From Deltaproteobacteria bacterium (lineage in GTDB: Bacteria; Myxococcota_A; UBA796; UBA9615): a stretch of 49,405 nucleotides of DNA. The notes beneath the pieces are model-generated. The model was not told where the DNA came from, ran no database searches, and saw only the letters and a list, made by a program, of their open reading frames with translations. Made by a program: the position numbers and the translations under genes. Below are positions 1 through 49,405 of the stretch, piece by piece (the stretch's first letter is position 1; the number at the start of each line of letters is the position of its first letter). Where the stretch lies: contig PBPL01000203.1 in the NCBI GenBank assembly GCA_002724675.1, positions 1 through 49,405 on the forward strand. The letters are read 5' to 3'.

Positions 1-608
1 CCGAGGAGTCGCGGGTCGTAAGGAGGCTCCTCGAGGATCCAGTCATCGGGATAGTCCTGCACGAAGATGGGCAACTCAGTCACAGCTGCGACCACTGAGC
101 CAGGCAGTGAACGCATCGATCGATCGGCCCACGCGAGGATCTGCTCGGGTGTGAATCGTGCTGGCTTCTTCAACTCGACCCGGTCGAGTCGGAATACGTG
201 TCGAAAGGCACTCTGCATCCCTCGCAGATCCCCGAGGGCTTCGAAGGCAATGGCCAGGTCGTGCCAGCCATCTGCGAATGCGGGCTCGAGTGAGCAGGCT
301 TTCTGCAAGTGGCTTACTGCAGACTCCGCTTGGTCGAGCTCCAGGAGGGTCCAACCCAGCGCATGCTGGAGGTCGCCGCACTGAGGGTAGGCCTGGACCG
401 CTTCCTGTACGGTGTTCAGTGCGGACGTTAGATCGTCTTGCAGCGTTAGCAATCGCCACCTTGCCAGTGCACTGTTTTCGTCGACGCGTTCCTCTTCGAT
501 CCGCTCCAGTAGGCGTTGTCCTCGAACCGCATCGCCATGGTCTACCGAGGCGTGCAGGCGCTCCAGCAGTCGCTGTCGATTACCCTGGACCTTTGGAGGA
601 CTCTTCAC
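1..608 (-). CDS. TPR protein with C-terminal zincin-like metallopeptidase domain (5'-complete, runs off the left edge)
   Basis: About 202 codons are visible, read from a GTG at 608 downstream of an in-frame TAA; no clear Shine-Dalgarno sequence precedes it, so the start is tentative. The first ~110 residues form helical TPR-like repeats (a repeat resembling ALGWTLLELDQAESAVSHLQKA is visible near 355-290). After residue ~160 the chain changes to a segment ending in LPIFVQDYP...EPPYDP, then LLG at the window edge. This resembles the opening strand of the small Zincin_1 family of possible zinc metallopeptidases, whose HExxH motif would lie beyond base 1 and cannot be checked. The gene is divergent from the dehydratase at 771, with a 162-base gap holding no evident gene. 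The TPR part is well supported; the zincin assignment is a family-pattern inference. Confidence 0.6.
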   Translation of the reverse strand, partial: MKSPPKVQGNRQRLLERLHASVDHGDAVRGQRLLERIEEERVDENSALARWRLLTLQDDLTSALNTVQEAVQAYPQCGDLQHALGWTLLELDQAESAVSHLQKACSLEPAFADGWHDLAIAFEALGDLRGMQSAFRHVFRLDRVELKKPARFTPEQILAWADRSMRSLPGSVVAAVTELPIFVQDYPDDWILEEPPYDPRLL

Positions 609-770
609 TTCACTGTCGTCCGGAGGTAGTTAAGATCCGCGATAGGTGGGCAATCCCTCGAACATGGGGCCTTCCGACATCACAGGTAGTCCAACCATAG
701 CGCAGCCGATGCCCTCAGTGGCCTCACCCGCTGCCTCAGCGTCTGTGTCAGCAGACATGAAACGGAACGT

Positions 771-2762
771 ATGACCACGTCTTCCAAGAGTTCAGGGCGT
801 CCAGATGAAGTTGCCGTCTCGGGGCGAGTCCTTTTCCTGACCGAGGATGTCGAACTCATTCGACGACAACTGGCGGGTGAAGACCTGTCTCTCGACACTC
901 GCGACCTGCCCTTGATGAGCGCGATCTCGACGGATGAGATTACGCCGGGTTGGACCTGCTTCCACTACGACGAAGCTCTGGGTCACTACTCCTTGGTTGG
1001 TCTGCGGGGCGAAGCGATTGGCCCCGGCGATCTTCGAGGTGGTGGATTCTCTGTGATCGTCTCCGGCGACAGCAAGGGCTGTGGCTCTTCTCGCGAGACA
1101 GCGCCCTATTCGGAGCTGTACGCGGGTGTTCAGGTCGTCATCGCCCGCTCCATCGAGAAGATCTATGGCCAGAATTGCCAGAACATCGGCCTGCTGACAT
1201 CCACCGACTTCGGCCTCCTAGACCGGATCCGCGCTGGCGAGTCCATCCCCATCTCGGAGTTTACGGAGGGCTTGGACCCCATCAGTCGTGACATCGTGCT
1301 GAGCGGCGGCCTGTTCGAGTACAACAAGGCCCGGCTGTCCGGCGCCATCTCTCCCCCTCGCATCACCACCCCGAAGCGCCCCATGACGATCGCCGAGAAG
1401 ATCTTGGCGAGTCGTGTGGTTGTGGATGCGTCCACGGACGAGCTGGGGGTGGACGCGGTCCAGCCAGGGGATGCGTTCTTCGTGCGGACGGATGTTCGTT
1501 TCTCGCACGACTACACGACGGCGATGTGCTCTGCGCTCTTGAAGGGTGCCGTCGGCCCCGGCGCTCGGGTAAGCGAACCGGAGTCGGTCTATGCCTTCCG
1601 GGACCACCTCACCTTCCTCGATGCGGTCATGCCGGAGAAGCACCGCAAGCTCGGGTTGCTCGGCAAAGCGGATGGTCTGGCCCAGACTCAGAGAGAGTTC
1701 GCCGCAGAGCAGGGCATTCGTATCTACGATGAGTTGACGAATGCCGATGGGACCAAGGGGTCCGAGGCCATCTGTCACAACGCGGTTCTTGAGGACCTCG
1801 CGTTGCCGGGCCAGGTTGTCTCTGGGACGGACTCCCACACCTGCACGGCGGGAGCCCTCGGCTGCTTCGCGTTCGGGGTGGGGGCCACGGACATGGCCAA
1901 CGCCTGGTACACCCGAGACGTACGCGTGCGGGTGCCGAAGACGGTTCGCTTCAATCTGTTGGGACGTCCTTCGGAAGACATCACGGCAAAGGACATCATC
2001 CTGTACGTGATGGCGCAGCCCTACATCAAGGGCAGCAAGGCCATTGGTCAGGTGCTTGAGTTTGGTGGAGAGGGGCTGGCGCACCTCAACTTCGACGAGC
2101 GGGCCACCCTCACCAACATGGCGGTCGAGGCGGGAGGCTTCACCGGAATTGTCGAGCCTGACGAGGTGGTCGTGGACTACTTGTTGGGGATCCGGGAAGG
2201 GCTGGACGCAGAGACGATCCGGGCAGGCTTCCACACGAGCGATCCCGACGCCGAGTATGCGGCTGTGTTCGACATTCGGCTGGACGAGATTGTGCCGATG
2301 GTGGCGACTCCGGGCGACCCCCGCAACGGAGTGCCGCTGGTCGACTTGGCCGGCCCCGTCTCGGTGGACATCGCTTATGGAGGCTCTTGCACTGGGGGCA
2401 AGATGACCGACATGGACCTCTATGCTTCCGTGCTCGGACCCGCGGTCGAGCGAGGTCTCCGTGTGCCGGATGATGTCTCTGCCTACATCCAGTTCGGCAG
2501 CCAGAAGATTAAGGCCTATGCTGAGTCCCGTGGTTATGTGGAGATCTTCCAGGCGGCGGGCGTGGAGCTCATCGACCCGTCGTGCGGGGCCTGCATTAAT
2601 GCTGGTCCCGGTTCGTCTGACAGCAAGGAGCGGGTCACTGTGTCTGCGATCAACCGCAACTTCCCGGGCAGGTCGGGCCCCGGGCAGGTGTACCTGGCCA
2701 GCCCCCTGGTCGTGGCCGCTTCGGCTCTCGCGGGTCACATCATTCGACCGGAAGAGCTCTGA
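771..2762 (+). CDS. Aconitase-superfamily hydro-lyase: LeuD-type swivel domain fused ahead of a LeuC-type large domain (3-isopropylmalate dehydratase or homoaconitase-like)
   Basis: This 663-residue protein isomerises a 2- or 3-hydroxy acid by dehydration and rehydration at a [4Fe-4S] cluster. The N-terminal ~190 residues are the swivel (small-subunit) domain with the substrate-loop signature GCGSSRE near residues 103-109. The remaining ~460 residues are the large subunit, with DSHTCTAGALG near 354 and the three expected cluster ligands Cys540 (GSCTGG) and Cys605/Cys608 (SCGAC). Bacterial LeuC and LeuD are usually separate chains, and fused aconitases carry the swivel domain last, so the order here is permuted. 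No other leucine gene is adjacent, so isopropylmalate, homoaconitate or aconitate could be the substrate. An ATG at 756 runs into a stop after five codons, which supports 771 as the start. The lipoprotein gene begins 18 bases downstream. Confidence 0.88.
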   Translation: MTTSSKSSGRPDEVAVSGRVLFLTEDVELIRRQLAGEDLSLDTRDLPLMSAISTDEITPGWTCFHYDEALGHYSLVGLRGEAIGPGDLRGGGFSVIVSGDSKGCGSSRETAPYSELYAGVQVVIARSIEKIYGQNCQNIGLLTSTDFGLLDRIRAGESIPISEFTEGLDPISRDIVLSGGLFEYNKARLSGAISPPRITTPKRPMTIAEKILASRVVVDASTDELGVDAVQPGDAFFVRTDVRFSHDYTTAMCSALLKGAVGPGARVSEPESVYAFRDHLTFLDAVMPEKHRKLGLLGKADGLAQTQREFAAEQGIRIYDELTNADGTKGSEAICHNAVLEDLALPGQVVSGTDSHTCTAGALGCFAFGVGATDMANAWYTRDVRVRVPKTVRFNLLGRPSEDITAKDIILYVMAQPYIKGSKAIGQVLEFGGEGLAHLNFDERATLTNMAVEAGGFTGIVEPDEVVVDYLLGIREGLDAETIRAGFHTSDPDAEYAAVFDIRLDEIVPMVATPGDPRNGVPLVDLAGPVSVDIAYGGSCTGGKMTDMDLYASVLGPAVERGLRVPDDVSAYIQFGSQKIKAYAESRGYVEIFQAAGVELIDPSCGACINAGPGSSDSKERVTVSAINRNFPGRSGPGQVYLASPLVVAASALAGHIIRPEEL

Positions 2763-2780
2763 GAGGAGGCCCAGTACTCC

Positions 2781-5180
2781 ATGAAGGACACCCGTCGCCT
2801 CCTCATCGTGGCGTTGAGCCTGCCCGCTCTAGGTGGTTGCTTCATCTTCGCTGGGTCAGGCGCGGGGGATGGGGATGCGGACGGCCTCGAGCTCTGCGGG
2901 GACGGCATCGACAACGACGGCGATGGCACGATCGACGAAGGAGTCGATGAGGACGGCGACGGTTTTCTCAGCTGTGGGGCCGGCACATTCGACTGCGACG
3001 ACAGCGATCCTTCCATTTATCCGGGAGCGGGCGAACTCTGTGACGAGGTAGACAACGATTGCGATGGCGCATTTGACGAGGGCTACGACGAGGACGGGGA
3101 TGGCTTCAGCAGTTGCGGCTCTTCGGCTGACTGTGATGACGACGATGCGCTCGTGTTCCCTGGGGGTGTTGAGGTCTGTGATGGGGTGGACAACGACTGC
3201 AACGGGTTGATTGATGACGGAGAGCACACCGATGGGGATGGGGATGGCTTCTGTGATGGCGCGGACTGTGACGACACCGATCCTCTGGTGAACCCCCACG
3301 CAGAGGAAGTCTGCGACGGCATCGACAATGACTGTGATGGGGAGATGGACCCTGGCTTTGACCAGGACGATGACGGCTACAGTACCTGTGGACTTCTCCT
3401 GGACTGCGACGACAGTGATCCTTCCGTCAACCCCGGGGAGCCCGAGGTGTGCGACGGGGAAGACCAGAACTGCGATGGTTGGATCGACGAGGGCTTCGAC
3501 GAGGACGAAGACGGCTGGGTGACCTGCACGGACCCAGGGGACTGTGACGACACAGACGATGACATCAATCCCGATGCGCTCGAGGTCTGTGATGGCGTGG
3601 ACAACAACTGTGATGGGGAGAGTGACGAGGGTACTGGAACGGATGACGACGGAGATGGCCACACCGGCTGCGGCGGGGACTGTGACGACAGCGACCCGAC
3701 GGCTTATCCCGGAGCGCCCGAGGTGCCCGATGGGGTCGACAACGACTGCGATGGTGAGGTCGATGGCGTGCTGGAGGGTGATGTCAGCGCGTCTCTACTC
3801 TCTCCCCAAGCCACTGGCGATACGACGCTCGCCAACCTTGGACAGACCTTAGGTCGATCCTCCGGTCACTACACGGCCGGGCTCTTGTCGGACCTGGTCG
3901 TGGGCTCGCCCTTGTGGAGGGCCGACCCCGCAGACGATCAGCCCACAGGTCGAGCGTATCTGTATCCGGGGGTGAGCTTCCTGGGGAGCAACCCCCCGTC
4001 GGCCATCAGCCCCTTGCTGACCATCTCGGGCTCTGGGCCCGGCCAGTACCTAGGGCGAAGCGTGGATCTGGCGGATATCAACGGCGACACCTATGCCGAC
4101 ATCATCATCGGCGCATCTCAGGAGGGCGTGCAGAGTCCCGACACGCCGTACGGGAGGGTCTATGTGTTCCTAGGAACTGCGGTGTTCAGCTCCGGGGGAG
4201 AGATGCCGCTGGCGGCCGCCGACATTGTGTTTGAGGGAGACTTTCCGACCGAGCAGTGCGGTACCGCCGTGGCGGGGCTGGGCGATGTCAACGGAGATGG
4301 GATCGGTGATCTCGGCTTCACCTGCCCCTGGTACAACTCGGGCGACGGGGTCCTGCGTGGCCGCACCGTAGTCTTCTTCGGCCGGACACAGTGGGCCGAT
4401 TCGTACGTCCCGTCTCAGGCGGACGCTACGATCGTGGGCGGTGCTGAGGACGAGTACTCCGGCCAGGTGTTGCTCGGCGACTTCGACATCAACGGAGACT
4501 CGATCTCCGACCTCGCCATAGGCTCGCCCCAGTGGTCCAGCGATTCGGGTCGGGTGGCTGTTCAGTTGGGCAGCAGCAGTGGATGGTCCCTCGACATGTC
4601 CATGGATGCTCTCGATGTTGTGTGGTCTGACTGGGATCTGGCCAGCTCCACGGCCGAAGTCGGTGTGTCCCTCTCGGCTGGCGACATGAACGGGGACGGC
4701 TTTGATGATCTCCTGATCGGGGCGTCCGATGGTGGGGTGGGTCGACTCATCGCGGTGGAGGGGTCGACGTCAGCGACGCTGCCTCTCTCGGGGCCCATTT
4801 GGAATGTGGACGCCTTCTCGATTACGGGCGTTAGCGGCAGCAACGATCAGGCCGGCGCGGCCGCGGCGATCTGGGACTACGACCAGGACGGACTGCAAGA
4901 CCTTCTCGTGGCGAGCCCGGGCCACGATGGTGACGAGGGGGGAGACCAGGGGCGGGTCAGCGTCTTCAATGGGCCCTTGAGCGCTCTGTCGGACGTCGTG
5001 GGCATGGACGAAGCCTCGGCCCATCTGGTGGGCGAAGCAGGGGGCGACGGCTTCGGCACTGCCATGACCGTGGTGCCGGACTTCAACAGTGATGGTACGC
5101 CGGACCTGTTCGTCTCTGCTCCATTCAATGACGGCGGCGGCGGGAACGCTGGCCGTGTTTATTTCATGCCAGGGCTCTGA
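2781..5180 (+). CDS. Large surface lipoprotein with MopE-like Asp/Cys metal-binding repeats and FG-GAP (integrin-alpha-like) repeats
   Basis: A 799-residue secreted protein with a strong ribosome site (GAGAGGAGG) before the ATG. A lipoprotein signal peptide ends in the lipobox LGGC with the lipidated cysteine at residue 20. Residues ~36-330 hold about seven acidic repeats of the type EVCDGVDNDCDG...DEG alternating with DxDxDG and DCDD loops, matching the putative metal-binding (MopE-type) repeats common in Myxococcota. Residues ~350-795 hold at least six FG-GAP-like calcium loops (DINGDTYADIIIGA, DVNGDGIGD, DINGDSISDLAIG, DMNGDGFDDLLIG, DYDQDGLQD, DFNSDGTPD), predicting a beta-propeller. The protein probably sits on the outer membrane and binds calcium or another divalent metal; its ligand is unknown. 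It lies between the dehydratase and another propeller lipoprotein, likely in one transcript. Confidence 0.85.
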   Translation: MKDTRRLLIVALSLPALGGCFIFAGSGAGDGDADGLELCGDGIDNDGDGTIDEGVDEDGDGFLSCGAGTFDCDDSDPSIYPGAGELCDEVDNDCDGAFDEGYDEDGDGFSSCGSSADCDDDDALVFPGGVEVCDGVDNDCNGLIDDGEHTDGDGDGFCDGADCDDTDPLVNPHAEEVCDGIDNDCDGEMDPGFDQDDDGYSTCGLLLDCDDSDPSVNPGEPEVCDGEDQNCDGWIDEGFDEDEDGWVTCTDPGDCDDTDDDINPDALEVCDGVDNNCDGESDEGTGTDDDGDGHTGCGGDCDDSDPTAYPGAPEVPDGVDNDCDGEVDGVLEGDVSASLLSPQATGDTTLANLGQTLGRSSGHYTAGLLSDLVVGSPLWRADPADDQPTGRAYLYPGVSFLGSNPPSAISPLLTISGSGPGQYLGRSVDLADINGDTYADIIIGASQEGVQSPDTPYGRVYVFLGTAVFSSGGEMPLAAADIVFEGDFPTEQCGTAVAGLGDVNGDGIGDLGFTCPWYNSGDGVLRGRTVVFFGRTQWADSYVPSQADATIVGGAEDEYSGQVLLGDFDINGDSISDLAIGSPQWSSDSGRVAVQLGSSSGWSLDMSMDALDVVWSDWDLASSTAEVGVSLSAGDMNGDGFDDLLIGASDGGVGRLIAVEGSTSATLPLSGPIWNVDAFSITGVSGSNDQAGAAAAIWDYDQDGLQDLLVASPGHDGDEGGDQGRVSVFNGPLSALSDVVGMDEASAHLVGEAGGDGFGTAMTVVPDFNSDGTPDLFVSAPFNDGGGGNAGRVYFMPGL
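2889..3770 (+). repeat. Tandem degenerate coding repeats (MopE-type Asp/Cys units)
   Basis: Within the lipoprotein gene, units of roughly 120-150 bases recur about seven times. Each encodes a CDG-x-DN(D/N)CDG-x-x-DEG core followed by DxDGDG and DCDD. Bases are only partly conserved between units, so this is a protein-level repeat array and not a CRISPR or satellite. Such arrays can expand or contract by recombination. Confidence 0.8.
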
Positions 5181-5200
5181 GGCCCCACCGGAGATTGCTG

Positions 5201-6277
5201 ATGTTCGACCTGTTTCTTGGCTACGCCCGGCGTGTGGCTTCGTCGCTTGCCACACTCGCCCTCCTGCTCGCGCTCGGCGGCTGCGACCTGGGTCTGTTTG
5301 ACGACGATGGGGCGGGCTTCTTGGTGGGAACGGACGCCGGGAAGGTCTTCCACCTGATCGGAGGGGACTCCCAGGCCAGCTTTGGTTGGGAGGCCGACAT
5401 CGCAGCCTCGTCGAAGGTGGTCATGGACGGCTCTGGGGACGACATCCTCGTGGGTAGTGGCCAAGAAGTTGTAGCGCTGTCGGCCATGACTGGAGAGTCC
5501 CTATGGGGCCAGCCAGTCTCCCTGGGAGATGATGTCGTGGCCGTGGCGGGACCCTTGTCGGGGGTGGCGATTGTCATGACTCTCGAACCGTTCTTGGTCG
5601 GGATTGATATGGCCGACGGATCCGAACTGTGGCGGCTCGACCTCTTGCTCAGCGGTAACGCTAGTGATGATGCTGTCGCTGTGGGGTCCTCTGGGGTCTT
5701 TCTAGGGGGGACTGAGATCCTCAAGCTGGACCCACAGACAGGCGCCGAGCAGGCTTACTACAACACCGGCACGGGCAGCTCGTATGTGGTGGACATCCAG
5801 GTCGCAGGTGGGACGGTGTACGCGGGCCTTGAGGATGGCGTGGTGGCCCTCTCGGCTTCTACCCTGTCGGAGGAGTGGCGACATCCCACTGCCGATGAGG
5901 TGGACAACGTCAGTGTGGGTGGAAGCAGTGTCTTCTACAGCGTGATCGGTGGTGGTGTGGGAGCCTTGACCCAATTGGGAGGCAACCTGGTGGGTGAGGC
6001 CGAGGATGGTTCGGTGTTCGAAGCCCTCTCGGTGGGTGGCAATCTTCTGCTGGCGGCGCGCAGTGACGGCACCCTCCTGGCTTATGACGAAGCGGACATG
6101 GCCGAGGTGTGGACGATTGATGGGGCCGCAGGAGCAGCCGTGCGCGATCTAGTCACCTCGGGCGACACGATCTTTTATGCGGCCGGATCGTATGTGGACG
6201 GGATCAACCTGTCGGATGGGTCGTCTCTGTGGAGTTACGACCCCTCGGGCAACCCTTCTGACCTGTTCTTGTTCTGA
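5201..6277 (+). CDS. BamB/PQQ-like beta-propeller lipoprotein
   Basis: A 358-residue protein whose signal peptide (Leu/Ala-rich to residue 27) ends in the lipobox ALGGC, lipidated Cys28. The body contains repeated blades with the PQQ-type pattern G-x-x-L/V-W: SLWGQPV, GSELWRLD, LSEEWRHP, MAEVWTID and GSSLWSYD. This predicts a seven- or eight-bladed propeller like the outer-membrane assembly factor BamB, although no BamA, BamD or der gene is adjacent, so a BamB role is not proven. The ATG at 5201 is preceded by GGAG with 7-base spacing, better than the in-frame TTG at 5195. It begins 20 bases after the FG-GAP lipoprotein and is probably co-transcribed with it. Confidence 0.72.
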   Translation: MFDLFLGYARRVASSLATLALLLALGGCDLGLFDDDGAGFLVGTDAGKVFHLIGGDSQASFGWEADIAASSKVVMDGSGDDILVGSGQEVVALSAMTGESLWGQPVSLGDDVVAVAGPLSGVAIVMTLEPFLVGIDMADGSELWRLDLLLSGNASDDAVAVGSSGVFLGGTEILKLDPQTGAEQAYYNTGTGSSYVVDIQVAGGTVYAGLEDGVVALSASTLSEEWRHPTADEVDNVSVGGSSVFYSVIGGGVGALTQLGGNLVGEAEDGSVFEALSVGGNLLLAARSDGTLLAYDEADMAEVWTIDGAAGAAVRDLVTSGDTIFYAAGSYVDGINLSDGSSLWSYDPSGNPSDLFLF

Positions 6278-6294
6278 GCAGCAGCCCGAAGCCC

Positions 6295-7098
6295 TCAGTC
6301 GTCGCTGTCCAACTCGTCGGTCCAGCCATCGAGGCTGGCGTCTACCAGGAATCGATTGGCCAATAGATCGCGACCCAGGCGAATGCCTCGGTCCGTTCGG
6401 CTGACTGACAGCTCCAACTGGCTGTCCAGCTCTAGACCGCCGAGCCGAATGACGCACTGAATGTTTGGCTCCATTGGAGCGGAGGACTCGGTCTCGATCG
6501 AGGGTCCGTCGTCTGCCAGGCGAAATCGAAGTCGGGTGCCCTCAGGCGACTCCCTCACCCACTCCCAGTGAGCGACCAACAACTGGCTGGATGCTGTAGT
6601 GGGATCTGCCAGACAGCTGAGGTCGAAGAGGGGTGGCTCGACGATGTTCGCTGTCACTCGCCAGGGGAGGCGGCTTGTCTGTTCGTTCGTCTCGTCGTGA
6701 TCCGCGTAGACGGGGAGTGCCAATGGTGCTGGGGCGATGGTCTGCTTATCGGACGTGGGTACCAGTACATCGTCGATGCTGTCGTCGGGGCCGATGGCAG
6801 CCCAGGGATCGGGGCGTTGCTCCTCGTCTTCCACGGACTGGGGATCGATCGTGAACTCGTCGTCTCCTAGGTCGTCTACAGGCCCCCAGGCCTGAAGTGC
6901 TTCCTTGTCTTCTCCCGCCTCTGGGGGGTCTTCGAGGTCGCTGTCGGCCAGGTCGGTCACTGACCCCCAGGGATCACGTTGAGGTCCAGGAGCCAGGTCG
7001 TTGTCCGAGTCCTGCTCGCCCTGGGAGGGCTCCAACTCTGTGTCCTCGTCGTCGTCAGCGCCTCCCGAGGGCTTCTTGTGGGGGAGTGCATGTCTCAT
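6295..7098 (-). CDS. Acidic protein with a degenerate retropepsin-like (RimK-associated Zn_protease/RimB family) domain
   Basis: This 267-residue protein has two parts. Residues 1-~125 are highly acidic and low in complexity, with three Trp-containing repeats (DPWGSVTDL, AWGPVDDL, DPWAAIGPDD). Residues ~144-262 resemble the small aspartyl-protease-fold family called ATP-dependent zinc protease. VEPPLFDLSCLADPTTASSQL aligns with the strand carrying the catalytic DTGARTSAL, and LGRDLLANRFLVD (241-253) aligns with the conserved C-terminal LLGRxxLxGRFLVD. The catalytic Asp-Thr-Gly is replaced by Asp165-Pro-Thr, so protease activity is doubtful. The ATG at 7098 with GAGGGC upstream is preferred over an in-frame TTG at 7128 that would overlap the FAD-subunit gene. 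It lies 10 bases after that gene, so it is likely the last gene of the molybdenum-hydroxylase operon. Confidence 0.65.
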   Translation of the reverse strand: MRHALPHKKPSGGADDDEDTELEPSQGEQDSDNDLAPGPQRDPWGSVTDLADSDLEDPPEAGEDKEALQAWGPVDDLGDDEFTIDPQSVEDEEQRPDPWAAIGPDDSIDDVLVPTSDKQTIAPAPLALPVYADHDETNEQTSRLPWRVTANIVEPPLFDLSCLADPTTASSQLLVAHWEWVRESPEGTRLRFRLADDGPSIETESSAPMEPNIQCVIRLGGLELDSQLELSVSRTDRGIRLGRDLLANRFLVDASLDGWTDELDSDD

Positions 7099-7108
7099 GG
7101 CGCAGCCC

Positions 7109-8104
7109 TCAGCCCCTGGTGTCGCCAAAAGCGCTATCGAGCCGCTCTAGGAGTCGTCGAGTGAAGACTCCGGCCATCTTTCGACGGTACCTGGGATCGA
7201 GCGGCACGTTGCGGTAGGCCTTCGACGCCTTGTGGACCGCGTCACCGATCTCTGCAGCCACAGCAGGAGATGCCCTCTGCCCTACAAACGACTGGACTTC
7301 ACTGTCTAGGGACTCCGGGCGGCTCGTCATGGCGGTTGTGGCGACGTGGAGGTGTTCGATGTTGTTCGCGGTGTCGGTCTTCACTGCTACGGCGACGCCC
7401 AGGCTCGGGAAGTCGATGGAGTCGCGAATGCGGAGCTTGGAGTAGCCGGCAGCCAGTTGCTGAGCAGAGTCGGGGATGGTGACGCCGACTACGATCTCTC
7501 CCGGTCGGCGGTCGCGGAACCGGACGATGCCCTCGTCCTCGAAAAAATCCGAGACGAGGACCGACCGTGCGCCGTCGGGCCCCAGCAAGTCGAGGGAGGC
7601 CCCAAGCACCAAGAAGGCAGCGGCCAACTCTCCGGAGTAGGTGGCATAGCAGTGGTCGTTGGAGGACGGCACCACCAGGCACTGGTCGCCCTCTGCCTTC
7701 AGGCAGAAGTGCTTGCTCCGACGCCACATGGGCGCCTGGTTGAAGAAGTAGCAGCGGGTGTCGAGCATCAGGTTGCCCCCCACGGTCCCGTGCTCGCGAA
7801 GGGGAGGGGAGCTGATGCTGGCGGCGGTCTCCTGCAGAATGGGAAGTGTTGAGGCGAGGACTTCGCTCCTCTCCATCTCGACCAGGCGGGTCAGCGCCCC
7901 GATGCGGGTGGGGCTGAGCTCTCGCAGCGACGCAATGCCGGCTAGGGAGACGACGTGCTTCTTGTTGTTGAGGCGGTTCTTGTAGTTGGGCAGCAAGTCC
8001 GTGCCGCCAGCGACCAGGTCTGCGTCGTCTCCGTACTGCTTTAGGAGAGCGACAGCATCCTCGGCCGATGCCGGGCGATGGTACTGGAAGGCAGGTAGTT
8101 CCAT
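7109..8104 (-). CDS. FAD-binding medium subunit of a xanthine-dehydrogenase-family molybdenum hydroxylase with extra [4Fe-4S] loop (4-hydroxybenzoyl-CoA reductase beta-like)
   Basis: A 331-residue protein with the CO-dehydrogenase-flavoprotein fold: VAGGTDLLP near residues 31-39 binds FAD pyrophosphate and GTVGGNL near 106-112 is the second flavin motif. Residues 118-152 insert a Cys-rich loop with Cys118, Cys134, Cys142 and Cys152 around YFFNQAPMWRR and FCLKAEGDQC. The same pattern defines the additional [4Fe-4S] cluster in the beta subunit of 4-hydroxybenzoyl-CoA reductase, absent from ordinary xanthine dehydrogenases. It would relay electrons between FAD and the molybdenum subunit encoded directly upstream; the two genes are 3 bases apart. 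Assignment to the family is firm, but the aromatic substrate is inferred. Confidence 0.88.
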   Translation of the reverse strand: MELPAFQYHRPASAEDAVALLKQYGDDADLVAGGTDLLPNYKNRLNNKKHVVSLAGIASLRELSPTRIGALTRLVEMERSEVLASTLPILQETAASISSPPLREHGTVGGNLMLDTRCYFFNQAPMWRRSKHFCLKAEGDQCLVVPSSNDHCYATYSGELAAAFLVLGASLDLLGPDGARSVLVSDFFEDEGIVRFRDRRPGEIVVGVTIPDSAQQLAAGYSKLRIRDSIDFPSLGVAVAVKTDTANNIEHLHVATTAMTSRPESLDSEVQSFVGQRASPAVAAEIGDAVHKASKAYRNVPLDPRYRRKMAGVFTRRLLERLDSAFGDTRG

Positions 8105-8107
8105 GGG

Positions 8108-10513
8108 CTAGGCGGACTCCGCGGCCTCTTGTTTGCGATCAGCGCGGGCCTTTCGTTCGATGGCTGCCAGCACGACATCTGGCGTCATAGGCAGTCGCTT
8201 CACCCGAACGCCCACGGCGTCGTAGACCGCATTGGCCACCGCGGGGAGGATCGGGGCGAGGCCCCCTTCGCCACACTCCTTGGCGCCAAAAGGTCCTTCG
8301 GGATCGATGCTCTCCACGAGGGTCACATCCATATGGGGTGTTTGGGTGGGAGTTGGGACCCTGTAGTCCAATAGATTTCCGTTGACCAGAGCCGGGCCCA
8401 GGTAGTCCATTTCTTCGCACAGCACCTGGCCGAGCCCCATGTGGATCGAGCCCTCGATCTGCCCCTCCACCGCGATGGGGTTGAGAACTCGCCCGCAGTC
8501 GTGCGCTGCCCAGATCGAGCATGGGGTGATGAAGCCCGTCTCTGCATCGACTTCCAGCTCGCAGATGTAGGACGTGAACGAGTACGTTGGTGACAGCCCG
8601 GCCCCGGCGCCTTTGTAGCCCAAGCCCATGGGGGGCGCCGTATACGAGCCGGACGCAATGAGGGCTCCTCGGTCAGCAAGAGCCTCTTCGAGAGCGTCCA
8701 TGTAGCGCACAGAGGCGTCGGGCCAGTGGCGGTTGTAGACCCAGCTGTCTCGCAGCTCGAAGGACTCCTTCGCGTAGCCGCTGATGGATACGGCGGCCTC
8801 GATCAGCATGTCCCGGATTTGCTCGGCAGCTCGCTTGGCCGCCAGACCATTCATGAAGGTGACGCGGCTGCTGTAGGAGCCGAGGTCGATGGGCGACATG
8901 TCCGTATCTACGGCGTAGACGCGCATGCGTTCCATGGGCAGTCCGAGCACTTCGGCGACGACCTGAGCTGCCATGGTGTCGCTGCCCTGCCCGATGTCCG
9001 ATGCGCCCGTATGAATGGTGACACCACCGTCCATGTCGATCTTCAGATGCACCGTGGATTGGGGCAGGCGGCTCTTGTGGATCTGCAGGGCAGAGCCTGA
9101 GATGTAGAAACCGCAACCGATGCCGATGCCCCGCCCGGGGGGAAGCTTGCCGTGCTTATCGGACCAGTTGGACTTGCGCGCGACGGTCTCGATGCACTCG
9201 CGGATGCCGTTGGAGGTGATGCGAAATCCATTAACGAGGGTTGTGAACTCGGGCAGTGTGTTCTTGAGTCGTACCTCGACGGGGTCCCAGCCAGCCTCGG
9301 CACAGATCATGTCGAGGGCTACTTCACTACACAAGCGTGAGTTCACCGACCCGTGGCCCCGCATGGCTCCGGATACCGGTCGATTGGAATACACGCGAGT
9401 GCCCCGGTACTTGAACGACGGGATCCGGTAGGGACCGTGGGAGAGGACGCCGTTGTAGTAGGCGGTGACCACGCCAAATGAGCCGAAGGCGCCGCCATCG
9501 ATGAGGGCGTCCACGTCCAGGGCCGTGATCTTTCCTTCGTCGCTGACGGCCATGCCCACGTGGGTTGAGGTGGGGTGTCGGCCATGGTTGCTGAAGAACA
9601 CCTCTTCTCTGTCGAACAGGATCTTCACGGGTCGACCGGTCTTCATGGCGAGCCACGAGACGACCATTTCGTGTGGGAAGGGGTCGGACTTGCCACCGAA
9701 TCCGCCGCCCACGACCGGCTTGATGACACGGATGCGGTGCATGGGTAGTTCGAGGACCTTGGACAGGGCCAAGTGGGTGTAGTGGGGCACCTGCTGGGAT
9801 GTCCAGATCACCAGTCGTTCGTCCGGAGTCCAGTGGGCAATGGCTGCGATGGGCTCGGTGAAGGCGTGTGTGACCCCCTGGAATTCGAAGCTCGCGTGGG
9901 CCGTGTAGGCGGCGTTTTCGAAGGCGCCCGATGGGTCGCCAAACTCCTGCTCCACCCGCTTGTGGATGTTGTTGTCGTATCGGCAGTGCTCGTGGATCTT
10001 CTCTTCGTCGTCCCGAATGTCTCGCACGGAGTCCTTCTTGTTGAGGAAGGGCTTGAGTTGTGTGACCTCGATGTCCACCAGATCGAACGCCTCCAGAGCG
10101 AGCGCTTCGCTCTCGGCTGCGACGGCGAAGACGCCCTCTCCCTGATGTCGCACCTTGTCTACGGCCAGTGCCGTCTCGTCTTGGGAGATGGGGAGCACGC
10201 CGAACTTGATCGGGGCATCCGTGCCGATCATGACCGCGTGCACTCCAGGGAGGGCCTCGGCCTTGCTTGTGTCGATCTTGTCGATCCGAGCGTGGGCCCA
10301 GGGGGCCCGGAAGATCTTGCAGATGAGCATCCCGGGAAGCTGGATGTCGTCCGTGTAGATCGCCTGGCCTGTGACCTTGTCACGTGCGTCGATCAGCGGT
10401 GTCCGCTTTCCGATTAGATTGAACTTGCTGTCGTCCTGGCGCCGGTCCCCATCCGGGTCGGGCAGGTCGTTGGCAACCTCGCGAAAGGCTCTCTTGTTTT
10501 GGTACGTGCCCAT
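8108..10513 (-). CDS. Molybdopterin-binding large subunit of a xanthine-dehydrogenase/4-hydroxybenzoyl-CoA-reductase-like enzyme
   Basis: An 801-residue catalytic subunit. Residues ~30-140 form the aldehyde-oxidase a/b hammerhead domain (GKRTPLIDARDKVTGQAIY). The molybdopterin-binding part shows GGGFGGK near 268-274, AMRGHG in place of the common AFRGFG, and GPFGAKECGEG near 738-748 carrying the catalytic glutamate. It would hydroxylate or reductively dehydroxylate a heterocyclic or aromatic substrate using Mo-pterin cofactor. The ATG at 10513 is preferred to an in-frame TTG at 10546; neither has a strong ribosome site. The usual [2Fe-2S] small-subunit gene (~160 codons) is not found in this operon or elsewhere in the window. 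The FAD subunit follows immediately. Confidence 0.9.
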   Translation of the reverse strand: MGTYQNKRAFREVANDLPDPDGDRRQDDSKFNLIGKRTPLIDARDKVTGQAIYTDDIQLPGMLICKIFRAPWAHARIDKIDTSKAEALPGVHAVMIGTDAPIKFGVLPISQDETALAVDKVRHQGEGVFAVAAESEALALEAFDLVDIEVTQLKPFLNKKDSVRDIRDDEEKIHEHCRYDNNIHKRVEQEFGDPSGAFENAAYTAHASFEFQGVTHAFTEPIAAIAHWTPDERLVIWTSQQVPHYTHLALSKVLELPMHRIRVIKPVVGGGFGGKSDPFPHEMVVSWLAMKTGRPVKILFDREEVFFSNHGRHPTSTHVGMAVSDEGKITALDVDALIDGGAFGSFGVVTAYYNGVLSHGPYRIPSFKYRGTRVYSNRPVSGAMRGHGSVNSRLCSEVALDMICAEAGWDPVEVRLKNTLPEFTTLVNGFRITSNGIRECIETVARKSNWSDKHGKLPPGRGIGIGCGFYISGSALQIHKSRLPQSTVHLKIDMDGGVTIHTGASDIGQGSDTMAAQVVAEVLGLPMERMRVYAVDTDMSPIDLGSYSSRVTFMNGLAAKRAAEQIRDMLIEAAVSISGYAKESFELRDSWVYNRHWPDASVRYMDALEEALADRGALIASGSYTAPPMGLGYKGAGAGLSPTYSFTSYICELEVDAETGFITPCSIWAAHDCGRVLNPIAVEGQIEGSIHMGLGQVLCEEMDYLGPALVNGNLLDYRVPTPTQTPHMDVTLVESIDPEGPFGAKECGEGGLAPILPAVANAVYDAVGVRVKRLPMTPDVVLAAIERKARADRKQEAAESA

Positions 10514-10609
10514 GAGCGCGCCAGTATAGTACGGAGCCGTCCTCAATCCGAGGATGTGGTGATAGTCGCAGTCTCGGCTTCTTTGGCCGCGCCGCGGTTT
10601 CCTCGCGAC

Positions 10610-10831
10610 TTAGGGCCGACAGAGGCCTTCGTCGCACACGGTAGTCACTTCAAACTCCCCGTTGGTTACCGGTGGGCAGTCCTGGGTCTCACCCCATACG
10701 CCATCCAGGCAGTAGCGAACCTCATAGAGTGACATGCACTCACCCGCGCCCTCTTCGCAGGTGGCGTCCTCCGGTGACTCGTCGCAGGAGGAGCAAAGAA
10801 ACATGCACAGAATGATCAGGGTTCGTGCCAC
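10610..10831 (-). CDS. Small Cys-rich secreted or lipoprotein
   Basis: A 73-residue protein starting at a GTG that overlaps the TAG of the zinc-ribbon gene by one base (TAGTG), a sign of translational coupling. A short hydrophobic signal segment (LIILCMFLCSSC) ends at Cys16, which could be lipidated, though the -3 residue is Cys rather than the usual Leu. The mature part has about eight cysteines in short spacings (CEEGAGEC, YCLDGVW, DCPP, VCDEGLC), typical of small disulfide-rich exported proteins of Myxococcota. No function is recognised. An alternative long ORF starting at 10894 only adds residues read out of frame through the upstream gene. Confidence 0.55.
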   Translation of the reverse strand: MARTLIILCMFLCSSCDESPEDATCEEGAGECMSLYEVRYCLDGVWGETQDCPPVTNGEFEVTTVCDEGLCRP

Positions 10832-11250
10832 TACTCGGTATCCGTGGGCTCGATGACACCGGGCGCAGCCGCATCGCCGCCGTCCTTTTCCCATCGGCCT
10901 TTACCTGACTTGCGGTAGACGGTCATACCGCCCTCGCGCAGTCGGTCCAGTTCCTTTTCTGTCACCGTGTCAGAGCCCAATTGCTCGAGGGCTTTTTGCC
11001 GAAGAGCCTCCCGACCTGGGTCGCCGGCCATGACACGAGCTAAGGGGTCGGCTTCCGCAGGGGAGCCTCCTCGCGCGCTCTGTTTGCCGATGTGGGGCGC
11101 CGAGGGGAGCTTCGCGATGGTGCCCTTGCCGAAAGCTCCCTGGTCCCGCCGCTTGCAGTCGAGACCGCATCGCTCGACGGTCTTGTCGACTGGATGAAGG
11201 ACCTCCAAGTCCGCTCCACAGTCGCGACAGGTGTAGAGGTAGAGGGGCAT
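10831..11250 (-). CDS. FmdB-family putative zinc-ribbon protein
   Basis: A 139-residue protein beginning MPLYLYTCRDCGADLEVLH, the hallmark of FmdB-type regulatory zinc ribbons. The CxxC at residues 8/11 and CGLDC near 28-32 would bind one zinc. The rest (to SGKGRWEKDGG) is charged and probably disordered, longer than the usual ~70-110 residues. The ORF extends upstream to 11571 without a stop, but that part lies over the RNase P RNA gene on the other strand, so the ATG at 11250 is the real start. Its stop overlaps the start of the small Cys-rich protein. FmdB proteins were named from formamidase gene clusters; their precise role is unclear. Confidence 0.78.
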   Translation of the reverse strand: MPLYLYTCRDCGADLEVLHPVDKTVERCGLDCKRRDQGAFGKGTIAKLPSAPHIGKQSARGGSPAEADPLARVMAGDPGREALRQKALEQLGSDTVTEKELDRLREGGMTVYRKSGKGRWEKDGGDAAAPGVIEPTDTE

Positions 11251-11359
11251 GGGCGGGAAGATACCAGCGCTCGCTGCTGCCTGCCTTTGGTTCTTGGGCT
11301 TGAGTGCAGCTTCCTCTTGCATTCCGCGGCAGCAGGCTGCACTTTGGGCGCGTCTGGAA

Positions 11360-11803
11360 AGGAAGTCCAGGCGGCCGCCGGTCAGGGCCCAGGTCCTGAC
11401 GGGAGGAAAGTCCGAGCTCCTCAGGGCACGGTGCCGGGTAACCCCCGGTCGGTGGAAGCCGAAGGAAAGTGCCACAGAGAGTAGTCCACCTGGGCGGCGC
11501 CTCGGCGCTGCCCGGCAGTTTGCGCCCGGTCGAACGCGCCGGTGGCGGGACTGTGGCGTGCGGCGACGCACGTCGGCCAGGGTGAAAGGGTGCGGTAAGA
11601 GCGCACCGGCGACCCGGGAGACCGGGTCGGCCGGGTAAACCCCACTGGGAGCAAGGCCAACTAGGGATGTGTATCGGGGTTGCCCGCCCCAGCATCCGGG
11701 TAGGCCGCTTGAGCCCGTCGGTAACGGCGGGCCTAGATGAATGACCGCCTATGGGGTTGTGGTAACACGCCCCGGGACAGAACTCGGCTTACGGGCTTCC
11801 CAT
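11360..11803 (+). ncRNA. rnpB: RNase P RNA (bacterial class A)
   Basis: The catalytic RNA of ribonuclease P, which matures tRNA 5' ends. Universal core elements occur in order: GGAGGAAAGTCCGAGCTCC near 11401, CCACAGAGAGTAGTCCACC near 11471, GGGTGAAAGGGTGCGGTAAG near 11580, the CACTGGGAGCAAGGCCAA segment near 11642, AGATGAATGACCGCC near 11736 and GACAGAACTCGGCTTACGGG near 11776. The ends are set by helix P1: GGAAGTCC at 11361-11368 pairs with GGGCTTCC at 11793-11800. The ~444-base length is on the large side for class A. It sits between the FmdB-like gene and the sensor kinase, both on the opposite strand. No confident promoter was picked upstream. Confidence 0.96.
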
Positions 11804-11823
11804 CTCCAGACACCCTGGAGGTG
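11801..11823. terminator. Hairpin between rnpB and the convergent sensor-kinase gene
   Basis: CATCTCCAG at 11801-11809 pairs with CTGGAGGTG at 11815-11823 (nine pairs, one wobble) around a five-base loop, directly after rnpB. No U-run follows on the plus strand. It could end or protect the rnpB transcript, or help end the opposing kinase mRNA. Terminator function is inferred from position. Confidence 0.4.
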
Positions 11824-11868
11824 GGCGGGGAACACGAAATCCCCGTCCGCCTCCCTGTGGGTTTGGGC

Positions 11869-13533
11869 TTAGACGTGCGCTTCCAGGTGTGGAATCGCTC
11901 CCTCGACAGTGAGGGTGCCTTCTCGAGGGAAGTGAACGGATACACAAGTGCCCTCTCCCAGTGTGCTCTCGATCCCCACATGGCCACCGTGCCGCTGCAC
12001 GATTCGTCCCACAATGGCGAGCCCGAGCCCGCTGCCTCCAGTCGATCGGTTTCGGGAGGGGTCCACACGGTAAAAGCGGCTCATGACGTTCTCCACATCG
12101 TCTTCGGGGATGCCGATCCCGGTGTCGCGCACAGACAAGACGACCCCCTCGTTTACCGAGTGGACAGCGACGGTGATGGAGCCACTTGTGGTGTATCGCA
12201 GCGCGTTTTCCAGAAGATTCATGCCGACCTGTTCCAGTCGCATGCGGTCGCCCACGATCTCGCCGCCGGGTTCGATATCGGTGAGCACCTCGAGCCCCTG
12301 TCCCTCAGCCCGAGGGATGATGCGTCGGGCCAGCTCCACCGCAACCTTGGACACGTCGACCACTTCTCGCTCCAGGACCAGTCGCCCGGCTTCGAGCTTC
12401 GTGAGCGTCTCCAGGTCTCGTGCAAGGTGGGACAGTCGGTCGGCCTCGTCGCGGGCAACCTGTAGGAAGCCGTTGCGAGTCTGGGCGTCCATTCCGCCTT
12501 CTTCATCACCCATGATCAGGGTGTCCAGATAAGCGATGACATTCGTGAGTGGGGTGTTGAGTTCGTGCGCGAAGTCGGCCACCTGACGTCGACGAATGGC
12601 ATCTGTTTGTTCCAGATCCGAGAGCGTCCGTTCGAGCAGATCAACGGTGCGGTTGAAGGTGTAGGCCACTCGTCCGACCTCGTCCATCTCTCCCACGGGG
12701 ATGCGGGCATTCTGATCCCCTGCAGCGATCCGCCGGACCGCATGTTCGGCTTCGCGCAGGCGGTGTGTGATGGACCGGGTGCCCAGGTACGCCGTCAAGG
12801 CTGCCAGCAGGAAGACCGGCAAGGCCCACCGCCAGCTGGCTTCCCAGATGAGGTTCAATGTTCGCTGCGCCGATGGTTGTCCCGCCACACGAACGAACCC
12901 GAGCAGGGGACTGCTGCCTGCGGTTGGCGGGGGACCTCTACGAATGGGTCCGACGGCCACGAAACCGAGGTCCCGCGATTGTCGATAGCGGGCTCCTTCG
13001 CTGACCTTCTGCTGCGCGTAAGCCTCTAGCTTGTCCGGCGCCGACCCCGGAACGCCCACCGCCTGAGCGATGAGGTCTCCTTCGGGTGTGTACACAGCAA
13101 CAGTCAGACGACGCATGCCGCCGAAGCGTCGATCAAGGTAGGTCTGAATCGGCTCTTGGGGCGGCTCCGATCCCAGCATATTGCCCAGTACGTCTTCCAG
13201 TGACGTGACGGTCGGGTCCACGAGTTGTTGCTGGAAGGTGTCGGAGAGGACTTGGGCACCCAGGCGATAGGCCAGCAATTGGGTGAGCGCGCCGTAGGTC
13301 GCCAGGACAGCGAGAGTCGTGATCAGCAGCCGACGAAAGAGCGACCTTCGAGCTGCTGGAGGCTCGCGGAGCCGCAGGGCGTACATGTCCCGAACGTCAC
13401 CTGTGGACCCGGGACGCTCGGGACCGGATTTCTGGGCTTGCCTCGCCTTGAGAAATCGCTGCGTTGTCTTCGCTTCGGACTTGGGCGGCAGAGGCGCAGC
13501 TGCATCCTCTGGCGGTGACGACTCGTCAGTCAT
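11869..13533 (-). CDS. Two-component sensor histidine kinase (HAMP-HisKA-HATPase)
   Basis: A 554-residue membrane kinase paired with the OmpR-type regulator upstream. Residues 1-60 are a cytoplasmic Pro/Lys-rich tail. TM1 is near 66-86 and TM2 near 235-253, framing a ~145-residue periplasmic sensor region. A HAMP domain follows (~255-307), then the dimerisation box DFAHELNTPLTN with phospho-acceptor His323. The ATPase domain shows N (LLENALRY), G1 (DTGIGIPE), F (SRFYRVDPSRNRST) and G2 (GGSGLGLAI). The ATG overlaps the regulator's stop (ATGACTGA), so the two are translationally coupled. The signal is unknown; the neighbouring pilin genes are the most obvious candidate target. Confidence 0.92.
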   Translation of the reverse strand: MTDESSPPEDAAAPLPPKSEAKTTQRFLKARQAQKSGPERPGSTGDVRDMYALRLREPPAARRSLFRRLLITTLAVLATYGALTQLLAYRLGAQVLSDTFQQQLVDPTVTSLEDVLGNMLGSEPPQEPIQTYLDRRFGGMRRLTVAVYTPEGDLIAQAVGVPGSAPDKLEAYAQQKVSEGARYRQSRDLGFVAVGPIRRGPPPTAGSSPLLGFVRVAGQPSAQRTLNLIWEASWRWALPVFLLAALTAYLGTRSITHRLREAEHAVRRIAAGDQNARIPVGEMDEVGRVAYTFNRTVDLLERTLSDLEQTDAIRRRQVADFAHELNTPLTNVIAYLDTLIMGDEEGGMDAQTRNGFLQVARDEADRLSHLARDLETLTKLEAGRLVLEREVVDVSKVAVELARRIIPRAEGQGLEVLTDIEPGGEIVGDRMRLEQVGMNLLENALRYTTSGSITVAVHSVNEGVVLSVRDTGIGIPEDDVENVMSRFYRVDPSRNRSTGGSGLGLAIVGRIVQRHGGHVGIESTLGEGTCVSVHFPREGTLTVEGAIPHLEAHV

Positions 13534-14308
13534 CGGGGTCGTCGCGGTACCTATAACCTACTCGGAAGACCGTCTGAATGATGTCCCTGGGACCGCCTGC
13601 CTCTGCAACCTTCCGTCGCACCCGAGCGATGTGCGAGTCAATCGTTCGCGCATAGCCCGCGTGGTCATAGCCCCACACGTGATCCAGCAGCTCTTCACGG
13701 GTGAACACGCGCCCTGGTCGTCGGGCCATGAAGTAGATCAGATCGAATTCTGTGGGCGTCAGCTCGATGAGCTCGCCCTTTACTTGCACCTCGCGGCGAC
13801 CAGGGTCGATGCGCAGCGGCGGTCTGAGCAGCGGTTCCGGGGTAGCGACAGTCTCTTCTTCACCACTGTCCAGAGGATCGCTCCCCGTGACGGCAGCCGA
13901 TGGCCTGTCCTGACCAGTAGCTTGCGCTCCTAGCCGTGCTTCGCGACGCTGCAGAAGGCTGCGGACTCGAGCCACCAGTTCTTTGACCCCAAACGGCTTC
14001 CGAACGTAGTCATCGGCACCCACGGTGAGCCCCATGACCGCGTCCACCTCTTCGACCCGTGCCGTGAGCATCAAGATCGCAGGCTGAACGCCACCACCAG
14101 ATCGAATGGCCTGGCAGACATCGAAGCCGGAGCGTCCCGGCAGCATGACGTCGAGGATCACGAGGTCAGGCTTCAACTCCTCGTAGAGCTCCAAGCCCTT
14201 GTCCCCGTCCCCGGCGTGATGGCAGGTGAGGGACTCGCGCTCCAGATGGAACTTGACCACGGACGCGATGCGTTGGTCGTCTTCTACGATGAGGACAGTA
14301 GAGGCCAC
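13526..14308 (-). CDS. OmpR/PhoB-family response regulator
   Basis: A 260-residue transcription factor. The receiver domain (1-120) has acidic pocket Asp10/Asp11, phospho-acceptor Asp53 (LVILDVMLPGRSG), Thr in LMLTARV and Lys in YVRKPF. An unusually long Pro/Glu-rich linker (~122-160) leads to a winged-helix DNA-binding domain (~162-256) with LTPTEFDLIYFMARRPGRV and the recognition region TIDSHIARVRRKV. The GTG start at 14308 is preceded by AGGA with about 8-base spacing. It is transcribed away from the Flp pilin genes, and three TGTTGC direct repeats one helical turn apart lie in the shared upstream region, the pattern expected of a PhoB/OmpR-type operator. Confidence 0.92.
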   Translation of the reverse strand: MASTVLIVEDDQRIASVVKFHLERESLTCHHAGDGDKGLELYEELKPDLVILDVMLPGRSGFDVCQAIRSGGGVQPAILMLTARVEEVDAVMGLTVGADDYVRKPFGVKELVARVRSLLQRREARLGAQATGQDRPSAAVTGSDPLDSGEEETVATPEPLLRPPLRIDPGRREVQVKGELIELTPTEFDLIYFMARRPGRVFTREELLDHVWGYDHAGYARTIDSHIARVRRKVAEAGGPRDIIQTVFRVGYRYRDDPDD

Positions 14309-14357
14309 GACGCCATCCTATCTCAATTGAATGGGGTGTGCTGCTGACCAGCCGGGA

Positions 14358-14384
14358 TGTTGCAGAGTTGTTGCGAGATGTTGC
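14358..14384 (+). promoter_or_regulatory. Triple TGTTGC direct repeat, candidate operator for the adjacent OmpR-family regulator
   Basis: TGTTGC occurs at 14358-14363, 14369-14374 and 14379-14384, with periods of 11 and 10 bases, all on one face of the helix. It lies 50-76 bases upstream of the regulator start and 109-135 bases upstream of the first Flp pilin start. OmpR/PhoB-type regulators bind head-to-tail repeats with exactly this period. Binding is inferred. Confidence 0.5.
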
Positions 14385-14492
14385 GGCGTTCACGAAAAGA
14401 ACACAGGCGCCTTCATGAAATCACAACACTGGGGGCGAAAACTGTAAGTCGAAAAGAAAAGGCTAAGAAGGCTTTTTCCGCTGAGGTTCGTC

Positions 14493-14702
14493 ATGAATTC
14501 AAGTCTCCGAAGCTCGAAGACGGTGTCCCCATTCGGCGCTCCAGTTGCCGGGAAGCGCGGTCAGGGTATGACCGAGTACGTGATCATCCTCGTGGCGATT
14601 GCGGTCGTCTGTATTGCCATCGCAGTTCAGTTTGGTGGAGAGATCAAGGATCTCTTTGAGACTGCAGAAGCTGAGGTCGGCACGGTGGACGACAACCTGT
14701 GA
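14493..14702 (+). CDS. Flp-type (type IVb) pilin, copy 1
   Basis: A 69-residue prepilin. A charged leader (residues 1-~24) ends at KRGQG followed by MTEYVIILVAIAVV, matching the Flp/class III signal: cleavage after Gly, Glu at +4 relative to the new N terminus, then a ~20-residue hydrophobic helix. The C-terminal tail (GGEIKDLFETAEAEVGTVDDNL) is short and acidic. It should be processed by a prepilin peptidase and assembled as a pseudopilin or thin pilus. A GAGG ribosome site precedes the ATG. No tad secretion genes lie in the window. It is nearly identical to the next gene through the helix. Confidence 0.85.
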   Translation: MNSSLRSSKTVSPFGAPVAGKRGQGMTEYVIILVAIAVVCIAIAVQFGGEIKDLFETAEAEVGTVDDNL

Positions 14703-14762
14703 TTCATTGGCTCCCCACGAACCTCTCTATGTCTTCAACGGATAATTCTTCCATTCCCATTT

Positions 14763-14786
14763 CCGCTCGAGTCCGAGCGGTTTCTT
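14763..14786 (+). terminator. Intrinsic terminator or attenuator between the two Flp pilin genes
   Basis: CCGCTCG (14763-14769) and CGAGCGG (14774-14780) form a perfect 7-base-pair stem with loop AGTC, followed by TTTCTT. This is a good Rho-independent terminator, placed 61 bases after copy 1 and 15 bases before copy 2, so it may set the relative amounts of the two pilins. Confidence 0.65.
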
Positions 14787-14800
14787 GAAAGGTCTGAAGC

Positions 14801-15019
14801 ATGCTCACTGACAACATGGCTCTCGTCCGTCAGTCCGCCAAGAACTCCATTTCTCGTCTGCACAGTGACGAGCGTGGGCAAGGCATGACGGAGTACGTGA
14901 TCATCCTCGTGGCGATCGCCGTAGTCTGCATTGCTATCGCGGTTCAGTTCGGTGGAAAGATCAAGGATCTGTTCAACACCGCCGACGCCGAGATCGACAC
15001 GGTCGACTCCAACCTCTAG
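14801..15019 (+). CDS. Flp-type (type IVb) pilin, copy 2
   Basis: A 72-residue prepilin paralogous to copy 1. The processing region ERGQG/MTEYVIILVAIAVV and the helix through AVQFGGKIKDLF match copy 1 almost residue for residue, while the leader and acidic tail (NTADAEIDTVDSNL) differ slightly. An in-frame ATG at 14816 is an alternative start; 14801 has GAAAGG upstream. The pair most likely arose by recent tandem duplication. Expression may depend on read-through of the terminator just upstream, or on its own promoter in the same 98-base gap. Confidence 0.85.
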   Translation: MLTDNMALVRQSAKNSISRLHSDERGQGMTEYVIILVAIAVVCIAIAVQFGGKIKDLFNTADAEIDTVDSNL

Positions 15020-15041
15020 GGGTTGTCGTTCATCCAGGGTT

Positions 15042-15074
15042 GCGGGCACTGGGCCCCATGGGCCGGGTGCCCGC
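15042..15074 (+). terminator. GC-rich hairpin after the second Flp pilin
   Basis: GCGGGCAC (15042-15049) pairs exactly with GTGCCCGC (15067-15074), with an inner GGGCCC-type pairing possible. It starts 22 bases past the pilin stop. No strict U-run follows (CTTCCC), so it is either an inefficient terminator or an mRNA 3'-end stabiliser. Confidence 0.45.
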
Positions 15075-15192
15075 CTTCCCTGGGACTCGCAGTCTTCCTC
15101 TGTTGCTGGGCTCTAGTAGGCTCATCCCGTCGGAGACTGTGAGGATGACGCATTGCGGCGCGCGTGGTGTGTCCACGTACGCTCTAGGTCTA

Positions 15193-15236
15193 GGCCCAGG
15201 CTGCCAAACCCGCCGAGGTTAGTCGCTGGGCCTTTT
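15193..15236 (+). terminator. Long-loop terminator-like structure ahead of the hypothetical gene
   Basis: GGCCCAG (15193-15199) pairs perfectly with CTGGGCC (15226-15232), followed by TTTT. The 26-base loop contains a second small stem, AACC/GGTT. A terminator placed 24 bases before the next start suggests the end of a short transcript or a leader-type attenuator. The 15075-15192 stretch upstream contains a possible GCGTGG/CCACG stem but no gene I recognise. Confidence 0.4.
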
Positions 15237-15260
15237 GTATCTCCAGGTGTAGGGTCGGGC

Positions 15261-15845
15261 ATGGCTCATTGGGACCCACCGGCAAAGACTCCTCGTGACA
15301 AGGGCTTGAACGAGTCACGCGCGGTCAGTCTTCAGCCTTTTCGTTTCAACTTCACCGTCGGCACCGCTGCGCAGCTGCGGGCGCAGATGGGTGCGCCCGC
15401 CTTCGCCCTTCGTGCCAAGAAGACCCGTCGAGCCGTCGAGTTGTTCTGGGCCGGACTGGAGGAGCGTTACGAAGCCTTGTGGGTCGCGGCGCTGGGCGAT
15501 CGCATCGCCGATGACGGGCGAGAGGTGCGTCAGGCCCTGCTCGACGACAAGGGACGAGACCCCATCGGCGAGTTGGATCACGCTCGACGTCTGTTCCGGG
15601 AGGGCCAAGTGCCCGAATCCCATGGAATTGCTGCCTTCGATCGAGCCTGGCTGCGTCACCTGGACCACTGTGGGCTCGAAGATGTGAAGCATCGGGTAGA
15701 GAACTACAACCGCTTTTTTCCTGTGGAGGCCAACCTGCCGACGGATCCGCGGGACGGTCAGTTCTTGTGGATGGGTCGGGCCTGGGAGCCGATGACGGTG
15801 CCCAACCGGGAGCAGATCCTGGAGCGTTTTCCGCTTCGAGGGTGA
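15261..15845 (+). CDS. Conserved-looking hypothetical protein
   Basis: A 194-residue soluble protein that I do not recognise. The ATG at 15261 follows AGGG and begins after the terminator-like element; the in-frame extension back to 15153 would run through that element and is unlikely. The sequence is mixed alpha/beta in look, with charged helices around 40-120 and aromatic segments near NYNRFFPVE and QFLWMGRAWEPM. No signal peptide or membrane segment is evident. It converges on the membrane protein ending at 15849 with a 3-base gap. Even codon composition over its whole length supports a real gene. Confidence 0.55.
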   Translation: MAHWDPPAKTPRDKGLNESRAVSLQPFRFNFTVGTAAQLRAQMGAPAFALRAKKTRRAVELFWAGLEERYEALWVAALGDRIADDGREVRQALLDDKGRDPIGELDHARRLFREGQVPESHGIAAFDRAWLRHLDHCGLEDVKHRVENYNRFFPVEANLPTDPRDGQFLWMGRAWEPMTVPNREQILERFPLRG

Positions 15846-15848
15846 GGC

Positions 15849-17417
15849 TCAGGGCTGGCGTACGAAGATGGACGCGCAGCTATCCACATAGCTCTGCTCC
15901 CACAGGGGAGATTCTTCGAGCGCTCTGGATAGCGGTGACCTGCGACCGTGGATCACCCACATGATGTTCTGGTCGTCGAGGATTTCCTGCCAGTTATCGT
16001 CTAGATCACGAACGGCGGCGTACTCGCTGGCGACTTGTGGCCCATAGTGGTCGTTGAGGCCATTGATCCAGGTCATGTGTTGCGGGTAGAGGGTCAGCGC
16101 GAGGTACCCCCCCCACCCATACTTGTTGAACATCTGGCCCTCGTAGCGATCCGGATGCTTCTGAATGTGGGCTGTGGCGGAGACCGGCATCACCGCTGGA
16201 TCGAACTGGATTGGCGGCTGCCCTCGGAGCCCCACAGTCCAGCAAACCGCGAGCCCGGCGAGGACGACCGGCAGAGCGGTAGAACTCCGAGTCTCGATGG
16301 CAGCCAGACGTCGGTTGGACGCCTGAATTGCTGCGAAGAGGCGTCCTAGCGGGGACGAAGCGCGAGCGAGGTCCGACAGCAGCGCCTCGACCGCTGGACC
16401 CAGCACGAGTGCGGCGAAGAAGCTAAAGAGAACCGCTTGGCGTGCGGAGCGGAGCCCCAAGACCAGAAAACACAGCAGGACTAGGCCATGGGCCGTGTGG
16501 AGTTTTCGGCGGGTGATGACCGCCAGGCCGAAGGCGACGACGAACTGAGCGAGGAACAGTTGGCCCGAAAGGCGCGTGTAGTCGGGTGGTCGAAACTCGG
16601 GAGTGAAGGTCGTGAGGACAGGTTCATCTAGGAACTGAACAAGGTGCTGGTGAAGCTCGAATCCGAAGGGGTTGAGTGCGGTTGAAGAGAGTACAAGGGG
16701 CAAGGCGGCCCCCAACTCCAGTGCCTGTCGCCGGGCCACTCGTTGGAGGCTCGGGTCACTGCGGACGCTGTCGACGGCCGCACCCAGCGCGAAGACACCA
16801 CAAAGGAGTGGCGCTAGAAGGAAGCCTCCGTGCAGATTGGACCACAGCGCGGCAAGTGCGAGCGAGGTGCACAGCCAGGCCCGATAGCTCAGCTGATTTC
16901 GTCGATAGCGCTCCAGGAGCAGGTACCAAGTGACACCCAGCACCCAGCTGATCAGATGTGGCCGTGCCAATAGGTGGGCTTGTGACAGGAGGAGGGGGAA
17001 GGACAGGACCGCCAGGACTGTCCAGGGTTGGGTTCCCAGGCCTCGCAGACCGGCGCCGAGCACGAGGAGGCAAGTGGCGTACAGAAAAGCACAGAGAAGA
17101 ACGGGCCCGGCGAGGCCAAGGCTTCGGAAGAGGCCTCCGAACAGAAGCTGAGCGCCCCACTCGTGCGCGATGAGCGGAGTCCGGCTGCCAGTGACTGAGG
17201 TCGGATCGGTGGCCAAGAACCCACCCTTGTCAATCATCAACTCACCGAGCTGTACGTGCAGCGCGAAGTCCCCATCGCCACTGATCAGCGCCGATGTGGC
17301 TGGTCCTGCTGCTGTCAAGGCGAACAGAAGCGCCCAAAGGAGGCCAAGGGGCGACGGAAGAAGCAGCGCTCTTCCAGTCGGACTGGGTTCGCCCGGCGCG
17401 GGGGCCTTCGGACTCAT
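15849..17417 (-). CDS. Multi-pass membrane protein, GT-C glycosyltransferase-like
   Basis: About 522 residues with ten or more hydrophobic segments. After TM1 comes GDGDFALHVQLGELMIDKG, then HEWGAQLLFGGLF. This acidic loop with downstream HEW pattern is seen in bacterial membrane proteins related to dolichyl-phosphate-mannose mannosyltransferases. The soluble C-terminal part (~430-520) contains FNKYGWGGYLALTLYP and a hydrophilic end, also typical of these proteins. The ATG at 17417 (MSPKAPAPGEP) is preferred over a start at 17519, which would overlap the divergent gene. It may move a sugar onto an envelope component using a lipid-linked donor. The class is inferred from topology and motif; the donor and acceptor are unknown. 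Confidence 0.55.
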   Translation of the reverse strand: MSPKAPAPGEPSPTGRALLLPSPLGLLWALLFALTAAGPATSALISGDGDFALHVQLGELMIDKGGFLATDPTSVTGSRTPLIAHEWGAQLLFGGLFRSLGLAGPVLLCAFLYATCLLVLGAGLRGLGTQPWTVLAVLSFPLLLSQAHLLARPHLISWVLGVTWYLLLERYRRNQLSYRAWLCTSLALAALWSNLHGGFLLAPLLCGVFALGAAVDSVRSDPSLQRVARRQALELGAALPLVLSSTALNPFGFELHQHLVQFLDEPVLTTFTPEFRPPDYTRLSGQLFLAQFVVAFGLAVITRRKLHTAHGLVLLCFLVLGLRSARQAVLFSFFAALVLGPAVEALLSDLARASSPLGRLFAAIQASNRRLAAIETRSSTALPVVLAGLAVCWTVGLRGQPPIQFDPAVMPVSATAHIQKHPDRYEGQMFNKYGWGGYLALTLYPQHMTWINGLNDHYGPQVASEYAAVRDLDDNWQEILDDQNIMWVIHGRRSPLSRALEESPLWEQSYVDSCASIFVRQP

Positions 17418-17499
17418 GAGTTGGAGGCTAGCCCGAATCCGGCGTCCGTGGTCGGTGGCCTTGGAAGTCCCTGCTCGATCCCGAGATGGCTCATGTAAG

Positions 17500-18096
17500 A
17501 TGCGCGCCATGCTGTCCATTGAGCCTCTTCAGATTCCTCTGCGGTGTTGTGCTGCACTCCTGGCCCTGGTCAGCTTGTTGGCCGTCTCCTCTCCTGCTCT
17601 CGCTGGTGGCTTAGGTGCATTCAACGGCACGGGCTTTCACTTCGGAGAGGCCCTTGGGGAGGGAGCCGAGACGGGGAGTTGGATGAACGAGGGAGGCGGT
17701 GTCGAGTTGGTGCTCGGCCCGCGGGACGTCCGCCTCAACGGTCGGCTCCGGTTTGCCTACAACGCGATCATCGACCTGGGAGAGCGTGGTGACTCGGGGT
17801 CGGAAGCGAGCTCTGCCCAAGTGCGGCACTCGGGTGTGATGAGCGTTGGGGCGATGGTTGGTCTCCTGCCCGAAGTGGCTGAGAAGTTTGGGCTCTACCT
17901 GGCCGTCGACCTGGGCATCTCGCCGCTTGTTCAGAACATGCAGTTTTATTTCTTCGCCGACCTGGGCCCGGGGGTTCGATTCCATGTGACGGATCGCCTG
18001 ACCCTGTTCTTGGAGCTGGCTGGGCTGTTTCGGTACGACACCAGCTTCTCCGGAGGTGTCTTGATGTCTCTGGGCGCCCGCTTCCCGTTTGAGTGA
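17500..18096 (+). CDS. Outer-membrane beta-barrel-like protein
   Basis: A 198-residue exported protein. A Sec signal peptide (RCCAALLALVSLLAVSSPALA, cut before GGLGAF) is followed by alternating-hydrophobicity strands (VELVLGPRDVRLNGRLRFAYN, GLYLAVDLGISPLV, MQFYFFADLGPGVRFHV, TLFLELAGLFRYD). It ends in GARFPFE, close to the terminal aromatic signature of outer-membrane barrels. The ATG at 17500 gives a basic N terminus; 17509 is an alternative start. It is probably a small barrel of eight strands. The uracil phosphoribosyltransferase begins 7 bases after its stop, implying one transcript, although no shared function is evident. Confidence 0.6.
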   Translation: MRAMLSIEPLQIPLRCCAALLALVSLLAVSSPALAGGLGAFNGTGFHFGEALGEGAETGSWMNEGGGVELVLGPRDVRLNGRLRFAYNAIIDLGERGDSGSEASSAQVRHSGVMSVGAMVGLLPEVAEKFGLYLAVDLGISPLVQNMQFYFFADLGPGVRFHVTDRLTLFLELAGLFRYDTSFSGGVLMSLGARFPFE

Positions 18097-18103
18097 GATT
18101 CCG

Positions 18104-18913
18104 ATGCGTGACAGTGCTTATCGTCAGGTTCCCTTCGCCTTGTCCGAGATTGACCATGCCTACGGGGATCGAACCCACGTCCTGGCGGATCCGTTGGGCT
18201 TGAGCCTGTTGGCGCGGTTGGGCCATCCGGAGACCCATCAGCCGGACATCAACCGCCTGTTGGATCGTTGCTACACGATCTTGTTCGCCGCCATGGTGAA
18301 CGACCTCTTTCCGCGCAAACAGGTGGAGGCAGCCACTCGAATGTGTGAGGCGATACCGGGTGCCTCCTACCAAGGTGAGGCCATCGACCCGGCGACCAAG
18401 GTTGTCTTCATTGGCCTGGCGCGGGCAGGCACCTTGCCCGCTTACCAGGGCTTCGCGCTGCTCAACGATCTCTGTGACGCCTCGGGTCTGCGAGTCGACC
18501 ACGTGTACATGCAGCGTCGGACCGACGAGCAGGGGCGTGTCGTCGGCGTCGATCAGACGGGGAGCAAGATCGGTGGCGACGTGGACGGCGCAGTGGTCGT
18601 CTTGCCCGATCCCATGGGCGCTACGGGCTCTTCCATGTCCGACGCGATTGATGTGGTGAAGAACATCGAGGGGACACCCAAGGCCATCGTCGGCTTGCAT
18701 CTGATCATCACGCCCGAGTTCGTCGCGCGGGTCTGCGGCGACCATCCGGATGCGCACATCTATGCGCTTCGGCTCGATCGTGGCTTGAGCAGCGAGGATG
18801 TGTTGGCCGCCCGTCCCGGAGAACGGGATGGCGAGGTGGGAGTGAACGAGATCCACTACATCGTGCCTGGGGCTGGTGGCCTCGGCGAAGTGATCAATAA
18901 CTCCTTTGTCTGA
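18104..18913 (+). CDS. upp: Uracil phosphoribosyltransferase (divergent)
   Basis: Converts uracil and PRPP to UMP in pyrimidine salvage. The PRPP loop reads VLPDPMGATGSSM, close to the family VDPMLATGGS. GLARAGTLPAYQG matches the upstream RAGL-type motif and YIVPGAGGLGE matches the terminal uracil-binding IPGLGDAGD. At 269 residues it exceeds the usual ~208, with extra sequence near the N terminus and an insertion (RRTDEQGRVVGVDQTGSKIGG) before the PRPP loop. The ATG at 18104 is preceded by GAGTGAG; an in-frame TTG at 18089 would overlap the upstream gene. Confidence 0.8.
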   Translation: MRDSAYRQVPFALSEIDHAYGDRTHVLADPLGLSLLARLGHPETHQPDINRLLDRCYTILFAAMVNDLFPRKQVEAATRMCEAIPGASYQGEAIDPATKVVFIGLARAGTLPAYQGFALLNDLCDASGLRVDHVYMQRRTDEQGRVVGVDQTGSKIGGDVDGAVVVLPDPMGATGSSMSDAIDVVKNIEGTPKAIVGLHLIITPEFVARVCGDHPDAHIYALRLDRGLSSEDVLAARPGERDGEVGVNEIHYIVPGAGGLGEVINNSFV

Positions 18914-18979
18914 GGCCCTCTTGGTCCGGAAGTCCTTGTGGAGGGAACAACTCGCTCCCCATAGGGGTCTTAAGGGCGT

Positions 18980-19990
18980 ATGAACGACTCTGCGCACGGC
19001 CCCTGGGTCCACCGAGACCGTCCTTGGGAGCTTCCTGCCGGGCAGTTGTGCCCGGAGTCCACCTGGCTCAATCGTCGTCAGATGCTGGCTTCCCTGGGCT
19101 TCTTCGGAGCCTCCAGCTTGTTGCCTGCGTGCACGCGCGCCGAAGCCCCGGTGAAGCTCCAGGCTCCTTGGCCTGCCGAGCTGCTGGCACGCATTCCGGG
19201 GAAGCACAACACCCGGTACGACCCGGAGCGGTCGATCACTCCCGAAGCGATCGGCTCGGTCTACAACAACTTCTACGAACTCAGCACGAACAAGGATGCA
19301 GTCGTTCGTCTGGCCGACAGCTATGCCCACCGCCCCTGGACCGTCGAGGTGGTTGGAGAGTGTCACAAGGCCCGCACATTCGACATCGATACCTTGTTGA
19401 CCCAGTTCACTCAGGAGGAGCGCCACTATCGCTTTCGGTGTGTCGAGGCCTGGTCTGCGACCTATCCCTGGTCTGGTTTCCCCTTGCGGAGTCTACTGGA
19501 TGCCGTCGAGCCTACGTCCCATGCGCGCTACGTGCGGTTTGTAAGTCTTCAGGACCCCAAGAGCTTGCCGGGACAGCGCAAGCAGCCTTGGTATCCGTGG
19601 CCGTACCATGAGGGGCTTACCCTGCCCGAGGCGCGCAACGAGCTGACTTTCCTCGCGACGGGCATCTATGGCCATCGTCTGCCTGGGCAGCACGGCGCCC
19701 CCATTCGTCTGCTCACTCCCTGGAAATATGGCTTCAAGAGCGCCAAGGCCATCGTACGCATCGAGCTGATGCGTACTCGGCCTCCGACCTTTTGGAATCT
19801 CACCGTGCCGGATGAGTATGACTTCTGGGCGAACGTGGAGCCGGCAATGCCTCACCCTAGGTGGTCGCAGAGCACGGAGCGCCTGCTCGACACCGGGGAT
19901 CGGATCCGGACGCGACGGTTCAATGGTTACGGGAAGTATGTTGCGTCGCTGTATGAGGACCCAACCAACATGGGCTTTCTCAGAGGCTAG
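18980..19990 (+). CDS. msrP: MsrP/YedY-type molybdoenzyme, methionine-sulfoxide reductase catalytic subunit
   Basis: A 336-residue periplasmic molybdopterin oxidoreductase that repairs oxidised methionines in envelope proteins. A twin-arginine signal (NRRQMLASLGFFGASSLLPAC) lies near residues 31-51. The catalytic region HYRFRCVEAWSATYPWSGFPL holds the molybdenum ligand Cys154. PWPYHEGLTLPEARNELTFLATGIYG and PIRLLTPWKYGFKSAK are the cofactor-binding segments of the family. A good ribosome site (AAGGG) precedes the ATG. The usual partner msrQ, a haem membrane protein that feeds electrons, is not adjacent nor elsewhere in the window. Confidence 0.92.
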   Translation: MNDSAHGPWVHRDRPWELPAGQLCPESTWLNRRQMLASLGFFGASSLLPACTRAEAPVKLQAPWPAELLARIPGKHNTRYDPERSITPEAIGSVYNNFYELSTNKDAVVRLADSYAHRPWTVEVVGECHKARTFDIDTLLTQFTQEERHYRFRCVEAWSATYPWSGFPLRSLLDAVEPTSHARYVRFVSLQDPKSLPGQRKQPWYPWPYHEGLTLPEARNELTFLATGIYGHRLPGQHGAPIRLLTPWKYGFKSAKAIVRIELMRTRPPTFWNLTVPDEYDFWANVEPAMPHPRWSQSTERLLDTGDRIRTRRFNGYGKYVASLYEDPTNMGFLRG

Positions 19991-20025
19991 CTGTCTTCCG
20001 GTGTGCGTCCTCGGACTCCCTGTGA

Positions 20026-20790
20026 TCAGCTCAGGGTCAGCGTGACCGGGGCGTGGTCCGACCCCTCCTGCTCTTCGTGGATCTCGGCTGCAGCGATTCG
20101 GCCTCGCAAGCTCTCGTCCACGAAGAAATAGTCAATGCGCCAGCCGATGTTGCGTTCCCTAGAGTTGGCGCGCCAAGACCACCATGAGTAGCGGTCCACC
20201 GCTTCTGGGTGCAGGTGGCGAAAGGTGTCGATGTAGCCCTCGTCCACGTAGCGGTCGAGCCACGCGCGCTCCTCCTGTAAGAATCCCGATGTCTTTTGGT
20301 TGGCCTTGGGGCGGGCCAAGTCCACCTCGTAGTGGGCCGTGTTGTAGTCGCCACAGACGACGACCTGGCATCCTTGATCTCGCAGAGTATTCATCCTCTG
20401 AAGCAGCAGGTCGTAGAACTCCAGCTTGTAGTCCACCCGCTCTGGGCCCTTCCCTCCGTTGGGGAAGTAGTTGCCGAACACACAGAGGTCGTCGTACCGG
20501 ACCATGATAGCCCGCCCTTCGTCGTCGAACTTGTCGACGCCGAGGCCACAGACCACTTCGTCGGGCTCTTTCCGGTAGTAGGCTGCTACACCCGAATAGC
20601 CCTTGCGTACTCCAGAGTGAAAGGTGACCCCCCAGCCGGGGATGTTGAGCAGTTCGTCGGGGAGTTGCTCTCGGTTGGCTTTGGTCTCCTGGATGAACAC
20701 AACGTCTGCATCCGTCGTGCTCATGAACTCCAGAAAGCCCTTCTTGGCCGCAGCGCGGATGCCGTTGACGTTCCAGGAGAGGAGGTTCAT
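20026..20790 (-). CDS. xth: Exodeoxyribonuclease III / AP endonuclease
   Basis: A 254-residue enzyme of the exonuclease-endonuclease-phosphatase fold that cuts DNA 5' of abasic sites and degrades 3' ends in base-excision repair. Family motifs run in order: MNLLSWNVNGIRAAAKKG, VVFIQETKA with catalytic Glu, GYSGVAAYYRK, GNYFPNGGKG, VVCGDYNTAH (Asp/Asn pair), RNIGWRIDYFFVDESL, and GSDHAPVTLTL with catalytic His. Length is normal. It converges on msrP with a 35-base gap and diverges from the glycosyltransferase. Confidence 0.95.
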   Translation of the reverse strand: MNLLSWNVNGIRAAAKKGFLEFMSTTDADVVFIQETKANREQLPDELLNIPGWGVTFHSGVRKGYSGVAAYYRKEPDEVVCGLGVDKFDDEGRAIMVRYDDLCVFGNYFPNGGKGPERVDYKLEFYDLLLQRMNTLRDQGCQVVVCGDYNTAHYEVDLARPKANQKTSGFLQEERAWLDRYVDEGYIDTFRHLHPEAVDRYSWWSWRANSRERNIGWRIDYFFVDESLRGRIAAAEIHEEQEGSDHAPVTLTLS

Positions 20791-20869
20791 GGGTGCTCGA
20801 TAGCATGGCTGACAGCTTCGGGTCGACCTCGCCGCAGCCTCAATCGCCGCCAGTCAATGACTACTGGAC

Positions 20870-20878
20870 TGCTATGAT
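20870..20878 (+). promoter_or_regulatory. Possible extended -10 promoter for the glycosyltransferase gene
   Basis: TGCTATGAT at 20870-20878 matches TGnTATAAT with one mismatch and lies in the xth/glycosyltransferase divergent gap. Initiation would fall near 20885. No convincing -35 hexamer was found. The short distance to the GTG at 20896 would favour the later in-frame GTG at 20953 as the translation start. Confidence 0.3.
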
Positions 20879-20895
20879 TCGGACCCCATGTTGCG

Positions 20896-22077
20896 GTGTC
20901 TGTCTGCGATGAGCGAGCGACTCACAGCGATGGTTCGACCCGGTCCTCAGTAGTGGTTGATTCTTACCCCACAGTTTCCGTTGTTGTTCCCGTCCTCGAC
21001 GAGGTCACGGACATTGGAGACGTTGTCCGCGGCTTTCTTGCAGGGACCGACCCGTCCGTGCTCGAGGTTCTTGTCGTGGATGGGGGGAGTCAAGATGGCA
21101 CCCGAGAGGTCGTTGAGGCTCTGGCGCAGGAGAACCCGCGGGTGAAACTGTTGGAGAACCCACACAGGATTCAAGCCGCGGGCCTCAATGTCGCCCTGGC
21201 CCACGCGGCCGGAGAGGTGTTTCTTCGAGCTGATGGCCACAGTGAGTACGCGCCGGACTATGTGGCTAGGTGTCTCGAAGCGCTGGAGGATCCGGCAGCA
21301 CGCAATGTTGGTGGCCGCCAGCGCTTCTTGGCTACCAATGCCTTTCAGGTTGGAACTGCGCTTGCGGCCTCCAGTTATCTGGGTAGCGGTGGCGCTCTTT
21401 ATCGCCGGCCCGGCTACGAGGGGTGGGCGGACACGGTCTTCCTTGGGTGTTTCCGATCTGCGGAGCTTCGTACTCTAGGGGGCTTCGTTCCGGAGGCCCA
21501 CCCGGCCGAAGACGCTGAACTGAACCTGCGCCTCTCTGCAATGGCTGAGAAGGAGAGCGGCTGTACGGGTATTTGGGTCGGTCCCGAGATCCGTGTCTGG
21601 TATCACCCGCGCCCAACCTGGTGGTTGTTTGTTGTCCAGAGCTTTCATCACGGGCGAGGACGAGCCCGAACGGTGCGGTTGCATCCGCGCAGAACCTCGC
21701 TGCGCGGTCGCCTTCCGGTGCTGGTCGCCTTGAGTGTGGTGCTCGGCCCGATTTTGGAGGTGGGCGCCCGGGGTTCGATCGGATGGACTGGGACCGCTCT
21801 TGTGGGTGGAGGGTTATTGACCCTCGTGTATGGGTTGTGGGTGGCCTGGACTGCTCGAGGAGACTGCGAGCGTGATATTTGGCGAGGGCCGTCCGGGCAG
21901 CTCCCTTCGTTGGTCAGCCAGAGCTTCTTCTGTGCGCTGGCGGTCGGTACTCGTCCCCTAGCCCACGGGATCGGCTTCGCTTGGCAATGGACTCGAGACG
22001 GCTTCCTAGGAGCGGAGCGGCGGCAGGGGGGGCAGGCTTCGCTGGCAATCCCAGAGCCGGGCGAACTGCAGGATTAG
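20896..22077 (+). CDS. Family 2 glycosyltransferase, ExoA-like
   Basis: Up to 393 residues. The N-terminal catalytic domain has VSVVVPVLDEVTDI, VLVVDGGSQDGT (nucleotide-sugar binding), ALAHAAGEVFLRADGHSEY (acidic metal site) and AEDAELNLRLS. These match ExoA-type transferases that extend exopolysaccharide repeat units on lipid carriers. Hydrophobic segments near 265-285, 290-315 and 340-360 anchor it in the inner membrane. The GTG at 20896 is the longest start; a GTG at 20953 just before SYPTVSVVVP is equally possible. Its last 72 bases overlap the kdsA 3' end on the opposite strand. Confidence 0.82.
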   Translation: MSVCDERATHSDGSTRSSVVVDSYPTVSVVVPVLDEVTDIGDVVRGFLAGTDPSVLEVLVVDGGSQDGTREVVEALAQENPRVKLLENPHRIQAAGLNVALAHAAGEVFLRADGHSEYAPDYVARCLEALEDPAARNVGGRQRFLATNAFQVGTALAASSYLGSGGALYRRPGYEGWADTVFLGCFRSAELRTLGGFVPEAHPAEDAELNLRLSAMAEKESGCTGIWVGPEIRVWYHPRPTWWLFVVQSFHHGRGRARTVRLHPRRTSLRGRLPVLVALSVVLGPILEVGARGSIGWTGTALVGGGLLTLVYGLWVAWTARGDCERDIWRGPSGQLPSLVSQSFFCALAVGTRPLAHGIGFAWQWTRDGFLGAERRQGGQASLAIPEPGELQD

Positions 22078-22818
22078 GGGCTCGATCGCTGACAGGGGCC
22101 ACTGCGTATCTGGGTCCGACAGCGCCTCCTCGGGTCTTGGGTGAACCTCCAGGTACAGGCCGTCAAAGCCGGCTCCAGCCGCCGCTCTGGCAAGGACGGG
22201 CGTCGATCGTCGATCGCCGCCCGAGCGGTCTCCTCTGGCTCCGGGTTTCTGAGCGGCGTGGGAGGCATCGAAGAGCAGGGGACAGCCTGTGGCCCGCATC
22301 GCGTTGAGCCCCCGAAAGTCGACTACCAGGTCTCCGTGTCCGAACGAGGAGCCCCGCTCTGTGACCCACACCTCTTTGGCCCCCGAATCCATGAGCTTTT
22401 CCAGGGCGGGCTCCACCTGCCAGGGCGCCAGGAACGGCCCCTTCTTGAGATTGACAGTGCGCCCGGTCGAAGCACAGGAGCGCAGTAGGTCCGTCTGACG
22501 ACACAAGAACGCTGGGATCTGCAGGATGTCTGCGACCTCTCCGGCCGCGGTGGACTGGGCGCTCTCGTGGACATCGCAGAGCACCCGGATCCCGAGAGCT
22601 TCACGAATGCGCCGAAGAGTATCCAGACCTTGGTCCAGGCCGGGCCCCCGGAACGACCTGCCCGATGTCCGGTTGGCTTTGTCAAAGGATGCCTTGAACA
22701 CGAAGTCGAACCCATGGAGCTGGGCGACTCTCGCCAACTCTTCTGCGCAAGTGGCCGTGGTGTCGTAGTCCTCGATTGCACAGGGGCCGGCCACGAGGAT
22801 GGGATGGTCGACAGACAT
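22006..22818 (-). CDS. kdsA: 3-deoxy-8-phosphooctulonate synthase
   Basis: A 270-residue cytoplasmic TIM-barrel enzyme condensing arabinose-5-phosphate with phosphoenolpyruvate to make KDO-8-phosphate for lipopolysaccharide. Family motifs are ILVAGPCAIED, FKASFDKANRTS, FRGPGLDQGL, VLCDVHES, QIPAFLCRQTDLL, VNLKKGPFLAPW, TERGSSFGHGDLVVDFRGL, PLLFDASHAAQ and GLYLEVHP. The cysteine in GPCAIED is common to metal-dependent forms. The ATG at 22818 has GGAGG 8 bases upstream, so the in-frame ATG at 22833 is rejected. The extreme C terminus is encoded opposite the glycosyltransferase tail. Confidence 0.95.
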   Translation of the reverse strand: MSVDHPILVAGPCAIEDYDTTATCAEELARVAQLHGFDFVFKASFDKANRTSGRSFRGPGLDQGLDTLRRIREALGIRVLCDVHESAQSTAAGEVADILQIPAFLCRQTDLLRSCASTGRTVNLKKGPFLAPWQVEPALEKLMDSGAKEVWVTERGSSFGHGDLVVDFRGLNAMRATGCPLLFDASHAAQKPGARGDRSGGDRRSTPVLARAAAGAGFDGLYLEVHPRPEEALSDPDTQWPLSAIEPLILQFARLWDCQRSLPPLPPLRS

Positions 22819-22970
22819 GGGAGGATCCTCCATGGATTCTGGAGGAGATTGTAGGCGTCCGCGTGTCTGTCCGCCGGCACTGGGGGGCGAACACCGCCCT
22901 GGGCGACGTCGTGCTAGATTCTACGCCTACCCAACGGGCGAGGACCCTCGTCGCCCAGGAGAGGAAGTAG

Positions 22971-24671
22971 ATGGCAGCGACCGGACGACTGGGTGAACTG
23001 CTTCTGCGTGAGAAGCTCATCACGCCATTGCAACTGCAGCAGGCGATCGAGGAGCAAAAGAACGCGGGAGGACGCCTCGGCTATCAGCTCACCAAGATGG
23101 GCTTCATCGAGGAAAACGAGCTCACAGCGTTTCTCAGCAAGCAGTATGGGGTGCCCTCCATCGACCTCAACGAGTTCGATATCGAGCCCGACATCATCAA
23201 GTTGATCCCCAAAGAAGTGGTTCTCAAGCATCAGATTGTTCCGGTCAACCGCACTGGCTCCACCCTCATCGTGGCCATGGCGGATCCGTCCAACATCTTC
23301 GCCATTGACGACATCAAGTTCCTCACTGGCTACAACGTCGAGGTCGTTGTGGCCTCGGAGCAGGCCATCGAGGGGGCGGTCGAGAAGTACTACACCAGCA
23401 ACGTCACCTTTGATGACGTGATGCTGGACTTCGACGATGACGACGTTGACGTCATTGACGCCGAAGAGGACATCAACGAGCTCGACCTCGAGAAGTCCGC
23501 AGGCGATGCGCCCGTCATCAAGTTGGTGAACCTGATCTTGTTGGACGCTATCCGCAAGGGCGCCTCAGATATTCACGTAGAGCCCTTCGAGAAGCAGCTG
23601 CGGGTCCGCTATCGCATCGACGGCATGCTCTATGAGGTGATGAAGCCTCCGGTGAAGCTCAAGCACGCGATTACCTCGCGTCTGAAGATCATGAGTCAGC
23701 TGGACATTGCTGAGCGCCGGCTCCCTCAAGATGGTCGTATCAAGCTCAAGATGGGCAAGAACCGGGAGATGGACTTTCGGGTGTCCGTCCTACCGACTAT
23801 CTGGGGTGAGAAGATCGTGCTTCGGCTCTTGGACAAGTCCAACCTCCAGTTGGACATGACCAAGCTCGGCTTCGAAGAGAAGGTCCTCGAGACATTCAAG
23901 AAGTGCATCCATACGCCGTACGGCATGATCCTGATTACTGGCCCCACGGGTTCGGGCAAGACGACGACCTTGTACTCGAGTCTCTCCGAGCTGAACCGCT
24001 CTGACGTCAACATCAGCACCGCGGAAGATCCAGTCGAATACAACCTGTTCGGCATCAACCAGGTGCAGATGCACGATGACATCGGGCTCAACTTTGGTTC
24101 GTCTCTAAGGGCATTTCTTCGTCAGGATCCGGACATCATCCTAGTGGGTGAGATCCGAGACTTCGAGACGGCGGAGATCGGTATTAAGGCGGCCCTTACC
24201 GGTCACCTGGTGCTCTCTACACTGCACACCAATGACGCTCCCTCTTCGGTGAGTCGACTCCTGAACATGGGCATCGAGCCATTCCTGGTAGCCGCCTCGG
24301 TCATTCTGATCGGGGCTCAGCGCCTCGTGCGCAAGAACTGCCTGGAATGCCTTGAGCCTACGGATGTGCCCACCCAGGCTTTGCTTGATTTGGGTGTACA
24401 CCCCGATCAGGTCGATGAGTATTCCGTCCAGAGAGGGGCTGGTTGTCGCACGTGCGCTGGTAGTGGCTACAAGGGCCGCATCGCCATTTACGAGATCATG
24501 ACCATGAGCGAGGACCTCCGGGAGTTTATCCTCAACGGTGCTTCGACTCTGGAGCTCAAGCGGGAAGCGATTCGCCAGGGCATGCAGACGCTGCGTATGT
24601 CCGCTCTGAACAAGCTCAAAGAGGGCAAGACCTCACTGGATGAGGTCGTGCGGATGACGACCGAAGACTGA
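22971..24671 (+). CDS. pilB: Type IVa pilus extension ATPase
   Basis: A 566-residue hexameric motor that powers pilin polymerisation at the inner membrane. The N-terminal ~150 residues are the MshEN/GSPII_E N domain (GRLGELLLREKLIT, GYQLTKMGFI). The motor core shows GASDIHVEP, Walker A GPTGSGKTTT near 324-333, the Asp box, Walker B DPDIILVGEIRD and the His box TGHLVLSTLHTNDA. A tetracysteine zinc site (CLEC...GCRTC) is diagnostic of PilB against PilT. A strong ribosome site (GGAGAGGAAG) and a small GC hairpin (22935-22955) precede the ATG. It opens the pilus block, but the next gene downstream is on the opposite strand. Confidence 0.96.
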   Translation: MAATGRLGELLLREKLITPLQLQQAIEEQKNAGGRLGYQLTKMGFIEENELTAFLSKQYGVPSIDLNEFDIEPDIIKLIPKEVVLKHQIVPVNRTGSTLIVAMADPSNIFAIDDIKFLTGYNVEVVVASEQAIEGAVEKYYTSNVTFDDVMLDFDDDDVDVIDAEEDINELDLEKSAGDAPVIKLVNLILLDAIRKGASDIHVEPFEKQLRVRYRIDGMLYEVMKPPVKLKHAITSRLKIMSQLDIAERRLPQDGRIKLKMGKNREMDFRVSVLPTIWGEKIVLRLLDKSNLQLDMTKLGFEEKVLETFKKCIHTPYGMILITGPTGSGKTTTLYSSLSELNRSDVNISTAEDPVEYNLFGINQVQMHDDIGLNFGSSLRAFLRQDPDIILVGEIRDFETAEIGIKAALTGHLVLSTLHTNDAPSSVSRLLNMGIEPFLVAASVILIGAQRLVRKNCLECLEPTDVPTQALLDLGVHPDQVDEYSVQRGAGCRTCAGSGYKGRIAIYEIMTMSEDLREFILNGASTLELKREAIRQGMQTLRMSALNKLKEGKTSLDEVVRMTTED

Positions 24672-24732
24672 GCAGAGCACCCCGCCGCTGCGCGTCTGAC
24701 CGGCTCAAGACTTGGCCTACTCAGGCTGGATG

Positions 24733-24748
24733 CCCCCGAACCCGGGGG
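24733..24748. terminator. GC hairpin between convergent pilB and the FHA gene
   Basis: CCCCC (24733-24737) faces GGGGG (24744-24748) around a six-base loop in the 154-base convergent gap. No U-run is present on either strand, so a role in ending transcription is only suggested by position. No gene is seen in the gap. Confidence 0.35.
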
Positions 24749-24825
24749 TGCTGTCGGGAGCGGTATCCGCCGCCCCCCATGTGTGACGGCCGGCGCTACC
24801 TGAGGCTGCCCGTCAACTTACGGTC

Positions 24826-26640
24826 TTAGGCGTCTTGTGGCTTGGACAGGCGCCCGCGCACTTCAGTGGCTTCGCCCAACTCCAGCCGGAATCGGCCTGG
24901 GAGACGGTAACGGCCGCCGGCGCGCAAGTCCTTGCCGTTGAGCCGGGTGCGGTTGGACGCAGTGGGAGAGACCTCGAGCCACCACTCCTTGCCTTCCATC
25001 GCTGGTCGGACCACCACGTGGTATCGGTGGACCGTGTCGTCCTTCTGAATGACGACACGGTTGTCCGTGGCGCGCCCGATACTGAACACCTTGCGGAACT
25101 TCTTGGTCTTTCTCGCCACGGGGGCGCCGTTGAGGAGCACACCCACCTCGAATGGAGTCACCGCTTCGTAGGCCGTGCCATCGTCCACCACCGGGATGGA
25201 AACCGTCATGCCTGTGGACGGCACGTCCCCCGTGGGGGCTGCGGGCGACCGGGTGGTCTGGTCCGCGGCCGCCTCGACCGGCGGAGATGCATCGGCGGTA
25301 GTGGCCGCCGATGGGCTTGGGTCGGCCTCTCCGGCCTCCGGTACGGTGCTCAGATCGGGGGCTGTGGCCGCGGCTCCTGTGGGGCTGGGAGCGGAGACTG
25401 TGGCTTGTCCATCATCGCCTGCATCCGGTCCCAGCTGTGCCGGTGCGTCTGACGCCTTAATGACAGGCATGGCCCCCGTCAACTGGAAGATGGTCGCATT
25501 CCATGCGTCATCGTCCATGGGCACGGACAGGTCCTCAGCCTCGCCGACCGCCTCCCACTTTGCGAAGTCCACCGCGCTGGCACGGGCTCGGACAAAGACC
25601 ACCACAATGATGATGGCAATGATCACGGCAAAGCCAATGCCGATGTACATGATGCGTTCTTGCTTGAGCTTGATGATCGCCTGGCGACCCCACTCGTTGG
25701 GCAGGGTGTCGGACTTGAGGATGGCCTCCCAGCCCGAGTCCTCATCGCCGTCTAGGACCACACGAAGCTTCATGGAGCCGCCGCGGTAGTCGATGCCGGA
25801 CAGGACCACGGCTTGGTCGTTGATGCTCAGCCCCTTGAGAGCCCCTTGAACGCCCTCACGCTGTTCGGGGAGGTCCCGATTGTAGATCTCCAGGTTCTCG
25901 GCCTGAATGCTCTGAACCCACTTTTCCCGGTTGCGTTGGCAGTTGCGATCCAGCCCTTCGTCCCACGTGATGATTCGGATGGGTCCGGTGAACTTGCTGA
26001 GGTCGGGGCCCTCCGCGTCGGGAGCGACGCAGAGGCTGGAGAAAACAAGGATCCATGGCTTGATCTTCTTAGACCCACCCATCTTCCCCATGAGTTCTTC
26101 GAGCGATCGCGGGATTGCTGAAAAGAGAGGCTGTCTGGGGTCGCCACTCTCCATGACCTGGATCTTGTCCAGCGTCTCGTCTACCGACGACTTGGCAGAG
26201 GGGTCGGAGCTCTCGAGGTAGTTCAGCTTCTTTGCCTCAAGCTGAAGGCTTCCCTTTTCGTCCCTCGCCTGGATGACGACCTTCCGGTTTCCAGCCTTCA
26301 ACTCACCCTCAATGAGCTTTCGTGTCTCGCTGCGGAGCTTGCCGAGAGTCTCGGGGCTGACATTGGACCGGTCGAGCAGAATCCCCACGGGCTGAAATCG
26401 GCGACTCTGGGTCCGCTCGCCGGGTGTCATTGCGACCTCGACGCCATCAATCTTGACAGTTGGCACCTTGTCGGGCGCGTCGCGCACCCACACGCGCAGG
26501 GAGCCGGGCTCCTCTTCGGTGGCCACATCCAGCAGCTGGCCGGCAGTAGCGGACGAGGCCGAAACCGCGAACAACAGACAGAAGGCGGAAAGAAGAGCCG
26601 GGATTCGGCTTGAGACTAGGTTAGCCACGTCGCATTTCAC
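24826..26640 (-). CDS. Membrane-anchored FHA-domain protein with periplasmic VWA-like region
   Basis: About 604 residues from the GTG at 26640 (a further in-frame start lies at 26694). A signal sequence (ALLSAFCLLFAVSASSATAG) leads to a ~320-residue exported region that contains GILLDRSNV, reminiscent of a degenerate von Willebrand A metal site. One transmembrane helix follows (IMYIGIGFAVIIAIIIVVVFV, near 345-367), then a Pro/Ala/Thr-rich cytoplasmic linker and a C-terminal FHA domain (FSIGRATDNRVVI, then TVHRYHVVV and SNRTRLNG). FHA domains bind phosphothreonine, so it may respond to Ser/Thr kinases such as the one at 32485. It lies between pilB and pilC on the opposite strand, the place where related clusters have pilT. 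Function is unknown. Confidence 0.72.
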   Translation of the reverse strand: MKCDVANLVSSRIPALLSAFCLLFAVSASSATAGQLLDVATEEEPGSLRVWVRDAPDKVPTVKIDGVEVAMTPGERTQSRRFQPVGILLDRSNVSPETLGKLRSETRKLIEGELKAGNRKVVIQARDEKGSLQLEAKKLNYLESSDPSAKSSVDETLDKIQVMESGDPRQPLFSAIPRSLEELMGKMGGSKKIKPWILVFSSLCVAPDAEGPDLSKFTGPIRIITWDEGLDRNCQRNREKWVQSIQAENLEIYNRDLPEQREGVQGALKGLSINDQAVVLSGIDYRGGSMKLRVVLDGDEDSGWEAILKSDTLPNEWGRQAIIKLKQERIMYIGIGFAVIIAIIIVVVFVRARASAVDFAKWEAVGEAEDLSVPMDDDAWNATIFQLTGAMPVIKASDAPAQLGPDAGDDGQATVSAPSPTGAAATAPDLSTVPEAGEADPSPSAATTADASPPVEAAADQTTRSPAAPTGDVPSTGMTVSIPVVDDGTAYEAVTPFEVGVLLNGAPVARKTKKFRKVFSIGRATDNRVVIQKDDTVHRYHVVVRPAMEGKEWWLEVSPTASNRTRLNGKDLRAGGRYRLPGRFRLELGEATEVRGRLSKPQDA

Positions 26641-26908
26641 AGCGCTCGATGCCTCCGAACACGGGACCTGCCCAGGCCCTCGAAATGAGGACAAGCCAGG
26701 CGGCGAAGGCTAACAAGAACACCTACCCAACTCAACTTGAGCCAGCCTGCGTCGAAGGGGTTGGTTCCTTCATTCGTAGGTCCCACGTCATCCTTTCGGT
26801 GCCGCAACCCCCGAAATCACGTACACTATTTTTCTGACGAGGGGCTTTCTAGCCTGTCGTGTGGTCGCGCCCGCGACCCGTTCAGTGGCTCAGTCGGAGG
26901 CCTCAGAG

Positions 26909-28129
26909 ATGCCCAAGTTTGCCTATGAAGGCCGCACCGCAACTGGCGAGGTGCGTAAGGGGGAGATCGAGGCGGACTCACAAGCAGCGGTAATGACCAA
27001 GCTGCGAGACATGAAGATCAAGCCCACCTCGGTGAAGCAAAAGGGTGGATTCTCGTTAAATGCGGACATCCAGATTGGTTTTCTTGCTCCGAAGGTGAGC
27101 GAGAAGGACATCGTGATGTTCACCCGACAGTTCGCCACCATGATCGACTCCGGGCTTCCTTTGGTGCAGTGCCTGGACATTCAGGCGACCAACGCGGAGA
27201 ACCCCACGTTCAAGAAGCAGCTGGCTGAGATCAAGGAGACCGTCGAGGGGGGAGCGACCTTTGCTGATGCCCTCAGGAAATTTCCCAAGACGTTTGACGA
27301 GCTCTACGTGAACCTCGTGGCTGCCGGTGAGGTCGGCGGCATTCTGGACACGATTCTCAATCGTCTCGCGAGCTACATCGAGAAGAACAGCAAGCTCAAG
27401 CGCAAGGTGAAGGGCGCGATGGTTTATCCCATCGCCATCGTCTGCATCATGATCGTGATCATGATCGTGATTATGACCAAGGTGGTCCCCGTCTTCGAGA
27501 AGATGTTTGGCGAGGTCAATGCGGCCTTGCCAGTGCCGACTCAGATGTTGATCACCATGTCGGACTACACGACGACATACTTCTTTCACGGAATTGTTGT
27601 TTCGGGTGCGTGCTTCTTTGGTTTTCGGTCGTTTGTGGCGACGGAGTTCGGCTCCAACTTCGTCGATAAGGCCTTGCTCAAGATGCCGCTGTTTGGCGAT
27701 CTGCTCCGGAAGGTGGCTGTGGCCCGCTTCTGTCGCACCCTTGGCACGATGATTAGCTCGGGTGTCCCGATTCTCGACGCCCTGACCATTTGTTCGAAGT
27801 CGGCTGGCAACGTGGTGGTCGAGGCGGCCATCATGTCGACGCGTGACTCGATCTCTGAAGGTCGCTCCATTGCAGAGCCGTTGGCGGAGTCGGGTGTGTT
27901 TCCGGGGATGGTCTGCCAGATGATCAACGTGGGCGAGGCCACCGGCGCGCTCGACACCATGTTGAGCAAGATTGCTGATTTCTACGATGACGAGGTGGAG
28001 GTCGCTGTCGACGCCATCACCTCCATGATTGAGCCGATCATCATCGTGTTCTTGGGTGTGGTGGTGGGCGGTCTCGTGGTTGCTCTCTACCTACCCATCT
28101 TCACCATGTCTTCGACGGTCGGCGGTTGA
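26909..28129 (+). CDS. pilC: Type IV pilus inner-membrane platform protein
   Basis: A 406-residue polytopic protein that couples PilB to pilin extraction from the membrane. Two homologous GspF domains are visible: one from VMFTRQFATMIDSGLPLVQCLDI and one from ARFCRTLGTMISSGVPILDALTI, each followed by GxxxxxAL and MIxVGExTG motifs. Transmembrane helices lie near AIVCIMIVIMIVIMTKVVPVF, FFHGIVVSGACFFGF and IIIVFLGVVVGGLVVALYLPIF. The ATG at 26909 has GGAGG with 8-base spacing; the upstream in-frame start at 26861 lacks this. It probably has its own promoter in the pilC/FHA divergent gap (a TACACT-like -10 near 26822). Confidence 0.96.
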   Translation: MPKFAYEGRTATGEVRKGEIEADSQAAVMTKLRDMKIKPTSVKQKGGFSLNADIQIGFLAPKVSEKDIVMFTRQFATMIDSGLPLVQCLDIQATNAENPTFKKQLAEIKETVEGGATFADALRKFPKTFDELYVNLVAAGEVGGILDTILNRLASYIEKNSKLKRKVKGAMVYPIAIVCIMIVIMIVIMTKVVPVFEKMFGEVNAALPVPTQMLITMSDYTTTYFFHGIVVSGACFFGFRSFVATEFGSNFVDKALLKMPLFGDLLRKVAVARFCRTLGTMISSGVPILDALTICSKSAGNVVVEAAIMSTRDSISEGRSIAEPLAESGVFPGMVCQMINVGEATGALDTMLSKIADFYDDEVEVAVDAITSMIEPIIIVFLGVVVGGLVVALYLPIFTMSSTVGG

Positions 28130-28139
28130 ACCCCAGGTT

Positions 28140-30068
28140 GTGAGCGCCGTACCGGCAACCGCCAGCAGCATCGACGCTACGGCTACGGCTGATCTGCCCA
28201 TAGCAGCCGCCGGGGACGGGTCGGGCTTTTCCGACGGCTCGGGCCCGCCGGCTTCGCGTGGTCAGGACCGCGGGGGTCTACCTCCGGACTGGGAGGTTCT
28301 GTTCGGTCGCCTCCAGTGGATGATGCTCATCCGCATCCTGATGGTGACCGTGCTCTTTGGTCTCGTCCTGTTCATGCGTCTGCAGGACCACACGCCGATC
28401 GAGCCGCTGCAGACGGTCTATCCACTGTTCATCGCCTTCTATTGCCTGTCCATCCTCTATGCCGTGGTCGCAAAGAGGATGCCCAACCTGAACTTCTTCA
28501 CCTACCTGCAGTTTGCGGTCGATGCGGCTTGTATCAGTCTCGTGCTGCTCTTCACCGGTGGGGCCGAGTCGGCTTTTACCTGGCTGTTCGTCTTCAACAT
28601 CTTGGGAGCGGGCTACCTCTTGCTGCTGCAAGGGGGCCTCATTGTGGCCAGCTTAGACACTGTGGCCTACATCGTGTGTCTCGCCTTGAGTTGGTCGGGC
28701 GTGGTCCCCACGTTGAGCCCCGATGGCACCATTGTGTCGGCTCCGTATGAACTCGCCCCCGGGGAGGCGCTTCGGACCTACTCGACTGTCGCGTTCCATG
28801 TGGCCTCGTTCTTCCTGTTGGCGTTCTTGTCCGGAAGCCTGGCCGGGAAACAAGCGGAAACGGGACGGGCGCTCGCAGAGACGGCAAGCAGTCTCTACCG
28901 ACTTCAGGATATGCACGGTCGCATCGTTCAGAATATGGACGCGGGTCTCTTAAGTGTGGACAGGGCAGGAAGGATCACCTCGTTCAATCGTGCGGCTGAA
29001 ATCATCACCCGACACCAGGCGATGGACGTGATTGGCTTGGCCGTAACCGACATCTTTCGAGGGGCGGATCGCTTGTTGGAGGCCACCCTCGATCGTCGGG
29101 CCGGCCCGAACCCGAGTCCGACCTTGGAGCGCTGGATGACCCGGAAGGATCGAAAGCGCATCTACCTCCGCATCAGTGCGTCTGCCATGCGGGCTCCCGA
29201 TGGAACCCTCGATGGTCATGTGCTGGTGTTTGAGGACCGCACACGGCTTCTGTTGATGGAGGAGCAACTGGAGCGAGAGGAGCGGCTGGCTGCCGTTGGT
29301 CGGCTGTCGGCTGGTATTGCGCATGAGATTCGTAATCCGTTGGCCTCGATCACCGGCTCTGTGCAGGTCCTTCGGGACGCTCTGGAGCTGCACCCCGAAG
29401 AAGCCCAGCTGTTCGGCATCGTCGAGAGGGAGGCCGATCGTCTGGGACACCTGGTCACCGACTTTCTCACTCTGACCCGTGACGAGAAGGTGGAACTGGT
29501 GCCCGGCCGTCTGGGCAAGCTGATCCAGGAGACGCTCGCGCTGCTGAAGGGCAAGAGCGAGATCCTGGAGGGGATCCAGGTGACCTCCGAGCTAGGCTTC
29601 GATCCCGTTGTACGTTTCGAGGACGATCGCATGCGTCAGGTCCTCTGGAACTTGGTCAACAATGCCTGCCAGGTGATGAGTGGATCCGGAGGCGAGTTGC
29701 GTGTCCACACCCAACGCGTTCCTGTGGATGACCTCGTGCAGGGGACCGGGGACACGGCGTTTGTGGGGAATCTGGGTTCCACCGGGACAGTCACAGAGGA
29801 GGGAGGGATCGGGGCAGAGGCTGGAGACAGCGCGCTCCGTATTGTCGTAGAGGACACCGGGCCGGGCATCTCGGACGAGGCATTGGGCCGCATCTTCGAT
29901 CCCTTCTATACGACCCGATCCGGTGGGACCGGCCTCGGTCTGGCGATCGTGGCGCGAATCGTGCAGGCCCACCGAGGCGTGATTACCGTTCACAGTCGAC
30001 TCGGAGAGGGCACCCGTTTCTCGGTCTGGCTGCCCATTGACGAGAGCCCCGATGGAGATGTCTCGTGA
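28140..30068 (+). CDS. pilS: Sensor histidine kinase of the pilus regulon
   Basis: About 642 residues from a GTG 10 bases after the pilC stop; the upstream reading in this frame lies inside pilC and is rejected. A ~55-residue Ala/Gly-rich tail precedes a PilS-type array of about six membrane helices (~60-230), which is thought to sense PilA in the membrane. A PAS domain follows (~265-375, IVQNMDAGLLSVDRAGRI). Then come the H-box GIAHEIRNPLASI with His395, the N-box LVNNACQVM, and DTGPGISD, FYTTRSGGTGLGLAI and GEGTRFSVWLP of the ATPase. The stop overlaps the pilR start by four bases (GTGA). Confidence 0.93.
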   Translation: MSAVPATASSIDATATADLPIAAAGDGSGFSDGSGPPASRGQDRGGLPPDWEVLFGRLQWMMLIRILMVTVLFGLVLFMRLQDHTPIEPLQTVYPLFIAFYCLSILYAVVAKRMPNLNFFTYLQFAVDAACISLVLLFTGGAESAFTWLFVFNILGAGYLLLLQGGLIVASLDTVAYIVCLALSWSGVVPTLSPDGTIVSAPYELAPGEALRTYSTVAFHVASFFLLAFLSGSLAGKQAETGRALAETASSLYRLQDMHGRIVQNMDAGLLSVDRAGRITSFNRAAEIITRHQAMDVIGLAVTDIFRGADRLLEATLDRRAGPNPSPTLERWMTRKDRKRIYLRISASAMRAPDGTLDGHVLVFEDRTRLLLMEEQLEREERLAAVGRLSAGIAHEIRNPLASITGSVQVLRDALELHPEEAQLFGIVEREADRLGHLVTDFLTLTRDEKVELVPGRLGKLIQETLALLKGKSEILEGIQVTSELGFDPVVRFEDDRMRQVLWNLVNNACQVMSGSGGELRVHTQRVPVDDLVQGTGDTAFVGNLGSTGTVTEEGGIGAEAGDSALRIVVEDTGPGISDEALGRIFDPFYTTRSGGTGLGLAIVARIVQAHRGVITVHSRLGEGTRFSVWLPIDESPDGDVS

Positions 30069-31459
30069 CGGTCGGTCGAGTCGTGGTCGTCGACGACGAC
30101 CTGTCCCTCCGCCAGTTCTTGTCCATCATGCTCAAGAGGGCGGGCTATGAGACTGCGGTGGCCTCGACGGGGGAGGAGGCCATGGAATTCATGGAGAAAC
30201 AACCCGCAGACGTCGTCGTCACCGACCTGAACATGGAGGGGATGGACGGGATGGCGGTCCTTCGGCGGGTCAAGGAGCGCTGGCCGGAGACCGAAGTGGT
30301 CATGATCACGGCCTACGCTACGACCGAAAATGCGGTCCAGGCCATGAAGCACGGTGCCTTTGACTACGTTGTGAAGCCGTTCAACGTAGACGAACTGAAG
30401 CTCATTCTGGAGAAGGCCTTCGAGAAGCGGGCCATGCATCAGGAAAACCGCAATCTGCGCGAGCTCCTCAAGGATCGCTTTGGTTACGGGAGCCTAGTGG
30501 GGCGCTCCGAGCCGATGCTGAGCATCTATGACCTCATGGATCGGGTCAAGGACACCCCCATCACCGTCCTGATCACGGGGGAGAGCGGTACGGGGAAAGA
30601 ACTGGTCGCCCGCGCCATTCACTTCGAAGGGGACCGACGGGACCGGCCTTTTCAATCCATTAACTGCAGCGCAATACCAGCCGATCTGATCGAGGCGGAG
30701 TTGTTTGGCTACAAGAAGGGCGCCTTTACCGGCGCTGTCCGAAACCACGAGGGGCTCTTCGCCAGTGCGGAGAAGGGGACCGTCTTTCTCGATGAGGTGG
30801 GGGAGATGCCCCTTGCCACGCAGGTCAAGGTTCTTCGGGCAATCCAGGAGCGGAAGGTCAAGCCGGTGGGGGCAGTCGAGGAGCGTCCCATTGACGTGCG
30901 GATCATCGCGGCCACCAACAGGGTCTTGGACGAAGAGGTGAAGTCAGGGCGTTTTCGGGAGGACCTCTATTACCGCTTGAAGGTGGTGACCATCCACATG
31001 CCGCCCCTGCGCGAGCGGTTGGCAGACTTGCCTCTCTTGACCGAGCACTTCCTTCAACTCTTTGGCAAGGAGTACGGGAAGGCTGGGCTGCAATTGGAGG
31101 ATGATGCATCACGATTCCTGGCCGCCTATCCGTGGCCGGGCAATGTTCGCGAGCTTGAGAACGTGATTCAGCGTGGTGCCGCGCTCTGTCGGGGCACCCT
31201 GATCTCGCTGGCCAATCTGCCCGAGGAGATTGTCGGACAGGTTTCAGCAGTGGCTGACCGCCCCCTTGCCCAGTCCGTAGGTCCCGATGGAGTCGCCATG
31301 GAGTCACTGCTCGGCCAGTACGAACGACAGTTGTTGGAGAGTGCACTCGAGACTTCGGGTGGAGTGAAGAAGGAGGCTGCCCGGTTGTTGGGCATTAGCT
31401 TCCGGTCCTTTCGGTACCGGCTCCAAAAAGCGGGCCTGGAGGAGCCAGGACGAGAGTGA
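30065..31459 (+). CDS. pilR: Sigma-54-dependent response regulator of pilin transcription
   Basis: A 464-residue NtrC-type activator. The receiver has Asp10/Asp11/Asp12 and phospho-acceptor Asp54 (VVTDLNMEGMDG). The AAA+ domain (~142-370) has Walker A GESGTGKE, the sigma-54 contact loop GAFTGA, Walker B GTVFLDEVGEMP and an arginine finger region FREDLYYRL. A Fis-type helix-turn-helix closes the protein (KKEAARLLGISFRSFRYRLQKAG). It starts with GTG overlapping the pilS stop. The TGA stop at 31457-31459 lies inside the first palindrome of the downstream control region, and a sigma-54 promoter precedes pilA, so the cis elements and the regulator fit together. Confidence 0.95.
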   Translation: MTVGRVVVVDDDLSLRQFLSIMLKRAGYETAVASTGEEAMEFMEKQPADVVVTDLNMEGMDGMAVLRRVKERWPETEVVMITAYATTENAVQAMKHGAFDYVVKPFNVDELKLILEKAFEKRAMHQENRNLRELLKDRFGYGSLVGRSEPMLSIYDLMDRVKDTPITVLITGESGTGKELVARAIHFEGDRRDRPFQSINCSAIPADLIEAELFGYKKGAFTGAVRNHEGLFASAEKGTVFLDEVGEMPLATQVKVLRAIQERKVKPVGAVEERPIDVRIIAATNRVLDEEVKSGRFREDLYYRLKVVTIHMPPLRERLADLPLLTEHFLQLFGKEYGKAGLQLEDDASRFLAAYPWPGNVRELENVIQRGAALCRGTLISLANLPEEIVGQVSAVADRPLAQSVGPDGVAMESLLGQYERQLLESALETSGGVKKEAARLLGISFRSFRYRLQKAGLEEPGRE

Positions 31460-31472
31460 CAAAAATTGTCAC
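31456..31472 (+). promoter_or_regulatory. Palindromic operator site 1 (candidate PilR enhancer)
   Basis: GTGACAAAAATTGTCAC is a perfect 7-base inverted repeat with an AAA centre. It contains TGTC/GACA half-sites like those recognised by Pseudomonas PilR. It overlaps the pilR stop codon. Its centre is 41 bases (about four turns) from site 2. Confidence 0.65.
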
Positions 31473-31496
31473 TTCATGACCCCTGACGCCGGTGTG

Positions 31497-31513
31497 GTGA
31501 CAATTTTCGTCAC
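31497..31513 (+). promoter_or_regulatory. Palindromic operator site 2 (candidate PilR enhancer)
   Basis: GTGACAATTTTCGTCAC is the same element with one arm mismatch (TCGTCAC) and a TTT centre, that is, in the opposite orientation to sites 1 and 3. The spacing to site 1 is close to a whole number of helical turns. Confidence 0.6.
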
Positions 31514-31683
31514 TACAGCACCCCGTCTTGCTAAGGCTAGGGCGTTGCCCGGCTCCTCTTGTTGGTGCGCTCCCACAGTCGACCAAAGCAACGCTGCTCT
31601 CCAGGTGGCGGTCGTTCTTTGGAGGATTGAGCCTGTCTTCAGGGGGGCCTTCGGTTCGGGGAAGCCGCAGGGCCAGCCAAGAG

Positions 31684-31700
31684 GTGACAAAAATTGTCAC
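31684..31700 (+). promoter_or_regulatory. Palindromic operator site 3 (candidate PilR enhancer)
   Basis: GTGACAAAAATTGTCAC is identical to site 1 over all 17 bases. Its centre is about 162 bases upstream of the -24 element, a normal enhancer distance for sigma-54 activators that act through DNA looping. Confidence 0.65.
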
Positions 31701-31853
31701 TTGGCGGTCCTGGAGGTGCCTCTCAGCGGCACTTTTCCCGTTAGTGAACTCGTCGGCACGGACTGTAGGCAGTGTGTTGTTGAAAAAATAAAACCTTTAC
31801 TTTCAGTTGCTTGCATGGGCGTTGGACGCCCGAAAGCACTCCTTTTTTGATGT

Positions 31854-31869
31854 TGGCATGCTCTTCGCA
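31854..31869 (+). promoter_or_regulatory. Sigma-54 (-24/-12) promoter of pilA
   Basis: TGGCATG-CTCT-TCGCA matches the consensus TGGCACG-N4-TTGCA with two changes, keeping the invariant GG (31855-31856) and GC (31867-31868) at the required spacing. Transcription would begin near 31880, giving a leader of about 44 bases. A sigma-54 promoter here agrees with the NtrC-type PilR encoded upstream. Confidence 0.8.
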
Positions 31870-31923
31870 TATCAACCCCCCGTGAACTCAGATTCATCCA
31901 CTTGTCACGAGGAGACTCATTTC

Positions 31924-32382
31924 ATGCTTCGTAACCGTAAGGGCTTTACGCTGATCGAGCTGATGATCGTGGTCGCGATTATCGGCATCCTGGCGGCCAT
32001 CGCCATTCCTAACTTCATCTCCATGCAGCTGCGGGCCAAGCGTGCTGAGCTTCCGAGCAACCTCGATGGTGTTCGTACTGCCGAGAAGGCCTATCACGCC
32101 GAGTGGGATACATTCACCTCTGCCGGCCCGTCGCCCGCAACGACCCCCGGTCGTCCGCAGGTGGTCTTCTCGCCAGTTGCTGCCTGGGAACTCCTGGGTT
32201 GGACGGCTGACGGCAAGGTCCGTGGCAAGTATCAGGTGACGAATACCTCTGGTTCCTCTTCGCAGGCTGATAACTTCCTTGGTTCAGCGGTTTCGGATGT
32301 GGACGGAGATTCAACAGAAGCGAGTTACACGTGTAATAGGCCAGAGAAGAGCAAGATGATCTCTGCCAATAACGTGTACTGA
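31924..32382 (+). CDS. pilA: Major type IVa pilin
   Basis: A 152-residue prepilin. A seven-residue basic leader MLRNRKG is cut before Phe8, giving the classic N-methylated FTLIELMIVVAIIGILAAIAIPNF helix with Glu at mature position 5. The globular head is small and rich in Ser, Thr and Gly. It contains an acidic turn VSDVDGDSTE before YTCNRPEKS; only one cysteine is present, so the disulfide loop of Pseudomonas-type pilins is absent. The ribosome site GAGGAG is 9 bases upstream. It is followed by a strong terminator, so it is likely transcribed alone from the sigma-54 promoter under PilS/PilR. Confidence 0.96.
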   Translation: MLRNRKGFTLIELMIVVAIIGILAAIAIPNFISMQLRAKRAELPSNLDGVRTAEKAYHAEWDTFTSAGPSPATTPGRPQVVFSPVAAWELLGWTADGKVRGKYQVTNTSGSSSQADNFLGSAVSDVDGDSTEASYTCNRPEKSKMISANNVY

Positions 32383-32414
32383 TTTTTCAGGGGCTTCGGC
32401 TCCAGTCTTGTGTC

Positions 32415-32454
32415 GAGAGGCCCGGTGGGGATTCCCCATCGGGCCTCTCTTCTT
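32415..32454 (+). terminator. Strong Rho-independent terminator after pilA
   Basis: A near-perfect 16-base-pair stem: GAGAGGCCCG (32415-32424) pairs with CGGGCCTCTC (32440-32449), and the inner TGGGG pairs with CCCCA, followed by TTCTT. It starts 33 bases after the pilA stop and separates pilA from the kinase gene, whose true ATG lies just past it. Confidence 0.85.
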
Positions 32455-32484
32455 GGGGGCTCCCTTTCCGTTATTCTTGGTGCA

Positions 32485-35085
32485 ATGGTGAAAAAGGACG
32501 ATTCGCAACCTCAAGACGCTGGGCCAGGGCAGCCCTTGGAGCCTTCCCGAGCCGCTGAGGGCGACGAGGGGCGAGTCCAAGCTGCGGATCCCGCAGCCTC
32601 CGCGGCAGTGGGCGAAAAGACGACAGCGCAACAAACAGCCAAGAACTCATTGGCCACCACCAGCTTGCTCGAGATGATGGACCGCCTCAGAGGAGAAGAC
32701 ACCTTTCGCTACCGCATGGGTGAAGAACTAGGGAAGGGGGGCCACGGCCTCGTCACCGTGGCCTACGACAGCCACATCGGTCGCCGGGTTGCCCTCAAGC
32801 AGTTGCGCAAGGGACGCTCTGCAAGTCCTCGGGAAGTGGCTCGCTTCCTCGAAGAGGTCCAGATTACGGGCCAGATTGAGCATCCCAATATCGTTCCCGT
32901 CCACGACTTGGGTGTGCTCGAGAATGACGAGGTCTACTTCACGATGAAGCTCGTGGAGGGGCGCAACCTGGAGACGGTTCTCAAGGCACTCAAGCGGGGC
33001 GAGCTGGAAGCTAGACGCGAGTTCACCCTCTTTCGATTACTTCGGATTCTGCAGGACGTGTGTCAAGCGGTCGCCTTTGCCCACAATCGCGGTGTGATCC
33101 ATCGGGATCTCAAGCCGTCCAACATCATGCTCGGTGACTTCGGCGAGGTGCAGGTCATGGACTGGGGCTTGGCGAAGGTCCTGGGAGAGCCTGGTGCGCT
33201 CGGGGACTTGGATGGCGAGGATGAGGATGACGACGATGGGATGGTTCGGGTCACTGGGGGACATGAAGGCGATGTCGTCACGCAAGTAGGCACAGTGAAG
33301 GGCACACCTGCTTATATGTCCCCAGAGCAGGCGCGGGGCCTCGTAGACCAGGTCGCAGAGCAGTCGGACGTCTACTCCCTCGGTGTGATCCTGTACGAGG
33401 TCCTTACGCTTCGACGCCCGTTCTCTGGGAAAGACCCCCGAAAGGTCGTCCGTTCGGTGGCTTTCGAGCAGATTGTTCCGCCCCGTAAGCGAGCGCCGCA
33501 CCGCAATGTGCCACCGGAGTTGGATGATCTGGCGACACGGTGCCTGTCCAAGGACTTGAAGCTTCGTCCGGCCTCAGCGCTGGAGCTTTATCAGGAAATT
33601 GAGCATTACCTGGAAGGGACGAAGCGTCGTGAGGAGGCTGGCCTTCGAGTCCATCAGGGCGTATCCCTTGCCTCCCGCTACGAAGAACTGCAGGCCACCG
33701 TGCGAGAACTACAGCGCTCGGTCCGCAAGTTTCGGGCGAGGGTGAAGCCATGGGATGATCTGGAGCGAAAGAGGGAGCTTTGGTCGACCCAGGAGGCCTT
33801 GCGAAAGGCCGAGGTTCAGGCAATTGACACATTCAGCGCGGCGCTGACTGCCTACGGTCAGGCGCTGGGGCATGACCCCGACAACCGGGAAGCTCGGCTC
33901 GGGCTCGCCGCTCTGTACTGGAACCAGTTTCGGGACGCTGAAGCTCGTCGTGATGTGAAGGACCAGCGTTCTTTTCGCAACCTGGTGGAGCTCTACGACG
34001 ACGGAACCTACGCCACCTTTCTCGCCGGCAATGGTCGCTTGTACCTACAGACAACGCCGTCGGGGGCCTCGGCCACCCTGTATCGTCTCGAAGAGCAGGA
34101 CCGGGTTCAGCGGCCTGTAGAGCCCACCTCTCTGGGGGAGACCCCGCAGATGCAGGTCGAGGTGGCGATGGGCAGCTACCAGCTCGTCCTGTCTCTCAAG
34201 GGCTATCGGGACACCGTGGTGCCCGTGTTCGTCGACCGCAATGACCAGGTTCGGTTGCACGTGCACCTGCTCCCCGAGAACAGCCTGAGTCCCGAGTTCG
34301 TACACGTGCCTGCCGGTCCGTTTTGGATGGGGGGAGACCCCCACGCCCTGGGTTCATTACCTCGTCAACAAGTGGATGTAGGCGACTTCGCGATGGGCGT
34401 TCGTCTTGTGACGATGGGTGAGTACCTCACCTTCATCAACGCTCTGGTAGCTACGGACCCTGTCCTTGCCCACTTTCGCGCTCCCCGGGATTTCTCCGAC
34501 TCTGAAGCGTTGTTTCACCGGCAGAAGGACGGCACCTTCGTCTTGCCAGAACTCAGCCGCGATGGGGACGAGATGTCCTTTGAGTTGCCCGTGTATGGCA
34601 TCTCTTGGGAAGACGCTCGCGCGTACTGTGAGTGGAGGGGGCAGCAAGATGGGGCTCAGTACCGGTTGCCCACCGAGGCTGAGTGGGAGAAGGCCGCTCG
34701 TGGGGTCGACGGCCGCTTTTACCCGTGGGGAGACCATGGTGACGGTGGGTTCTGCAAGTGCTCCGAGAGCCGGCCCAACCGCCCAGCCCCGGAGCCGGTG
34801 GACGAGTATGTGGACACGGACCGGTCACCCTATGGCGTAGAGAGCATGGCAGGTGGAATGTCCGAGTGGTGTGATGGCTGGTGGGACGATGAGATGACCC
34901 TCCGTCCCGTGCGGGGCGGGTCCTGGGCTCAGCCGGCGCACTACACGCGCGTCTGTACCCGGGCTGGCTATCTTGCTCGGGAGGTCTTTGCTCATGTGGG
35001 CTTTCGCATGGTGCGGGAACTAGGAGCTGCTCTGCTCCCACACGCCTCCCAGCCTGCGGGGCGAACGCTGCCCTCGGAGTGGTAG
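32485..35085 (+). CDS. Ser/Thr protein kinase fused to PEGA and FGE-sulfatase-like domains
   Basis: An 866-residue cytoplasmic protein. After a ~70-residue disordered start, the Hanks-type kinase domain shows the P-loop GKGGHG (83-88), Lys105 (VALKQL), the catalytic loop HRDLKPSN with Asp208, DWG in place of DFG, and GTPAYMSPEQA. Between DWG and the activation loop is an acidic insert (LDGEDEDDDDG). A charged coiled region and a TPR-like segment lead to a PEGA domain (~515-595), then an FGE-sulfatase domain (~600-850: VPAGPFWMGGD, YRLPTEAEWEKAARG, YPWGD, GGMSEWC, VRGGSW, VGFRMVR). The paired redox cysteines of true formylglycine-generating enzymes are not seen, so this part probably binds a ligand. 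The ATG at 32485 is preferred because the longer ORF would cross the pilA terminator. Confidence 0.88.
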   Translation: MVKKDDSQPQDAGPGQPLEPSRAAEGDEGRVQAADPAASAAVGEKTTAQQTAKNSLATTSLLEMMDRLRGEDTFRYRMGEELGKGGHGLVTVAYDSHIGRRVALKQLRKGRSASPREVARFLEEVQITGQIEHPNIVPVHDLGVLENDEVYFTMKLVEGRNLETVLKALKRGELEARREFTLFRLLRILQDVCQAVAFAHNRGVIHRDLKPSNIMLGDFGEVQVMDWGLAKVLGEPGALGDLDGEDEDDDDGMVRVTGGHEGDVVTQVGTVKGTPAYMSPEQARGLVDQVAEQSDVYSLGVILYEVLTLRRPFSGKDPRKVVRSVAFEQIVPPRKRAPHRNVPPELDDLATRCLSKDLKLRPASALELYQEIEHYLEGTKRREEAGLRVHQGVSLASRYEELQATVRELQRSVRKFRARVKPWDDLERKRELWSTQEALRKAEVQAIDTFSAALTAYGQALGHDPDNREARLGLAALYWNQFRDAEARRDVKDQRSFRNLVELYDDGTYATFLAGNGRLYLQTTPSGASATLYRLEEQDRVQRPVEPTSLGETPQMQVEVAMGSYQLVLSLKGYRDTVVPVFVDRNDQVRLHVHLLPENSLSPEFVHVPAGPFWMGGDPHALGSLPRQQVDVGDFAMGVRLVTMGEYLTFINALVATDPVLAHFRAPRDFSDSEALFHRQKDGTFVLPELSRDGDEMSFELPVYGISWEDARAYCEWRGQQDGAQYRLPTEAEWEKAARGVDGRFYPWGDHGDGGFCKCSESRPNRPAPEPVDEYVDTDRSPYGVESMAGGMSEWCDGWWDDEMTLRPVRGGSWAQPAHYTRVCTRAGYLAREVFAHVGFRMVRELGAALLPHASQPAGRTLPSEW

Positions 35086-36806
35086 TGATTCGGGCTGCGA
35101 TCGCGGTCCTCGTGCTGCTCGCCTTCTCTCCATCCCTCGGGTCGGGTTTTGTGTGGGACGACCACCTGCAGGTGGAGCACTCCAAGACCGTCGGCCATCT
35201 TGCCAACATCCCCGGCTACTTTTCGCAGAGCGTGATCGAGGGGTTGGCCGAGGGTGAGTCGACCGCCGACGGGATCAACCTCTACCGTCCCTTGTTCTCG
35301 ACCATGCTGACTTTGACCTATTGGGTCGCCGGCGGGGCCGATGCGCGGGCCTTTCACGCCGTGTCCTTGCTGTGGCACCTCTTGGCCTGCTTGTTGCTTT
35401 TCGAGCTAGGGCTCCGATGGTTGCCACACCGCTGGCAGTCCCTGCTGGCTGTTGGCTTCTTTGCCTTCCACCCAGTTGCCGCTTCCGGCGTCTTGTTTAT
35501 CTCAGCGGTGAGTGAGCCCATTGCTGCCGCCCTCTTGTTTGCGGCCCTCTTGGTTCTCGACCGGGGCTGCGCTCCAGACAGAACGGTCCAGCAGCAGCGG
35601 TGGGCTGCGCTTGTGGCTGGATGTACGCTCTTGGGGGCTCTGCTTGGCAAAGAAACCGTCTTGCTGGCGCTGCCGGTTGCCACGGTCACGATGGTCCTGG
35701 CTGGCAGGACGCGAGCTCTGCACCACGCGCCCCTCTGGGTTGCGGCGGCTGTATTCCTCACGATGCGCTTTCTTGCGCTGGGCGGCCTGGAGGCCGCCGG
35801 TAGGCCCGAGGGTTCTGTTCTCAGGGCACTTCAACTCAGTCCGTTGATTGTCGCGGAGAGCCTGGAGGCACTCTTCACCCTGCACCCCACGGGCTTGAGA
35901 CACCTGGGTCTTGAGCTGGGCCCTCTGGGTTGGTTGGGTAGCCTGGTTGCCGCGGGAGGAATCTTGCTGGTGCTGCTCTTGTCAGCAATGGCCCGCAAGC
36001 GCATGCCGCTAGCTCTTCCCACTGTCGTCCTCTGTGTCTTGATGACCGCCCCCGTTGCCTTGCCTGCAGCGTTTATCGGGTGGGGAGGGTTCGGACGGTA
36101 TCTGTACATGCCCGCCGCTCTAGCGGCCTTGTTCTTGGCTCAGGCAGCAGGGATCTTGGCTCTTCGCATGGAGCGGTCCGGCAAGACTCTGCTCCTGGTG
36201 CCACTCTTTGGCGTCTTTCTTGTGGCACAGCAGGCGCAGCTGCAGGTGGCTATCGACGATTGGTCTTCTCCAGAGACATTGGCGTCGAGTCAGGTCCGCA
36301 ATGCACCCCACTTGGCTATTGGATACGGATGGTTGGGTGAGATCGACCTGGCTACAGCAGAAGAGCATGTGGCAGCTGGACAGCGGGCGGCTGCGCTTCA
36401 ACTCTTCGAGCAGGCAGTCGAACACTTTCAGGCGGCGGTGGATGTCCAGCCGGACTACCACCCGGCGTTTCACAACCTAGCTCTGGCTCAGCTAGGTTCC
36501 GGCCAGCCTGATGCCGCACTGGGGACTCTGCGAGCGCTGGAGACTCGTCATGGCAAAGGGCCTCGCAGCTCACTGGCGACGGCGATGAGCCTGGTCGCCC
36601 TCGGGCGGCCCGAAGAGGCGGTCCAGCGGGTTCGGTGGGCTCTGGAGCGGGCCCCTGGTGATTCCGACTTGTTGTGGTTCCTCAAACGTCTGGAGGACCC
36701 AGTGGCTCAAGAGCCTCCACCTGATCTCAGTGACGAAGAGGTCGCTCCGTCAGGAACACCGAGTAGTAGCGAAGCACTCGCTCCACGTAGTACTGGGTCT
36801 CCTTGA
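35085..36806 (+). CDS. TMTC-like membrane glycosyltransferase with C-terminal TPRs
   Basis: About 573 residues from a GTG preceded by GGAG; an in-frame GTG at 35079 overlaps the kinase stop and is an alternative. FVWDDHLQVEHS follows TM1, the acidic catalytic-loop position of GT-C enzymes, and INLYRPLFSTMLTLTYWVAG matches the RP(L/V) motif of the TMTC O-mannosyltransferase family. Around ten membrane helices follow. Residues ~430-540 carry about three TPRs (YHPAFHNLALAQLGSGQPDAALGTL). It is translationally coupled to the kinase. The last ~27 residues (after DLSDEE) are low complexity and encoded opposite the transglycosylase 3' end. It likely glycosylates exported proteins; the targets are unknown. 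Confidence 0.75.
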   Translation: MIRAAIAVLVLLAFSPSLGSGFVWDDHLQVEHSKTVGHLANIPGYFSQSVIEGLAEGESTADGINLYRPLFSTMLTLTYWVAGGADARAFHAVSLLWHLLACLLLFELGLRWLPHRWQSLLAVGFFAFHPVAASGVLFISAVSEPIAAALLFAALLVLDRGCAPDRTVQQQRWAALVAGCTLLGALLGKETVLLALPVATVTMVLAGRTRALHHAPLWVAAAVFLTMRFLALGGLEAAGRPEGSVLRALQLSPLIVAESLEALFTLHPTGLRHLGLELGPLGWLGSLVAAGGILLVLLLSAMARKRMPLALPTVVLCVLMTAPVALPAAFIGWGGFGRYLYMPAALAALFLAQAAGILALRMERSGKTLLLVPLFGVFLVAQQAQLQVAIDDWSSPETLASSQVRNAPHLAIGYGWLGEIDLATAEEHVAAGQRAAALQLFEQAVEHFQAAVDVQPDYHPAFHNLALAQLGSGQPDAALGTLRALETRHGKGPRSSLATAMSLVALGRPEEAVQRVRWALERAPGDSDLLWFLKRLEDPVAQEPPPDLSDEEVAPSGTPSSSEALAPRSTGSP

Positions 36807-37356
36807 ATGGAGGGATCCCGCCGTACTTGCGGACGTTGCCCGGGCCGGCGTTGTAGGCCGCCAGCGCATGCCTGCGGTTGGGGAAGCGGTCGAGCATCTT
36901 GCGGATGTAGCGGGCCCCGCCAAAGACGTTTTCGTGTGGATCGTAGGAATCATCGACGCCAAGGCTTCGCGCTGTGGCAGGCATCAACTGCATCAAGCCT
37001 TGGGCCCCTGCCGGTGAGGTAGCCCGGTGATTCATACCCGACTCCACCAGCATCATCGCCTTGATGAGCTCAGGGGGCACCCGGTGCACCTGCGCAGCCT
37101 TCAAGATGATCTCATCGAAGCGGTCTAGGTTGTCCTTGAGGAGCATGGGGTCGACCTTTGCCCACTGGGCTGGTCGCCCATCCAGCCCCTCGAGAAACAC
37201 AGCAAAGCCCTCGTCGCCCCTGGGTGCATCAGTGAAGGTGAGCACGCCATTGTTGTCGGTTCCCATGTAGATGTCGCCGGAGGCCGCCCATGTGAGCCCG
37301 GACGGCAAGAGTGCCATCACGACGACCCAGAAAGAGTGGGGCAAGTATCGGTCCAT
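36727..37356 (-). CDS. Lytic murein transglycosylase (SLT domain)
   Basis: A 209-residue exported peptidoglycan-cleaving enzyme. A signal peptide (residues 1-25, ending TWAAS) is followed by a short DUF4124-like strand segment (DIYMGTDNNGVLTFTDAP). The SLT domain (~85-200) has catalytic Glu105 in MMLVESGMNH, then SPAGAQGLMQLMPATA, NVFGGARYIRKML and ALAAYNAGPGNVRKYGG. All family motifs are intact. The ending (YYVERVLRYYSVFLTERPLRH) overlaps the glycosyltransferase gene by 80 bases. It is divergent from nadB. Confidence 0.93.
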   Translation of the reverse strand: MDRYLPHSFWVVVMALLPSGLTWAASGDIYMGTDNNGVLTFTDAPRGDEGFAVFLEGLDGRPAQWAKVDPMLLKDNLDRFDEIILKAAQVHRVPPELIKAMMLVESGMNHRATSPAGAQGLMQLMPATARSLGVDDSYDPHENVFGGARYIRKMLDRFPNRRHALAAYNAGPGNVRKYGGIPPFKETQYYVERVLRYYSVFLTERPLRH

Positions 37357-37403
37357 GGGCTGTGACCATACCGTGTCCGCGTTGAAGCCGATAGGATGCC
37401 CAC

Positions 37404-39152
37404 ATGAGTAGGGACCCTCGGAAATACAGCTGTGACTTTCTGGTGGTGGGTGGTGGCCTGGCTGGCTTGAGCTTCGCCTTGGATGTGGCGGAGCACGGCA
37501 GCGTGATTCTGTTGGTGAAGGATGAGCCGGACCGTTCCAACACTGCTTGGGCCCAGGGCGGCATCGCGGCAGTCTGGGATGAGGAAGACAGCATCGATCA
37601 GCATGTGGAGGACACGCTTCAGGCCGGCGTCCTCCTGGCCGATGACGCTACGGTGCGTGGCATCCTCGAGGAGGGGCCTGGGGCTGTGCGTCAGTTGATC
37701 GACTGGGGTGTTCAGTTCACTCGTGCTCGGGACCTCAACGGCGACTCCAGCGACGTTGGCTCGTCGCCGAGTGCAGTCGCGCCGGATGAGGCTTACGACC
37801 TGACTCGGGAGGGCGGCCACAGCGCTCGGCGAGTACTCCATGCTGGGGATCTCACCGGTCGGGAGATTCAGCGGGCGATGTTGGCCGCGGTGCAAGCACA
37901 CCCCCGAATCCAGCTTCTCTCACACCATGTGGCCATCGATCTCATCACTGAGCGCAAGATGGCTCGACACCGAGTGAAGCGGAGGTTGGGGTTGATGGGG
38001 CCCGAGGTGGAGCGCCGCTACGGCCCCGGTGGCCCTGAGGGCTGGATGCCGGGTCAGCCCGATCGATGTCGTGGTGTGTACGCTCTGGACAGTCGGACTG
38101 GGGCTGTGGAGGTCTTTCAGGCGGGAGTTACTCTCTTGGCAACAGGCGGAGCGGGCAAGGTGTATCGGTACACCTCCAACCCCGACCTTGCTACCGGCGA
38201 TGGCATGGCCATGGCCTATCGAGCCGGGGCAATTCTCGCCAACATGGAGTTCGTCCAGTTTCACCCCACCTGTCTCTACCACCCGCAGGCGAAGACGTTC
38301 TTGTTGAGCGAAGCCATTCGTGGCGAGGGCGGGGTCCTGCGGCTCCCCGACGGTCGGGACTTCATGCAGGGGGTTCACCCTCTGGCGAGCCTAGCGCCCA
38401 GGGATATCGTCGCCCGAGAGATCGACGCGCAGATCAAGCGCCATGGACTCGAGTGCGTGCTCTTGGATGTCACGCATCTGGACGCTGGGTTTCTTCGGAA
38501 CCGATTCCCAGGAATTGACGAGCGGCTAAGGCAGTTGGGCATGGACATGACCCAAGAGCCGATTCCCGTGGTGCCTGCTGCGCACTACTTCTGTGGTGGG
38601 GTCGTGGTGGATTCGGCAGGTCGCACACTCTTGCGTGGTCTTCTTGCTGCGGGCGAAGTGAGCTGTACAGGGCTTCACGGGGCCAACCGACTTGCCTCGA
38701 ACTCGCTCCTGGAGGCGGTTGTGTACGGGCGGAGGGCTGCGCAGACCGCTCTGGAGGAGCGGGATGGGGTTCGAGCGGATGACCTCCACCAAATTCCGCC
38801 CTGGGACTCCGGCAAAGCCCGTGATCCTGATGAACTCGTGGTCATTGCCCACACCTGGGACGAGATCCGTAGGCTCATGTGGAACTACGTGGGTATTGTG
38901 CGGACTGATCGACGTCTGCTTCGAGCCCTGGCGCGCATTGGTCTGATCAAGGAAGAGATCCAGACTTATTACTGGAACTTTACGGTGACTCGGGATCTGG
39001 TGGAGTTGCGGAACATCGTGACCGTCGCGGAACTGGTGATCCGCTCGGCGCTCGGTCGCAGGGAAAGCCGGGGTCTCCACTACAATCTGAGCTGCCCCGA
39101 CCGGGATGACACCAATTGGCGGCGAAAGACCCTGTTGCGTCGGGAGTGGTGA
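37404..39152 (+). CDS. nadB: L-aspartate oxidase
   Basis: A 582-residue FAD enzyme that oxidises aspartate to iminoaspartate, the first step of NAD synthesis. The dinucleotide fold VVGGGLAGL is at residues 15-23; SNTAWAQGGIAAV, HSARRVLHAGD, GDGMAMAYRAGA, EFVQFHPTCLYH, EAIRGEGGVL, HYFCGGV and GLHGANRLASNSLLE match the family. A ~45-residue segment near 190-230 (RRLGLMGPEVERRYGPGG) is an extra insertion compared with typical enzymes. The ribosome site AGGATG lies just before the ATG. nadA and nadC are not in the window. Confidence 0.94.
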   Translation: MSRDPRKYSCDFLVVGGGLAGLSFALDVAEHGSVILLVKDEPDRSNTAWAQGGIAAVWDEEDSIDQHVEDTLQAGVLLADDATVRGILEEGPGAVRQLIDWGVQFTRARDLNGDSSDVGSSPSAVAPDEAYDLTREGGHSARRVLHAGDLTGREIQRAMLAAVQAHPRIQLLSHHVAIDLITERKMARHRVKRRLGLMGPEVERRYGPGGPEGWMPGQPDRCRGVYALDSRTGAVEVFQAGVTLLATGGAGKVYRYTSNPDLATGDGMAMAYRAGAILANMEFVQFHPTCLYHPQAKTFLLSEAIRGEGGVLRLPDGRDFMQGVHPLASLAPRDIVAREIDAQIKRHGLECVLLDVTHLDAGFLRNRFPGIDERLRQLGMDMTQEPIPVVPAAHYFCGGVVVDSAGRTLLRGLLAAGEVSCTGLHGANRLASNSLLEAVVYGRRAAQTALEERDGVRADDLHQIPPWDSGKARDPDELVVIAHTWDEIRRLMWNYVGIVRTDRRLLRALARIGLIKEEIQTYYWNFTVTRDLVELRNIVTVAELVIRSALGRRESRGLHYNLSCPDRDDTNWRRKTLLRREW

Positions 39153-39244
39153 GGAGGCCGCCGTCTGGCCGCACCCTATCAATGCAATAGAAGTCACTCG
39201 GGCTGGAGGCTCGCTCGGGCCCCTTTAGCCACTCGGCAATCCAC

Positions 39245-39811
39245 TCAATGGTCGCCTTCAGTGAGCTCCTCAAGGGTGACCAGGGAGTGTAGCTCCATGC
39301 CCCGCTCGGCGAGGAACTCTCGGGCACCCTCTTGGCGGTCTACGACGGTGATCACAGCCACGACGTCCAGGCCTTCGCTGCGGCTTCGCTCCACAGCCTT
39401 CCAGGCCGAGCCGCCGGTGGTGCTGGTGTCTTCTACGATGGCCACACGACTCCCATCGGGCAGATTCTTGCGGCCCTCGAGGTATTTCTGCGTGCCGTGT
39501 CCTTTGGCCTCCTTGCGTACATAGAAGGCGTGGAGTGGAGACCCACCATCGACGAACGAGAGCACCGAAGTGGCTGTTGCAATGGGATCAGCGCCCATGG
39601 ACAGACCACCCACGCCCTCCACGTCCCCGGGCAGGTCTCGGAGGAGCCGCACGAGCAGGCGACCGATTAGCGTCGCCCCTTCGGCATGCAGGGTCGTCTG
39701 CTTGCCATCGACGTAGAAGTCGCTCTCCCGACCTGAGGCCAGAACAACTTTGCGACGTTCGTAAGAGAGCTCTCGGAGGAGCTCAATGAGTCGGGTCTTG
39801 TCGGTATCCAT
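39245..39811 (-). CDS. pyrE: Orotate phosphoribosyltransferase
   Basis: A 188-residue type I phosphoribosyltransferase making OMP from orotate and PRPP in de novo pyrimidine synthesis. Seen are SGRESDFYVDGKQTTLHAEG, GGLSMGADPIA, FYVRKEAKGHGTQK (flexible catalytic loop) and the PRPP loop VAIVEDTSTTGGS. The start lies 12 bases after the CheY-like receiver gene on the same strand, so the two are probably co-transcribed despite unrelated functions. Together with upp at 18104 it gives both de novo and salvage routes in this window. Confidence 0.93.
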   Translation of the reverse strand: MDTDKTRLIELLRELSYERRKVVLASGRESDFYVDGKQTTLHAEGATLIGRLLVRLLRDLPGDVEGVGGLSMGADPIATATSVLSFVDGGSPLHAFYVRKEAKGHGTQKYLEGRKNLPDGSRVAIVEDTSTTGGSAWKAVERSRSEGLDVVAVITVVDRQEGAREFLAERGMELHSLVTLEELTEGDH

Positions 39812-39823
39812 CCTCGGGATGGC

Positions 39824-40192
39824 TCAGATGTCGAGACCGAGAATGCGCAGCTTCTGGGCGATGATGTCGCCGGTGAAGGGCTTCACGATGTACTCGTTCG
39901 CGCCAGCATCCATGGCATGCGCGACACGCTGGATTTCACTCTCAGTGGTGACCATCATCAGCATCACACCGTCGTTGGAGCTGTCCTGCCGGACAGCCTG
40001 GACGAACTGAAGCCCGTCCATGTTCGGCATGTTCCAGTCCACCAGTACGATGTCGATGTCAGCGTGTTCTTTCAGCCGCTCTAGGCCTTGATAGCCATCG
40101 GCTGCTTCCACACATTCCACGGACAGGGGTTTCAGGATCCTCTTCAGGATTGCCCGTGTCGCGCGCGAGTCGTCGAGGATCAGTGCCTTCAT
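39824..40192 (-). CDS. Single-domain response regulator (CheY-like)
   Basis: A 122-residue stand-alone receiver. Acidic pocket residues Asp7/Asp8 (LILDDSRATR), phospho-acceptor Asp52 (VLVDWNMPNMDG), the Thr/Ser position in MMVTTESE and Lys in YIVKPF are all present. There is no output domain, so it must act through protein contact, as CheY or PilG/PilH do. The ATG at 40192 has GGAG with 8-base spacing; an upstream ATG at 40210 is rejected. Its partner kinase is not adjacent. Confidence 0.92.
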   Translation of the reverse strand: MKALILDDSRATRAILKRILKPLSVECVEAADGYQGLERLKEHADIDIVLVDWNMPNMDGLQFVQAVRQDSSNDGVMLMMVTTESEIQRVAHAMDAGANEYIVKPFTGDIIAQKLRILGLDI

Positions 40193-40311
40193 CTCAGCAG
40201 CTCCGGCCATCGCCGTTGGGCGATCGCCTCTGGAGTGGAATATCTACCGTTTTCTTGGGGACCCTGTCTACCCCCTGACCACTCTCAGACACGAGGTTCA
40301 TGCCCAAGACG

Positions 40312-41607
40312 TCATCGATTGGCGCTTCCCATCATCTTGCCCAGGGTCTGAACGATACCCAGAATTTCCCGCTCAGTGACCATTCCACAGATGCGTTCTG
40401 TGTTGTCGTCGATGACTGGTACCGCGCCGATGTCTCCCGAACCGCTGTTGTACAGAAGCTCAGCGACCTCAAGCCAGCGGGTCTCAGACCCTTCGGCGAT
40501 GGGGTCTTCGGTCATGGCGGAACTGATCTTGTAGTTCAGCGCCGCTGCACATGCTTTGTCCTGTGTGTCGACGAGAAAGAGGTTGTCGAGAAATTTTTTC
40601 TCTTCACCGCGACGAGCGATCATTTCGGGTTCGGGAGGTGGGAGGTTGCTCGCAATGTCGTAGTCCGAGATCAAGCCCACCAGTTCGTTCTTGTCGATCA
40701 CAGGGATGTATCTGATCTCGTTTTCTTGCATCAACGCGATAGCGCGACTGATGGGGTCATCGACCTTCACGGTGATGGGCTGCTCTCGCATGATGTCAGC
40801 GACCTTCACCATGGCCGAGTCCAGCAGAATCTCAGTGGGAAGGCTGCCCTTTTGGCCCCGCATGACATCCATGATGCGGACGCCCTTAGGTCGCACGTTT
40901 CGGGCTCGACGGAGCGACTCCATACGAACAAAACAACTGATGAGCTCGCCCTTTGTCACCAGCCCGATGAGAGTTCGGTCCCCATTGGCCTTGGTGGTCA
41001 CTACCGGTAGCGAGTCGAGATTCTGCTCGAATAGGATCTCGACGGCTGTGTGGATGGAAGTGGACGGCTCCACAGTCGACACGTCTCGGCACAGTCGAAT
41101 CAGGGCTGCGAGCCCCTCGTTCAAGAAGGCATCATCTCGATCTGTCTGGGCTAGCGTCCCCACGTTGGCCGAAAACATACGGGCAACCAGTCGCTTGGAG
41201 ACCATGCCCACGAAGTGCCGCTTGAGGATGACGCCCTGCTTGTTCTTTTCTTCATCAACTACGGGGACATCCTGAACACCGTGCTTCTGAATGAACTCGC
41301 GTCCATCGCGGATCTTGTCGTCCATGGTCAGGTATTCGGGCGCTTCACTCATGACATCGGCGACGGTGTGGACGTACCGAAAAAAAGCATCCTTACCGTC
41401 GTAGAGGCAATTCACCACCTCCGACAGCCGAACGGAGGACCGCTCAATCTGAGGAGGTTCGTCGGCAGCCGGTTGTTGTGCGGCCTGTTGTGGCCTTGCT
41501 GCTTGGGCAGGTCCCTTTGCCTGCCCACCAGGTCGCCGAGGGCCGCCGCCACCAGGTCGACCTTGGCCTCCTGGTGCACCCTGGGGTGGGCCTTTCCTAC
41601 CGAACAT
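40312..41607 (-). CDS. Multi-CBS-domain protein with Pro/Gly/Gln-rich N terminus
   Basis: A 431-residue cytoplasmic protein. Residues 1-~52 are a low-complexity Gly/Pro/Ala/Gln tail (GGQGRPGGGGPRRPGGQAKG). The rest contains about six CBS motifs, hence three Bateman modules: TVADVMSEAPEYLTMDD, DVSTVEPSTSIHTAVEIL, VADIMREQPITVKVDDPISRAI with EIRYIPVIDKNELVGLISDYDI, and ISSAMTEDPIAEGSE ending IGAVPVIDDNTERICGMVTERE. CBS pairs bind adenine nucleotides and act as energy or second-messenger sensors. No catalytic domain is attached, so it probably regulates a partner. The ATG at 41607 has AGGAG 8 bases upstream. Confidence 0.85.
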   Translation of the reverse strand: MFGRKGPPQGAPGGQGRPGGGGPRRPGGQAKGPAQAARPQQAAQQPAADEPPQIERSSVRLSEVVNCLYDGKDAFFRYVHTVADVMSEAPEYLTMDDKIRDGREFIQKHGVQDVPVVDEEKNKQGVILKRHFVGMVSKRLVARMFSANVGTLAQTDRDDAFLNEGLAALIRLCRDVSTVEPSTSIHTAVEILFEQNLDSLPVVTTKANGDRTLIGLVTKGELISCFVRMESLRRARNVRPKGVRIMDVMRGQKGSLPTEILLDSAMVKVADIMREQPITVKVDDPISRAIALMQENEIRYIPVIDKNELVGLISDYDIASNLPPPEPEMIARRGEEKKFLDNLFLVDTQDKACAAALNYKISSAMTEDPIAEGSETRWLEVAELLYNSGSGDIGAVPVIDDNTERICGMVTEREILGIVQTLGKMMGSANR

Positions 41608-41721
41608 CCTCTGGTCTCCTAGAGCGAGCGCTAATGATGCTTCTGCGCATCCATTCCGTGGATACATAGACTCGCACGTGGTCTGGCCCAAGGGCAGGAC
41701 ACGTATGAATCACTTAGAAGT

Positions 41722-42591
41722 CTAGCAGCTTTGGCTCAGCGCATCCGTCTGGTCGCGAAGCCAGGACGAAATCGCCGTGAGAACAGCCTCGCTGTCCGGG
41801 CCGTTGTGGGGCTCATGGTAGGCCTCAGGCCATCGGCTGATGTCGACTCGGCCTTTCGGAAGCTGTTGCGCGAAGTGGTCGCTGACTGCTGGCGAGCAGA
41901 TCTGGTCTTGATCACCAATGACCCAAAGGGTTGGTACCTGGACATCCCGAGCCCGGCCATTGACGTGGTCCATCGCAGCGAGCAGCGAGGTGTACCATCG
42001 GGTGCTCACGTGGCGGTGCACCAGTGGGTCGTTCACATAGGCTTGAACGGCCTGCGGATCCCGCGACAGGTGGTCGGTGTTTAGCTCGTTGTCCATCCGG
42101 AGCCGTGGCAGCAGCCGTGCCAGGGCCCGTCCTGCGAAAAGCTTGGCGGCTGGTGCCTTGACGGCGAGGCCCAGACACGGGTTGCTCAATACCGCACCCG
42201 AGAGCCCAGCCTCTGGTCGCTCGATGAGGTACTGCAGAGTGAGCAGTCCGCCCATGGACTGGCCGATCAGGAAGCAGGGCAGGTCCTTGCCGTGTGTCTC
42301 TCGAAACGACTCGATCACATGGTTCATGTCGCCTGTGTATTGGGAGAAACCGTCCACGTGTCCGCGCAGTCCGCTGCTGCGGCCGTGTCCACGGTGATCG
42401 GCCCCTCGCACGGCGCAGCCCATGCCGCTGAGCTTGTCGGCGAGGTGCTCGTAACGTCCCGCGTGCTCTCCCAGACCATGGACGACCACTGCCAGTGCTT
42501 TGGGGCCGTCGTCTCCGTTGACGGACCAGTCTCGTACGAAGAGCCGAGTTCCATCCGGCGCAATCAGTTCGCTCTCAGTTGCTGTGGTCAT
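41722..42591 (-). CDS. Alpha/beta hydrolase, monoacylglycerol lipase / lysophospholipase-like
   Basis: A 289-residue cytoplasmic serine hydrolase. VVVHGLGEHAGRYEHLADKL is the family oxyanion region, GADHRGHGRSSG is characteristic of monoglyceride lipases, and the nucleophile elbow GQSMGG gives Ser112. Asp229 (VIGDQDQICSP) and His259 (EAYHEPHN) complete the triad. The expected reaction is release of a fatty acid from a monoacylglycerol or lysophospholipid. Its ATG overlaps the stop of the transporter permease (ATGA) and has GGAGG upstream, so it is the last gene of the TRAP operon; the in-frame start at 42999 lies inside the permease gene and is rejected. Confidence 0.88.
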   Translation of the reverse strand: MTTATESELIAPDGTRLFVRDWSVNGDDGPKALAVVVHGLGEHAGRYEHLADKLSGMGCAVRGADHRGHGRSSGLRGHVDGFSQYTGDMNHVIESFRETHGKDLPCFLIGQSMGGLLTLQYLIERPEAGLSGAVLSNPCLGLAVKAPAAKLFAGRALARLLPRLRMDNELNTDHLSRDPQAVQAYVNDPLVHRHVSTRWYTSLLAAMDHVNGRARDVQVPTLWVIGDQDQICSPAVSDHFAQQLPKGRVDISRWPEAYHEPHNGPDSEAVLTAISSWLRDQTDALSQSC

Positions 42592-44975
42592 GGAGGAGCC
42601 TCCAGGGGAATCGGTGGGGTGGCGATCACCTCGGGAGGCACCTCCACTAGAGCCAGGCTGAACCAGGGGAACCAGGAAATCAATGCCAGCGAGAAGAGCA
42701 TGAGCAACGTGAATGGAATCACGCTGCGTATGACCTGAAGTATGGAGCGATCGAACACGCTGCTGGCTACGAACAGGTTCAGGCCTAGGGGCGGTGTCAA
42801 GTAGCCGATCTCGAGGTTGACGATGACGATGATGGCGAAGTGAATGGGATCGATGCCGTACTTCATCGCGATGGGCGCGAGCAGGGGAGCCACAATCAAG
42901 ATGGCGCTCATGATGTCCATCATGCATCCCAGGAGGAGCAGGAAGATGTTCACGAGAATCAGGAACTGCACGCGACTGTCCACGTGGGCCTTGACCCAAG
43001 CTGCCGCCTGAGCCGGCACATCCGCACTGATGAGGAACTTGTTGAAGGCGATCGCCAACACAATGATGAGCATCAAGCTGCCCATGATTACCGCCGAGTC
43101 CCGGAATACTCGGGGCAACTCGCGTGGGGAAAGCTCGAACAGCGGTTCATCCAAGCCTCGGCCTTGGCGGCGCCCGAACCAGCGCAAGGTGGGATGGATG
43201 GCGAACTCAACCACCAGTGCGTAGACAACGCTGATGGCGGCCGCTTCGGTGGCGGTGAACAGGCCTGAGTAGATGCCACCAATAATCAGTAGTGGCAGAC
43301 CAGCAGCCCAGATGCCGCGAGTGAAGGTGCCGGGCAGTGAGCCCAAGGTCTCGCTGACCGGCAGCATCTTGTCGCGCTCCTTGAACACCGACCAGCCAAT
43401 CAGGACGAAACCGATGAGGAATCCGGGCAGGATGCCTGCGATGAAGAGGTCTCGGACGGTGGGCGCGGAGCCCGTGGCTTCCGACACCACCGACAGGTCC
43501 GAGAAACAGACGACCGCGTAGATGATCATCGGGATGGAGGGTGGAATGAGGATCCCCAGCGAGCCCGCAGAGGTCAGCAGCCCCAGGGAGAAGCGTTCAT
43601 CGTACTTTGCGTTAATTAACGCCGGCACCATGATCGAGCCAATGGCGATGACCGTCACCGGCGACGAGCCAGAGATGGCCGCGAAGACCATGCAAGAGAG
43701 CACGCCTGAGATGGCCAAGCCTCCGGGGAACCAGCCCACAACAGACTTCGCCATGTCAATCAGGCGCTGCGCGATGCTTCCTTCGGTCATGATTGCCCCG
43801 GCCATCACGAAGAACGGGATGGCCAGCAGGACTTCCTTGTCGGAGGCGGTGTAGAGGTCGCGAACGACCAGTGTCAGGTCGTCTCCTTCCAGCAGATAGA
43901 CACAGAGTGCGGCACCCGTTCCGATGACCACGAACAGGGGTGTCCCAGCCAGCATGAGCAAGAATGTGCAGACGACAATGAGCCACATCTGGGAGAACCA
44001 GAGGCCCAGGAGCAGTCCTACGAGCAGTCCCGGCAGCAGTCCGGCCAGCACCATGTCCCGGCCCCCAGCGTCGCCTGGATTCTTGCGCATGTGTCGAGCA
44101 GGGATGTCGTCTAGGTCGATGTCTGTTTTGCGACCACCGAAGAAGAGGCCGGCGAAGCGGAGGGCCATTAGCAAGAAGGCAACGGGAAGGACGAGCTCGG
44201 CCACCCATAGCTTCAGGCCGTTGCGCGCGATGGTGACGGCAATGCCTTCCTCCATCATCCACTTGTAGTACTCGGGGTCTTCGAAGTGCTCAGGCTTGAC
44301 CCACCCATCGAGCAACCAGGAAAAGAATGAGTTCAGCCAGCGGGTGACAGTCTCGGGAACCGTCACCTTGGCGAGACTCTCGTTGAAGAAGTGCTTCTTG
44401 ACGACCGCCACCGAGGCTTTGAACAACTGCCAGCTAAAGATCGTGGCCAGCAACATCGAGATTCGGTACAGCAGGCGGCTACCCTTGGGCGAGAGCGCTC
44501 GATCCGCGGCATCAATGGCCAGATGCTTCCCGTCCCGGGTCGCCAGGCTGGAGCCCAGGAAGGCCACCCACAGCATCATCAAGAGGGAGAGCTTGACCGG
44601 GTCTGCGATCTCTAGGCTAAAGCTATCGGACTCGCGATTGACGAAGTCGAGGAAGACGAGGCCTGTCATTCCCAGGGTGGCGACGAAGATAATGGTGGTC
44701 TCGAGCCGGTCGAGAGCCCGATCGAGCACGCCCAGGGTCTTGGCCACGTAGTGGTAGATGCCGCTGACCAGCAGGATCAGTAGAAAAATGACTCGCAGCA
44801 GCATGATCTGCCGCAAGAAGTCCTTGAAGCCCTGCCAAACAACCGTCCAGACTCGGCCCAGCTGGTCCAGTGGCCGAAACAGATTGTCCAGGAATTGAGT
44901 CAGCCCTGCACGAGCCTTGTCATCGGCTCCGGCGGAGCCCTTCGTGGGCAGCGGCGGTTGTCCGCCTTCGGTCAC
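42588..44975 (-). CDS. TRAP transporter fused QM permease
   Basis: A 795-residue inner-membrane protein. An N-terminal amphipathic stretch and the DctQ-type small subunit (~55-290, with DFVNRESDSFSLEIADPVKLSLLMMLWVAF as a recognisable segment and a ~60-residue extra loop KHFFNESLAKV...EEGIAV) are joined to the DctM large subunit (~320-780). The latter has AIPFFVMAGAIMTEG, MVFAAISGSSPVTVIAIGSIMVPAL, GSLGILIPPSIPMIIYAV, TATEAAAISVVYAL and IVNLEIGYLTPPLGLNLFV, all family signatures of ion-coupled acid uptake. The GTG start overlaps the solute-binding gene stop (GTGA). Fused QM chains also occur in TatT-associated TRAP systems. Confidence 0.9.
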   Translation of the reverse strand: MTEGGQPPLPTKGSAGADDKARAGLTQFLDNLFRPLDQLGRVWTVVWQGFKDFLRQIMLLRVIFLLILLVSGIYHYVAKTLGVLDRALDRLETTIIFVATLGMTGLVFLDFVNRESDSFSLEIADPVKLSLLMMLWVAFLGSSLATRDGKHLAIDAADRALSPKGSRLLYRISMLLATIFSWQLFKASVAVVKKHFFNESLAKVTVPETVTRWLNSFFSWLLDGWVKPEHFEDPEYYKWMMEEGIAVTIARNGLKLWVAELVLPVAFLLMALRFAGLFFGGRKTDIDLDDIPARHMRKNPGDAGGRDMVLAGLLPGLLVGLLLGLWFSQMWLIVVCTFLLMLAGTPLFVVIGTGAALCVYLLEGDDLTLVVRDLYTASDKEVLLAIPFFVMAGAIMTEGSIAQRLIDMAKSVVGWFPGGLAISGVLSCMVFAAISGSSPVTVIAIGSIMVPALINAKYDERFSLGLLTSAGSLGILIPPSIPMIIYAVVCFSDLSVVSEATGSAPTVRDLFIAGILPGFLIGFVLIGWSVFKERDKMLPVSETLGSLPGTFTRGIWAAGLPLLIIGGIYSGLFTATEAAAISVVYALVVEFAIHPTLRWFGRRQGRGLDEPLFELSPRELPRVFRDSAVIMGSLMLIIVLAIAFNKFLISADVPAQAAAWVKAHVDSRVQFLILVNIFLLLLGCMMDIMSAILIVAPLLAPIAMKYGIDPIHFAIIVIVNLEIGYLTPPLGLNLFVASSVFDRSILQVIRSVIPFTLLMLFSLALISWFPWFSLALVEVPPEVIATPPIPLEAPP

Positions 44976-46012
44976 GGGGTGCTCTTGCGAAACTCGGCCA
45001 GAGCGGCATAGACGGCATCGAGGAGGTCTCCGCCGACGACCTGCCGGAACTCGCTGTGGATCGTGCGAGCCTTGGCGATGATGGGCTTCAGTTCCTCTTC
45101 GCTCGGCTCGTGGACCTGGACATCCATGTCCTTGAAGTTGGCAATCAACTCGGGCTCAAGCTCTCGGACGAGTCGTCGGCCCAGCTTCTGGTCTTCCAGG
45201 CGGTTTCCATTGACGATCTTCTGGAGATCTTCGGGTAGCGCGTCGAACCAGGTCTTGCTGTAGACGATGGCTGCTGGCTGGAAGATGTGACGAGTAAGGC
45301 TCAGGTGGTCGACGGGCTCGAACCAGCCTGACGCTTGGGCAAAGAGAGCCGTATTGTCGAAGCCGTCGACGGTGCCGCGAGAGAGGGCGTCCAAGACTTC
45401 TGCTGTGGACATGGCGAAGGCCTGGATACCCAGCGCCTTGTACATGGCCTTGTGCACATCGCTTTCCTGGGTACGCATCTTGTGCGACTGCAGGTCAGCG
45501 AGGCTACGAACGGGCTTCTTCGTATAGAAGGAACGCCACCCATTCTGAGCCCACATGGACATGTGGATCCCGCGTCGTCGCAGACGCTTCTGCATGGGCT
45601 CGAACAGAACGGTGTCGAGGACGTGGTCAGCCTCAGCGTTGTTTCGGAACAGGTACGGGAGCTCGGGAAGGTCGAGCTCGGGGACGTTGGCTCCCGTCGC
45701 GAGAGCCGAGGTGGTGAAACCGCCACCCTGGAGCCGACCTCCGTCGCGGATGTCCTGGATTTGCTCGACTTCTCCTCCGAGCGCGCCGCCTGTGAACAGC
45801 CGCACCTTGATGCGGCCATTGGACTCCTTCTCCACCCGCTTCTTGATGTCGACCAACTGGTCGCTCCACGGTGTGTTGTCGGGCGCTACAGTCCCGAAGT
45901 TCAGAGTGAACTCGGGCTGTTGAGAGGTGGCGTCGCCCGGGGCCAGCAGGAAGGCACCAGCCATGAGTAGGGCTGGTGCAGCGCAGAACATAACTCGCAA
46001 GGAAACACGCAT
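44972..46012 (-). CDS. dctP: TRAP transporter solute-binding protein (DctP/TatP-like)
   Basis: A 346-residue periplasmic binding protein with a signal peptide (residues 1-~30). Family features are FTLNFGTVAPDNTPWSDQL, FTGGALGGEVEQIQDIRDG, LPYLFRN, and SHKMRTQESDVHKAMYKALG with Arg180 at the position that pairs with the substrate carboxylate in most TRAP receptors. AMSTAEVLDALSRGTVDGFDN and FQPAAIVYSKTWFDALPEDLQ follow. A carboxylate ligand is therefore likely; a long-chain fatty acid fits the neighbouring lipase and acyl-CoA synthetase but is inferred. The ribosome site AGGAG precedes the ATG. It lies 38 bases after tatT. Confidence 0.9.
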   Translation of the reverse strand: MRVSLRVMFCAAPALLMAGAFLLAPGDATSQQPEFTLNFGTVAPDNTPWSDQLVDIKKRVEKESNGRIKVRLFTGGALGGEVEQIQDIRDGGRLQGGGFTTSALATGANVPELDLPELPYLFRNNAEADHVLDTVLFEPMQKRLRRRGIHMSMWAQNGWRSFYTKKPVRSLADLQSHKMRTQESDVHKAMYKALGIQAFAMSTAEVLDALSRGTVDGFDNTALFAQASGWFEPVDHLSLTRHIFQPAAIVYSKTWFDALPEDLQKIVNGNRLEDQKLGRRLVRELEPELIANFKDMDVQVHEPSEEELKPIIAKARTIHSEFRQVVGGDLLDAVYAALAEFRKSTP

Positions 46013-46050
46013 CGTCGCTCCTATGGATGAAGTGGTCGCTGGTTCCTGGG

Positions 46051-46986
46051 TTACTCAGCGAAGAGGTCGTCGATGCGGGCGAGGAAGGCCTCTGCCTTCT
46101 TCTTCTCCGCGTTTTGCTCGGGTGTCATCTCGGCTAGCACATCGGAGGGGGTGTCCACCACGTGCTGGAGGAGGGACTTGAAGAGCTCCCGGTCCTGGGT
46201 CTTGATCGCGTAGGTGTCCGCGTAGAGCACATAGGTGCCGAAGTACTCCGGGTTCATGGCCTTGGCCTTCTCGAAGTGCTCCTTACTCTTGGTCATGTCC
46301 CCGCCAGCAAAGCCGGGTGCGACCGCGTAGAAGGCTCCCCAGTAACGCACCGGGCCGGCATAGAATGAAGTCTCGTCCAATGCCAGGCAGTGGCTCATCA
46401 GCTTGGCCACATAGCCCTTGTACTTGACCAGGGTGGAGAAGCCCTGGCTTCGTGCCCACTTGCCCAGGTTGGAGGCCGTCCAGTAGATGGCCATCTGGTC
46501 ATCTTTTTGTAGCGAAGACACCGCGTCGGCGAGCTTGTCGCCCTTGTCGAGCCGTGCCTGGAAAGCGGAGTCCGCGGCCATCGCCCGCTCTCCGTAGGTT
46601 ACGCCAGCTTCAAAGAGTGGGGCCTTCGCCGCAGTTAACCGCTTGGTGTGATCATCTGCGGGCTCCGCCTCGACCTCGGTGTAGGCGTCGGCCATGAAGT
46701 AGTGGGCGCGGGACAGCAGGACTAGGGCCTCTTGGTGCTTGGGCTCGGAAGCGACGACCTGCTTCAGGGCATCGATGGCCTTCTGGAGACCGTCCTTGGT
46801 ACCTCGCTCGTTGGTCCAGAGTGTCTGTGCCAGTTCGAAGCTAACGCTGGCCTCTTTGGTTTCACTCTGCACCCCGGAAATGCCGCTCGTGTAGGTCTTG
46901 CAACCCGACAGGATGACCGGAATGACGATGGACGCAGCGATGATGATGCTGAGCAGTCGTAGAGTGGCGAGTGGGGACTGGGGCAT
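46051..46986 (-). CDS. tatT: TRAP transporter T-component lipoprotein (TatT family)
   Basis: A 311-residue lipoprotein with lipobox ILSGC, lipidated Cys29. The body is helical with TPR-like repeats (ALKQVVASEPKHQEALVLLSRAHYF and HFEKAKAMNPEYFGTYVLYADTYAI), and segments MAIYWTASNLGKWA and GGDMTKSKEHFEKA typical of the TatT family defined from Treponema pallidum Tp0956. There the T component associates with the solute-binding protein of a TPR-associated TRAP (TPAT) system. Gene order T-P-QM here is the same as in that system. AGGAG lies 7 bases before the ATG. It heads the operon. Confidence 0.87.
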   Translation of the reverse strand: MPQSPLATLRLLSIIIAASIVIPVILSGCKTYTSGISGVQSETKEASVSFELAQTLWTNERGTKDGLQKAIDALKQVVASEPKHQEALVLLSRAHYFMADAYTEVEAEPADDHTKRLTAAKAPLFEAGVTYGERAMAADSAFQARLDKGDKLADAVSSLQKDDQMAIYWTASNLGKWARSQGFSTLVKYKGYVAKLMSHCLALDETSFYAGPVRYWGAFYAVAPGFAGGDMTKSKEHFEKAKAMNPEYFGTYVLYADTYAIKTQDRELFKSLLQHVVDTPSDVLAEMTPEQNAEKKKAEAFLARIDDLFAE

Positions 46987-47025
46987 GAGGTTCTCCTGGA
47001 GCTTGAGCGGGTCGGCTCCGGGCTT

Positions 47026-47051
47026 GTGAGCACCTCAGGGGGAGGCCTCAC
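47026..47051. promoter_or_regulatory. Imperfect inverted repeat in the tatT leader
   Basis: GTGAG/CTCAC (47026-47030 and 47047-47051) plus inner CCTC/GAGG form a bulged hairpin 40-65 bases upstream of the tatT start, in the 169-base gap after the acyl-CoA synthetase stop. It could be an operator or the end of the upstream transcript; no U-run follows on the minus strand. Confidence 0.3.
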
Positions 47052-47155
47052 ACTGCTCCGGGGACCGGGCGCGGAGTGTACCCGAGCGCCGGCTCTGGTC
47101 AAGAGGGGGCGATGGGTTGGGTCCGGGGAACGGACAGTTCGAGCAGGTCGAACAG

Positions 47156-49240
47156 CTATGGGCTGTAGTCGGCTCGGAGCACCCGCCGCATGACCTTGTT
47201 GGAGGCGGTCCGGGGTAGGGAGTCCATGATGACCACGTCGTGCACCTTGAACAGTGGGTTGAGGCGCCCTCGGATCGCCTGCTGGGCGGCTTGCTTCAAC
47301 TCGGTGACAGCGGATTCCTGGTCGTCCTCCAGCACCATGAAGAGAACCAACTGACCGGGCCCCCCGCCCTGTGGAGCGACGGCGATAGCCGCAGTCTCCC
47401 GAACGGTTGGTAGTTCATCACAGAGGCGTTCGATCTCTTTGGAACTGGTCTTGATCCCGCCCAGGTTCATCGTGTCGTCAGCGCGACCATGTGCTCGGAA
47501 GTAACCCCCGGGGAGTTGCTCCATTTGGTCGCCGTGACGCCGTAGGACCTGGCCCTCGGGGCCGCGTGGCATGGCGTTGAAGTACACCTCGTCGTGGTCG
47601 CGATTCAAGAGCCGGTTGGAGGAGCCGAGCATGGGGGCTACGAGGGCGAGTTCTCCGTTTTGGGTGCGCTGGCCCTCGTCATCGAGGATCACCAGGTCAC
47701 AGCCGAGTGCGGGGGTGCTAAATGTGGATGGGGCCTGGCTCTGGACCATCGAGCCACAGATGTAGCCGCCCCCGATCTCAGTCCCCCCGCAGTACTCGAT
47801 GATGGGCTTGTAGCCAGCTTGCGACATCAGCCACAGCGAGTCATCGGCGTTGGAAGCCTCTCCCGTCGAACTGAAGCATCGGATACTCGACCAGTCGAGG
47901 CCCTGAAGGCAGCGCTGGGAGCGCCACGCCCGCACGAGAGAGGGGACCACCCCCAGCATCGTCACTCGGGCGTCCTGCACAAATCGAGCGAACGCGACTC
48001 CGGTCGGTGCACCCTGGAACAAGGCTATGGCTGCGTCGTTGAGCAGCGCTGCGTAAATCAACCAGGGCCCCATCATCCAGCCGAGGTTTGTTGGCCACGC
48101 GACGACGTCGCCGGGCCGGATGTCATGGTGCGCCCAGCCGTCTGCCGCCGCCTTGATGGGTGTGATGTGAGTCCAGGGGATTGCCTTGGGCTCGCCAGTC
48201 GTACCTGAAGAGAACAAGATGTTGGTAGCCGTCTCTGCTGGAACTCGAGCGGGGAGGTAAGGAGCATTGGAGAGGGGGGTGCTGGCGAGGAACTCGGACC
48301 AGGAACTGTCCGTGGGCCGGAGGTCGACTGCAAGGGTGTCGGACGCTGAAGTGACGATCGCTAGCGGTGCCTCGGCTTCCACGAGGCGCTGATACAGCGG
48401 CAGGGTTCGGCCGCCCCTTAGGATCACATCTTGAGTAAAGACGGCGCTGGCCTTGGAGATGCGCATTCGGGTTGCGATCTCTTCGGCGGCAAAGCTGTCG
48501 GCGATGCCCACTGCGGTAGCACCCGACAGGACGATTCCCAGATAAATGACCACGGACTCCACCGTCATGGGCATCGCGATGGCGATGGCGTGTCCTGGTC
48601 CGAGTCCCCGGGCTGCAAGAACTCGGGCAACGTGTTCGCTGCGGGAACGGAGCTCGGACCGACTGACGGTCTGAAGGGGTCCGTCGTCGGCCTGCCAGAT
48701 GATCGCTGCTTCTGCGGGGTCGCGATTCACGAAGCAACTCTCGGCGATGTTCAAGTGCATTCCGGGCAACCAACGCGCCTTCGCGGGCCCGTCTGTGACG
48801 TCCAAGATGCAGCTGGGTTCCACAGGTGCTTGAATCTTCAAGGCACGAAGCACAACGGACCAGTAGGCCTCGGGCTCTTCCACGGACCAACGGTGAAGCT
48901 GGTCATACTCCCGGGCCTCGAGCAGCGGACCTAGGTTGCTCGCAGCAGTCTCTGCATTCGTCGGGATCCATGCAGGGGCAGGGGGCTCTTGTGTGGAACG
49001 CTCGCGGTAGATCCAGTCGAACAGGGCTCTGTGAACTGTGTGGGGCAGGCTGGAGTCGAGCATCGTGCGGGAGAGGCGGCTCCATGCCTCCTCCGCACCA
49101 TCCGTCTCGTCAAGGCATAGAACCAGTCGTCGTAAGAAATCCGACGCCTCTTCTTGGGGGACACCAAGCTGGACGAGCGAGCCTTCAGTCAACGGGTTGG
49201 TAGGAGCCGTTTTCGTGGAACTATTGGAGTGGGTCGACAT
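47156..49240 (-). CDS. Acyl-CoA/acetoacetyl-CoA-synthetase-like AMP-forming ligase
   Basis: A 694-residue ANL-superfamily enzyme that activates a carboxylic acid with ATP and CoA. A ~165-residue helical N-terminal extension precedes the acetyl-CoA-synthetase-type domain. The ATP loop SSGTTGEPK is at 344-352; IEYCGGTEIGGGY gives the adenine/Mg motif, RADDTMNLGGIKTSSKEIE the hinge, and PRTASNKVMRR near 680-690 carries the catalytic lysine. The extension and the WPTNLGWMMGPW segment resemble the acetoacetyl-CoA-synthetase and plant AAE17/AAE18 group rather than short acetyl-CoA synthetases. It lies upstream of the TRAP-lipase operon on the same strand, so an imported fatty acid is a plausible substrate. 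Confidence 0.85.
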   Translation of the reverse strand: MSTHSNSSTKTAPTNPLTEGSLVQLGVPQEEASDFLRRLVLCLDETDGAEEAWSRLSRTMLDSSLPHTVHRALFDWIYRERSTQEPPAPAWIPTNAETAASNLGPLLEAREYDQLHRWSVEEPEAYWSVVLRALKIQAPVEPSCILDVTDGPAKARWLPGMHLNIAESCFVNRDPAEAAIIWQADDGPLQTVSRSELRSRSEHVARVLAARGLGPGHAIAIAMPMTVESVVIYLGIVLSGATAVGIADSFAAEEIATRMRISKASAVFTQDVILRGGRTLPLYQRLVEAEAPLAIVTSASDTLAVDLRPTDSSWSEFLASTPLSNAPYLPARVPAETATNILFSSGTTGEPKAIPWTHITPIKAAADGWAHHDIRPGDVVAWPTNLGWMMGPWLIYAALLNDAAIALFQGAPTGVAFARFVQDARVTMLGVVPSLVRAWRSQRCLQGLDWSSIRCFSSTGEASNADDSLWLMSQAGYKPIIEYCGGTEIGGGYICGSMVQSQAPSTFSTPALGCDLVILDDEGQRTQNGELALVAPMLGSSNRLLNRDHDEVYFNAMPRGPEGQVLRRHGDQMEQLPGGYFRAHGRADDTMNLGGIKTSSKEIERLCDELPTVRETAAIAVAPQGGGPGQLVLFMVLEDDQESAVTELKQAAQQAIRGRLNPLFKVHDVVIMDSLPRTASNKVMRRVLRADYSP

Positions 49241-49386
49241 GGCACTTCTTGTGATAGCCCTGGCGCTGAAAGGCCCGATGACTCGTGGACCGGCAGGATA
49301 CCTGCCCTGTTGTCCCTTGTGGCGGTCGGGGCCCTGCGGTACAAAGCCGCCTCTTCCAACCCGCGTCGCGTAGAGCCGGAGCCCCG

Positions 49387-49405
49387 ATGAGTCACCCTGA
49401 GAACA
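49387..49405 (+). CDS. Probable start of a divergent gene (cut by the window edge)
   Basis: An ATG at 49387 is preceded by CGGAG at a 6-base distance and reads MSHPEN before the end of the window. Nothing about its function can be said. The 146-base stretch 49241-49386 would be the shared promoter region with the acyl-CoA synthetase; I see no clear promoter in it. Confidence 0.35.

Follow-up and report, generated by a model that had tools for sequence, protein, structure and literature searches.

A tatT-linked hydrolase, probably cytoplasmic, at a TPR-protein-associated TRAP transporter locus with an arginine-bearing receptor

TPR-protein-associated TRAP transporters (TPATs) carry a T-component lipoprotein, TatT, and few ligands of T-component transporters are known. 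The TPAT of Treponema pallidum comprises TatT (Tp0956), TatP(T) (Tp0957) and TatQM. In T. pallidum, TatT forms a complex with its DctP-type receptor in which the pore of the one is aligned with the cleft of the other, and a lipid model for TPATs, with a hydrophobic or lipid cargo, has already been published (PMC5812351). In DctP receptors a conserved arginine confers selectivity for carboxylates (Fischer et al., PMC4646407), whereas Tp0957 has an alanine at this position and a hydrophobic pocket (PMC4646407). Hydrophobic pores or lipid binding have been described for relatives of TatT (PMC5812351, PMC10942540). One protein of the same superfamily, BstC of Methylococcus capsulatus, has a related fold (7t1s) and binds sterols (PMC10942540). 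It is smaller than the TatT described here, however, and was described together with BstA and BstB rather than with a TRAP permease.

The locus described here lies in a window of 49,405 nucleotides, contig C165 of a metagenome-assembled genome (G000; 4.8 Mb, 90% complete). The closest named relative found was Deltaproteobacteria bacterium UBA6601, and other records of the class often bear Deltaproteobacteria or Myxococcota names. An earlier note on this DNA had described five genes on one strand. All five are present on the minus strand, in the order ligase, tatT, dctP, fused dctQM and hydrolase, and each was confirmed by profiles. The tatT gene (46051..46986) encodes a lipoprotein of 311 aa with a signal peptide and a lipobox (LSGC, Cys29), which matches PF16811 with 119.9 bits against a cut-off of 26.5 (E=1.6e-34). 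The nearest solved TatT is 8g52 (E=5.6e-38, 35% identity, TM 0.76-0.84), one of a pair with 8g53 (PDB, 2023) and titled 'Crystal structure of a bacterial TPAT family transporter'. The AF2 model of the window protein (pLDDT 90.2) best matched the folds of 8g52, T. pallidum TatT (4di3/3u64) and BstC (7t1s). Since a DctP-family receptor and a DctQM permease are encoded together with tatT, the window locus has the same three parts as the T. pallidum system. By profile, phmmer and fold it belongs firmly to the TPATs, as the earlier note had proposed. The proteins behind 8g52 and 8g53 are presumably those of the 2023 ChemBioChem study by Zhai et al., in which TatTs of this type are said to prefer long-chain fatty acids. 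If this is right, the ligand idea of the earlier note is already in print, and the newness left is the pairing with a hydrolase and the existence of two receptor kinds. We know of no hydrolase pairing reported in the 8g52/8g53 work.

The receptor gene, dctP (tatP; 44972..46012), encodes a TRAP substrate-binding protein of 346 aa with a hydrophobic, signal-like N-terminus (PF03480, E=3.3e-63). Its AF2 model (pLDDT 92.8) was most similar to DctP receptors whose ligands are sugar acids or other carboxylates. Arg160 and Arg180 are both kept, and Arg180 aligns with the canonical TRAP carboxylate arginine, so its retention had been read correctly. The permease gene, dctQM (42588..44975, GTG start), encodes fused small and large subunits (795 aa, PF04290 and PF06808) with 17 hydrophobic segments; it matches 9pym and the SiaT permeases. 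The stop of dctP and the start of dctQM overlap by four bases (44972-44975), as do the stop of dctQM and the start of the hydrolase gene (42588-42591), in agreement with the earlier reading of both junctions.

The status of the arginine separates two types of TPAT. Arg180 was kept in every short-type TPAT receptor examined, those of hydrolase-free loci included, with two exceptions (L042 and L045). In the long-type, Treponema-like receptors of the same class it is replaced by F, Y or W. The window receptor, with Arg180 present, is thus not of the Treponema type, in which this residue is replaced. Arg180 was also considered as a marker of hydrolase-linked TPATs, and this was ruled out because hydrolase-free short-type TPATs keep it as well. 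Both kinds of receptor occur in G000, one with Arg at the window locus and one with Phe on contig C137 (L051). Therefore, no single ligand can be assigned to all TPATs, and ligand conclusions for one receptor kind should not be transferred to the other. The expectation that this locus would reveal the ligand class of TPATs as a whole fails for this reason, as the T. pallidum-type receptors, Tp0957 and its F/Y/W relatives alike, are without the arginine.

In comparison with the T. pallidum TPAT, the window locus adds a hydrolase to the putative operon. The gene (41722..42591) encodes a monoglyceride-lipase-like alpha/beta hydrolase of 289 aa with the Hydrolase_4 fold (PF12146, 239 bits, E=5.9e-71). 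The catalytic triad, already described as intact, consists of Ser112 (GQSMG), Asp229 and His259 and was invariant across 19 aligned sequences. The closest solved relatives are monoacylglycerol lipases (6qe2 and 7p0y in the PDB; human MGL and Mycobacterium tuberculosis MGL), the likeness being in sequence only, and around the nucleophile the window protein reads GQSMG, in contrast to the HSMG of most relatives. No signal peptide was detected on the hydrolase: the N-terminus of the window protein is not hydrophobic, and the orthologues begin right at the domain. This suggests that the enzyme is cytoplasmic and works inside the cell on already imported material, and, on the evidence of sequence, a secreted-lipase model is disfavoured. 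The missing signal peptide also conflicts with the order that had been proposed, in which a lipase releases free fatty acid for import and conversion to a CoA ester.

The gene neighbourhoods of tatT, up to 20 kb in the relatives and at 80 named loci from the genome collection, were searched with profiles of the window genes, and the class membership of the named loci was taken from the TatT tree. Three arrangements were observed. In families f1, f3, f5, f8 and f9, tatT is followed by dctP, fused QM and the hydrolase gene, mostly with pyrE next. In family f7 and in G006 the order is tatT, hydrolase, pyrE, with no dctP-QM at the locus. The third arrangement, seen in Myxococcales, Bdellovibrionota and Planctomycetota, is tatT followed by dctP, Q and M without the hydrolase. 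The hydrolase accompanied tatT at 39/46 in-class short-type loci compared to 0/28 short-type loci outside the class for which 5 kb or more could be read downstream (Fisher p=3e-14, which is not a true probability because the loci are related by descent). At the genome level, hand counts from two tables covering the 58 relatives, with two ambiguous genomes left out, gave a hydrolase in 38/44 genomes with tatT compared to 4/12 without it (p=0.0006, kinship ignored). The same pairing was found in a second phylum. Both genomes from that phylum in the collection have a cassette of TatT, DctP, an aldehyde ferredoxin oxidoreductase (AFOR) and the hydrolase, with Arg180 kept. There is no pyrE in this cassette, and no DctM was found genome-wide in these two small genomes, whose completeness is uncertain. 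This cassette is the best evidence for a functional tie of the hydrolase to TatT and DctP. Together with the in-class counts, it bears out the expectation that the hydrolase would be found beside tatT in relatives. Judged by gene neighbourhoods, the hydrolase looks like a real partner of TatT.

Part of this linkage is nevertheless inherited chromosome order. A block consisting of an rpl3-like gene, in some cases a ligase gene, guaB (divergent), tatT, in some cases dctP-QM, then the hydrolase gene, pyrE, pepP and nadB is conserved across the whole class. A de novo neighbour search returned mainly housekeeping genes (guaB, nadB, aminopeptidase P and the rpl3-like gene). The hydrolase might be just a member of an old block running from guaB through tatT, the hydrolase gene and pyrE to pepP and nadB, next to an importer that works without it. 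The hydrolase-pyrE pair is kept in two genomes that yielded no confident short-type tatT (G032 and G053). In G013 the hydrolase gene is beside pyrE and tatT is on another contig, and tatT is kept without the hydrolase in three f3 genomes (G016, G017 and G035). Against this reading, the hydrolase stays with tatT in three f1 genomes in which pyrE is elsewhere (G002, G004 and G005). It also adjoins tatT in f7, where dctP-QM is not at the locus. The correlated presence of the two genes and the recurrence of the pair without pyrE in the second phylum likewise speak against shared position alone, and we regard this explanation as unlikely. Family f7 was also considered as a transporter-free TatT system. 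That idea is weakened by the presence of one DctM elsewhere in nearly all of these genomes, and in most of the f7 genomes read a DctP of a separate clade lies beside the distant DctM. The window pyrE (39245..39811, minus strand; TIGR00336, 131 bits over cut-off) is a housekeeping gene that adjoins the hydrolase gene across the class. Each genome has one strong pyrE match, and the window copy is the only strong one in G000, which rules out pyrE as a clue to orotate transport.

The ligase gene (47156..49240) encodes an AMP-forming acyl-CoA ligase of the acetyl/acetoacetyl-CoA synthetase branch (694 aa; PF00501, PF16177 ACAS_N and PF13193). Acetyl-CoA and acetoacetyl-CoA synthetases are its closest families and share the ACAS_N domain. 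The window protein differs from them in an N-terminal extension of about 100 residues and in scores far under the curated NCBIfam equivalog cut-offs, for acetoacetate-CoA ligase (TIGR01217; 194 bits against 520.9) as well as acetate-CoA ligase (TIGR02188; 232 bits against 725). It has Gly at the place of Trp414 of Salmonella Acs, the residue that limits that enzyme to acetate. Going by established work on Acs, this replacement should make for a wider acyl pocket. The gap between the ligase gene and tatT is 169 bp and holds a promoter candidate for tatT (TTGACC-16-TACACT, 47075..47102, minus strand). In five aligned genomes of the family, with or without the upstream ligase, the element is recognisable: CTTG of the -35 region, GTA and CTC around the -10 region and a following CGCG are invariant. 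The ligase was present in only 4/58 relatives and 11/379 members of the phylum. Within the class it was near tatT in all four resolvable cases (G000, G005, G034 and G328), and a further genome, G036, ends at a contig edge. In G000 and G005 the ligase gene is directly upstream of tatT on the same strand. In G034 and G328 it is within about 2 kb of tatT, on the opposite strand beyond guaB. The ligase was therefore ruled out as an operon partner by its distribution, by the promoter-like sequence of tatT itself and by synteny. It is a frequent enough neighbour where present, with no defined part in the system, and is probably a separate unit. The claim that the ligase is a system member conserved beside tatT is not borne out.

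These observations bear on the complete route that the earlier note had envisaged, in which a single system combines a lipase that frees fatty acids from lipid esters, a TPAT that imports them and a ligase that converts them to acyl-CoA. The route gains from the shared orientation of all five genes in the window, from the proximity of the ligase to tatT in G005, G034 and G328, and from the Gly at the Trp414 equivalent, which would admit acids longer than acetate. It is very unlikely given that the hydrolase is apparently not exported, the ligase is rare, tatT has its own promoter-like sequence and guaB and a change of strand separate ligase and tatT in two of the genomes. A different alternative deserves more weight, namely that the importer takes up a small acid, or a short acid in ester linkage (for instance acetoacetate, oligomers of 3-hydroxybutyrate or acylated sugar acids), which the hydrolase cleaves and whose product the acetoacetyl-CoA-synthetase-like ligase activates. 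The closest receptor folds and sequences to the window DctP are those of DctPs for small polar acids, such as sugar acids, which counts against a lipid ligand. Such acids are what the nearest solved receptors bind, which keeps a short-chain or sugar-acid ligand in play as a real rival. Arg180 is kept, the ligase is of the acetate/acetoacetate branch, and an ester with a free carboxylate would suit both the receptor and the internal hydrolase. In addition, in five f3 genomes a true acetoacetate-CoA ligase fills the slot beyond guaB, near tatT. These ligases were rejected as independent support, since f3 genomes without tatT keep them in the same surroundings, beside guaB (G015) or the rpl3-like gene (G009, G014 and G029). 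The closeness of the hydrolase to monoacylglycerol lipases and the hydrophobic pores or lipid binding of TatT relatives (PMC5812351, PMC10942540) also speak against a small acid, which we consider unlikely.

The reading that we prefer, at roughly even chances, is that the locus encodes a TRAP importer of the TPAT type, together with an esterase of its own in the cytoplasm, and that the importer's most likely ligand is a lipid-like carboxylate. The genes tatT, dctP, dctQM and the hydrolase gene would form a transcription unit, probably expressed from the promoter just 5' of tatT. TatT, an anchored lipoprotein of the periplasm whose pore is hydrophobic, would capture an amphipathic molecule and hand it to DctP, by analogy with the TatT:TatP complex of T. 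pallidum. Arg180 of DctP would grip the carboxylate and the molecule would be delivered to the ion-driven QM permease. In the cytoplasm, the hydrolase may then cut an ester (or thioester) bond, either of the imported molecule itself or of the first product made from it. Taken together, the hydrophobic pore of TatT, Arg180 of DctP and the internal position of the hydrolase suggest that the ligand is most likely a lipid-like carboxylate, with fatty acids and acylated hydroxy acids as examples. The idea of a lipid-type ligand draws plausibility from the nearest solved TatT, 8g52, being a TPAT protein and from the fold match to both Tp0956 and the sterol binder BstC. In G000, the acid set free may become a substrate of the upstream acyl-CoA ligase, which stands outside the conserved system. 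A search for the outer-membrane fatty-acid channel FadL gave only a sub-threshold match in this 90% complete genome (20 bits), compared to clear matches in most of the 20 genomes searched, suggesting that the usual channel may be absent or divergent there.

The TPAT transporter itself is of a known type; the pairing with the hydrolase is old and recurs in another phylum. More tentatively, hydrolase-linked TPATs may be an import-and-cleave system for lipid esters with a free carboxylate that came together on two or more occasions, once in this class and once, with AFOR, in the second phylum. In the same tentative picture, TPATs would divide chemically into those with the arginine and those without it, able to share one cell. 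The conserved intracellular hydrolase offers a handle on the ligand: this soluble enzyme can be assayed, and it should accept as substrate either the molecule bound by DctP or something derived from it. The receptor split tells which TPAT receptors to try with acids, the arginine-bearing ones, and which with neutral lipids, the arginine-free ones. Beyond the hydrolase gene, the minus strand of the window carries on (39245-41607) with genes for a CBS-domain protein (40312..41607) and a response-regulator receiver protein (39824..40210), followed by pyrE. The CBS-domain and response-regulator genes were found at this place only in the window genome and in G001.

A separate clade of DctP receptors, encoded with or near DctM and distant from tatT, was found in family f7, in genome G006 and in two genomes of family f3 (loci L167, L168, L170, L171, L172, L173, L178 and L179). 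The tatT locus of these same genomes lacks dctP-QM. The separate-clade DctP may represent either a replacement or an old paralogue.

A cassette of TatT, DctP, an aldehyde ferredoxin oxidoreductase and a monoglyceride-lipase-type hydrolase was observed in two genomes of a second phylum (loci L150 and L216). No DctM permease was detected in either genome, both of which are small and of unknown completeness.

The window's genome carries a further TPAT locus of the Treponema type (L051, contig C137) alongside the window's own. Its receptor has Phe at the position of the carboxylate arginine, and no hydrolase of the window's family was found on contig C137. TPAT receptors of a third kind, with Val or Ala at this position, were seen at two loci of family f1 (L042 and L045), where TatT is distinct too.

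FadL homologues were clear in most of the relatives searched, unlike in the window's genome, where the only FadL-like match was sub-threshold and outside the window (C213:14646-15308). Within the window, the hydrolase gene and pyrE are separated by genes for a protein with four CBS domains and for a stand-alone receiver domain (39824-41607). This pair occupies the same place in the sister genus (G001) but was not seen at that position in other relatives.
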